Made by a program: the position numbers and the translations under genes
Origin: Bacteroidota bacterium
GTDB lineage: Bacteria > Bacteroidota > Ignavibacteria > UBA10030
Length of the DNA: 47,448 nt
NCBI GenBank assembly: GCA_015661185.1
Contig: JACVXU010000001.1
Location: 1 to 47,448 of the forward strand
Reading direction: 5' to 3'
Notes under the pieces: generated by a model
What the model was told of the DNA's origin: nothing
Database searches by the model: none
The model's input: only the letters and a program-made list of their open reading frames with translations
Shown: piece by piece, positions 1-47,448 of the stretch
Position numbering within the stretch: position 1 is the stretch's first letter
Layout: every line of letters begins with the position of its first letter

Positions 1-116
1 CCAGAACGCGCAGCGGGCTGGCAAGTCACCAAGGAAAAGATTCGAATTCTTTCAGTCTTTGTGGGGCTTTGCGTCTTCTGCGCCAGAGGCGCATGAGCCT
101 TTGGCTCAGTGTCTTG

Positions 117-150
117 CCTGCCCCGAAGTTTCCTATTCGGGGGTGGCAGG
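117..150. repeat. Imperfect hairpin (CCTGCC..CCGAA / TTCGG..GGCAGG), preceded by two short perfect hairpins at 80-92 and 95-107; possible terminator or intergenic repeat downstream of the minus-strand SRPBCC gene
   Basis: GCGCC-AGA-GGCGC at 80-92, GAGCC-TTT-GGCTC at 95-107, CCTGCCCCGAA...TTCGGGGGTGGCAGG at 117-150, read directly. Confidence 0.45.
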
Positions 151-167
151 ACTTGTCGGCCGCGTCT

Positions 168-614
168 CTAGTACTTCACTCCATGTTCCACGTAAAATTT
201 TAAAAGGGTCAGGGCTTGGGCCCAGCCTGTTACTCGGTTGAGAAAGTCCTGCATTCCCACAGGACTATCTTCGTAGCCGTACTCCATGAGTTTGACGACC
301 GTTCCCGAGGCAACCGGTGTGAAGTCGATTTCGACCGTGGTCAAATATGAACCGCTGTCGGCTTTCCACCGAAACACGAATCGCTCAGGCCGCCTCGCTT
401 CAAGAATGGGTCCGCCGTTTTCCCCCGTGTAGTTTTCCAGCCCATGGTCTTTCCAGCGGAAATGAATCGCTCCTCCGGCGTTGGAATCGACGCTCGCTCC
501 CTTTGTAAACCAACCATCGAGCCCTTCACCTGTGGCGATCGAATCATAGACACGTTCAGGCTGCGCTCGAACCAGGGTGCTGAATTCGACCTTTCTGTCC
601 ATTATGATTCCCAT
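168..614 (-). CDS. SRPBCC / AHSA1-like (activator of Hsp90 ATPase homolog) domain protein
   Basis: ORF 148 aa; N-terminal RAQPERVYDSIATGEGLDGWFT and PERFVFRWK pattern typical of AHSA1-like SRPBCC proteins. Confidence 0.75.
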   Translation of the reverse strand: MGIIMDRKVEFSTLVRAQPERVYDSIATGEGLDGWFTKGASVDSNAGGAIHFRWKDHGLENYTGENGGPILEARRPERFVFRWKADSGSYLTTVEIDFTPVASGTVVKLMEYGYEDSPVGMQDFLNRVTGWAQALTLLKFYVEHGVKY

Positions 615-861
615 GACTTCCTCGTTGTTTTGAAGTGGAGTTGGAGCCGCTTCTCTGAGTGAATGTAGTGCCGAAAACTATCGAGTGCAACTGCGCGTGC
701 GTCCTCACAGGATCGGCGGTGGTGTATCCGACAGGTTTCAACGATTTGGTTTTCAATGTCGGATATTGGCAAATCAGAACCTTTCAGTCCTTGCCAGTCA
801 TAGGTCTTGCGGGATGACTGCCATGTTCACATTCAATTTAACCAATCACCAGGACATGGAA

Positions 862-2232
862 CTACCAAGTTCTCCTAATCGGATGCGCTTCCGTATTGAA
901 GACAACTTTGTTGAACTCCAGAGTCTCCGGCGGAGCGAAAAGCAGGTAGAGATACTTCAGCGTCTCGGCAAGGAAGTAGCTCTCCATCCGATCTGTTTTT
1001 TCTTTTGTGATGACACTCTTCAGCTCGGCATATCCCGCTTCCGCACGACAGTGCTGCTTCAGACCGTCGAGAAAGGTCTTACCCATATGCAGGTACCGGG
1101 GGTCCTGCGTGAACTGGTAAAGGTAGTAGGCCGATTCCATGATCTCCGGGTTGAGGAAAAACCGTTCCCACTTCGGATCGCCCGGCACGTCCATTTTACG
1201 ATAATCAAACTGCTCCGGCTCAATACCATACTTGTTCCACATCTTCAGACACGACTCCTGAAGTCGGGCCGCGGTCTCCACATCTCCTGAGAGTGCGAGC
1301 ACGGCAGGGAAGAACGCATCAAGCGCGCCGAACCAGGTCCTCGTCCGCTTGCCGGTGTTCATATCGGCGTGGCCATACCAGAGTCCGCTGGGGGCTTCGT
1401 CTGCAACGTATTTGTCCAGAGCTGCTCTGCTCGAATCCCACATCCTCTTGAAGTCCTGATCGTCGAACAGGAGAGCGCACTTCACCATATATTCGTAGTA
1501 TGAATCAATGCACGCGCTCACGTGACTGTCGCTATCCAGCCATTTTCCCGTTTCCGCATCGATCCACGTGCCAACAAGTCCGATGGATGAGCGCCGATTG
1601 TACACCTGAAGCACTGCATTCTTTGCCACGTTGTAGTACACCGGCTTACCCGTCAACTTGCTCAGTGTGCCAAACTCCACCAGTAGCGTACCGATTTCTC
1701 CCGGATTCGTCCTCGAATTGCGCACCGCTCCCGTCTTGAGGTTCACATCGACATAGGGCATCCCTGTCGGTGAGTTGAAGACCGGCAGCAAACGCGTTCC
1801 GAGGTCATCCGCAAGCTTTAGCAGCCGCTCATCTCCCGTCAACTGGTAGCTGGAAAGCAGCCCGCCGAGCAGGCGTATCGTGATTTCGAAGTTCTTGACG
1901 TAGATGTCGCGATCAAAGGAGAGGTGTGTGGCAACGAATTCCCGCACGGAGTCTGCCTCTTCCTTCAGTCCCATGAGGATCATCGTGTCCAGCGCGTCAA
2001 CAAGCGACATGTAGAGCGGGGCGCTGTACCAATCGTAATACGTCTTCGAGAGAGGCTTGAGACCATCGTGACCCCACGCGTACTTCTTATAGGCGTTCCA
2101 GGAATGAAGGAACTCCTGCCTGACCTCGTCGGCCAGCCGGCCCTTTTCAGAACGGATGGTCTGGTCGGAAGTGCATGATGAGAGCACCGCGGCGAGCATC
2201 GTACCGGCAATAATCAGCGAAGTCAGTTTCAT
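862..2232 (-). CDS. Glycoside hydrolase family 47-like (class I alpha-1,2-mannosidase) lipoprotein
   Basis: Motifs LVDALDTMILMGL, FEITIRLLGGLLSSYQLTGD, GEIGTLLVEFGTLSKLTG, NPEIMESAYYLYQFT, ESYFLAETLKYLYLLF, FNTEAHP. Lipobox-like LSSC after signal sequence. Start set at the internal Met (MKLTSLIIAG...) at 2232 rather than the ORF start 2376. Confidence 0.88.
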   Translation of the reverse strand: MKLTSLIIAGTMLAAVLSSCTSDQTIRSEKGRLADEVRQEFLHSWNAYKKYAWGHDGLKPLSKTYYDWYSAPLYMSLVDALDTMILMGLKEEADSVREFVATHLSFDRDIYVKNFEITIRLLGGLLSSYQLTGDERLLKLADDLGTRLLPVFNSPTGMPYVDVNLKTGAVRNSRTNPGEIGTLLVEFGTLSKLTGKPVYYNVAKNAVLQVYNRRSSIGLVGTWIDAETGKWLDSDSHVSACIDSYYEYMVKCALLFDDQDFKRMWDSSRAALDKYVADEAPSGLWYGHADMNTGKRTRTWFGALDAFFPAVLALSGDVETAARLQESCLKMWNKYGIEPEQFDYRKMDVPGDPKWERFFLNPEIMESAYYLYQFTQDPRYLHMGKTFLDGLKQHCRAEAGYAELKSVITKEKTDRMESYFLAETLKYLYLLFAPPETLEFNKVVFNTEAHPIRRTW

Positions 2233-2260
2233 GGACGGCTCTTTCCCTTTGTGATTCGAA

Positions 2261-2485
2261 TTACTTGTGAAACCAATGGTTGACCAGGATGGGGATGATG
2301 AAGTAAGCAAAGCACATGCCCGAGAAAACGAGTCCCGCCAACGCTCCAAAGGACCAGAAGGCCATTTTGAGCTCACCTTCGGGTTTCTTGGCGTTTTTTA
2401 CCGCGAAGACAAGGCAAAGGACGGACACGATGAGGCCGATGGCGGAAAGTGTTCCAAAAACGATGAGCAGAATATTGTCGGGCAT
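2261..2485 (-). CDS. Small two-TM membrane protein, unknown function
   Basis: 74 aa with two hydrophobic helices; start overlaps the serpin stop region, suggesting translational coupling. Confidence 0.6.
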   Translation of the reverse strand: MPDNILLIVFGTLSAIGLIVSVLCLVFAVKNAKKPEGELKMAFWSFGALAGLVFSGMCFAYFIIPILVNHWFHK

Positions 2486-3720
2486 CAGAGTTTCGGTTCC
2501 ACAATCTTTCCCACGAACAAAATGGTTCCGGAGTGATTCTCGCGAATCACAAACACAAACGGTCGGTCGATGCGCATCACGAACGTATCGCCGATGCTGG
2601 TTCTTCCGACGCCCACGGACGTGACTGCTGCCGCTTCCGTTCCTTCTTCATCGACCTGAACAAATGTTTTGTGCTGAACGTCGCTGATGAAAAGCCCGCC
2701 CCGTTTGTCGATGTTCGTGAAGTCGGCTAGGTCCGGCGAGAAGGCGATCGACATCCCCATTGCCTTGAGCACGTCGTTCAGCTTCTTGCTGTACTCCAGT
2801 TTGAACTTCGGGAAATAGAGCTCAGCTTCTTTGGTCGTAAGTCCGCTTACGATGGAAATCCACTGCTCCTGGGTCAGCCTCCCCGCGAACTCGTCAATAT
2901 TCGTCCCGGCTTTCGGCAGGAGGATCGTCATGCTGAATCCGGCATCGCCGTACGCCAGATCCATCGCCTGAACCTGGTCGGTTGACGTGCAGCGCAGATC
3001 CCCTTTGAGATACATCATCTTGCACGTCGTCTTCGATCCGTTGGGAAGTGTAAACGAATCATCCCTGGTGTTCTTCGGATCGAAACTGTACGTCCAGGTC
3101 CCTTTGAAATAGATTGCATTGATCAGGTACATCACGATATCCCGCGGGATTGGATCGGGGACGATCTCCTTGATCTTTCCGTTTGTGCTTCGATCAACCC
3201 AACCGTTGATCGTCTTCGCTGCACCAGGATCACTGAAGTTGAGGCTGTTGATCTCTGCATTGAAGTGAAGACTGTTGACGTCCTTGAATGCCTGCTCGAC
3301 CAGAAGGTCAGGCCGGTACCAAATGGAATTCGCAATCTGAAACTTCACCTTTGGGTCGATGCTGGTGAGAAGAGCGATAAGCGACTTGTACGACGAATTG
3401 ATATCCGCCTGCGTCAATCCGGCAAACTCGAGAGTCCGGGCCATGGAATCCCGTGTGGCTGCATTGGCCCCGTTCAGCGTCATACCGAGGGCCATCGAAA
3501 CGCTGACAGGCGAAACGAATACATCCTTGCCGGCATCTTCTTTGTTGACTGCCGCGAGGAGCTTGAAACCGAACGTATTGTCGGCGGTAACGAGGGCCTG
3601 TTCGCCAGATGTGAGCGAACGCATCGGGATGCGCTGTTCACCCGATGGTGTGCCGAGGTCTTCGCATCCGAGTGTGCTGAGAAGTGCGAGAACGCCGAGT
3701 GTCAGAATACACGTCTTCAT
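2485..3720 (-). CDS. Serpin (serine protease inhibitor) lipoprotein
   Basis: Serpin core motifs (NANSIWYRPD-like IANSIWY, LINAIYFKGTW, HKTFVQVDEEGTEAAAVTS hinge, RIDRPFVFVIRENHSGTILFVGKI); N-terminal lipobox STLGC. Confidence 0.95.
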   Translation of the reverse strand: MKTCILTLGVLALLSTLGCEDLGTPSGEQRIPMRSLTSGEQALVTADNTFGFKLLAAVNKEDAGKDVFVSPVSVSMALGMTLNGANAATRDSMARTLEFAGLTQADINSSYKSLIALLTSIDPKVKFQIANSIWYRPDLLVEQAFKDVNSLHFNAEINSLNFSDPGAAKTINGWVDRSTNGKIKEIVPDPIPRDIVMYLINAIYFKGTWTYSFDPKNTRDDSFTLPNGSKTTCKMMYLKGDLRCTSTDQVQAMDLAYGDAGFSMTILLPKAGTNIDEFAGRLTQEQWISIVSGLTTKEAELYFPKFKLEYSKKLNDVLKAMGMSIAFSPDLADFTNIDKRGGLFISDVQHKTFVQVDEEGTEAAAVTSVGVGRTSIGDTFVMRIDRPFVFVIRENHSGTILFVGKIVEPKL

Positions 3721-3888
3721 AATCAGACACCTCCTTTCATTCTACTAAATGCCTGAGATTCCCGACATCACGATCCTCTCGCGTTGGGAGATTCAAGGAA
3801 TCTGCCAGGACACGAAAACAAAATAAGGAATCCTTATGGACTGTGCAAGGAGGAGAAGATGAATGATAGGAGTGCAGCTGTGCGGGGA

Positions 3889-4737
3889 TCAGAATGAGAA
3901 CACGAGGCCTGCGGAAAGCGAGATGCTTCTCGTGAGGCCATCAACATTGACTTCGCGTTTCAGCAGAGGCGCGGCGGCGGCAAGCTGGATCATCGACGAC
4001 CCCTGAAGCGGTATGAATGCGCTGCCGAGAATGTTGACCTGGAACTGGTCACTTTTCGGAACATCATAGAAGGCATTTCCGGGAATGAGGGGATTCCGGA
4101 CGCTTGATTCCTTGAGTCGCTTGATTGCCAGTACCTCACCTGAGAATGAGTAGTCGTTCCACTCGGTAGTGTATCCTGCCCGAATGAGCAGATCGTCACC
4201 ACGCTTGAGTTGATCCGCTGCATTCTCACTTCTTCCACCTGCAATCTGATAGCCCAGGGATCCGGTCCAATGCGAAGTGCCGTACCTAAGCCCCAGCAAC
4301 ACGTCGTTTGTCCCAAGTCCGCTTTGATATCTTTGGGGGAGGTTGCTGCCGTTGACGGACGCAATCGCAAGCTTTCCTCCGAACTGGAGGCTGACCCGCC
4401 TGTCGCTATCTCCGGCCAGCTCCTGGTCCCACACAAGTGTCAGGTCGCCGAGGCCCGAAGTTGAGCCGAGAGGCCCGGATTGCCGTGACCATGGGATGGA
4501 TACCATCAGCCCCGAGGATTCGAAGACCGACAGGCTTACGCTGAGGTGCAGGGAATGGAAACTCAGATCATCGGACTTGGTGCTCTGGCCGTACGAGTAC
4601 GTCAGCCCCAGAGAGTGGTGCAGCGATGTGTGACCTTTCCCGATAGTGCAGACTCCAGCATCCGAACATTGCGCAAATGTGTTCGGCTGGAAGCACATGG
4701 AGAACACTATGACGGCTACTCCGATGAATCGCTTCAT
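3889..4737 (-). CDS. Outer-membrane beta-barrel-like protein (exported), function unknown
   Basis: Signal peptide MKRFIGVAVIVFSMCFQPNTFAQ; alternating amphipathic strands and C-terminal LSAGLVFSF typical of outer-membrane beta-barrels. Confidence 0.6.
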   Translation of the reverse strand: MKRFIGVAVIVFSMCFQPNTFAQCSDAGVCTIGKGHTSLHHSLGLTYSYGQSTKSDDLSFHSLHLSVSLSVFESSGLMVSIPWSRQSGPLGSTSGLGDLTLVWDQELAGDSDRRVSLQFGGKLAIASVNGSNLPQRYQSGLGTNDVLLGLRYGTSHWTGSLGYQIAGGRSENAADQLKRGDDLLIRAGYTTEWNDYSFSGEVLAIKRLKESSVRNPLIPGNAFYDVPKSDQFQVNILGSAFIPLQGSSMIQLAAAAPLLKREVNVDGLTRSISLSAGLVFSF

Positions 4738-4811
4738 ACCCGGATTTCTCTCTGATGTTGTTCCGCCGATGGGGGGCGACGTTTGGTCAGCCCCGCTCCG
4801 CGAGATTCACG

Positions 4812-5213
4812 CTACTGTTTCGAATTCTTCAACGAGGCAACTTTGATGTTATCGCCGTCCATCATCCCCTTGACTTCGACGACGAGGTTGCTTTCTCGTT
4901 TCGTCTTGTTCAGATAGTTGACTGCAAGCTTATCACCCGATTCATCGAACTTATGGAACTTGCCATCCATGATGAGACCGTAACCGCTCGCCTTGCAGTT
5001 CTCTTCCAGTGCGCAGTCCTTCGTGTGCTTCTTTGCTTTCTCGGTTGCTTTCTTCACGTCTCCGCTCTTGGTGAAGCCGGTGGCGCACATCTTGTCGACC
5101 AAATATCCTTTGTACACCATGTCTTTCTTCTCCGTTTTTGCCTGGGCCATCACGGAGGCGGTGGCGAAGAAGAGGGCCAAAACGATTGTCGTGAGTCTGC
5201 TGAGCTTGTTCAT
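4812..5213 (-). CDS. Exported small Cys-containing protein, unknown function
   Basis: Signal peptide, then YKGYLVDKMC...HTKDCALEENCKASGYGLIMDGKFHKFD. Confidence 0.6.
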   Translation of the reverse strand: MNKLSRLTTIVLALFFATASVMAQAKTEKKDMVYKGYLVDKMCATGFTKSGDVKKATEKAKKHTKDCALEENCKASGYGLIMDGKFHKFDESGDKLAVNYLNKTKRESNLVVEVKGMMDGDNIKVASLKNSKQ

Positions 5214-5339
5214 GCTAAATCCTTTCGTTAATGGTTGTATTGACGGGCTGCAATGCTTTGCGTTACCTCAACAAGTGTTCAGATGATGGGGTTCCCGGTC
5301 CTCGTGTGGACCCGATGTGTGAGAGGGCGAGCTCACCTC

Positions 5340-7478
5340 TTAGCGAGAAAGAAGCCGCGCCACAACCGCCGGATCGGATGTTGGCAGCTGGCAGGCGTAG
5401 TTCTCGCAGACATATGCAGTTGGCCGGCCGTCGATTGTCTTCAGCGTACCGATGAATGGGATGAACCTGGTGAGAAACGTTTGTCCGTCCCCTGCATCCG
5501 CAAGCATCAAGATTTTGTTCGGTATAAAGTGAGAATGAATCTCTTTGAAAAGAACGCGGGTGTGTGCGTCGTTGACCCTGCCCGCGACAATGACTTGTGT
5601 CGGTTTTGAGAGGCTGAACTCGAGAGCGGCGAGAAACTGAGGCGTTGCCTGCCCGGCGGTGAGAAGTCGCTCACCAAAAAAGGAGAGTGATGTTCGCGCC
5701 ATCGTATCAAGGGACTGGTTGTTTGTGAACTGAGCGAGGCGAAGCAGGTTCAGGATTGCGATGGAGTTGCCGCTTGGTTCAGCTCCGTCGTACCATTCCT
5801 TCGTCCGGACAAGCAATGACTTGTCCCTTCCGGAAGTGTCAAAGAATCCTCCGCTCTCGTGATCGTAGAAGAGCCTCGTCTGGTCTTCCGCCAGCGACAA
5901 TGCTTCCGACAGCCAGTCAATGTTGAAGTTCGCCTCGTACAAATCGATGAGCGCCTGAATGAAAAAAGCATAGTCGTCGAGATGCGCTTCGAAGCGAGCT
6001 TCGCCGTCGCGATAACGATGGAGGAGCTCACGGCTCGATGCGTCCCGCAGATGCGACAGGATAAACGTTGCGGCTTTCTCTGCCGCATGCAAATACTCTT
6101 CCTCGCCAAGTACTTGATATGCGCGGGCGAAAGCCGAAATCATCAGGCCGTTCCACGAGGTAAGGATCTTGTCATCCAGATGGCACCGCGGTCGCCTGCT
6201 TCGCCCGGCGGCGAGCTTTTGTCGCGAAGAGGTCAACATTGCCTTCACGTGCTCATCTGATAGACCGGATTCAGTCGATGCATCGCCGATGGATTGGACG
6301 ATGTGCAGAATGTTTTGTCCTTGAAAGACTCCGTGTGGATCTTCTGCGACATTGCCCGATTCCTCTACGCCAAAGTAACGGTTGAAGAGAGCCGCTTCTT
6401 CAGGTGAGAGGACGCTGTCGATTTCGTGCTTCGTCCAGACATAGTAGGCCCCTTCTTCCTTTTCTCTGGGCTTCGCGGCATCTGGAGCGCTTTCTGCATC
6501 CTCAGCGGAGTAGAAGCCGCCCTGGGGATGAGTCAGATCCCGGAGCACGTATGCGAGGACATCTCTGGCGACGCCGGCGAATGAAGCATCTTGAGTAATT
6601 TGATATGCTTCGATGTAAGCGATCGCGAGCTGCGCCTGATCGTACAGCATTTTCTCGAAGTGGGGAACGTGCCACCGCTCGTCCGTTGCGTATCGATGGA
6701 AACCGCCTCCGACATGATCGTACATACCGCCGTTTGCCATGCGCCGCAGCGTCTCGAGCGACATCTCGAGCGCCTCGCGGGTCTTCGTCCTGGAGTAATA
6801 CCGAAGCAGAAAATTGAGCACAACCGGCCTCGGGAACTTCGGAGCTCCGCCGAAGCCGGCGTTCCGCGCATCGAAAGTTCGCTGGAAGTACTCGAACCCG
6901 AGGTCCAGCGCCCTGGCTCCGGCATCAACGCTTTGCGTGCCGGGATCGGAGAGCTGATTCAGGTATTCGCCAATGCGTTGCCCGGCATCGAGAACTTGCT
7001 TGCGGTCGGATGTCCATACCTCATGTACGCGTTCCAGGATTTGCGGGAAGCCCGGTCGACCATAGCGGTCGGCAGGGGGGATGTAGGTAGCTCCGAAAAA
7101 CGGTTTGAGATCGGGGGTCAAAAACATCGACATCGGCCAGCCGCCGCTGCCGCTCATCGCCTGCAGGGCAGACATGTAAATGCGGTCGATGTCGGGGCGT
7201 TCTTCGCGGTCAACCTTAATGCAGACCACGGTCCGATTCATGAGCGCGGCAATAGATTCGTCCTCGAAGACTTCTCGTTCCATGACGTGGCACCAGTAGC
7301 ACGTCGAGTAGCCGATCGAGAGGAAGATAGGTTTGTCTTCCCGGCGGGCTCTCTCGAATGCTTCCTCCCCCCACGGATACCAATCGACAGGATTATGGGC
7401 GTGTTGGAGAAGATAGGGGCTCTTCTCGTGGAGGAGACGGTTGGGTTTCTTGGTTTGTATGATCTTGGGGTCGTGCAT
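5340..7478 (-). CDS. YyaL/SSP411-like protein (DUF255 thioredoxin-like plus N-acylglucosamine 2-epimerase-like alpha/alpha barrel)
   Basis: 712 aa; [61 protein letters not shown] is the family hallmark. Confidence 0.95.
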
Positions 7479-7572
7479 CGCAGAGAGTATTCTTAATCCT
7501 TACAACGCTTGTTCGCGGAGCAAAGTTGCAGGAAATTCGGAATCGCGAAGAAGTGTCGTGTCAACGTGTGAG

Positions 7573-8292
7573 TCAACTATGGCGAAGAGGGGGCGGCATA
7601 CCCACGACCCACATCCAGGGCCAAAGATCGGGTGCGTTGGCTAATCCATGCTTCAAAGCGTTACTGTAAATGTAATCGATGTGGTTGTCAAAATCTCTTT
7701 GATCTCGGATAAGGTGGTCCCGGAAGGATTTCTGCCAGCGGAAATGCGGGAAATCGATGGCCGCAGTCGTATTCGCGTCGAAGCTCTGACGGATCGATTC
7801 TAGGTGATCAAAGTGGTTCTTGTACGTATCGAAGGTGAGATGAGGATGCTTTTGTTTCGTGGCTTGAAAATTACGTTGTAGACGACGATTCGAATCGTCG
7901 TCTACAGAAACATCGGAATCGTCGTCCACAGATACATTCGAATCGTCCCCTTCGGATGGAAGGTGGAGGTTGCGCACGAAAGGGTGTCCCGAAATCAGAT
8001 CGTTGATATCACGAGTGACATTCCGTTTCAATGATTCTACGGCCGCAGAACAATTCGATTCACCGAGTGGTTGGAACAGAATATGAACATGCTCGGGCAT
8101 CACCGTGTAGCCAAGAAGCTCAAGTTCCTTCAGTTCGCAGGCAAACCAGAGGTCTTCGACAAACAACCGGGCGAAATGAGATGAAGTGAAGTAGGGGTAA
8201 CGCTCGTGGGTTATCGAGGTGACGAAGTACTCGGCCCCTTCAACATAGAATCGCTTCTGGTGTGGACGGTGATGAAGAGTTCTGAAGCGCAC
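7573..8292 (-). CDS. REP-associated tyrosine transposase (RAYT, TnpA_REP; HUH Y1 family)
   Basis: YTVMPEHVHILFQP HUH motif, C-terminal DNHIDYIYSNALKHGLA with candidate catalytic Tyr; contains an in-frame acidic repeat insert. Confidence 0.88.
   Translation of the reverse strand: MRFRTLHHRPHQKRFYVEGAEYFVTSITHERYPYFTSSHFARLFVEDLWFACELKELELLGYTVMPEHVHILFQPLGESNCSAAVESLKRNVTRDINDLISGHPFVRNLHLPSEGDDSNVSVDDDSDVSVDDDSNRRLQRNFQATKQKHPHLTFDTYKNHFDHLESIRQSFDANTTAAIDFPHFRWQKSFRDHLIRDQRDFDNHIDYIYSNALKHGLANAPDLWPWMWVVGMPPPLRHS
7877..7906. repeat. 30-bp perfect palindrome TGTAGACGACGATTC|GAATCGTCGTCTACA inside the RAYT coding sequence
   Basis: The reverse complement is identical; contains GTAG at the stem foot, as in known REP elements. 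Confidence 0.9.
7892..7948. repeat. 24-bp tandem repeat (two units plus a partial third) inside the RAYT CDS
   Basis: GAATCGTCGTCTACAGAAACATCG / GAATCGTCGTCCACAGATACATTC (20/24 identical) / GAATCGTC; encodes DDDSNVSV-like octapeptides on the minus strand. Confidence 0.88.
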
Positions 8293-8326
8293 GATGACAT
8301 CCCCGTGGGGGTGTGCTTGGTCCTCG

Positions 8327-10150
8327 TTACGAGCCTGCCGCGAGTACCGGCTTCACCTTCTCAATGAATTCCTTCGGAGGGAGGTAACCGACAACGCGGG
8401 AACTTGCAACTTCCTGACCACGCTTATCAATGAACACAATCGTTGGGACTCCCGCGATGCTGAACTTCTTTCGCAGGGCCTCTGATTCGGGAGAATCGAA
8501 ATGTGTGAGGTCAACCTTGAGCCGTATGAAATCTTTCGTTTCGGCAATCACACCGGGATCGGTAAACGTTTTTCGGTCGAGCTCAAGACAGGGAATACAC
8601 CAGTCTGCGTAGAAGTCAATGACGACAGGCTTGTTCAGGCTCATTGCTTCGGCGATCTTTGCTTCAGAGAATTGCTCCCAACTCATACCTTCCTCACGTA
8701 GAGCATTCGCCGACATGAAACCGAAAACCAGTGCGATGACACCGAACGCCCACTTGAATCGCTGCAGCCCCTTTTTTCCTTTTCCGGACGGTTCGAGAAA
8801 ACCAAGATAGAGACCGCCGAGAATCAGTGCGACTGGAATGACATACGCGGAATATTTGGGGACAAATGCCAGCGAGACATAGAACACCCCGGCTGCGCTG
8901 AGGATGACCCCGAAGAGCCTTTCGACCCAGACGAGCCAGTCGCCGGAGCGCGGGATTTTTTTCAACATCCCGGAGAACGTGCCGAGAATCAGGTATGGAA
9001 ATCCGAGACCGAGCGAAAGCGTGAAAAACACCCAGAATCCGAAAACCGGGTCAGCCTTAGAGCTGACGAGCGTAAGAAGCGCAATGACAGGAGGGCCGAT
9101 GCATGGCGCGGCGAAAACGCCCACCACAAGTCCTGAAAGATAGAGACTGATTATTCCCGTCCCCGTTGTCCCGCCGAGCTTGCTTGTCAGCCAGTACGGC
9201 ATCTGAATCTGGTAAAGCCCGAAGCTGCTCAGTGCGAGACCGATGAGCAGAGCACCGATGCCGCCGAGAACCCACGGGCTCTGAAGCCAGCTCCCAAATA
9301 ATGTCCCGCTGAGCGCAGCGCTAACACCAAGAACGGTGTACATCGTCGCGATGCCGAGCACGTACGTCACTGCTTTTAGGAAAACCTTCAGCGCGCTGGT
9401 TTCAGACTGACTGCCGAAAAGCGAGACGGTCACCGAGAGCATGGGATAGACGCAAGGGGTGAGGTTGAGTGCCAGCCCGATCAAAAAAACCGCGAGGAAC
9501 GATACGAATGCTCCTCTCTCATCGAACAGTTGACCAATATCGCTTTTGTTGCTGCTTGTCGGCGTGCTTCCCTCGATGTAATAGGAAGAGAAAATGTCGT
9601 CGTTGATCGAATTCGATTTCTCATCGGGGCCGACAATCTCCAGCGGGATCAGGACGTCAATCGACGCTGGTGCGAGGCAGACCTGGTCATTACAGGCCTG
9701 AACCTGGAGTTTTGCCCTCAACGTGTCTTTCCCGACAGCGATCCGGTCCGAAAGCTTGATTGTGTAGAAGATCGTGGGGCTTCCCTCATAGACGCTCAGC
9801 GAGTCTTCGGCGAAGCCGAACTTGAGATTCTTTCCTTTAGGATACCGAAGATCCACAACGATGAAGCCTTCACGCTGCTGCGGCTCAAGGGAGGTCGCAA
9901 TCAGGTATTCGTACGTTGGTGTGTTCGAGTTGATGTGCCAGCCTTCCGCGATCTTCAGAATAGTCGCAGCTTTGAACTCCGAACCGGCAGCAGCCTTGTC
10001 GACTGAGAGTTTCGATTCAACCCGCACTTTCCCTGCGCTCGAACTCGGGCCGCCGCCGATCTGGAAAGCGGCTGAGGGCGCAGTCAGCGATGCGTAGATG
10101 AAGAGTGCGAAGAACAGAAGGCGTCCGGAGATTGACCCTACTTGGTGCAT
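8327..10150 (-). CDS. dsbD: Protein-disulfide reductase DsbD family (N-terminal DsbD-alpha-like domain, CcdA-like TM domain, C-terminal thioredoxin)
   Basis: 607 aa; VFLIGLALNLTPCVYPMLSVTVSLFG and FAAPCIGPPVIALL TM Cys motifs; C-terminal VIDFYADWCIPCLELDRKTFTDP. Confidence 0.9.
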   Translation of the reverse strand: MHQVGSISGRLLFFALFIYASLTAPSAAFQIGGGPSSSAGKVRVESKLSVDKAAAGSEFKAATILKIAEGWHINSNTPTYEYLIATSLEPQQREGFIVVDLRYPKGKNLKFGFAEDSLSVYEGSPTIFYTIKLSDRIAVGKDTLRAKLQVQACNDQVCLAPASIDVLIPLEIVGPDEKSNSINDDIFSSYYIEGSTPTSSNKSDIGQLFDERGAFVSFLAVFLIGLALNLTPCVYPMLSVTVSLFGSQSETSALKVFLKAVTYVLGIATMYTVLGVSAALSGTLFGSWLQSPWVLGGIGALLIGLALSSFGLYQIQMPYWLTSKLGGTTGTGIISLYLSGLVVGVFAAPCIGPPVIALLTLVSSKADPVFGFWVFFTLSLGLGFPYLILGTFSGMLKKIPRSGDWLVWVERLFGVILSAAGVFYVSLAFVPKYSAYVIPVALILGGLYLGFLEPSGKGKKGLQRFKWAFGVIALVFGFMSANALREEGMSWEQFSEAKIAEAMSLNKPVVIDFYADWCIPCLELDRKTFTDPGVIAETKDFIRLKVDLTHFDSPESEALRKKFSIAGVPTIVFIDKRGQEVASSRVVGYLPPKEFIEKVKPVLAAGS

Positions 10151-10182
10151 ACGATAGTGTCCTTACGCGAGAAGTAAAAAAA

Positions 10183-10671
10183 TCAGACGCCCTTCTTCAA
10201 GAGCGGTTTGATCTTGGCTTCCAACATTGCCTTCGTCATTACGCCAGTGTGCTCATCAACGATGTTGCCGTTCGGATCGATGATAAAGGTCGTGGGGATG
10301 AACTGGATCTTGCCAAAGGTCGAGGCGACCGTCCCGTTGTCGAGCACCACCGGATAATTGATGTTGTTCTGCTTCACGAATGGATTCACTTTTTCCCATC
10401 CACCCTTATCAAGCGAGATGCCGACAATTTCCACCCCCTGGTCCTTGTACTTCTTGTAAACTTCGATGAAATCGGGGATCTCCTGCCGGCAGGGCCCGCA
10501 CCAGGTCGCCCAGAAATTCAGAATTACAACCTTCCCCTTATTCTGGTACAGTTCATACTTCTTCCCGTCACCAGTCTTCAATGAGAAGTTCGGAGCTTTC
10601 TTTTGAGCTGTTGCTTCAGTGAACAAACCGATGCTCAGAGCTATGATCAAAACAGCTGCGATGCGCTTCAT
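10183..10671 (-). CDS. TlpA/ResA-like exported thiol-disulfide oxidoreductase
   Basis: Signal peptide; KAPNFSLKTGDGKKYELYQNKGKVVILNFWATWCGPCRQEIPDF. Confidence 0.93.
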   Translation of the reverse strand: MKRIAAVLIIALSIGLFTEATAQKKAPNFSLKTGDGKKYELYQNKGKVVILNFWATWCGPCRQEIPDFIEVYKKYKDQGVEIVGISLDKGGWEKVNPFVKQNNINYPVVLDNGTVASTFGKIQFIPTTFIIDPNGNIVDEHTGVMTKAMLEAKIKPLLKKGV

Positions 10672-10795
10672 GTTGATCCCTTTTCCCTTTGTGAATGAAC
10701 TCCGTTTTTTATCTGAAAATCTTGGGGTCCGTCGGTGGTAGAACCTAACTCAAAAAGTCCTCGGAGAGCAGAGCATCGTGATCGGGATCAATGAA

Positions 10796-10884
10796 TGGCA
10801 CACTGATGACACTGATGTAACGAGATCTGCGCGGATAATCAATCTGTGACAATCTCGTGCCTCTTCTGCGTCATCTGTGTGCTA
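10796..10884. repeat. Degenerate intergenic inverted repeat (TGGCACACTGATGACA ... CGTCATCTGTGTGCTA)
   Basis: Right arm reverse complement TAGCACACAGATGACG matches the left arm with a few mismatches. Confidence 0.6.
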
Positions 10885-11225
10885 AACATCGAACCAAGAT
10901 TTCGTCAGCATTTGTATTTTTGAGATTAGTTCTAATTGCCTCAAATCCCGGCAAACTCGCAATTGTCTCCGGCATCAGAGGTGTGAGTCGCTTGTTAGAT
11001 GCAGGAATCAGCAAGAAGACGCCGGATTCGAAGAGCGCACTCAAGAATTCCCAGTTAAAAGTCAAATGATCCAGAGGCTCGGGCGAATAGTATAGCGAAC
11101 ATTTTTCCAAAGGGCAACGCGACTCATCGTCGCCGAGTTGTCATCGATGACTGCCATCTGATTTGTTCTCTCCGCGCATTTCTTGATTTTACCTGCAATT
11201 ATGGCTACTTTCTTCGAGGTGTCCT

Positions 11226-12179
11226 ATGGCAAAAAGACAATTCGTTGTAGGGATGGACGGTGGAGCGACGAAGACCGCCGCTATGCTCAGCGATTTGGCT
11301 GGCCAGGTCCTGGCGGAAGAAACTGGCGGCCCGAGCAATCCGCAGGTTGTCGGTGCTGAAAAATCCGCGGATGTCATCGTCGATCTCCTTGAAAAACTGT
11401 GCAGCAAAGCGAAGTGCGGAACCAACGAGGTCCTTTTCACCGTCGCCGGACTTGCCGGAGCCGGTCGCGAAGGAGACAAAGAACGTGTTCGGTTGGCTGC
11501 AGTGGCAGTGGCAAAGAAACGTAAGCTGGCGATTGGGAAAGTTCGTATCGAGAGCGATGGAAGAATCTCGCTCGAGGGGGCTTTCAAGGGCCGGTTGGGT
11601 ATCATCCTGATTGCAGGGACGGGCTCGTTCTCATTGGCGAAGGATCACAAGGGAGGAATCCATCGCGCGGGAGGATGGGGAAGGGTTGTTGGTGATGAAG
11701 GAAGTGGCTATGTTATTGGCCGCGATGGCCTGAACGCTGTGGCGAAGCATCTTGACGGGCGCGGAAAAGCGACAATGTTGACGAAGCTTGTCGATGAGCG
11801 ACTCGGTCTCTCGAATCAGGAGAAGATCATAAGTGGCGTGTACAGGGAGAACTTCGACGTCGCCAAAGTGGCGCCGCTTGTGATTGAAGCGGCTGAGGGG
11901 AAAGACACAGAGTGTGCGCGAATTCTGAACAAGGCTACATTCGAGCTTTTTGAACATGTGCGGACGCTGGTGAATAAGATCGAGCAATCGTCACGCGCCC
12001 GGTCAAAAATATCCCTTTCGTTCATTGGCAGCCTGATCAGTAACGACAATATTTATCGGAAAATCCTGACTAACAAGATTACATTCTCTTTGCCCCAGGT
12101 CAATGTCATTGCTCCTGAAACGCCGCCGGCGTACGGAGCTGTCCTTCTATCCATCCAATCGGCCCAGGAACAGCTATGA
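11226..12179 (+). CDS. BadF/BadG/BcrA/BcrD-family ATPase; N-acetylglucosamine / N-acetylmuramic acid kinase-like
   Basis: [21 protein letters not shown] phosphate-1 motif, [33 protein letters not shown], typical of GlcNAc-kinase-like members. Confidence 0.88.
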
Positions 12180-13648
12180 GTGTGATTTCTGTCGCTCTTC
12201 CGTTCTCCACACAACCCCATTTCGAGTCTATTCTTCGTCAATTCATTGACTCACCCCTCGTAGAGAAGATCTTTGTTATCCATTCCGGCCAATATTCCGG
12301 CAGGCATGACAAATGCGAGGGATTCCTCTCCCATACGCTGACTGCCGGCACGACGTTGAACACGATCCTGAAAAGGATTACGTCGGACTATTTTCTTTTC
12401 ATTACGCAATCGCAGGAGATTCAGCTCGGTCAGGCGGCGCTGGAGCGGTTTGTCGGAATCGCTCAGCAGACGTCCTCCGGCATGTGCTACTCCGACTTTT
12501 TCGAGATCAAGAAGGGGGTGCGGACGGAGCGGCCGGTGATTGATTGTCAGTTTGGCAGCGTGCGTGACAACTTCGAATTCGGAGCGTTGCTCTTCTTCTC
12601 AATGGCAGCGGTCCGGGCTGCCCTGAAGAAGTGCGGCGATCTTGCTGCTGTCGATGTCGCCGGGCTCTATGACCTTCGGCTGAAGGTGTCCGTCGATCAC
12701 AGTCTCTTTCATGTGCAGGAGTACCTCTACACGAAAGTCGAATCCGATTTGCGTCTGACCGGGGAGAAACTCTTCGACTACGTCGATCCCAGGAACCAGG
12801 CCGCTCAGAAAGAAATGGAAGCGGTCGTGACGCAGCATCTGAAACACGTCAATGTCTATCTTGCGCCCAACTTCAAATCCATCCCGGCTTCTGAAGACAC
12901 ATTCCCGGTTGAAGCAAGTGTTGTCATTCCTGTCCGGGACCGTGAGCACACGATTGCGGATGCCGTCCTGAGTGCCCTTCAACAGAAGTTTGACCAGGCC
13001 TTCAATGTCATCGTTGTTGATAATCACTCGTCCGATGGGACGACCAGGATCATGGAGGATCTCGCTGCACGGCACCCGGCAGTGAAACACATCATCCCGA
13101 CCCGGCATGATCTTGGCATCGGCGGATGCTGGAACGAAGCTGTATTCTCAGTCCATTGTGGACGCTATGCTGTTCAACTCGATTCCGATGACATCTATAG
13201 CGGACCCGACACATTGCGGAAGATCGTCGACGTGTTCCGGAGTGGCCAGTACGCGATGGTGATCGGCTCCTACAAACTCGTCAATATGAAACTTGAGGAA
13301 CTCCCGCCGGGCATCATAGATCATCGCGAATGGACACCCGACAACGGCCGGAACAATGCGCTGAGAATCAATGGCCTCGGAGCGCCGCGGGCGTTCAACA
13401 CGTCGCTGCTCAGAACGGTGAGACTGCCAAACGTGAGCTACGGCGAGGACTACGCGGTTGCGCTCCAATTGTCCCGTGAGTATCAGATCGGGAGGATCTT
13501 CGAACCTCTGTATCTCTGTCGCCGGTGGGAGGGGAACACCGACGCAGCGCTCTCGATCGAGAGAGCGAATCGCTACGATGTTTATAAAGACAAGATTCGC
13601 ACCATTGAAATGATGGCTCGCCAACGCCTCAATCATCAAGGAGAATAG
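12176..13648 (+). CDS. Glycosyltransferase family 2 protein with two GT-A-like modules
   Basis: 4-nt overlap (ATGA) with the kinase. C-terminal module: [24 protein letters not shown]...[12 protein letters not shown]...[10 protein letters not shown]-terminal ~250 aa resembles a degenerate GT-A module. Confidence 0.88.
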
Positions 13649-13649
13649 C

Positions 13650-14159
13650 ATGGCACAACTCGTTCGTCGCTGGACACTCGATGATCTAACAGTTATTCAG
13701 GAAGTCCTCTGGAAGACGTGGCTCGATTCCTATTCGCATTTCATTCCGGAGGAGGACCTGAAAAGCTATTTCTCGGAGCATTACGACCGTGACTCATTGA
13801 GAACGTTGTTTCACAACCCCCTGGCTGACGGTTTCGTGGCACTTGATGACGAAAAGGTGGCTGGATTCATGAGGACGGCCCGCGATACCGAGGAGAACCG
13901 ATACTACGTCTCTTCCATTTACGTCCTCCCGCAATTTCAGGGGAGAAAAATTGGAAAGGCGCTGATGGAACGTGCCGGGCAGGAGGCAAAAGCCTTCAAG
14001 CTCGACCGGATCTGGATAGGAGTCATGGTGCAGAACACCCAGGCTGTGGACTGGTACAAGTCGATGGGGTATGAAGTTGTTCGCACAGAGCCGTTCACGA
14101 TGGGAAAATCGACCGTCGATCATTACATTGGATTTGTCAAGATCGATTCGCTACGCTGA
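13650..14159 (+). CDS. GNAT family N-acetyltransferase
   Basis: YYVSSIYVLPQFQGRKIGKALMERAGQEAKAFKLDRIWIGVMVQNTQAVDWYKSMGYEVV acetyl-CoA-binding and Gcn5 motifs. Confidence 0.93.
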   Translation: MAQLVRRWTLDDLTVIQEVLWKTWLDSYSHFIPEEDLKSYFSEHYDRDSLRTLFHNPLADGFVALDDEKVAGFMRTARDTEENRYYVSSIYVLPQFQGRKIGKALMERAGQEAKAFKLDRIWIGVMVQNTQAVDWYKSMGYEVVRTEPFTMGKSTVDHYIGFVKIDSLR

Positions 14160-14221
14160 GGAAGCGGTCTCCGCGAGAGGAAAGCCTGCCCTCGCTGCAC
14201 AATCAGATCGTTGAGAAAACC

Positions 14222-14260
14222 CGAAATCCTTTGCCGAAATCCTTTGCCAAAATCCTTTGA
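14222..14260. repeat. Three tandem copies of a 13-bp unit (CGAAATCCTTTGC) running into the DUF4922-like gene start
   Basis: CGAAATCCTTTGC/CGAAATCCTTTGC/CAAAATCCTTTGA read directly. Confidence 0.92.
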
Positions 14261-15243
14261 TTGACCCCAAGATTTTCGCCGTATTCGATCTGAAGTCCCC
14301 GAAGAGCTCGCTCCCTGAGCTCGCGGTGAGGCTGCTCGACGGGCAGAAAGAGACGTGGCCGCAGCTGACCGCAGGGTACTCGTCGCTTGACTCGATCCGG
14401 CTGCGCGAGGTCCGGTGTGGAGGCTATTCGGTCTGGCTTCAGTTCAATCCCGGCCGCATCGTCAGCACCGGGGCAAAGGTTGATGCCCAGTCTATCAGAG
14501 AACGCCGGTGTTTCCTCTGTGTGCAAAACCTTCCTGCGGCGCAGAACGGAATCCTGTACCGGGATGAATTCCTGATACTCTGCAATCCCGCCCCGATTTT
14601 CCGTGAGCACTTCACGATCTCACACGTCGATCATGTTCCGCAGTTGTTCAGCAACTCTGTTGTCCGGTTTCTGGAGCTCGCCCGCGATCTGAGTCCGCGG
14701 TACACCGTCTTCTATAACGGTCCGAGGTGCGGGGCTTCGGCTCCCGACCACATGCACTTCCAGGCGAGCCCTTCCGGAACAATACCTGTGGAAGAAGCGG
14801 CACGCGAAAAAAGCCGGCGAATGCGCAGAAAGCATGTCCGGGGTGTGGAAATTCTGACGCTCGCAGATTTCGGTCGGGAAGTCATCGTCCTCGAATCTCA
14901 GCAGATCGAACGTCTCGGGCACGTCCTGCTCGATCTCCTCGAAGCGCTCCCCGCCGCTACGGGCACAAAGGAAGAGCCGATGATGAACCTGCTCTGCTCG
15001 TATGGCGATTCCGCGTGGCGGGTGATCCTGTTCCCGAGAAGCAAACATCGTCCCGATGCATATTTCAAGGAGGGGGATGAGCGCATTCTCATAAGCCCGG
15101 CGGCGGTTGACATTGGCGGACTGATCGTCACTCCGCTGGAAAAGGACTTCAACACTGTCGACGCAAGAACCGTTGAAGGGATCTTTCGTGAAGTGAGCAT
15201 CCCGCAAGCGACGGTGGAAGCGGCGATAGAAGAACTTTCCTGA
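14257..15243 (+). CDS. DUF4922-like protein with HIT/GalT-superfamily (nucleotide phosphorylase/nucleotidyltransferase)-like signature
   Basis: RRCFLCVQNLPAAQNGILYRDEFLILCNPAPIFREHFTISHVDHVPQ and CGASAPDHMHFQASPSGTIPVEE (HxHxQ-type motif). TTG start as listed; true start uncertain. Confidence 0.72.
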   Translation: MIDPKIFAVFDLKSPKSSLPELAVRLLDGQKETWPQLTAGYSSLDSIRLREVRCGGYSVWLQFNPGRIVSTGAKVDAQSIRERRCFLCVQNLPAAQNGILYRDEFLILCNPAPIFREHFTISHVDHVPQLFSNSVVRFLELARDLSPRYTVFYNGPRCGASAPDHMHFQASPSGTIPVEEAAREKSRRMRRKHVRGVEILTLADFGREVIVLESQQIERLGHVLLDLLEALPAATGTKEEPMMNLLCSYGDSAWRVILFPRSKHRPDAYFKEGDERILISPAAVDIGGLIVTPLEKDFNTVDARTVEGIFREVSIPQATVEAAIEELS

Positions 15244-15265
15244 TCAACAACATGTACTTAAAGAC

Positions 15266-16600
15266 ATGATCAAAGAAGAACCGAGAATAAACGTTGGTGT
15301 CGTCGAGCATGCGCGCGAAATCCAGGGCGTGTTCAATGGCCCGTTCGAACTCCCGACGAGTGTTCGTCTGGAAGGAGCTTTCACGGCTCGCCTTGTGGGC
15401 GATCGCGTCGTGCTGTTCGACAACGAGGGAATAGAAGTGATGAAAGGGACCGAGATCGTTTGCCGGCCTCTCCGAAGCGGGACATTCACGCTGAAAGGAG
15501 TAACGATCGGAATCAACTTTCATTGGGAACGCAAGGAAGACCAGACGTTTGAGGGGGCACTTTGCCTGCTTTCTTCTCCAGACGGATCAATGACGGCGAT
15601 CAATGAGATAAGCGTTGAAAACTACTTGAAAAGTGTCATATCATCCGAGATGAGTGCAGAGGCTCCCCTTGAGCTGCTCAAAGCGCACGCGATTACCTCG
15701 CGGAGCTGGCTGGTGGCGATGCTCGAGAAGCAAATGCGTGGAAAGAATGTTGGCGCACCGGCGCTTCGGACGCGGGAGACCGGCTCGGAAGTCGTCCGTT
15801 GGTACGATCGGGAAGATCATACTTCTTTCGATGTCTGTGCAGACGACCACTGCCAGCGCTATCAGGGGATCACGAAAATCATCTCGTCCAGGGCTCAGGA
15901 GGCAATCGACGTGACCCGTGGTTCGTTCCTTGTCCATGAGGAAGAGATTTGTGACGCGCGGTACTACAAAGCATGCGGTGGCTTGACAGAATGCTTCGAG
16001 AACGTCTGGGAAGACACGGCGGTGTCCTACTTGCAGACGGTCTCCGACTCAGAGCACCCGCATCCTGCGATCGCCACTGAAACTGACGCCCGCCGGTGGA
16101 TTCTCTCGTCGCCCGATGCATACTGCAACACCACGGATGCGGAGGTGCTGAGGCAGATCCTTCCGTCGTTCGATCAGGAGACCGCCGATTTCTTCCGATG
16201 GCGTATCGAATACTCGCGTGAAGAACTGGAGCGAATCGTCGGGAAAAAATCCGGCATCGACTTCGGGACGATCACGGATTTGGTACCAATGCAAAGGGGT
16301 CCCTCCGGTCGAATCATCCGGTTGAAGATTGTGGGGACAAAAAAGGTTATCGTGGTGGGAAAAGAACTGGAGGTGCGCCGCTGGTTGTCGAACAGCCATC
16401 TCTATAGTTCTGCTTTTGTCGTTGACACAGAGCGTGATCGGGATGGAGTGCCAACGCGGTTCACACTGCGCGGAGCGGGATGGGGGCACGGTGTTGGTTT
16501 GTGCCAGATTGGCGCTGCCGTGATGGCGGCACGCGGAAAGAAGGCGGAAGAGATCGTCCTGCATTATTTCCGAGGTGCCCGGGTGCAGAGGCTGTACTAA
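15266..16600 (+). CDS. SpoIID/LytB domain protein (lytic transglycosylase-like), no obvious N-terminal signal peptide
   Basis: VENYLKSVISSEMSAEAPLELLKAHAITSRSWL (catalytic Glu context), YYKACGGLTECFENVW, GWGHGVGLCQIGAAVMAARGKKAEEIVLHYFRGARV. Confidence 0.9.
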   Translation: MIKEEPRINVGVVEHAREIQGVFNGPFELPTSVRLEGAFTARLVGDRVVLFDNEGIEVMKGTEIVCRPLRSGTFTLKGVTIGINFHWERKEDQTFEGALCLLSSPDGSMTAINEISVENYLKSVISSEMSAEAPLELLKAHAITSRSWLVAMLEKQMRGKNVGAPALRTRETGSEVVRWYDREDHTSFDVCADDHCQRYQGITKIISSRAQEAIDVTRGSFLVHEEEICDARYYKACGGLTECFENVWEDTAVSYLQTVSDSEHPHPAIATETDARRWILSSPDAYCNTTDAEVLRQILPSFDQETADFFRWRIEYSREELERIVGKKSGIDFGTITDLVPMQRGPSGRIIRLKIVGTKKVIVVGKELEVRRWLSNSHLYSSAFVVDTERDRDGVPTRFTLRGAGWGHGVGLCQIGAAVMAARGKKAEEIVLHYFRGARVQRLY

Positions 16601-16625
16601 ACTGATTCTCAGAGAGGGATCGCAG

Positions 16626-17921
16626 ATGGAAACGAGCAAACCCAATTACCGACAGCCTTGGGCATGGGTACCCAGTTTGTATTTTGCCCAGGGTATCCCA
16701 TACGTCGTTGCTCAGACTGTTTCCGTGATAATGTACAAGCGTTTGGGAATCTCAAATACCGACATTGCCTTCTATACGAGCTTGTTGTATCTCCCCTGGG
16801 TCATCAAACCGTTGTGGAGTCCCTTCGTCGACATGTTCTCCACGAAACGCTTGTGGACTGTCGCATTGCAGTTCGTTATGGGGCTGGCACTTGCCGTCGT
16901 CGCTATCGTTCTGCCTCTCCCCTCATTCTTCACATGGACCCTTGCGATATTTTGGTTGTTGGCTTTTTTTTCAGCCACGCACGATATCGCGGCGGATGGA
17001 TTCTACATGCTTGCCCTGGATCCGCATCAACAGGCGGCATTCGTGGGTGTGAGAAGCACCTTCTACCGGATAGCAATGATCACAGGTTCCGGCCTCCTGG
17101 TGATGCTGGCTGGCCACATTGAATCGAGTAGTGGAGGCAACATCCCTCTTGCCTGGTCTGTCACGTTCGGTGCACTTGCGGGACTTTTCCTGCTCTTCTT
17201 TGCGTATCACAAATTGATGTTGCCCTATCCGATAGTGGACAAACCAACGCTCGTTGACAAATCGAGGTCGGTTTGGCAGGAGTTCGCGCAAACTTTTGTC
17301 ATCTTCTTCAAGAAGAAAGATGTCGTTTCTATTCTCGCTTTTCTTCTGTTCTACCGATTTGCTGAGGCTCAGTTGGTTAAGCTCGTCTCTCCGTTTCTGC
17401 TCGATCCGAGGGATAAAGGGGGGCTCGGGCTCTCGACAGGTGAGGTCGGCATCGTGTACGGTACTGTGGGTATCATCGCGCTGACGCTGGGTGGACTCCT
17501 TGGAGGATACGTTGTCTCAAAGAATGGTTTGAAATACTGGCTCTGGATTATGGTCTTTTCCATCCATTTGCCCGACCTGATGTTTGTGTATCTTTCCCAG
17601 GTTCAACCTGAGAATTTCCTCCTCGTCAATATCGCTGTGGCGATCGAACAATTCGGCTACGGCTTCGGGTTCACTGCGTACATGCTCTATATGATCATTG
17701 TGTCCGCGGGTGATCATAAGACGGCACACTACGCGATCTGTACCGGCTTCATGGCCCTCGGAATGATGGGACCCGGGATGCTGAGCGGGTACTTGCAGGA
17801 GTTCTTGGGTTATAAGAACTTTTTCCTGTGGGTAATCGTTGCCACGATTCCGGGATTTCTTGTCGCTGCATTCGCGAAGATAGATCCACTCTTTGGCAGG
17901 AAAGTCGCGCAGACGCAGTAA
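16626..17921 (+). CDS. AmpG-like MFS transporter (muropeptide permease family)
   Basis: PWAWVPSLYFAQGIPYVVAQTVSVIMYKRLGISNTDIAFYTSLLYLPWVIKPLWSPFVD plus DIAADGFYM. Start placed at the internal ATG 16626 preceded by GAGAGGGAT. Confidence 0.88.
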   Translation: METSKPNYRQPWAWVPSLYFAQGIPYVVAQTVSVIMYKRLGISNTDIAFYTSLLYLPWVIKPLWSPFVDMFSTKRLWTVALQFVMGLALAVVAIVLPLPSFFTWTLAIFWLLAFFSATHDIAADGFYMLALDPHQQAAFVGVRSTFYRIAMITGSGLLVMLAGHIESSSGGNIPLAWSVTFGALAGLFLLFFAYHKLMLPYPIVDKPTLVDKSRSVWQEFAQTFVIFFKKKDVVSILAFLLFYRFAEAQLVKLVSPFLLDPRDKGGLGLSTGEVGIVYGTVGIIALTLGGLLGGYVVSKNGLKYWLWIMVFSIHLPDLMFVYLSQVQPENFLLVNIAVAIEQFGYGFGFTAYMLYMIIVSAGDHKTAHYAICTGFMALGMMGPGMLSGYLQEFLGYKNFFLWVIVATIPGFLVAAFAKIDPLFGRKVAQTQ

Positions 17922-18001
17922 TGATCTGGATTGATTCTGTAGACTTTGCTGTGTACCTTTCACAATATTTTTTGCCACATATATTCTCCAGGGAGATTGA
18001 A

Positions 18002-20911
18002 GTGCTATCATACCGCGTTCGAACGAACGTTTGCCGGATGCTGTTGACGGGGATATTGCCCCTTATTCTAACTGCTTCACTTGCAAGCGCTCGCGGCGCT
18101 CAGCAACTTCCCGCCAAGTCACTCCAGGCCACCACACCGGCGGCAAGCACAGGCGACGATTGGGTCGAATCGACTCTCAAGCGCCTCACGCTGGAAGAGA
18201 AAGTAGCACAACTCGTTTTCCCGTCGACTCAAGGCTCTTACCATGCAGAGGATTCAGAGACCTGGCGGGAACTCGAACGCTTGATTGTCAATCGCAAGGT
18301 CGGCGGGCTCGTTCTTTCAATTGGTGATGTGTACGAGTATGCTGTCCAGTTGAACAAGATCCAGAAACTGGCGGATGTCCCTCTGCTTGTTGCCGGAGAC
18401 TTCGAGTATGGAGTAGCGATGCGTGTGCCGCGCGCAACTGCGTTCCCGCGGGCAATGGCCATCGGAGCCACGAGAAATGCCCGCTACGCGTACCAGGTCG
18501 GGCGTGTGACGGCAAATGAAGGCCGGGCACTTGGCGTCCATCAGAACTACGCCCCGACGATCGATGTCAACAACAACCCACGCAATCCCGTGATCAACAC
18601 CCGCTCCTTTGGTGATGACGTGAGTCTCGTGAGTGATATGGGAGCGGCGTACGTCAAGGGGACGCAAGATGGTGGAATGATATCGACCGTTAAGCACTTT
18701 CCCGGACACGGAGACACGGACGTCGATACGCATCTTGGTCTGGTGACGCTCAATTTCGACAAGAAGCACTTTGATCAAGTCGAATTGCCTCCGTTCAAGG
18801 CTGCCATCAAGAGTGGGGCCATGTCGGTGATGGTCGGACACATCGCTGTCCCGGCATTCGACACCGCCGCTGGGATCCCCGCAACCGTCTCCCTAAAGAT
18901 CACGACGGAACTGCTGCGCAACGAACTCAAGTTCGACGGTCTCATTGTGACCGACGCCATGAGAATGCGCGGTGTCTCTGCAAAATATGCTGCGGGAGAA
19001 GCTTCCGTCCTGGCCTTCAAGGCCGGTTCCGACATCGTGCTGATGCCGACGGATATCGATGTGGCAATCGACGCGATCATCGCTTCTGTGAAGCGAGGAG
19101 AGATTCCTGAGGAGCGAATCGATGCGTCGTTGCGCAAACTCCTGAAGGCGAAACAATGGGCGGGACTTGACAAGAATCGATCCGTGGATGTCGACAAGAT
19201 CGCCGGCGTTGTCGGCTCACGTGAGCACGAGCTGCTCGCGAGGAAAGTCGCGCGTAACGCCGTCACCGTGCTCGGCAACAAGAAAGAGGTTCTTCCCCTC
19301 TCTCCGACCGATACGAGGAAGATCCTTGACCTGGTGATTGCCGATACCGAAGATCCCAGAGAGGGGCGACGTTTCCACTCGCTTCTGAGGGAACGTCGCA
19401 ATAACGTGGATTTCGCCAAGGTCGATCCCCGGAGCAATGAACTCGAATACGATTCAATCACCGAGAGTGCGAAGAGTGCCGATATCATCCTCTGCCAGCT
19501 GCAACTGACCACGCGCTCGGGCGAAATGACGGGCTTCATCAGCGCCAGGCAAAAGAGTTTTCTGTCCCGACTCGCTTCGCTCGGCAAGCCAATCGTAGCC
19601 ATCGCTTTCGGTAATCCTTATGTTGTGATGGATCTCCCGAAGGTGGAATCATACGTCTGCGCTTATTCGAGCACAGATGTTATGCAGGAAGCCGTTGCCG
19701 AAGTGTTGTTCGCTGAAGAACCTGCTGTGGGGAAACTCCCGATTACGATCCCGGGTATCTACAACTTTGGCGATGGCGTCGAGTATCCGAAGATGAGGTT
19801 TCGGAGAGGTCTGCCGGAAGAGGTGGGATTCACGAGCGGAGGGCTCGCCAACGTCGATGCAGTCATTGAACAGGCAATCCGCGACTCATCCTTCCCGGGA
19901 GCCGTGCTGCTGATTGCGAAGGACGGAATCATCGTTCACGAAAAGGCATATGGATCATACGACTACGAGCCGTACTCAAGGCGCACCGATGTCAATAGCA
20001 TGTTCGACCTCGCTTCGGTCACGAAGGTGATCTCGACAACGAGTGCCATGATGCGCCTTGTCGGTGAAGGAAAGGTGAAACTTGAAGACCCCGTGGTCAA
20101 ATACATCCCGAAGTTCGGGCAGAACGGAAAGGAACACATCACGCTCTACAACCTGTTGGTGCACAACTCAGGACTCGTTGGCTGGCGAAAGTTTTACGAA
20201 CTCGGCAAGAACCCTCAGGAATTGCTTGATACGATTTTCGCGGCACGCCTGATGTATAGAACAGGGGATTCGACCATCTACAGCGATCTCGGATTGATCA
20301 CGACCGGCAAGATCATCGAGAAAGTCACAGGGACGTCGCTCGACAGGTTTGTGGATTCGGTGTTCTTCAAACCGCTTGGGATGTTGAGTACGATGTTCAA
20401 TCCGCCTGAGAGGTTGTGGAACCGTGTCATGCCGACGGAGGTTGATACGTACTGGCGCAAGACGGGAACCGCTGTGCGCGGAACTGTGCACGATGAGAAC
20501 GCATGGGCTCTCGGCGGTGTCGCGGGCCACGCCGGCCTGTTTTCGACGGCGCCCAACCTGGCCATCCTCCTCCAGATGGAACTCAACGGTGGGACGTATG
20601 GTGGAAAGAGATATCTAAGCGAGGATGTCATCCGTCAGTTTACGACGCGGCAATCGGAGAAAAGCACACGCGGCATCGGTTGGGACATGAAGCCGCCGTC
20701 ACGCTCATGGGCGGGCACGTTGTTGTCCACCAGGACATTCCTTCATACGGGGTTCACCGGGACGTCCGTAGCCGCAGATCCGACGCGAAACCTGATCATT
20801 GTTTTCCTGACCAATCGGGTCTATCCCACGAGGGCAAGTCAGAAGATTAATGCAGTCCGGCCTCAAGTGCACGATGCTGTGGTTAGTGCACTGAACCAGG
20901 AACAGAAGTAA
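18002..20911 (+). CDS. NagZ-like GH3 beta-N-acetylglucosaminidase fused to a C-terminal serine hydrolase (beta-lactamase/AmiE-like) domain; exported
   Basis: KHFPGHGDTDVDTHLGL and IVTDAMRMRGV (NagZ signatures); C-terminal FPGAVLLIAKDG, DLASVTK (SxxK), YSDLGLI. GTG at 18002 with upstream AGGGAG gives MLSYRVRTNVCRMLLTGILPLILTASLASA; ORF-track start 17828 overlaps the MFS gene. Confidence 0.92.
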   Translation: MLSYRVRTNVCRMLLTGILPLILTASLASARGAQQLPAKSLQATTPAASTGDDWVESTLKRLTLEEKVAQLVFPSTQGSYHAEDSETWRELERLIVNRKVGGLVLSIGDVYEYAVQLNKIQKLADVPLLVAGDFEYGVAMRVPRATAFPRAMAIGATRNARYAYQVGRVTANEGRALGVHQNYAPTIDVNNNPRNPVINTRSFGDDVSLVSDMGAAYVKGTQDGGMISTVKHFPGHGDTDVDTHLGLVTLNFDKKHFDQVELPPFKAAIKSGAMSVMVGHIAVPAFDTAAGIPATVSLKITTELLRNELKFDGLIVTDAMRMRGVSAKYAAGEASVLAFKAGSDIVLMPTDIDVAIDAIIASVKRGEIPEERIDASLRKLLKAKQWAGLDKNRSVDVDKIAGVVGSREHELLARKVARNAVTVLGNKKEVLPLSPTDTRKILDLVIADTEDPREGRRFHSLLRERRNNVDFAKVDPRSNELEYDSITESAKSADIILCQLQLTTRSGEMTGFISARQKSFLSRLASLGKPIVAIAFGNPYVVMDLPKVESYVCAYSSTDVMQEAVAEVLFAEEPAVGKLPITIPGIYNFGDGVEYPKMRFRRGLPEEVGFTSGGLANVDAVIEQAIRDSSFPGAVLLIAKDGIIVHEKAYGSYDYEPYSRRTDVNSMFDLASVTKVISTTSAMMRLVGEGKVKLEDPVVKYIPKFGQNGKEHITLYNLLVHNSGLVGWRKFYELGKNPQELLDTIFAARLMYRTGDSTIYSDLGLITTGKIIEKVTGTSLDRFVDSVFFKPLGMLSTMFNPPERLWNRVMPTEVDTYWRKTGTAVRGTVHDENAWALGGVAGHAGLFSTAPNLAILLQMELNGGTYGGKRYLSEDVIRQFTTRQSEKSTRGIGWDMKPPSRSWAGTLLSTRTFLHTGFTGTSVAADPTRNLIIVFLTNRVYPTRASQKINAVRPQVHDAVVSALNQEQK

Positions 20912-20938
20912 TATTCTTCAATAAAAAGGAACAAGTGC

Positions 20939-22495
20939 ATGGCAATCCCGACATTCAAGAATGAACCCTTAACCGATTTCACGAAACCGGCGAACCGCAG
21001 AGCGATGGAGAAAGCTCTCGCCAAAGTGAAGTCGATGCTTGGAAGAGAATATCCGATCGTTATGGGTGAGGAAGAGATCCTTACCCAGGACAAGTTCAAC
21101 TCCTACAACCCATCCAGCCCGGCTGAGATCATCGGTGTCTTCCAGAAGGCGGATGCAGCGTTGGCGGACAAAGCAGTGGAGACGGCTGCGGCGAAGTTTG
21201 AAGAATGGAAATGGGTTGAGCCTAAGAAGCGGGCGGAGTACCTCTTCAAGGCAGCGAAGATCATGCGGAAACGCAAGCATGAATTCAGCGCCGTGATGGT
21301 CTACGAAGTTGGAAAGACGTGGCCCGAAGCCGACGCCGATACCGCTGAAGCGATCGACTTTCTGGAGTTCTATGCCCGCGAGATGCTGCGCTATGCGTCG
21401 AAACAGCCTGTCACAAAAATCCCGAAGGAAAAGAACGAGCTTGTGTATATCCCGCTCGGAGTCGGCGTCGTCGTTCCGCCGTGGAATTTTGCGCTCGCCA
21501 TCCTCGCCGGCATGTCTTCTGCGGCAATTGTCTGCGGCAATACCATCGTTCTCAAGCCCTCGAGCGACTCTCCGTTGACCGGTTGGATGTACTTCGAGCT
21601 GATGCGCGAAGTTGGGATCCCCGCCGGAGTGATTAACTTCGTCTCCGGACCTGGCGGCTCCTTTGGCAACGCGATCGTCGCTCATCCGAAGACCCGGTTC
21701 ATCTCCTTCACAGGATCGAAGGAGGTCGGGATCCATGTCAATGAACTTGCAGCGAAGGTCCAGCCGGGCCAGAAGTGGCTGAAGCGCGTGATCGCGGAAA
21801 TGGGCGGCAAAGATTCCATTGTGATCGACGAGCAGACAAACCTTGAAGCAGCGGCGCAGGCCACGATTGCGTCGGCGTTCGGCTTCCAGGGACAGAAATG
21901 CTCGGCCGCGTCCCGGGCAATCGTCGTCGAGAAAGTGTACGACAAATTTGTGGATTTGATCAAAGAGAAGGCCTCGAAAATCAAAGTCGGACAATCCGAT
22001 GACCCTGCGAATTATATGGGCCCTGTGATCAACGAAAGTTCGCATCGGAAAATACTCGCGTACATCGAGAAAGGGATTCAAGAGGGGGGGCGATTGATCG
22101 CCGGCGGCTCCAAAGCCCCAGGTGACGGATATTTCATTCAGGCGACCGTTATCGCTGACGTTCACCCAAAGTCGACCATCTCCCAGGAGGAGATTTTTGG
22201 TCCCGTGCTCGCGATCATCAAGGCAAAGGATTTCAGCAACGCGCTGGAAATCGCGAACGATACGGAGTTTGGTTTGACCGGTGGCGTGTGGACGAACAAT
22301 CGAAAGAAGATTGAGAAAGCGAAGAAGGAATTCCACGTGGGCAACTTCTACATAAATCGAAAAATCACCGGTGCGATGGTGGGAGTTCACCCGTTCGGCG
22401 GTTTCAATATGTCGGGTACCGACTCGAAAGCCGGCGGAAGAGACTACCTGCTCCTGATGATGCAGGCAAAGTCGATTTCAGAAAAAGTGAAGTGA
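20939..22495 (+). CDS. pruA/rocA: L-glutamate gamma-semialdehyde (1-pyrroline-5-carboxylate) dehydrogenase
   Basis: 518 aa aldehyde dehydrogenase; FVSGPGGSFGNAIVAHPKTRFISFTGSKEVG, GFQGQKCSAASRAIV catalytic Cys, typical P5CDH N-terminus. Confidence 0.93.
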   Translation: MAIPTFKNEPLTDFTKPANRRAMEKALAKVKSMLGREYPIVMGEEEILTQDKFNSYNPSSPAEIIGVFQKADAALADKAVETAAAKFEEWKWVEPKKRAEYLFKAAKIMRKRKHEFSAVMVYEVGKTWPEADADTAEAIDFLEFYAREMLRYASKQPVTKIPKEKNELVYIPLGVGVVVPPWNFALAILAGMSSAAIVCGNTIVLKPSSDSPLTGWMYFELMREVGIPAGVINFVSGPGGSFGNAIVAHPKTRFISFTGSKEVGIHVNELAAKVQPGQKWLKRVIAEMGGKDSIVIDEQTNLEAAAQATIASAFGFQGQKCSAASRAIVVEKVYDKFVDLIKEKASKIKVGQSDDPANYMGPVINESSHRKILAYIEKGIQEGGRLIAGGSKAPGDGYFIQATVIADVHPKSTISQEEIFGPVLAIIKAKDFSNALEIANDTEFGLTGGVWTNNRKKIEKAKKEFHVGNFYINRKITGAMVGVHPFGGFNMSGTDSKAGGRDYLLLMMQAKSISEKVK

Positions 22496-22536
22496 GCAAC
22501 TCAATGCCTGTCAAAGAAGGGGGTTTTCTGTTTCTT

Positions 22537-22619
22537 AACGCAGAGTCGCTGAGATCGCGGAGAATCGCAGAGACTTAAGCCCCCTCTGCGGTGCTCTGCG
22601 GACTCTGCGCCTCCGCGTT
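22537..22619. repeat. Degenerate palindromic CGCAGAG-type intergenic repeat
   Basis: AACGCAGAGTCGCTGAGATCGCGGAGAATCGCAGAG ... CTCTGCGGTGCTCTGCGGACTCTGCGCCTCCGCGTT; arms are approximate reverse complements. Confidence 0.75.
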
Positions 22620-22718
22620 GAAAGACCTCGATGGCTTGCTTTCGCACCAAGGAATGAGTGAAACCGCCTCACGAAGATTTCTGGTCAATTGAGCGTCTCA
22701 ATCTGAGTTGAGGGGACA

Positions 22719-23240
22719 ATGGACTCTCCTGAATATATCAGCTGCACCTCGTGCAGTGAGGAAATCACGCCCGACAGCGAGTTCTGCCCGCACTGCGGAG
22801 TTCTCTTCTCCGAGGCTGCGAAGGAGAAGTGCGACACCCATCCGGCGAATCTTGCGCAGGGTATCTGCGTTATCTGTCGCAAGCTCGTCTGCGAGGTGTG
22901 CGGAAAGATAGTCCACGGGCGCAATTTCTGTCTCGGGCATCAGACCGTCGAGGTCCGGCAGGATTGGGCGCGGGCGTTCCAGTCGACAGATATCAACGAT
23001 AGTGAGCTTGTCAAGTCGCTTCTTGAGTCGAACGGGTTCAAGGTGTTGGTCCAGAATTTCACGCCGATGGGATATGCATGGGATGGCGGCGGTGATTCCT
23101 CAATCTCGAGAAGCACACTGAACAAGCCGGCGAAAGTGTTTGTCCCGATCCCCGAATACATCCGTGCAGAGGAAGCTCTCAAAGAATGGAAGTCGGGCGA
23201 GGCAGATGCCGGGGAACAAGAGTCGGATACCAGTCAATAG
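22719..23240 (+). CDS. Zinc-ribbon + B-box-like zinc finger + DUF2007-like protein
   Basis: CTSCSEEITPDSEFCPHCG, then CDTHPANLAQGICVICRKLVCEVCGKIVHGRNFCLGH, then a DUF2007-like C-terminus (ELVKSLLESNGFKVLVQN...KVFVPIPEYIRAEEALKEW). Confidence 0.75.
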   Translation: MDSPEYISCTSCSEEITPDSEFCPHCGVLFSEAAKEKCDTHPANLAQGICVICRKLVCEVCGKIVHGRNFCLGHQTVEVRQDWARAFQSTDINDSELVKSLLESNGFKVLVQNFTPMGYAWDGGGDSSISRSTLNKPAKVFVPIPEYIRAEEALKEWKSGEADAGEQESDTSQ

Positions 23241-23255
23241 ACAGCAGGAGAGAAC

Positions 23256-24419
23256 ATGAAAATTCATGAATACCAGGGAAAAGAAATCCTGAAGAAATTT
23301 GGTGTCCCGGTTCCAATTGGGAAGGTGGCGTTCAGCGTCGATGAAGCAGGACGAGCCGCAGAAACGGTTGGTGGTTCCGTCTGGGTCGTGAAGGCGCAGA
23401 TCCACGCTGGCGGCCGAGGTAAAGGCGGCGGTGTGAAGCTGGCGAGGAGTATTGATGAAGTGAAGGATCGGGCCTCTGATATCCTCGGTATGCGCCTCGT
23501 AACGCATCAAACGGGTCCAGAGGGGCGAATCGTCAAGCGGCTGCTCATTGAACAGGGAATGAGCATAGCGAAGGAGATGTATGTCGGCATCACACTGGAT
23601 CGTGGACGCTCACAGACCGTGGTGATGGTATCGACAGAAGGAGGTGTTGAAATCGAGAAGGTGGCCGCTGAAACGCCGGACAAGATTCTGAAGGAGTACG
23701 TCTATCCTTCGCTCGGTTTGCAGCAGTACCAGGCGCGGAGATTGTGCTTCGGGTTGAATTTGAGCGGCGACGCGTTCAAGAACGGCGTGAAATTCCTCCT
23801 TGCACTGTACAGGGCCTACGATGCTTCGGATGCTTCCCTTGCGGAAATCAATCCTCTCGTTATCACGGCAGAGGGGGGTGTGATCGCACTCGATGCAAAG
23901 ATGACGTTCGACGACAACGCGCTCTATCGCCATCCTGAAATCGTGGCGATGCGCGATCTCGACGAGGAAGATCCCCTGGAGATCGCAGCGTCGAAGTCGA
24001 ATCTCAATTACATCAAGCTCGACGGCAACGTGGGATGCATGGTCAATGGCGCCGGGTTGGCGATGGGGACAATGGACATCATCAAGCTTGCCGGCGGTAT
24101 GCCCGCAAACTTCCTCGATGTCGGCGGCGGGGCAAGTGCAGAAACCGTTGAAGCAGGCTTCCGCATCATCCTCAAAGATCCAAATGTGAAAGCCGTTCTG
24201 ATTAACATCTTTGGCGGCATTGTCCGCTGTGACCGGGTTGCAACCGGCGTGGTGCAGGCAGCGAAGAACGTGCAGGTGTCCATTCCGATCGTGATCCGTC
24301 TGGCGGGCACGAACGCTGAACTGGCAGCAGACATCTTGAAAACATCGGGCCTGAGCTTTGTTGTTGCCGACAGTCTGAAGGATGCCGCTGAGAAGGTGAC
24401 GAAGGCCATCGCGGCGTGA
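23256..24419 (+). CDS. sucC: Succinate-CoA ligase (ADP-forming) subunit beta
   Basis: [20 protein letters not shown]..., [53 protein letters not shown]. Confidence 0.98.
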
Positions 24420-24420
24420 G

Positions 24421-24628
24421 TAGAGAGGTAAGACGGTAGACGGTAGACGTAAGAGGTAAGCAGCTACTAGCCAATAGCAGATAGGCAACAGCCGAAAGCT
24501 GACCGCTGATTGCTGGATGCATCGCGGGTTGGCTTTCTGCCTACTTCTTACTCCCTACTGCTTACTGCCTTCTGTCTTCCGAATTCTGTCTCCTGACTTC
24601 TGGATGCTGACTCCTGAATTCCTGACTT
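24421..24628. repeat. Degenerate intergenic repeat: GTAGAC/GGTAAG purine-rich half followed by CTTACTGC/CTTCTGACTCCTG pyrimidine-rich half
   Basis: ggtaagacggtagacggtagacgtaagaggtaagcag ... ctgcctacttcttactccctactgcttactgccttctgtcttcc...ctgacttctggatgctgactcctgaattcctgactt; halves are loosely reverse complementary. Confidence 0.75.
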
Positions 24629-26098
24629 ATGGCCTCCTGGGACCCTAAATACGAGCCGGTCATCGGCCTCGAAGTACACGCGCAGCTCCTGACCCGATCG
24701 AAGGCGTTCTGCGGCTGCTCGACGAGTTTCGGCGCCGAGCCGAATTCGAACGTCTGCCCGGTCTGTCTTGGATTGCCGGGCGTTCTCCCCGTCCTGAACC
24801 TGAGTCTGGTCGATTATGTCATACGGATGGGGCTTGCGACCCATTGCTCGATCGCCCCGCGTTCCATCTTCGCCCGCAAGAACTACTTCTATCCTGATCT
24901 CCCCAAAGGGTACCAAATCTCCCAATATGAAGAGCCGATCTGCTCGGGTGGATTTGTGGAGATCGAGCTTGAAGACGGATTGCGCAAGCGAATCGGATTG
25001 ACGCGCATCCATATGGAAGAAGACGCGGGAAAGTTGATTCACGATATCGATGTCGATACACTCGTCGATGTCAACCGGTGCGGGACTCCGCTGATCGAGA
25101 TAGTAAGCGAGCCGGAAATCCGCTCTCCACGCGAAGCATATCTCTATCTGGCGAAGATTCGCCAGATTGTAACGTACCTGGGCATCTGTGACGGGAACAT
25201 GGAGGAAGGGAGTCTTCGGTGCGACGCGAATGTCTCGGTGCGTTTGAACGGAGAGTCGGAACTCGGCACGAAGACGGAAGTCAAGAACATGAACTCCTTC
25301 CGCTTTGTCGAGAAGGCTCTGGAATTCGAAATTGGCAGGCAGATTGGATTGATCGAAAGCGGCGAAAAAGTTGTGCAGGAAACACTTCTCTGGGATTCGG
25401 GACAGGGGATTGCGGTCCCGATGCGCTCCAAAGAGGAGGCGCATGATTACCGGTATTTTCCCGATCCGGACCTTGTCCCTGTTCTTGTCACCGAAGAGTG
25501 GATCCAGAGGGTCGCGGAAACCCTTCCAGTGGATCCAACAGTCCGACGAGATCGGTTCGTTTCGGAATACAAGATCCCAATGTACGATGCAAACCTCCTG
25601 ACGGCCGAAAAGCCGCTTGCGGATTACTTTGAAGGAGTGGTCCGGAACCTGAAAACACCGACTGAAGAGAACTACAAACTCGCGAGCAACTGGACCATGG
25701 TTGATGTGCTGCGGGTCGTGAACACGGAGAACATTGCTCTCGCGGTTTTCCCTGTCACGCCGGCTCACCTTGCTGAGATGATCAACCTTATTGCTGACGG
25801 AACGATCAGCGGCAAGATGGCAAAAGATGTGTTCGAGGAAATGCGTACAACCAAGGAGTCGCCTCAGGATATTGTCGGGAGAAAAGGTCTGGTCCAACTG
25901 AGCGACACTGATACGCTCGAAAAGATTGTTGATCAGGTGCTCGAGAAGAATGCGGGGCAGGTTGCGGAGTTTCTCGGAGGGAAGTCGCAGGTCTTTGGTT
26001 TCCTGGTCGGTGAGTCTATGAAAGCGACCAAAGGAAGAGGGAATCCGAAGATTGTGAATGAGCTCTTGCGGAAAAAGTTGGAAACAATGAAGAAATGA
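24629..26098 (+). CDS. gatB: Aspartyl/glutamyl-tRNA(Asn/Gln) amidotransferase subunit B
   Basis: [41 protein letters not shown]-terminal [31 protein letters not shown]. Confidence 0.98.
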
Positions 26099-26116
26099 TG
26101 GAGTATATGAGTATCG

Positions 26117-26142
26117 GAGTCTTGTAGCTCAGTTGGTTCGAT
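26117..26142 (+). pseudogene. tRNA 5'-fragment (D-arm remnant)
   Basis: GAGTCTTGTAGCTCAGTTGGTTCGAT contains the conserved TAGCTCAGTTGGTT D-arm sequence but no anticodon arm, D-stem 3' strand or 3' acceptor follows. Confidence 0.55.
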
Positions 26143-26162
26143 ATTCCCTGGAGGGAGATGCT

Positions 26163-26519
26163 ATGCACAAATTCAAAGAGCTGGATGTATACAAGAAGGC
26201 GCTCACTTTCACAAGGGTAGTGAGAGAAACAACGAAACGATTCCCGAAAGAAGAACTCTTTGTGTTGTCATCGCAATTTCGTCGTGCAGCTGATTCAATT
26301 GTTTTGAACATTGCGGAGGGGGCGGGGAACTCCAGCAAGAAGGAGTTTGCCCGATTCCTGGATTACTCAATACGATCAGGCTTTGAATGTCTGGGTTGCC
26401 TTGACATCTCTCTGCAAAACAAGTTCATCGAAGAATCTGCGCACTCGACACTCACTCACGATGTAAATGAGATTGTTGCAATGCTCTACGGTCTGAAGAA
26501 GTCTCTTTTTCGATCGTAG
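26163..26519 (+). CDS. Four-helix bundle protein (23S rRNA intervening-sequence protein, IVP family)
   Basis: FKELDVYKKALTFTRVVRETTKRFPKEELFVLSSQFRRAADSIVLNIAEGAGNSSKKEFARFLDYSIRSGFEC; ATG 26163 preceded by GGAGGGAGATG. Confidence 0.92.
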   Translation: MHKFKELDVYKKALTFTRVVRETTKRFPKEELFVLSSQFRRAADSIVLNIAEGAGNSSKKEFARFLDYSIRSGFECLGCLDISLQNKFIEESAHSTLTHDVNEIVAMLYGLKKSLFRS

Positions 26520-26573
26520 ATTTGATGTCTTTGTCCGTTCATTGATCGCACCACTCAACAAATCCCGTAATCC

Positions 26574-26630
26574 ACAACTTGCTACTTAATTACTCCATTA
26601 CTTAACTACTTCACTACTCAACTACTTCAT
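26574..26630. repeat. Degenerate short tandem repeat ((A)CTACTTAA/CTACTTC) abutting the tpiA start codon
   Basis: cacaacttgctacttaattactccattacttaactacttcactactcaactacttcat read directly. Confidence 0.75.
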
Positions 26631-27392
26631 ATGCGTACGAAGACTATCGCTGGCAACTGGAAAATGAACAAGGATTTCCTCCAGACTGAAGAACTCATCG
26701 ATGAACTCAAGAAGGCGTTGAGTTTCGATCTGAAAGGAGTGAAGGTGATCATCTGTCCCCCCTTCACATCTCTCGAGCTCGCACATCGTCTGATTCACGG
26801 ATCGGCGATCGAACTCGGCGCCCAGAACATGCATCACGAGGACGAAGGCGCGTTCACGGGTGAAGTGTCCCCCACGATGCTGAAAGCCGTTGGATGCAAG
26901 TACGTCATCCTCGGACACTCCGAGCGGAGACAGTACTTCCACGAGAGCGACGCATTCATTAACAAGAAAGTGAAAAAGGCGATCGCGGCGGGATTGACCT
27001 CGATAGTCTGCTTCGGAGAAACACTCGATCAGAGAGAGAAAAACATCACTGCTCAGGTCGTGACTGCGCAAGTTCGTGGAGTGTTAGAGGATATCGCTGC
27101 GGAAAACGTCGAGAGACTAATTCTCGCCTACGAGCCGGTGTGGGCAATCGGCACAGGAAGAAATGCGACACCCCAGCAGGCAGAAGAAGTTCACGTCCTG
27201 GTCCGAAAACTGCTGGGCGAGATGTACACTGCGTCAACTGCGGAAAGAGTCATCATACAGTACGGCGGGAGCGTCAAGCCGGAGAATGCTGCAGAACTGC
27301 TCTGGCAGCCAAACGTCGATGGGGCCCTTGTCGGAGGCGCCTGTTTGAAAGCCGATTCCTTTGCTGGCATTATCAAAGCCGCCGCCCGGTAG
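26631..27392 (+). CDS. tpiA: Triose-phosphate isomerase
   Basis: MRTKTIAGNWKMNKD, VILGHSERRQYFHE, AYEPVWAIGTGRNATPQQAEEVH, YGGSVKPENAAELL. Confidence 0.98.
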   Translation: MRTKTIAGNWKMNKDFLQTEELIDELKKALSFDLKGVKVIICPPFTSLELAHRLIHGSAIELGAQNMHHEDEGAFTGEVSPTMLKAVGCKYVILGHSERRQYFHESDAFINKKVKKAIAAGLTSIVCFGETLDQREKNITAQVVTAQVRGVLEDIAAENVERLILAYEPVWAIGTGRNATPQQAEEVHVLVRKLLGEMYTASTAERVIIQYGGSVKPENAAELLWQPNVDGALVGGACLKADSFAGIIKAAAR

Positions 27393-27549
27393 GCTGTTGG
27401 AAGGGCAATCCGGCTGACTGGTGTCGGAGGATCTGGAAGTTCTGCTCTTGACAGCATTGTTCCACGGACTCAGTGGTTTGTTCTTCAATTGATGGCCAGA
27501 AATCCTTGAAATTCTAGCGTTTAGACGGATTCCCAAGTCTGCAAATGCT

Positions 27550-30288
27550 ATGATTTTCGTTGATTTCCGGCCATTTCTGTATTATATTCCTGCCAACGTT
27601 TCACGGGTTGGGAAATCAATCCGTCCCGTCTTATTGGCCCATTACCCTCGTAGAGAATTGATCAGAAAATCTCAAAGTTTTTCCAGAATTCTCCCTCTTG
27701 TCTTCGCCTTTCTTTGCCTCAATACGGGCTTTCCTGCCCTGGGTCAGGTCACGATTTACGAAAACGGCCAGCCAACTCTCATCGGCTCTGATGCAAGTAT
27801 GCACATCGACAACCAATCGAGACGCAAAATCGATTTGGCAGGCACGTGGACATATTCCATGGACAACGAGACCTGGAAAGAGGTCAAGGTCCCCGGCTCA
27901 TTCGACTACAAAGGACGGATAACCTTTGTCCGGAAGTTTACACTCGACAAAACGACACTCACTTCATCCGCGTTTCACCTGGTCGGATTTGGAATCAATC
28001 ACGACGCTGAGATTTACATCAACGACCTCTTTGTCGGCAGGCACGTCGGCGGCTACACCACTGTCGATATTGATTTGCCCGAGAACGCTCTGCAATTGGG
28101 AAGCGAAAACGCCATTAAAATTATCGTCAACAACAACCTCAGCGCTTGGTCGACGCTTCCGCTGAGACAGCAGATCTGGGGATGGCGCGACTATGGGGGC
28201 ATCTTGCGCGACATCTATTTGCTTGTCACGCCAAAACTCTGGATCGATCGGCTAGGCGTTGATGCAAATCTAAGTGCCGACCTCACTCTGGGAACAGTCA
28301 ATGTTGTCGGTGTCCTCAACAGCAAGTTATCCGGAATCCCGGACGATACCCTTAGCGCTTTGATCGGCTCCGCACAACCGAGCTTCGTGGTGGAAGTCGT
28401 CGACAGATCAACTGGTGCAGTCGTTGGGCAATCGCCGCCTCAGCCGGTGAACGTACCCCCCAATCGGGACTATGAGATGAAGGTTGCTGTGGCTATGAAG
28501 TCGCCTCGACTGTGGAGCCCCGAGTCGCCGGATCTGTACATTGTTCGGGGAAAACTCACCGTGCAACAGGGGAAGCAGGTGAAGGTGATCGACGAGTTCG
28601 ATTGTGTCACAGGCTTCCGCCGGTTTGAAAGCGACAATAATGGCTTTGCCCTGAATGGAAAATCCGTCATCCTGCGCGGTGTTGTGTGGCACGAAGATGC
28701 ACCTCGCTTTGGAGCTTCGCTCTCGTATGAGCAGATGGAGAAGGACATCACCCTCATCAAGACGCTTGGGGCGAATGCGGTCAGATTCGCATTTCATCCT
28801 CCTCATCCTTATGTCTTGAATCTTTGTGATCGTTATGGCCTCCTTGCTTTTGTTGAAATTCCCGCCAGGAGCGTCCCCGGAGAAATTCTTGATCAGGAGC
28901 ATTTCAAGTTGCTTGCTGAAGCAATGATGGGCGAGGTGATCGAGCGGGATCAACATCGTCCCTCTGTCGTTGCCTGGGGAGTCGGGGATGGTTTCGACTC
29001 CGCGGATCCCCGCACTTGCAGCTTTGTCGAGAGGATCGCTGCAGCAGCTCGGAAACTGGATCACCGACTAGTCTATTTCGGGTCGTGCGTGGTTTCAAAC
29101 GATCGGTGTGCTGGAACAATGGACATTGCGGCAGTCAGATTCTCGGCAGAGGCCCCTGGTTCTCTCAAGAGCAGTATCCTTACGTGGAAGGAAGCACACC
29201 CCGAGCAGCCTGTCGTGATCCTCGCCTACGGGAAAACAGTCGAGCCCGAGAACCGCAACGGCTGGAGCGACCCGATGTCCCAGGAGGCTCAGGCCGAGTA
29301 TTTCAAGAAAGCGATTTCCGTCATCAAGGAAGCAGGTGTCGCGGGATCCTTCATTGATGCATTCGCCGATTGGAGGGGAGACCGTCCTTTGATGGCGATA
29401 AGCGCCGGTGATAGGTACGTGTACCCTCTCGGACTTCTCAGCTATTCCCGGGAGAAGCGAGCGTCCTTCGAGATGGTCAAGCTTCTCTACAATGGAGAGA
29501 AAACGAATGCACTTCCGATAGGGCGCTACCGTGCGTCGTTCCCGGTCGCACACATCATTTGGGGGTTCGGGGTTATCTTCGTGGTTGCATATCTCTATCA
29601 CTACAATCGTCGGTTCAACGAAACATTTAAACGCGCGCTGCTCCGTTCTTACAACTTCTATGCGGACCTCCGGGATGTCCATACCGTGTCAATTCCTCAG
29701 ACCTTCGTCCTTGCAGCGACAGTCTCAGTGACGCTCGGAGTCATCCTCTCCGGAATCCTGTACCGATTCAAGACGGAAACGCTGGCGGACTACCTTCTGA
29801 CCACGTTGGTGGTGTCGGACGGTACAAAAGAGAGCCTTATTACTGCAACCTGGCATCCGTTCCCCGGCATTCTACTGTTCTCCCTGGTTTTGCTACTGTG
29901 GTATCCCGCTGTGGCATTATTGATCCGGTTGTTGGCCCTTCTCGTGAAGCGAAGAGTATACTGGTACCACGCTTTTGCAGTTGCGGTGTGGGGCTCGCTT
30001 CCCATCGTCCTGTTGAGTCCGGTCGCGATGGCGTTTTTCAAGCTTCTCGAGAGTACTCTCAACGTGCTCCTTGCCTTTGCATTGGTCGCAGTCTTCCTGA
30101 TCTGGTCGTTGCTCAGAACGCTTAAGGGCGTCTCGGTCATATACGATGTCAGCCCGCTCAAGGCATATGCCGGAGGAATCCTTCTGGTTCTGGTCTTCCT
30201 CGGAGGGGTGTTTCTCTACTATGAGTCGACCTATGCTCTCTCTGCGTATATCGAATTCTTCTTCCACATTGGGCGGAGCCTCGGTTAA
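27550..30288 (+). CDS. Glycoside hydrolase family 2-like protein with C-terminal polytopic membrane domain; predicted catalytically inactive
   Basis: GH2 sugar-binding fold (DLAGTWTYS...PGSFDYKGRITFVRKFTL...QQIWGWRDYGGILRDIYL) and TIM-barrel region (ILRGVVWHEDAP...RPSVVAWGVGDG...SFIDAFADWRGDRP); about 250 C-terminal aa with ~6 hydrophobic segments. TTG 27658 is an alternative start giving a shorter signal peptide. Confidence 0.85.
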   Translation: MIFVDFRPFLYYIPANVSRVGKSIRPVLLAHYPRRELIRKSQSFSRILPLVFAFLCLNTGFPALGQVTIYENGQPTLIGSDASMHIDNQSRRKIDLAGTWTYSMDNETWKEVKVPGSFDYKGRITFVRKFTLDKTTLTSSAFHLVGFGINHDAEIYINDLFVGRHVGGYTTVDIDLPENALQLGSENAIKIIVNNNLSAWSTLPLRQQIWGWRDYGGILRDIYLLVTPKLWIDRLGVDANLSADLTLGTVNVVGVLNSKLSGIPDDTLSALIGSAQPSFVVEVVDRSTGAVVGQSPPQPVNVPPNRDYEMKVAVAMKSPRLWSPESPDLYIVRGKLTVQQGKQVKVIDEFDCVTGFRRFESDNNGFALNGKSVILRGVVWHEDAPRFGASLSYEQMEKDITLIKTLGANAVRFAFHPPHPYVLNLCDRYGLLAFVEIPARSVPGEILDQEHFKLLAEAMMGEVIERDQHRPSVVAWGVGDGFDSADPRTCSFVERIAAAARKLDHRLVYFGSCVVSNDRCAGTMDIAAVRFSAEAPGSLKSSILTWKEAHPEQPVVILAYGKTVEPENRNGWSDPMSQEAQAEYFKKAISVIKEAGVAGSFIDAFADWRGDRPLMAISAGDRYVYPLGLLSYSREKRASFEMVKLLYNGEKTNALPIGRYRASFPVAHIIWGFGVIFVVAYLYHYNRRFNETFKRALLRSYNFYADLRDVHTVSIPQTFVLAATVSVTLGVILSGILYRFKTETLADYLLTTLVVSDGTKESLITATWHPFPGILLFSLVLLLWYPAVALLIRLLALLVKRRVYWYHAFAVAVWGSLPIVLLSPVAMAFFKLLESTLNVLLAFALVAVFLIWSLLRTLKGVSVIYDVSPLKAYAGGILLVLVFLGGVFLYYESTYALSAYIEFFFHIGRSLG

Positions 30289-33200
30289 TGTATCTATCCA
30301 AGCTTGAAGTCTTCGGATTCAAGTCATTCGCCCAGAAGATCAATCTGACTTTTGATGCCGGCCTCACGGCGATCGTCGGGCCGAATGGTTGCGGCAAAAC
30401 CAATGTTGTCGATGCCATCCGGTGGGCTCTCGGGGAGCAGAGACCAACCATGCTGCGCAGCGACAAGATGGAGGACGTCATCTTCAACGGTACGAAGAAC
30501 CGAAAGCCGCTGAGTATCGCCGAGGTGTCGCTCACCATCGAGAACACCAAGGGCATTCTTCCTTCGGAATACACGGAAGTTGTCGTTACCCGCCGGGTGT
30601 ACCGCTCCGGCGAGAGTGAGTACTATCTCAACAAGGCTCTCTGTCGTTTGAAGGACATTCGCGATCTGTTCATGGATACCGGCATGGGATCGGACGCGTA
30701 TTCCGTGATCGAACTGAAAATGGTCGAAACGATCCTGAGCGACAGCGCAGACGAGCGACGAAGGCTTTTCGAGGAAGCGGCCGGTGTCACAAAGTACAAG
30801 CATCGCCGGAAGGAAGCATACCGGAAGCTTGAATCGGTGCAGCACGACCTTACGCGCGTGAGCGATATCGTACGGGAAGTTCAGAAAGCGGTAAACTCCC
30901 TCGAGCGGCAGGCGCACAAAGCTGAACGCTACAATGAGTACGCGAAGAACGTTCACATCCTCGAAACAAATCTTATCGCCAGGGAATACGCCAGCGTTGT
31001 TACGAAGATCTCCCCGCTGCAGGAACAACTGAACCAGGCTGTGACCGAAAAATCGAAAATCCATGTCGGGCTATCTCAGGAAGAGGCCCTCCTCGACGTC
31101 CTTCGTGCGGAGATGGAAGAGTCGGAAGATCGAATGGCCGAATTACAGACGGCATACTCCGATCATCAGGTGAAAGTCCATCAGGCCGAACGGTCCATCG
31201 CGACCTCGAATGAACGGCGACGCTCCCTCGCGGTGAATATCGAGCGGTTCGAAAAGGAAAAGGTCCAGCTGCGCCAGCGGGAAGAGGAGTTGGGGCGCAG
31301 ACAGGACGAGCTCGCTGTGAAGCTCGCAGAAGTGCGCGTGAAGTCTGCTGCGGCAGAGGAAGCGTACCGTCACAAGAAAGAAGAACTGGACAAGTTCGAG
31401 CATCAGCTCAACGAGAAAAAGTCCGAGATGAAGGCCCACCAGGATCGTGTGATTGCCCTGTTACACGAAGTGTCTGAAGTGAGAAACCGTGAAGGGCATG
31501 CAAGGGCGAGGACGGAAAACCTCCGCGGCCGGATTGATTATACGGCAGACGAGAACCAGCGGTCCAAAGAAGAAATCGAGAAGAATACCGAGCTCGTCCT
31601 TCACCTTTCGGCGGAGGATCGTGAGCTGCGGCGGAAACATGCTGAAGCCGAGGTTCGCGTCCATCAGAAGGAAGCACGAAAGATTGAACTTCAAAAGGAG
31701 CTGGAGTCGCTGCGCGATCGCGATTTCGAGATGCGAACCACGATTGACCGCAAGCAGGCGAAGATGGACTTCCTGAAGGGCCTGGTCGAGAACTTCGACG
31801 GGTACTCCGAGGGTGCGCGGTATCTCATTACGAGCGGTGACTGGAAGTCGATTGTCGAGACGACTGTCGGCGAAGCGGCGACAGTGGATCCGCGGTACAG
31901 GATTGCGATCGAATCGGCGCTGGGCGATACGTCCGGGTACGTTATCGTATCGAACATCGACCATGCCTACGGTGCGATTGAGTATCTGAAAAAAGAACAG
32001 AAGGGCAAAGCTACCTTCATTTGCCTGGATCGTCTCCCAAAATTGATGGATCACCGGCCGTTGTATACCGATCCGGGCGTCGTTGGCTGGGCGGGAAGCC
32101 TCGTCCACGCGGACGTTCGGTACATGGATGTGTATCGCGTGCTGCTGGATGACACGCTCGTCGTCACCGACGTCGAGGTGGCGCGGCAGTTGGTAGGACG
32201 CGACAAGGGGATCCGCTGCGTCACGCTCGAAGGCGAAATCGTGACGAACAAGGGCGTGCTTCGAGGTGGAAGCGTGCGACAGGATGAAGGAGGACACATC
32301 GGAGGTCGCTCGCAGTTGGAGGAGATGGCCGAGGAAATCCGTGGTCTCGAGCGTCAGCGAGAACGGATGATGCACGAGGTCGAAAGCAGGAACGATGAAC
32401 TCAGTCGCATCGATGTGAAGCAATTGCTTGAAGAGGCAAAGGCCCTCGAGCTGGAAATGACGACCGTCGAAATTCGCATTGCCCAACTGGAATTCGAGAA
32501 GAAACGCGCCGGTGAAATCATCGAGCGCAATCAGACCGAAGCGCAGAAGCTCCAGCAGGAAATCCAGTTGCTCGCTCAAGAACTGAACGCGCTCGGTCCG
32601 GCCGTTGACCGGTTGGAGCAGGACAAAACCGAGGCAGAACGGTTATCCGGCGCTGCCGCGAGTGAACTTGAGACGATGGAGGCGCTGTGGAATGAGTATT
32701 CCAGAGTGGCGAACGATGCGAGCGTACACGTCCTCTCGCTCAAAGGCGAGGAGCGAAGCGTCCACCAGGATATTGATCATACAGCATCGACACTTCAGTC
32801 AGTTGTTGCGACGTTCGACCAACGCACAGCGGACATCGTCTCGGCACGGGAAGAGATTGAGCACCTCGCGATCGACATGAAGGAGACCGAAGACGCTCTG
32901 AGTTCCGCCCGTGTGGAATTGACTTCGCTGAACGAGAAAAAGAAGGGGTTGGAAAAAGAGGTGGCCTCGAAGCGGGGACAGGTACACGAAATTGATCTGA
33001 AATTGAAGGACGAACGGCTCCGCCACGAGGGGTCGCTGAAGGCTGCGTATGACCTGGAAATGAAGATCCAGGAACTTACGATGAGGGCCGAGAACCTCAA
33101 GTCCCGTGCGAAAGAAGAGTTCGATTTGGAGCTTGAACTGCAGACCTTCGACGACAACGAGACATTTGATTTCCACGTGGCGCGCGAAGAGGTTCGTACG

Positions 33201-33836
33201 CTCAAAGAAAAGATCCGCGCTCTGGGCCCGGTGAATTTCGCGGCATTTGATGAGTACAAGAGCGAAAAAGAGCGGCTGGATTTTGTGAACGCTCAGCGAA
33301 AAGACCTGGTCGACTCCGAGCATACGCTCATGGCGACCATTGAAGAGATCAATACGACGGCGCAGAACCAATTCCTTGGGACATTCGGCAAGATCCGCGA
33401 GAATTTCATTACGACCTTCAAAGGACTGTTCGATGAAGGGGATGAGTGTGATCTTCGGATAGATGATGAGGTCGATCCCCTGGAAGCTCGCATCGAGATT
33501 ATCGCGAAGCCGCGCGGTAAACGTCCGACATCAATTGATCTGTTGTCGGGAGGTGAGAAGACTCTGACTGCTATCGCTTTACTCTTTGCGATCTATCTGG
33601 TCAAACCAAGCCCCTTCTGTATCCTCGACGAAGTCGATGCTCCGTTGGACGATTCGAATATCGATCGCTTCACGCGGATACTTCGCAAATTCTCTGACAA
33701 CACTCAGTTCATCGTCGTGACGCACAACAAGCGCACGATGGAATCCGCCAACGCACTGTACGGAGTGACGATGGAAGAGGAAGGAGTCTCCAAGCTCGTA
33801 TCTGTCCGATTTAACGAGACGGTGACGACCGCGTAG
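30288..33836 (+). CDS. smc: Chromosome segregation protein SMC
   Basis: MYLSKLEVFGFKSFAQKINLTFDAGLTAIVGPNGCGKTNVVDAIRWALGEQ; coiled coils; C-terminal LLSGGEKTLTAIALLFAIYLVKPSPFCILDEVDAPLDDSNIDRF. Confidence 0.98.
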   Translation: MYLSKLEVFGFKSFAQKINLTFDAGLTAIVGPNGCGKTNVVDAIRWALGEQRPTMLRSDKMEDVIFNGTKNRKPLSIAEVSLTIENTKGILPSEYTEVVVTRRVYRSGESEYYLNKALCRLKDIRDLFMDTGMGSDAYSVIELKMVETILSDSADERRRLFEEAAGVTKYKHRRKEAYRKLESVQHDLTRVSDIVREVQKAVNSLERQAHKAERYNEYAKNVHILETNLIAREYASVVTKISPLQEQLNQAVTEKSKIHVGLSQEEALLDVLRAEMEESEDRMAELQTAYSDHQVKVHQAERSIATSNERRRSLAVNIERFEKEKVQLRQREEELGRRQDELAVKLAEVRVKSAAAEEAYRHKKEELDKFEHQLNEKKSEMKAHQDRVIALLHEVSEVRNREGHARARTENLRGRIDYTADENQRSKEEIEKNTELVLHLSAEDRELRRKHAEAEVRVHQKEARKIELQKELESLRDRDFEMRTTIDRKQAKMDFLKGLVENFDGYSEGARYLITSGDWKSIVETTVGEAATVDPRYRIAIESALGDTSGYVIVSNIDHAYGAIEYLKKEQKGKATFICLDRLPKLMDHRPLYTDPGVVGWAGSLVHADVRYMDVYRVLLDDTLVVTDVEVARQLVGRDKGIRCVTLEGEIVTNKGVLRGGSVRQDEGGHIGGRSQLEEMAEEIRGLERQRERMMHEVESRNDELSRIDVKQLLEEAKALELEMTTVEIRIAQLEFEKKRAGEIIERNQTEAQKLQQEIQLLAQELNALGPAVDRLEQDKTEAERLSGAAASELETMEALWNEYSRVANDASVHVLSLKGEERSVHQDIDHTASTLQSVVATFDQRTADIVSAREEIEHLAIDMKETEDALSSARVELTSLNEKKKGLEKEVASKRGQVHEIDLKLKDERLRHEGSLKAAYDLEMKIQELTMRAENLKSRAKEEFDLELELQTFDDNETFDFHVAREEVRTLKEKIRALGPVNFAAFDEYKSEKERLDFVNAQRKDLVDSEHTLMATIEEINTTAQNQFLGTFGKIRENFITTFKGLFDEGDECDLRIDDEVDPLEARIEIIAKPRGKRPTSIDLLSGGEKTLTAIALLFAIYLVKPSPFCILDEVDAPLDDSNIDRFTRILRKFSDNTQFIVVTHNKRTMESANALYGVTMEEEGVSKLVSVRFNETVTTA

Positions 33837-33851
33837 GGGATCGGAAAACCG

Positions 33852-34568
33852 ATGCTGAGAGTGTTTAGTGATTTCGACGGAACAATTGCAGTGGAGGATG
33901 TCGGAAGCCAGCTCTTCCGGAAGTTCGCTGGATCGAGAGCAGTCGAGATTGTGCGCAACTATCTTGATGGAACGATCACGGCGCGTGACTGTCTGAAACA
34001 GGAGTGTCAGGCCGTCGAGAACGTACCTTTGAGTGAACTCGAAGAGTTTGTCAATCAGTTTTCGCTCGACCCGACGTTTGGTTCGTTTGTTGAATTCTGC
34101 CGGCACCGGAGTATTCCCGTCGTTGTCCTGAGTGATGGTCTCGATTTCTATGTCAACCGGCTTCTGCAGAAGAACGGTTTTGGAGATCTTCCGTTCTTTT
34201 CCAACCACCTGGAATTGATCCAGCAGGGCCTTGTGACGAAGCTGGTGCCGTCATTTCCCCATACTGATGCTGAATGCATACTTTGTGGCAACTGCAAGCG
34301 CAATCACCTCCTGACCCTCTCGGCGGATGACGACATCATTGTGTATATCGGTGATGGCATCTCTGATCGGTGCCCGGTTCGCTATGCAGATATTGTTTTC
34401 GCCAAAGGGCAGTTGATCCGGTACTGCCAGGCGCAGAATGTCACGTATCACGAGTTCAGAGATTTTGACGATATACGCCGGCGGATCGAACTGATCCTCA
34501 AGCAGAAGCGCATCAGGAAGCGTCGGGAGGCCGAGATGGCAAGGCGGGATGTATTCGCTCAAGGTTAA
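33852..34568 (+). CDS. MtnX-like HAD-IB family phosphatase
   Basis: VFSDFDGTIAVEDVGSQLFRKF, VVLSDGLDFYVNRLL, VYIGDGISDRCPV. Confidence 0.88.
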   Translation: MLRVFSDFDGTIAVEDVGSQLFRKFAGSRAVEIVRNYLDGTITARDCLKQECQAVENVPLSELEEFVNQFSLDPTFGSFVEFCRHRSIPVVVLSDGLDFYVNRLLQKNGFGDLPFFSNHLELIQQGLVTKLVPSFPHTDAECILCGNCKRNHLLTLSADDDIIVYIGDGISDRCPVRYADIVFAKGQLIRYCQAQNVTYHEFRDFDDIRRRIELILKQKRIRKRREAEMARRDVFAQG

Positions 34569-34599
34569 TTGCACTGAATAAATCCGGAGGCACGGCAGG

Positions 34600-35181
34600 T
34601 TGTCAGACATTCGTCAATCATTGTTCCAGTATCGAAGCTACACACCGTTTCCGTTTCTGTTCGCTATGGTGCTGTTTGCGCGACCGACTCCCACAACACT
34701 GTTGAGCGGAGTTGTGCTTACGCTCCTCGGAGAGTCTCTCAGGTTCTGGGGTGTCGCATATGCAGGGAGTCTCACGCGCGTGACCGGCGGAGTCGGAGCC
34801 CCGGAGGTCGTCATCGCTGGCCCTTTCTCGTACGTTCGCAATCCGCTCTATATCGGCAATATTTTTATGTACACTGGGGTCGGTCTCATGGCAAACGCCC
34901 TCACGCCATGGCTGGTGTCGGTTGCTCTTGTCTATTTCATTGTTCAATACTCGCTGATCGTGTCCCTCGAGGAGGAGTTTCTTGAGAAAGAGTTCGGAGA
35001 AGGATATCGCGACTTCAAAAACAACGTGCCGAGGTTTTTTCCGCGCCTTCGTCCATACCAGAATCCTCGCCAGGAACACCAAAAACCGAACTGGGCAGAA
35101 GCAGTCCGCTCTGAGCGGCGGACCTTTCAGGCAATTGTTCTTGCCATGCTCTTGCTGCTCTTGATTTGGATCTGGAGGTAG
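34600..35181 (+). CDS. Isoprenylcysteine carboxyl methyltransferase (ICMT/PEMT-like) family membrane protein
   Basis: GPFSYVRNPLYIGNIFMYTGVGL...SLIVSLEEEFLEKEFGEGYRDFKNNVPRFFPRLRPY; TTG start. Confidence 0.85.
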   Translation: MSDIRQSLFQYRSYTPFPFLFAMVLFARPTPTTLLSGVVLTLLGESLRFWGVAYAGSLTRVTGGVGAPEVVIAGPFSYVRNPLYIGNIFMYTGVGLMANALTPWLVSVALVYFIVQYSLIVSLEEEFLEKEFGEGYRDFKNNVPRFFPRLRPYQNPRQEHQKPNWAEAVRSERRTFQAIVLAMLLLLLIWIWR

Positions 35182-35184
35182 AGT

Positions 35185-36306
35185 TTGGTCAGGAGCGTGA
35201 TGATCATAGCAGGGGAAGCGTCGGGGGATCTGCACGGGGCCGGCGTGGTCCGGGAACTTAAAAGGGCCAACCCCTCGATTGACATATTTGGTGTCGGAGG
35301 GGATCGGATGAAGCAGGAGGGGATGCGATTGATCTACCATGTGAACGAGCTTGGGTTCATGGGATTTGTAGAAGTGATCAAGCATCTGCCAGTCATCCGA
35401 TCGATGAAGAAAACGCTGGAAACCGTTCTCCGGCACAAAAAACCTGACGTCGTTTTGCTGATCGACTATCCGGGATTTAACCTCCGCTTCGCTAAAACGG
35501 CGAAACGAAGTGGCTCAAAGGTCGTTTATTACATCAGTCCGCAGGTGTGGGCGTGGCATCCGTCGCGGGTGAAGAAGATGCGCGGAATTGTCGATACGAT
35601 GCTGGTGATTTTTCCCTTCGAGGCTGACCTCTATCGAAAAGAAGGGATTGATGCTGAGTTCGTCGGTCATCCCTTGCTGGAAGTTTTGAACTCGGACCTC
35701 GATCGGAAGGGGTTCGGCAAACGCTTTGGCCTCGTTGCGGACAAGAAGGTTCTCGCGCTCCTGCCTGGCAGCCGGATGCAGGAAATTGAAATGATCTTCC
35801 CAGAGATGCTGAAAGCGGCGCGGGCAATCGCGCGTGAGGAAGGGATGGAAATTGTCCTGGCTGTGGCTCCGACACTTCAGGAAGAACATTTTCGGACTTT
35901 CTACAACCTGGAGGGCATCCGGATTGTGAAGAACGCCTCGTACGAGGTGATGCGGAATGCGGACTTCGCCCTCGTGACATCGGGGACCGCGACGCTGGAA
36001 ACAGGATTGTTCGGGACACCGATGGTTGTCGTGTACAAGACGTCGTGGCCGACGTATCTGATCGGACGTCTGTTGATCCGCTTGAAGAACATCGGCCTTG
36101 TGAATATCGTCGCCGGAAAACAAATCGTTCCGGAGTTCATACAACATCGTGCAACAGCAGCGAATCTCGCCCGTGAGGTTCTCGGAATCCTCCGCAACGA
36201 GGAGTCCCTTTCAGCCATGAAGAAAGAGCTTTCGGCCGTGAGAGGAAAACTCGGCGAGAGCGGTGCTTCCTCTCGGGTTGCACAACGAATCCTCCAAATG
36301 GTCTGA
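35185..36306 (+). CDS. lpxB: Lipid-A-disaccharide synthase
   Basis: IIAGEASGDLHGAGVVRELK, YYISPQVWAWHPSRVKKMRGIVD, FVGHPLLE, LLPGSRMQEIE. TTG as listed; ATG 35200 also possible. Confidence 0.96.
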   Translation: MVRSVMIIAGEASGDLHGAGVVRELKRANPSIDIFGVGGDRMKQEGMRLIYHVNELGFMGFVEVIKHLPVIRSMKKTLETVLRHKKPDVVLLIDYPGFNLRFAKTAKRSGSKVVYYISPQVWAWHPSRVKKMRGIVDTMLVIFPFEADLYRKEGIDAEFVGHPLLEVLNSDLDRKGFGKRFGLVADKKVLALLPGSRMQEIEMIFPEMLKAARAIAREEGMEIVLAVAPTLQEEHFRTFYNLEGIRIVKNASYEVMRNADFALVTSGTATLETGLFGTPMVVVYKTSWPTYLIGRLLIRLKNIGLVNIVAGKQIVPEFIQHRATAANLAREVLGILRNEESLSAMKKELSAVRGKLGESGASSRVAQRILQMV

Positions 36307-36308
36307 AT

Positions 36309-37355
36309 GTGAATGCTATGCGGCCACTCTTGCTGCCATTCTCGTACGTGTTCGGCGCTGGCGTGGTGCTTCGCAACTGGTTCTTTGATACTGGGGTACT
36401 GCGGAGCCTTCCGGTTGGCGTCCCAGTCATATCTGTCGGCAACATCGAATCGGGGGGCGTTGGGAAGACTCCTTTTGTTGAGTTCCTCGTAAAGAAGCTC
36501 ACCCAGAAGGGTCGGAAGGTCGCTGTCGTGAGCCGGGGCTACAAACGCAGCAGCATCGGGACCGTGGTCGTGAGCAACGGATCGGTGCAGTGTGCCGAAG
36601 CCTCCGAGTCGGGCGATGAGCCTGCGCAGATGGCATCGAAACTGACCGGTTCGGTCGTCATCGTTGATGAACAACGTGTCCGGGGTGCACAGTACGCAAT
36701 CGAGAAATTTGGAGTGAACATCATCATCCTCGACGATGGCTTTCAGCATCGTTACCTGCGCCGCGATGCCGACATTGTGATCCTCTCCGTTGAGGATATC
36801 CAGGAGCCGGGTTGGATGCTCCCAGCGGGAAACAGGAGAGAACCCCTGACTTCTCTTCGCCGCGCATCGATGATCGCGATCTCAAGATGCGAGAGCATCG
36901 AGCAATATGAGAGGGCGCATGCTGCCGTTCGCGGTTGGACCGAGAAACCGGTGATCGGGTTGACGACAAAGGTATCGGCCTTCAGGAGAGCAAGCTACCG
37001 GTTCAGTGTGGACCTTGCAGGGCTCAAGGGTAAATCGGCGTTGGCTTTCTCCGGAATCGGGAATCCGCAGTCTTTTGAGAAAACATTGCGATCGGTCGGC
37101 CTGGCCGTGAAAAAGCATGTCGTCTTTTCCGACCATCACTCCTACACCGACAACGAATTGGTGGATTTGGAAAACGGCGTGCGGGAACTCAATGTCGACT
37201 TCCTCGTGACAACGGAAAAAGATGTCGCGCGGTTCAACTCCGGAAATAGCAGGCACATGTCGTTCCTGGAAATGATGCCCCTGTTCTATGTCGAGATTGA
37301 ACAAGCCGTCATGCGTGGTGAGTCGGCTTTGAATGAAATGATTGATCGGTTTTGA
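36309..37355 (+). CDS. lpxK: Tetraacyldisaccharide 4'-kinase
   Basis: VPVISVGNIESGGVGKTPFVEFLVKKLTQKGRKVAVVSRGYKR, IILDDGFQHRYLRRDADIV, FSDHHSYTDNEL. GTG start. Confidence 0.96.
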   Translation: MNAMRPLLLPFSYVFGAGVVLRNWFFDTGVLRSLPVGVPVISVGNIESGGVGKTPFVEFLVKKLTQKGRKVAVVSRGYKRSSIGTVVVSNGSVQCAEASESGDEPAQMASKLTGSVVIVDEQRVRGAQYAIEKFGVNIIILDDGFQHRYLRRDADIVILSVEDIQEPGWMLPAGNRREPLTSLRRASMIAISRCESIEQYERAHAAVRGWTEKPVIGLTTKVSAFRRASYRFSVDLAGLKGKSALAFSGIGNPQSFEKTLRSVGLAVKKHVVFSDHHSYTDNELVDLENGVRELNVDFLVTTEKDVARFNSGNSRHMSFLEMMPLFYVEIEQAVMRGESALNEMIDRF

Positions 37356-37359
37356 GAGA

Positions 37360-37479
37360 ATGGAAAAAGAATTTGAGAGCCCTGGATCAATGGCAATAGC
37401 TCGGAGGTTTCTGAAAGAAGTTCAGCAGAACAAAATTATCAAGAACTCGACACCTGCTTCACACCTCATTGAAGAATAA
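37360..37479 (+). CDS. Candidate small ORF (39 aa), [39 protein letters not shown]
   Basis: ATG 4 nt after the lpxK stop, open to TAA at 37477-37479; below the ORF-track size cut-off. No homology recognised. Confidence 0.4.
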
Positions 37480-37505
37480 GCATCAAAGAAAGAGAGACAC
37501 ACACT

Positions 37506-40295
37506 ATGGCAAGAAATCCAAAGTATGTTTACTTCTTCGGCAGCGGCAAAGCTGAAGGAAAAGCAGTGATGAAGAGTCTGCTCGGTGGCAAGGGGGCAAA
37601 CCTTGCCGAGATGACCAATATCGGTCTCCCGGTGCCCGCCGGATTCACCGTTTCAACGGACGTGTGCACGTACTACTATGCTCACGGGCAGGCGTATCCC
37701 AAGAGCCTGAAGAAAGAAGTTGAGGCCGCCCTGGCAAAGGTCGAAAAGGCGATGGGTGCGAGGTTCGGTGACCCCTCGAATCCGCTGCTCGTCAGCGTCC
37801 GGTCCGGCGCCCGTGCATCGATGCCTGGGATGATGGACACGATTCTGAATCTCGGACTGAACAACAAGACGGTGGCAGGCCTGATCAAGAAGACGAAGAA
37901 CGAGAGGTTCGTCTACGATTCCTACCGCCGGTTTGTCCAGATGTACGGCGACGTCGTCCTCGGTTTGAAGCCAGTTCACAAAGATGACATCGATCCGTTT
38001 GAGGCGATTATTGAGCAGAAGAAGACAGAACGTGGCGTCCACCTTGACACGGATCTGACGGCAGACGACCTGAAGGATCTTGTCGGCAGGTTCAAGACTG
38101 CCGTCAAGGAGCGGACGGGGAGAGATTTCCCGGAAAACCCGATGGACCAGATGTGGGGTGCGGTAGGATCGGTATTTGGCTCGTGGATGAACGATCGGGC
38201 GATTGCGTATCGCAGACTCTACGACATCCCGGAAGCCTGGGGAACCGCTGTGAACATCCAGTCGATGGTCTTCGGTAACATGGGTGAAGATTCAGGCACG
38301 GGTGTCGCGTTCACACGCGACGCAGCCACTGGAGAAAACGTCTTCTACGGCGAGTATCTCATGAACGCACAAGGAGAGGATGTTGTGGCAGGCACCCGGA
38401 CACCGCTGCCCATTTCCCAGCTCGCCAAGCAGGATCCGAAAATCTATGGTCAGCTTGACAAGATCCGCAAGAACCTCGAGAAGCACTATCGGGACATGAT
38501 GGACGTGGAATTTACGATTCAGCAGGGAAAACTGTACATGCTGCAGTGCCGTGTCGGGAAGCGGACATCCTTCGCTGAAATCAAGATCGCAGTCGATATG
38601 GTAAAAGAGAAGCTGATCACCGATCGCGAGGCTCTCTTGCGTGTCCAGCCCGACCAGCTCAACCAACTGCTCAGACCGATCTTCGACTTGAAAGAAAAAG
38701 AGCTTGCAGTGAAGGGGGGCCGATTGCTTGCGAAGGGCTTGAACGCAGGTCCGGGTGCTGCTGCCGGACGCGTTGTGTTCAACGCTCATGACGCCGAGGA
38801 ATGGGCAAAGCGCGGAGAGAAGGTTATCCTCACCCGAATCGAGACCTCGCCCGAAGACATCAAAGGTATGAACGCCGCTGAAGGTATCCTCACGGCACGC
38901 GGCGGTATGACATCGCACGCAGCTCTTGTCGCGCGGCAGATGGGCAGGGTATGCGTCGCGGGTTGCAGCACGCTCGATATTGACTATTCAAAGCACGTGA
39001 TGAAGGTCGCAGGCCAGGTCATCAAGGAAGGCGACTGGATCTCGATCGACGGCACAACCGGCGAGGTCATCAATGGAAAGGTCAACACGAAACCGTCTGA
39101 GGTATTACAGGTGCTGATCGACAAGACAATGGATCCGAAGGATGCACCGGTCTTTCGGACGTTCGATCAGATCATGAAGTGGGCGGACAAGTATCGCCGC
39201 CTGAAGATCCGCACCAACGCAGATCAGCCCGACCAGTCCTCCAACGCCGTGGCGTTTGGCGCTCAGGGAATCGGCCTCTGCCGTACGGAGCACATGTTTT
39301 TCGGCGAAGGCAAGATCGGCCCGATGCGCGAGATGATTCTGGCAGACACCGTGGAAGAACGCAAAGCCGCCCTGGCAAAGCTCCTGCCGTTGCAGCGCAA
39401 GGACTTCGCGGGCATCTTCGAAGTGATGAACGGCCGGCCGGTGACCATCCGCACGATCGACCCGCCGTTGCACGAGTTCGTTCCGCACGAAGAGAAGGCT
39501 CAGCGTGAACTGGCAGCGCAGATCGGCATCTCGTATGAGAAGGTAAAACAGCGTGTTGAGTCGTTGCATGAATTCAATCCGATGCTCGGATTCCGCGGAT
39601 GCCGTCTGGGCATCGTGTATCCGGAGATTACCGAGATGCAGTCGCGTGCCGTGTTCGAGGCCGCTGCGGAAGTGAAAAAGCGTGGTATTCCTGTGGAGCC
39701 GGAAGTGATGATCCCGCTCGTCGGCAACGTGAAAGAACTTCAGCACCAGGCGAAAATCGTCCGAGAGACAGCCGAAGCTGTGATGAAAGAGCAGAAAGTC
39801 AGGTTCCCGTACCTTGTCGGGACGATGATCGAAATCCCGCGCGGCGCAGTAACGGCAGATGAGATCGCGTCCGTTGCTGAGTTCTTCAGCTTCGGGACGA
39901 ACGACTTGACGCAGACCACGCTCGGAATCAGCCGTGATGACTCCGCTCGATTCATTGCTCCGTACGTCGACAGGGAAATATATTCAAAGGATCCGTTCGA
40001 GGTTCTTGACCGGACCGGCGTTGGAGCCATGATGAAGATCGCTGTCGAAAAAGGACGGTCCACCCGGCCCGATATCAAGCTCGGGATCTGCGGTGAGCAT
40101 GGCGGAGAACCATCAAGCATCGAGTTTTGCCATCTCCTCGGCCTGAACTATGTCAGCTGTTCACCGTTCCGTGTTCCCATAGCCCGATTGGCTGCAGCGC
40201 GCGCGGCCTTGTTGAATGACAAGCCGGTTGCGCAGGGCAGGGGTGCCGGCAAGGCAAAGAAGGCCTCCGGCCGCATGCCGGCACGGAAGCGGTAG
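37506..40295 (+). CDS. ppdK: Pyruvate, phosphate dikinase
   Basis: [105 protein letters not shown]. Confidence 0.98.
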
Positions 40296-40434
40296 GGCTT
40301 GCGAGCCGTCAAGAGTACTGTCGTGCTCGCTTCTCGGAGAGGGTAATACTGCACCATCTTCGGACGGGCGGGCACGCAGGTTTATAATCGTTGTTTGTCC
40401 ATACTCATCCCATTATTGAGAGAGGCGTTAAGCA

Positions 40435-41472
40435 ATGAAACTCTCTGATTTCAAATATCCTTTACCTCGCAATTTGATAGCGAAGTTTCCTGCGAAGCCG
40501 CGTGATCACTCCCGGCTGATGGTGCTGAACCGTGCCGATGAGTCGATCGACGATCGGAAGTTTCATGAGATCGTGGACTACCTTAGCAAAGGGGACTGCC
40601 TGGTCGTGAACGAGGCCAAGGTGTTTCAGGCTCGTCTGTTCGGAAAGAAAGAAAAGACCAACGCGAAAATTGAAGTCTTTCTCCTGCGCGAACTGAACGC
40701 AGAGGAGAATATCTGGGACGTGATCGTCGATCCGGCGCGCAAAGTGCGCATCGGAAACAAGATATTCTTCGACAACGGCAAACTCTGGTGTGAGGTCATT
40801 GACAATACGACCTCACGCGGTCGCACAGTCCGGTTCAACCACAAGGGGGATTTCTTCAAGATCATTGAGAGGATCGGGATTACTCCGCTCCCCACCTACA
40901 TCAAGCGCGATGCAACGGATAAGGACAAGGACTCGTACCAGACGGTCTACGCACGCGTCCTCGGCGCGGTAGCTGCGCCGACGGCAGGCCTCCATTTCAC
41001 CAAGCCTCTCCTCAGGAAGATCGAGCGCAAAGGTATCAAGATCGTGCCGGTTCTGCTGCATGTCGGGCTCGGCTCGTTCAGGGCCGTCGAAGTAGAAGAC
41101 CTGACGAAGCACAAAATGGACTCGGAGTACTACGAAATCTCCGCCGAAGCTGCTCATACAATCAACAAAGTCATCGATGCGAAACGAAACGTCTTTGTCG
41201 TCGGCACGAGTACCTGCCGGGCCCTCGAATCGAGCGTGACCTCTGACGGACACCTGAAGCCGTCGAAGGGCTGGACGGATAAATTTCTCTTTCCACCGTA
41301 CGATTTCAAGATCGCCGACAAGCTCATCACAAACTTCCATCTCCCCGAGTCGACCCTGCTGATGCTCGTGAGCGCAATTGCAGGGCACGATTTTGTGATG
41401 CGCGCGTACAAGCGGGGCATCAAAGAAGGATACCGTTTCTACAGCTACGGCGACGCAATGCTGATTCTTTAG
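40435..41472 (+). CDS. queA: S-adenosylmethionine:tRNA ribosyltransferase-isomerase
   Basis: MKLSDFKYPLPRNLIAKFPAKPRDHSRLMVLNR, AAPTAGLHFT, HVGLGSFRAVEVEDLTKHKMDSEYYEIS, VGTSTCRALES, NFHLPESTLLMLVSAIAG. Confidence 0.97.
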   Translation: MKLSDFKYPLPRNLIAKFPAKPRDHSRLMVLNRADESIDDRKFHEIVDYLSKGDCLVVNEAKVFQARLFGKKEKTNAKIEVFLLRELNAEENIWDVIVDPARKVRIGNKIFFDNGKLWCEVIDNTTSRGRTVRFNHKGDFFKIIERIGITPLPTYIKRDATDKDKDSYQTVYARVLGAVAAPTAGLHFTKPLLRKIERKGIKIVPVLLHVGLGSFRAVEVEDLTKHKMDSEYYEISAEAAHTINKVIDAKRNVFVVGTSTCRALESSVTSDGHLKPSKGWTDKFLFPPYDFKIADKLITNFHLPESTLLMLVSAIAGHDFVMRAYKRGIKEGYRFYSYGDAMLIL

Positions 41473-41534
41473 ACATTCGCACTTCACTCATATGGGCAGA
41501 AGCAACGGGGTGAAGTTTACTCATTCTTGTCTCT

Positions 41535-42254
41535 ATGACGAAAATCCGTCCGAAAATATTTGCGATCATTCCTGCCGCGGGATTAGGGAAACGTCTGGGC
41601 GGCTCGGTCAAGAAGCAGTTCCTTCTGCTCAGGGACAAGCCGATCATCGTTCACACGTTGCAGCGTTTTGAACACTGCTCAGAGATTGACGAGATTGCTA
41701 TCGCCGTGCCCGAGCAGTCGATCGCGGAGATGGAATCCTTGATCTCACATTTTCGACTGCACAAAGTCAGTATGGTGACAGTCGGAGGAGAGAAGAGGCA
41801 GGATTCTGTGTACAACGCTTTGAGGCGGTTCGCTTTCAAACCGTCAGATATCGTTCTCGTGCATGACGGTGTCCGGCCGTTTATCGAATCGAAACGGATA
41901 GCACATCTGATCAGGTCGTGCAAGGAACATGAAGCCGCGGTGCTCGCTGTGCAGCCGAAGGATACCATCCGCCGTTCTCGGGGAGGCGAGTACTTCGACC
42001 AGACGCTTGATCGGAACGCGCTCTGGCTCGTTCAGACACCGCAAGCCTTCAGAGCTTCGGTCCTGATGAAGGCATTCAAGGAGGCAAAACGCACTCGGTT
42101 CTACGGGACCGATGAAGTAGGTCTCGTCGAACGAATTGGTGTCAGGGTGAGAATTGTTGAGGGTTCGTACGACAACATCAAGATCACGACCCAGGAAGAC
42201 GTCGACCTGGGCCGATTGATACTCGAACGGTGGAGAACCAAAGGCCTGCTTTGA
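41535..42254 (+). CDS. ispD: 2-C-methyl-D-erythritol 4-phosphate cytidylyltransferase
   Basis: FAIIPAAGLGKRLGGSVKKQFLLLRDKPIIVHTLQRF, VLVHDGVRPFI, VQPKDTIR, LVQTPQAFRASVL, TDEVGLVER. Confidence 0.96.
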   Translation: MTKIRPKIFAIIPAAGLGKRLGGSVKKQFLLLRDKPIIVHTLQRFEHCSEIDEIAIAVPEQSIAEMESLISHFRLHKVSMVTVGGEKRQDSVYNALRRFAFKPSDIVLVHDGVRPFIESKRIAHLIRSCKEHEAAVLAVQPKDTIRRSRGGEYFDQTLDRNALWLVQTPQAFRASVLMKAFKEAKRTRFYGTDEVGLVERIGVRVRIVEGSYDNIKITTQEDVDLGRLILERWRTKGLL

Positions 42255-42354
42255 GCTGGAAGCAGGAATCGTTCTGAATTTTCTTGCATCTCATTCAGCG
42301 AGTGCCTACATTTTATCAGTAGTTCTTGTCATGGTAAGCGAAAGGTCCTGAAGA

Positions 42355-43047
42355 ATGGTCAATCTTGCGATCGTCATTCTCCTGAGTTATATCATCGGAT
42401 CCATGCCGACGAGCATCATGCTCTCGAAATGGAAGCACGGCTTTGACATCCGTACGAAGGGGAGCGGGAATGCCGGTGGCACCAACGTCTTCCGTGTGCT
42501 TGGGTGGAAGTCGGGTGTGCTGGTCATGGCGGTTGACATGGCCAAGGGAGCGATCGCGACAGCTCTGATTTCGAGGCTCTTCTGGGATCCTTCACTGCCG
42601 TTTTATAACAGGACGCCGTTTGATGATTTCACCATCATTCAGATGATCTGCGGTGGCGCCGCCATTGTTGGTCATATATGGACGGTGTTCGCAGGGTTCA
42701 AGGGGGGAAAAGGAATCGCTACCGGTGCGGGAATGCTGATCGGTGTCGCGCCGACAGAAGCCGCAATCTCCATCGGTATGTTTTTCCTTGTGTTCATGGT
42801 CTATAAGTACGTTTCTCTGGGCTCAATTGCCGCTGCCGTTGCGTTCCCGGTTTCGTTGTTTGTACGGCACAACATCTTTGGTGATGAGATCCAGAGTTAC
42901 AGGACGTTGATCGTCTTTAGCCTCTCTGTCGCCATTCTGTTGCTCTATTCTCATCGTCACAACATCAAGCGGCTGATTGATGGGACCGAGAAGAAGGTAT
43001 CCGGCTTCACCCCGAAGGAAGTGCGCGAGACCAGTCTCCGGCTGTAG
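42355..43047 (+). CDS. plsY: Glycerol-3-phosphate acyltransferase PlsY (copy 1)
   Basis: YIIGSMPTSIMLSKWKHGFDIRTKGSGNAGGTNVFRVLGWKSG, GHIWTVFAGFKGGKGIATGAG. Confidence 0.95.
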   Translation: MVNLAIVILLSYIIGSMPTSIMLSKWKHGFDIRTKGSGNAGGTNVFRVLGWKSGVLVMAVDMAKGAIATALISRLFWDPSLPFYNRTPFDDFTIIQMICGGAAIVGHIWTVFAGFKGGKGIATGAGMLIGVAPTEAAISIGMFFLVFMVYKYVSLGSIAAAVAFPVSLFVRHNIFGDEIQSYRTLIVFSLSVAILLLYSHRHNIKRLIDGTEKKVSGFTPKEVRETSLRL

Positions 43048-43124
43048 ACCCTCTGCAGCGAATCCCCTCAATGGCCCTGAGCAGTCTGACGAGCGTATAG
43101 TACTCCAGAAGAATACTCATCTCG

Positions 43125-44120
43125 ATGAAAATCACTGTCCTTGGTGCCGGTAGCTGGGGAACCACCCTCGCACTAGTTCTGCTCGGAAACGGCCATGATG
43201 TCTCGCTCTGGTGCTACACGCAGGACCAGGTGGACCTCATGCGTCAGCAGCACGAGAATACTGAGTTCCTACCCGGCGTCCCTCTTCCCCCGAACCTGAA
43301 GTTTACCGGTGAAATTGAAGCGGCATCTGAGAAGCGCGACATGATCGTGACTGCTGTCCCCTCTCAGTACTTACGTCCAGTCCTTGAGAAGATCGCTCAT
43401 CTCGACCTGGAGCGTACCGTCATTTGCAACGTCGCGAAGGGGATCGAGAACTCCACATTGATGACGATGTCAGAGGTGCTGCTCGACGTTCTCAAACACG
43501 AGAGGAAGGAAAACCTCGCGATTCTCTCCGGTCCAAGCCACGCAGAGGAAGTCTCGAGACGGATTCCAACCGCGATTGTCGCTGCATCCTTCAAGGAAAA
43601 AACCTCAAAGATTGTGCAAGATGCGTTCACCACAAACTACTTCCGTGTGTACGTCAACGATGATATCCGGGGTGTAGAGCTGGGCGGCTCATTGAAAAAC
43701 GTGATCGCAGTCGCAGCCGGTATCAGCGATGGCGCGGGATTCGGTGACAACACAAAAGCAGCGATCATGACACGAGGCATTTACGAAATCACACGCCTCG
43801 GCGTAAAACTTGGTGCCCAGCCAAAGACGTTCGCAGGGTTGTCGGGTATGGGCGATCTGATTGTCACCTGCATGAGCCATCATAGTCGCAATCGGTACCT
43901 CGGGGAACAAATCGGCAAGGGACGCAAACTCGAGGATGTTCTGAAGGAAATGGTGATGGTTGCCGAGGGAGTCGCGACAGCAAAATCGGTTCGCGATCTC
44001 GAGAAGAAATACGATATCGACCTGCCGATCATGTCCGAGGTCCATGAGGTTCTCTTTGAGAACAAGGATCCACAAAAGGCGACAACCGATCTCATGACCC
44101 GTCACTCAAAAGGGGAATAA
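43125..44120 (+). CDS. gpsA: NAD(P)H-dependent glycerol-3-phosphate dehydrogenase
   Basis: MKITVLGAGSWGTTLALVLLGNGHDVSLW, ILSGPSHAEEVSRRIPTAIVAAS, GVELGGSLKNVIAVAAGISDGAGFGDNTKAAIMTRG, GLSGMGDLIVTCMS. Confidence 0.97.
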   Translation: MKITVLGAGSWGTTLALVLLGNGHDVSLWCYTQDQVDLMRQQHENTEFLPGVPLPPNLKFTGEIEAASEKRDMIVTAVPSQYLRPVLEKIAHLDLERTVICNVAKGIENSTLMTMSEVLLDVLKHERKENLAILSGPSHAEEVSRRIPTAIVAASFKEKTSKIVQDAFTTNYFRVYVNDDIRGVELGGSLKNVIAVAAGISDGAGFGDNTKAAIMTRGIYEITRLGVKLGAQPKTFAGLSGMGDLIVTCMSHHSRNRYLGEQIGKGRKLEDVLKEMVMVAEGVATAKSVRDLEKKYDIDLPIMSEVHEVLFENKDPQKATTDLMTRHSKGE

Positions 44121-44298
44121 GGTCGGAGAGTATTATCACTTTTAATACGGTACTTCTTAGATTCATCCGCTCTAAATCCTGCTGGTTTTCGCATTCTTCT
44201 TCGTTTGTGCTCAAAAGGGCCTACCTTGCTTCTCGCGGCTGTTTTCTGTAGATTCATTATGAATTCGATACAGACAGCTGTTAAGTCCTGGTGACCAC

Positions 44299-44949
44299 TT
44301 GTTGGAAGTGTTCGCAATTCTCGTCGGCAGCTACCTGATTGGCTCAATCCCTGTTGCCTTCATAATTGTCAGGAAGCAGGCGGATGTGGATATTCGCGAG
44401 ACAGGCAGCGGCAACGCGGGGGGCTTCAATGCCTACGTGGTTACGAAATCGAGACTGACGGGCATTCTCGTGGGGGTGCTGGATGCTGGCAAGGGCTTCG
44501 CTCCCGTACTGGCGGCAGGACTCTTGTTTCCGAATTCCTTCCTTCATGGGTGCCTCGCCCTGTTGGGCGCGATCCTGGGGCACAACTACCCGATTTGGAC
44601 TGGGTTCAAAGGGGGAAGAGGGCTTTCTACTAGTGCCGGTGGTATGTTTTCTCTGGGATTCAGCTACACTGTTGTGTGGTGTACGATCTGGATGGTCACC
44701 AAATACCTCCTGAAGCGTGACATTCTCGTCTCAAACGTCACAGCAATTCTCACGACACCGCTCGTGCTTTGGCTTCTGCCGTGGGAATGGGTGAGCCAAC
44801 TTATCGTGGCAAAGGTAGAGAATTGGACATTCGTGTTCTTCTCATGTGTTCTCAGCACCATATTGCTTCTGAGCCATCTTGATGCCGTTAAAGACATTTG
44901 GAAAGGTCCTCCAAAGGAGCGACCGGACATATCCACTCCACATTCATAA
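44299..44949 (+). CDS. Glycerol-3-phosphate acyltransferase PlsY-like (divergent copy 2)
   Basis: YLIGSIPVAFIIVRKQADVDIRETGSGNAGGFNAYVV, GHNYPIWTGFKGGRGLSTSAGG; TTG start. Confidence 0.88.
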   Translation: MLEVFAILVGSYLIGSIPVAFIIVRKQADVDIRETGSGNAGGFNAYVVTKSRLTGILVGVLDAGKGFAPVLAAGLLFPNSFLHGCLALLGAILGHNYPIWTGFKGGRGLSTSAGGMFSLGFSYTVVWCTIWMVTKYLLKRDILVSNVTAILTTPLVLWLLPWEWVSQLIVAKVENWTFVFFSCVLSTILLLSHLDAVKDIWKGPPKERPDISTPHS

Positions 44950-44964
44950 AAACCTCGTGTAGCT

Positions 44965-46182
44965 ATGAAGAAGAACTACTTCATGCTTCTCCTGGTATTC
45001 GCGGTTCCTCTTCTCGTGGGAATCGGCATAGGGTATTCGATCAAACCATCTGTCGCAGCTTCTACGCGCGACGCGAATGAGGCTTTCGATACGGCATTCC
45101 CGACAGCTGTGCGTGTCCAGGACAAGTCAGGGAGCGAGCAGGACCAGGTCTCCGGCTCGCGCCGCAACGCCATTACGCGCGCCATCGCAAAGGTCAGCCC
45201 GGCTACCGTCGGAATTAACGTGACGGAAGTCCACGAGCAACCCGGCCTCCTGAATGTCGATCCGTACTTCCGCCAATATCTCGGCAATGATCCCTTCTGG
45301 AAACAATTCATCGGTCCTCAGCGGTACCAGGTTCAGAATCTTGGATCCGGGGTCATCATTTCCCCCGACGGCTATATCGTTACGAACTTCCATGTCGCAG
45401 GGAACGCCAAAGAGATTACGGTGACATTCGTCGGTGGAAAGAAGATGAAAGCGAAACTCGTAGGTGGCGATCCCGTCAGCGACGTCGCTTTGCTGAAAGT
45501 CGACGGATCGGATCTTGCCTACGCGACTCTCGGCACCTCGGATGATATCGTCATCGGGGAATGGGCCATCGCCTTGGGCAATCCGTTCGGACTGTTTGAG
45601 ATCAACGACAAACCGACCGTGACAGTCGGCGTCATCAGCTCGATTGGCATGAATCTTGGCCGTCAGGGAAATGCCGTCTATCGGGATATGATAGAGACAG
45701 ACGCGGCCATCAATGGAGGGAATAGTGGTGGCCCCCTGGTGAACAGCAACGGTGATGTTGTGGGAATCAATACGCTGATCTTCACCGGAGGAGTCAGCCA
45801 GGCATTTGTTGGATACGGTTTCGCGATTCCCGTGAACAAGGTCAAGAAGATTGTAGCAGATCTCCGCAAGAAGGGCCAGGTGACCCGTGATATCTTCACC
45901 GGATTCGAAGCCCAGGAAGTGGATGCGCGCGTTGCACGGTATTTCGGACTGACCGAAGTTCGGGGAATCATCGTGAGCGATATCTTTCGAAAGGGACCGG
46001 CCGAAAAAGCCGATCTCCGGGTGGGAGATATCATCCTCGAGAGCAATGGAGCCAAGATCAACTCTGCTGAAGATTTCTCCGCCATTCTTTCCGATGCAAG
46101 CGCTGGTGAGGTATTGAAACTCAAGGTATTTCGTGAACGCAAGGTGATGAATCTCGATCTGAAACTCGAAAAGAAACCGTAA
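44965..46182 (+). CDS. HtrA/DegP/DegQ-like serine protease with trypsin and one PDZ domain
   Basis: GSGVIISPDGYIVTNFHVAGNAKEITVTF, VSDVALLKVDG, DAAINGGNSGGPLVNSNGDVVGINT; C-terminal PDZ (GIIVSDIFRKGPAEKADLRVGDIILESNG). Confidence 0.96.
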   Translation: MKKNYFMLLLVFAVPLLVGIGIGYSIKPSVAASTRDANEAFDTAFPTAVRVQDKSGSEQDQVSGSRRNAITRAIAKVSPATVGINVTEVHEQPGLLNVDPYFRQYLGNDPFWKQFIGPQRYQVQNLGSGVIISPDGYIVTNFHVAGNAKEITVTFVGGKKMKAKLVGGDPVSDVALLKVDGSDLAYATLGTSDDIVIGEWAIALGNPFGLFEINDKPTVTVGVISSIGMNLGRQGNAVYRDMIETDAAINGGNSGGPLVNSNGDVVGINTLIFTGGVSQAFVGYGFAIPVNKVKKIVADLRKKGQVTRDIFTGFEAQEVDARVARYFGLTEVRGIIVSDIFRKGPAEKADLRVGDIILESNGAKINSAEDFSAILSDASAGEVLKLKVFRERKVMNLDLKLEKKP

Positions 46183-46198
46183 ACGGAAAGGCTGAGCT

Positions 46199-47448
46199 GT
46201 GATCGCACGCTATACACGCCCGGAGATGGGCAAACTCTGGGAAGATGAAAACAGATTCCGCATCTGGCTCGAAATCGAGATCCTGGCATGCGAAGCGCAA
46301 GCTCAACTCGGTGTGATACCGATGGAGGCGGTCGAAAGTATCCGTGCAAAGGCCAGTTTCAACGTCGACCGGATCCTTCAGATAGAAGAACAAGTCAAGC
46401 ACGACGTGATCGCTTTTCTCACCAACGTGGGAGAGTATGTCGGACCCGAGTCGCGGTTTATCCATCTCGGAATGACCTCGTCGGATGTGTTGGATACAGC
46501 TCTTGCCGTTCAGATGAAGCAGTCCGCAGACCTGCTCCTCGAAGACCTCGAGTCATTGAAAGCCGTCCTCGCACGAAGGGCGAAAGAGTTCAAGCACACG
46601 CTCATGATCGGGCGCACGCATGGAATCCATGCCGAACCGACGACATTTGGGCTGAAACTAGCGCTCTGGTATGCAGAGACAGTTCGAAACATCGACCGCC
46701 TGAAACATGCAAGAGAGACTATTGCTGTCGGACAGATCTCGGGGGCAGTCGGTACCTATGCCCACCTGGATCCATTTGTGGAACGACATGTCTGCGAGAA
46801 GCTCGGTCTGAAGCCGGCTCCGATCTCGACACAGGTGCTGCAACGCGACCGGCATGCCGAATTGATGAGTACGTTGGCCCTCTGTGCGAGCTCGCTGGAG
46901 AAATTCGCTACTGAAATCCGTCACCTTCAGAAGACTGAAGTGCTCGAGGTCGAGGAGTACTTCTCGAAGGGGCAGAAGGGTTCATCGGCCATGCCGCACA
47001 AACGGAACCCGATTACGTGTGAACGGGTTGCCGGTCTGTCGCGCGTGCTGCGGGGAAATGCAATGGCGGCTCTCGAAAATGTTGCGCTGTGGCACGAACG
47101 GGATATCACCCACTCTTCCGTCGAGCGCGTGATAGTCCCGGACAGTTGCATCCTTCTGGACTACATGCTTGTCCAGTTCACAAAAATAGTGGATCAACTG
47201 CTCGTGTATCCGGAAAATATGATGGCGAACCTTGACCGGACTCACGGCCTCATCTTCTCGCAGGACGCTCTCCTGGCACTGACGAAAGCGGGGATGAAGA
47301 GGGAAGACGCGTACCGTATTGTGCAGGAAGAGGCGATGAAAGTCTGGCAGAATGGTCAGAGTTTCCGGAGCCTGCTTGAACAACGGGAAGAGGTGAAGAG
47401 ATTCGTTCCGAGTCAGGAGCTCGACCGGCTCTTTGATCCCCGGCGAAG
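46199..47448 (+). CDS. purB: Adenylosuccinate lyase, 3'-truncated by window end
   Basis: Open frame from GTG 46199 ([38 protein letters not shown]) to the edge; [30 protein letters not shown]. Not in the ORF track because no stop is reached. Confidence 0.95.

Follow-up and report, generated by a model that had tools for sequence, protein, structure and literature searches.

A conserved candidate peptidoglycan-salvage cluster pairing a tandem GT2 protein with DUF4922 in an Ignavibacteria genome

Introduction

What brings a tandem glycosyltransferase, an acetyltransferase and a DUF4922 protein together with genes of cell-wall turnover? The question is raised by seven genes at positions 11226-20911 of a 47,448-nucleotide stretch of contig JACVXU010000001.1 (the window), from a Bacteroidota bacterium of the Ignavibacteria. 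An earlier note had read them as a non-canonical peptidoglycan-salvage cluster. Peptidoglycan recycling is poorly known outside Proteobacteria. In Tannerella forsythia, AmpG imports GlcNAc-anhMurNAc and GlcNAc-MurNAc, no AnmK is predicted, and the cytoplasmic processing of the imported fragments is stated as an open question (PMC7670621). Three conserved cytoplasmic candidates, a SpoIID protein without a signal peptide, GT2 and DUF4922, are encoded beside AmpG in the cluster and bear on that question. The work was computational and established which genes are present, how far they and their active sites are conserved, where they are fused, how the proteins fold and where these are predicted to reside.

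Results

All seven open reading frames were confirmed on the + strand, with Pfam/NCBIfam support for each family. The kinase and GT2 genes overlap by 4 nt, and the gaps that follow are 1, 97, 22, ~25 and ~116 nt; the genes are, as first described, co-directional and closely packed. The AmpG reading frame is listed from 16575, with an in-frame Met at 16626 as its probable start. In the last gene an in-frame Met at 18038 is the probable start, and this start yields a signal peptide. An L-glutamate gamma-semialdehyde dehydrogenase gene follows (20939..22495, + strand; TIGR01237, 727 bits) and also adjoins the cluster in relatives of the same lineage; it is probably a conserved downstream neighbour outside the pathway. 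Promoter and terminator scans of the cluster gave results near chance level and were not used.

Loci were read out for 20 related genomes, and in these most or all of the cluster genes occur together, their order being shuffled in some. The core was found again in 80 named loci from several classes, selected via DUF4922 and with few Bacteroidales among them. The unit is found in Ignavibacteria-type genomes as well as in Bacteroidales, Balneolales and Deltaproteobacteria. This recurrence is far beyond chance, and the cluster proposed in the earlier note is thus a conserved one. In 62 of the 80 named loci GT2 lies next to DUF4922 or is fused to it (six of these are fusions). Their presence agrees in 58 of 61 related genomes, and the remaining three are cases of contig ends. 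GNAT-DUF4922 fusions occur in L049, L058, L060 and L063. Because fusions join DUF4922 to both of the others, GT2, GNAT and DUF4922 do belong to one process, as had been supposed; on the evidence of their fusions, GT2 and DUF4922 are partners.

AmpG, which co-occurs with DUF4922, and SpoIID are the commonest other partners of the GT2-DUF4922 core and accompany it in named loci of several classes. The window order GT2-GNAT-DUF4922-SpoIID-AmpG contains the run GT2-DUF4922-SpoIID-AmpG that is also seen in L112, L125, L102, L107 and L108. The expected co-occurrence of DUF4922 with AmpG and SpoIID was therefore found, but that with NagZ varies between classes. Across classes GT2-DUF4922 is the most conserved part and the kinase and NagZ are variable, in loci that were picked by DUF4922.

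DUF4922 (14257..15243; PF16269, 1.2e-55) was modelled with a pLDDT of 95.9. The best Foldseek match is yeast Apa2 (2.7e-11, TM 0.55/0.61), followed by At5g18200 and GalT (E ~1e-4); a profile search against solved structures gave a weak match only, again to Apa2 (E 0.0025), and identity to Apa2 is only 15-18%. The APDHxHFQ active site carries an HxHxQ motif with H165 and H167 in 94/94 relatives and Q169 in 93/94, and DUF4922 resembles Apa2, At5g18200 and GalT both in fold and in having this motif behind a conserved Ser. On the model, we assign it with high confidence to the Ap4A-phosphorylase/GalT fold of the HIT superfamily. The comparison suggested in the earlier note thus came out as anticipated, and the intact motif agrees with its proposal of a nucleotidyltransferase/phosphorylase type. 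Unlike these three relatives, DUF4922 has GT2 or GNAT as a fusion partner in some bacteria. Literature mentions of DUF4922 were found only in two plant studies of GDP-L-galactose phosphorylase.

The GT2 model (12176..13648; PF00535, 1.8e-19) has two GT-A domains (pLDDT 92.9), as expected for a tandem protein. The catalytic motifs, however, lie in the C-terminal domain only, where DSDD, ED and RRW are kept in 80/80 relatives; the N-terminal domain has lost its DXD. GT2 therefore probably carries one active site, in the C-terminal domain. Foldseek matches it to K4 chondroitin polymerase (4.7e-22). This enzyme and heparosan synthase share the tandem GT-A pair with GT2, but the N-terminal domain of the window protein is without DXD. 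The GNAT acetyltransferase (13650..14159; PF00583, 2.9e-20) is PaiA-like (profile match 4.7e-28).

The SpoIID/LytB lytic-transglycosylase-like protein (15266..16600; 2.7e-22; TIGR02669, 162 bits against a cut-off of 83.3) was the single match in the genome search and hence the only SpoIID of the genome. Its conserved SEM segment aligns with a solved SpoIID. SpoIID of spore formers is exported or membrane-anchored, whereas neither the window protein nor that of any relative whose locus was read has a hydrophobic N-terminal signal. Since the signal peptide is missing everywhere, the protein is predicted from sequence to be cytoplasmic. A literature search turned up no account of a cytoplasmic SpoIID.

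The AmpG-like MFS permease (16626..17921) reaches 175.5 bits with TIGR00901, below the cut-off of 350. The functionally tested AmpG of T. forsythia is only 27% identical to that of E. coli (PMC7670621).

The last gene (18038..20911; PF00933, 2.5e-84; PF00144, 9.4e-59) encodes an exported GH3 NagZ fused to a beta-lactamase-fold, AmiE-like domain. The genome encodes two NagZ-type GH3 proteins. Each contains the KHFPGHGDT motif and, by inspection, an N-terminal export signal; no cytosolic NagZ was found among the GH3 proteins of the genome with this motif. The closest solved relative of the fusion is YbbD/NagZ of B. subtilis (259 bits), which is likewise exported and has an amidase partner, AmiE; there the two are separate proteins, here one. 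RmNag3 of Rhodothermus marinus, an exported GH3 beta-N-acetylglucosaminidase with a C-terminal beta-lactamase domain, is like the window fusion but lies outside any such cluster, and R. marinus is reported to be without AmpG (PMC6987092).

The first gene (11226..12179; PF01869, 1.3e-38) encodes a BadF-family, MurK/NagK-like sugar kinase. Its closest solved relative is the N-acetylmuramic acid/N-acetylglucosamine kinase 8zo3 (133 bits in a single-sequence search, 230 bits with a profile), and it is predicted to be a MurK-type MurNAc/GlcNAc kinase. The product of MurK is a 6-phosphate, and NDP-sugars require a 1-phosphate. The earlier idea that an NDP-sugar is made straight from the kinase product is thus unlikely in that form, because a 6-phosphate is what the closest solved kinase type should yield.

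The earlier note had also found MurU/AmgK, MurQ and AnmK missing, with GT2, GNAT and DUF4922 in their place. They are missing from the window, but MurQ (contig C314) and AnmK (C218 and C87) lie elsewhere in the same genome, as do NamZ genes on other contigs. Neither AmgK nor MurU was found in a search of the genome: no APH match was better than 3.9e-6, and most were in large open frames; the best MurU-type match, in an 852-aa frame, scored 119 bits against a cut-off of 250. The GT2-DUF4922 pair stands beside MurK and MurQ in L125 and beside AmgK/MurU-like genes in L062 and about nine more loci; in Syntrophaceae such genes lie near the GT2-DUF4922 fusion. Because it is found with either set, DUF4922 replaces neither branch; a role as substitute for MurU or MurQ is rejected, and the proposed substitution is not supported. 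We also considered a replacement of AnmK, since 19/40 cluster carriers are without it as against 3/21 genomes that do not carry the cluster (p 0.012, or 0.020 when counted by genus). The association disappears in the family to which the window belongs (p 1.0); the loss may reflect lineage only, and we dropped the idea.

Discussion

The cluster does not represent a new type, because a relative has already been published: the T. forsythia operon Tanf_08345-08385, xanthan lyase-gtf-gtf-lytB-ampG-ybbC-murT-murK-murQ, with two middle genes named gtf (PMC5388701). Both share a glycosyltransferase, a second glycosyltransferase-like gene, lytB (SpoIID) and ampG in that order, plus a BadF kinase. In the equivalent operon of Bacteroides graminisolvens the second gene is DUF4922, and by gene order Tanf_08355 would be one too. 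The T. forsythia operon contains NamZ and MurQ, which the window's genome encodes elsewhere, and MurT, of which there is none among the seven genes; the GNAT and the exported NagZ-AmiE fusion are additions of the window, whose kinase is closer to 8zo3 than to T. forsythia MurK. With this context published (PMC5388701), the novelty concerns the middle of the cluster (GT2, DUF4922, the signal-less SpoIID and the exported NagZ), together with fold-level evidence for the chemistry class of DUF4922 and the fusions that tie GT2 to it. Nothing that would point to these genes was found in a preprint on an unusual way of recycling MurNAc in mycobacteria.

We suggest, with a probability of roughly 0.5, that these genes form a Tannerella/Bacteroides-type operon for peptidoglycan salvage in which SpoIID, GT2 and DUF4922 process the imported disaccharide in the cytoplasm before the MurNAc branch. 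In the periplasm, exported NagZ-AmiE and the NamZ proteins encoded elsewhere would trim wall fragments, and AmpG would bring in disaccharides such as GlcNAc-MurNAc and GlcNAc-anhMurNAc. The signal-less SpoIID, GT2 and DUF4922, with GNAT in this lineage, would then act on these, and the GT2/DUF4922 pair may perform their cytoplasmic breakdown. As a GalT/Ap4A-phosphorylase-type nucleotidyl-transfer enzyme, DUF4922 would be coupled with GT2 through an NDP-sugar made by either one of them and consumed by its partner. Released MurNAc would here be broken down through MurK-MurQ, whereas other bacteria would pass it to AmgK-MurU. Which substrate and nucleotide are used, which way the reaction runs and how the steps follow one another are our inferences.

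Several observations count against salvage. The missing cytosolic NagZ may be no real gap, as another cytosolic hexosaminidase (GH20 or GH84) might fill it, and a periplasmic NagZ could strip GlcNAc before import. The window AmpG falls short of its family cut-off, and only a few of the named loci come from Bacteroidales, T. forsythia being represented by its published operon. Some Ignavibacteria loci have a GT4-family gene that separates SpoIID from DUF4922, and GT2 was not seen in at least L095 when the named loci were read. The operon could also serve glycan synthesis: earlier work cited in PMC5388701 calls that of T. forsythia glycosylation-related, and Bacteroides versions include a golvesin/xanthan-lyase gene.

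A synthetic role would turn wall sugars into a glycoconjugate, with DUF4922 making an NDP-sugar from a wall-derived sugar-1-phosphate, GT2 moving the sugar to a surface glycan, glycolipid or protein, and GNAT acetylating the amino sugar. The GalT/phosphorylase fold, the active GT2 domain with its glycosaminoglycan-synthase-like fold, the GNAT fusions and the extra GT4 gene are consistent with it. We nevertheless regard it as doubtful, since a kinase of the MurNAc/GlcNAc type should produce a 6-phosphate, the cluster has no conserved gene dedicated to a mutase, a flippase or polymer export, and AmpG and SpoIID are the commonest other partners.

A repair function is known for GDP-glucose phosphorylase, and with an Ap4A phosphorylase as its best fold match DUF4922 might be a housekeeping clearance enzyme for Ap4A or stray NDP-sugars, like human GDPGP1, linked to its neighbours only via common envelope-stress regulation. 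That DUF4922 is repeatedly found fused to GT2 or GNAT, and almost always occurs where GT2 does, argues instead for a shared pathway and makes this very improbable. Equally hard to sustain is plain E. coli-type recycling (AmpG, NagZ, AnmK, MurK/MurQ) in which GT2, GNAT and DUF4922 would be mere passengers without a link to it: AmpG, NagZ and the kinase belong to its standard equipment and the genome shares AnmK and MurQ with that system, but in the loci picked by DUF4922 the supposed passengers GT2 and DUF4922 are better conserved than the kinase and NagZ, and NagZ is exported here rather than cytosolic.

Within the salvage reading, the question is narrowed to a few gene deletions and enzyme assays, and some members of the group concerned are abundant in the gut. 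One specific and speculative scheme, which we think improbable, is a nucleotide-dependent two-enzyme phosphorylase: GT2 running backwards would move GlcNAc from GlcNAc-(anh)MurNAc to NDP, DUF4922 with phosphate would release GlcNAc-1-phosphate and NDP, and SpoIID would handle the anhydro end. If true, disaccharide and phosphate would yield GlcNAc-1-phosphate and (anh)MurNAc with no cytosolic NagZ and with the bond energy kept. In a variant that runs in the synthetic direction, DUF4922 may remake the NDP-sugar from NDP and sugar-1-phosphate.

Lineage variant of an operon type known from Tannerella forsythia

The seven-gene, co-directional cluster described in the earlier note was borne out, with all ORFs found in the same direction and tightly spaced at 11226-20911. 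They encode a BadF kinase, a tandem glycosyltransferase (GT2), a GNAT, DUF4922, SpoIID, an AmpG-like MFS protein (175.5 bits against a cut-off of 350, a match at subfamily level only) and a GH3 protein with a beta-lactamase-fold domain (NagZ-AmiE). AmpG and NagZ probably start at 16626 and 18038 respectively. The genome is a draft (4.33 Mb, 445 contigs) rated 99% complete. A gene for L-glutamate gamma-semialdehyde dehydrogenase (20939-22495), 27 nt 3′ of NagZ and followed by sucC and gatB, adjoins the cluster in several relatives too. On the minus strand, a 239-aa ORF at 7573-8292 (MPEHVHIL) has motif resemblance to a REP-associated tyrosine transposase.

The co-transcribed operon of Tannerella forsythia comprises xanthan lyase, gtf, gtf, lytB, ampG, ybbC, murT, murK and murQ (PMC5388701). 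The DUF4922 locus of Bacteroides graminisolvens (L125) follows this plan with the gene families visible: golvesin-domain protein, metallophosphoesterase, GT2, DUF4922, SpoIID, AmpG, NamZ, FAD oxidase, HGSNAT-like protein, BadF kinase and MurQ. To judge by gene order, DUF4922 likely corresponds to the second of the two gtf genes in T. forsythia. The window cluster is a lineage variant of this operon type, to which it adds the GNAT and an exported NagZ-AmiE fusion resembling RmNag3 (PMC6987092), with MurQ and NamZ encoded outside the cluster. The HGSNAT-like membrane acetyltransferase (L125:17663-18811), carried by Bacteroides versions of the operon, and the window GNAT are both amine acetyltransferases and possibly equivalent in function. 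The seven NamZ-type exo-muramidase matches in the window's genome (contigs C84, C280, C140, C161, C411 and C65) are a high count, compared with a single match per genome in several related families.

Most or all cluster genes were found again at DUF4922 loci of the 20 related genomes read out, several with altered order (e.g. AmpG ahead of GT2, or the kinase behind AmpG), which argues for functional coupling over shared descent of one block. Named loci from the collection scan belong to Ignavibacteria, Bacteroidales (Bacteroides, Dysgonomonas, Marinilabilia, Labilibaculum), Balneolales and Deltaproteobacteria/Syntrophaceae. GT2 lies ≤ 400 nt upstream of DUF4922 on the same strand in 56 of 80 loci, is fused to it in 6, sits elsewhere in the locus in 10 and is absent from 8, three of which have < 1.5 kb of upstream sequence; in L095 a GT4-family gene precedes DUF4922. 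Presence of DUF4922 and full GT2 was concordant in 58/61 genomes, the discordant three (G012, G022, G054) all being cut by contig ends, and cluster-type AmpG goes along with both. GNAT-DUF4922 fusions occur in L049 (507 residues, single frame) and three deltaproteobacterial loci. Genome G050 carries the cluster in two loci, GT2 and AmpG on one contig and DUF4922 and SpoIID on another (C74, C100). An M15 peptidase gene of the D-Ala-D-Ala carboxypeptidase type follows GT2-DUF4922 in L083 (10891-11475) and 13 other deltaproteobacterial loci, another cell-wall link.

DUF4922 and GT2

The proposal that DUF4922 is a nucleotidyltransferase/phosphorylase is supported at the level of the predicted fold. 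The model (mean pLDDT 95.9) is closest to yeast Ap4A phosphorylase Apa2 (E 2.7e-11, TM 0.55/0.61), a DUF4931 protein, At5g18200 and GalT being the further nearest solved structures. Its S-A-P-D-H-x-H-F-Q motif (both histidines in 94/94 sequences, Gln in 93/94) is the pattern of covalent nucleotidyl-His enzymes, a mechanism established for GalT. The likewise conserved CxxC (C85, C88), H118 and H126 are reminiscent of the GalT zinc site. The GT2 model (pLDDT 92.9) has two GT-A domains, matching the layout of K4 chondroitin polymerase. DSDD, ED and RRW are kept in the C-terminal domain of 80/80 sequences and a check of the motif columns found no DXD in the N-terminal domain; GT2 likely has one active site.

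Putative processing of imported disaccharides

SpoIID proteins begin straight at a conserved E-P-x-I-x-V-G segment. N-terminal inspection and hydrophobicity, used in place of a trained predictor, revealed no signal peptide in SpoIID of the window (the sole SpoIID of its genome) or of the relatives read out, Bacteroidales included; the highest hydrophobicity value (2.17, L048) falls within the conserved segment itself. NagZ-type GH3 proteins of the window and of contig C315 carry export signals. This leaves SpoIID, GT2, DUF4922, GNAT and the kinase as the predicted cytosolic partners of AmpG encoded here.

AmpG of T. forsythia takes up both GlcNAc-anhMurNAc and GlcNAc-MurNAc; the authors describe cytoplasmic processing of these disaccharides as unknown, with no AnmK predicted (PMC7670621). 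Most likely, the imported disaccharide would be processed by cytosolic SpoIID, GT2 and DUF4922 through a putative chemistry in which GT2 and DUF4922 would share an NDP-sugar. The boldest version would be nucleotide-dependent phosphorolysis by GT2 and DUF4922; the main rival has their chemistry running in the opposite, synthetic direction.

The earlier note's premise that MurQ and AnmK are missing does not hold for the genome as a whole: both are encoded in the window's genome, MurQ also in most relatives. AmgK and MurU were not found in the window's genome. In Syntrophaceae, AmgK-like and MurU-like genes lie between AmpG and a GT2-DUF4922 fusion (L062: AmpG, MurU-like, AmgK-like, unknown, LeuS, LptE, GT2-DUF4922), and similar genes occur in about ten loci. 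The L062 scores are under the curated cut-offs (MurU-like, 111 versus 250; AmgK-like, 91 versus 550), hence only 'like' in the names. GT2-DUF4922 thus fits either downstream branch and should act ahead of the branch point.

AmpG-like proteins of the window's genus at L037:4914-6764 and L039:5204-7063 have frames of ∼ 620 residues versus 433, with a ∼ 150-residue insert in a loop predicted to be periplasmic; this insert is absent from the window copy. A second AmpG-like paralogue of the window's genome (G000:C197:4359-5582) is 42% identical to the cluster AmpG.
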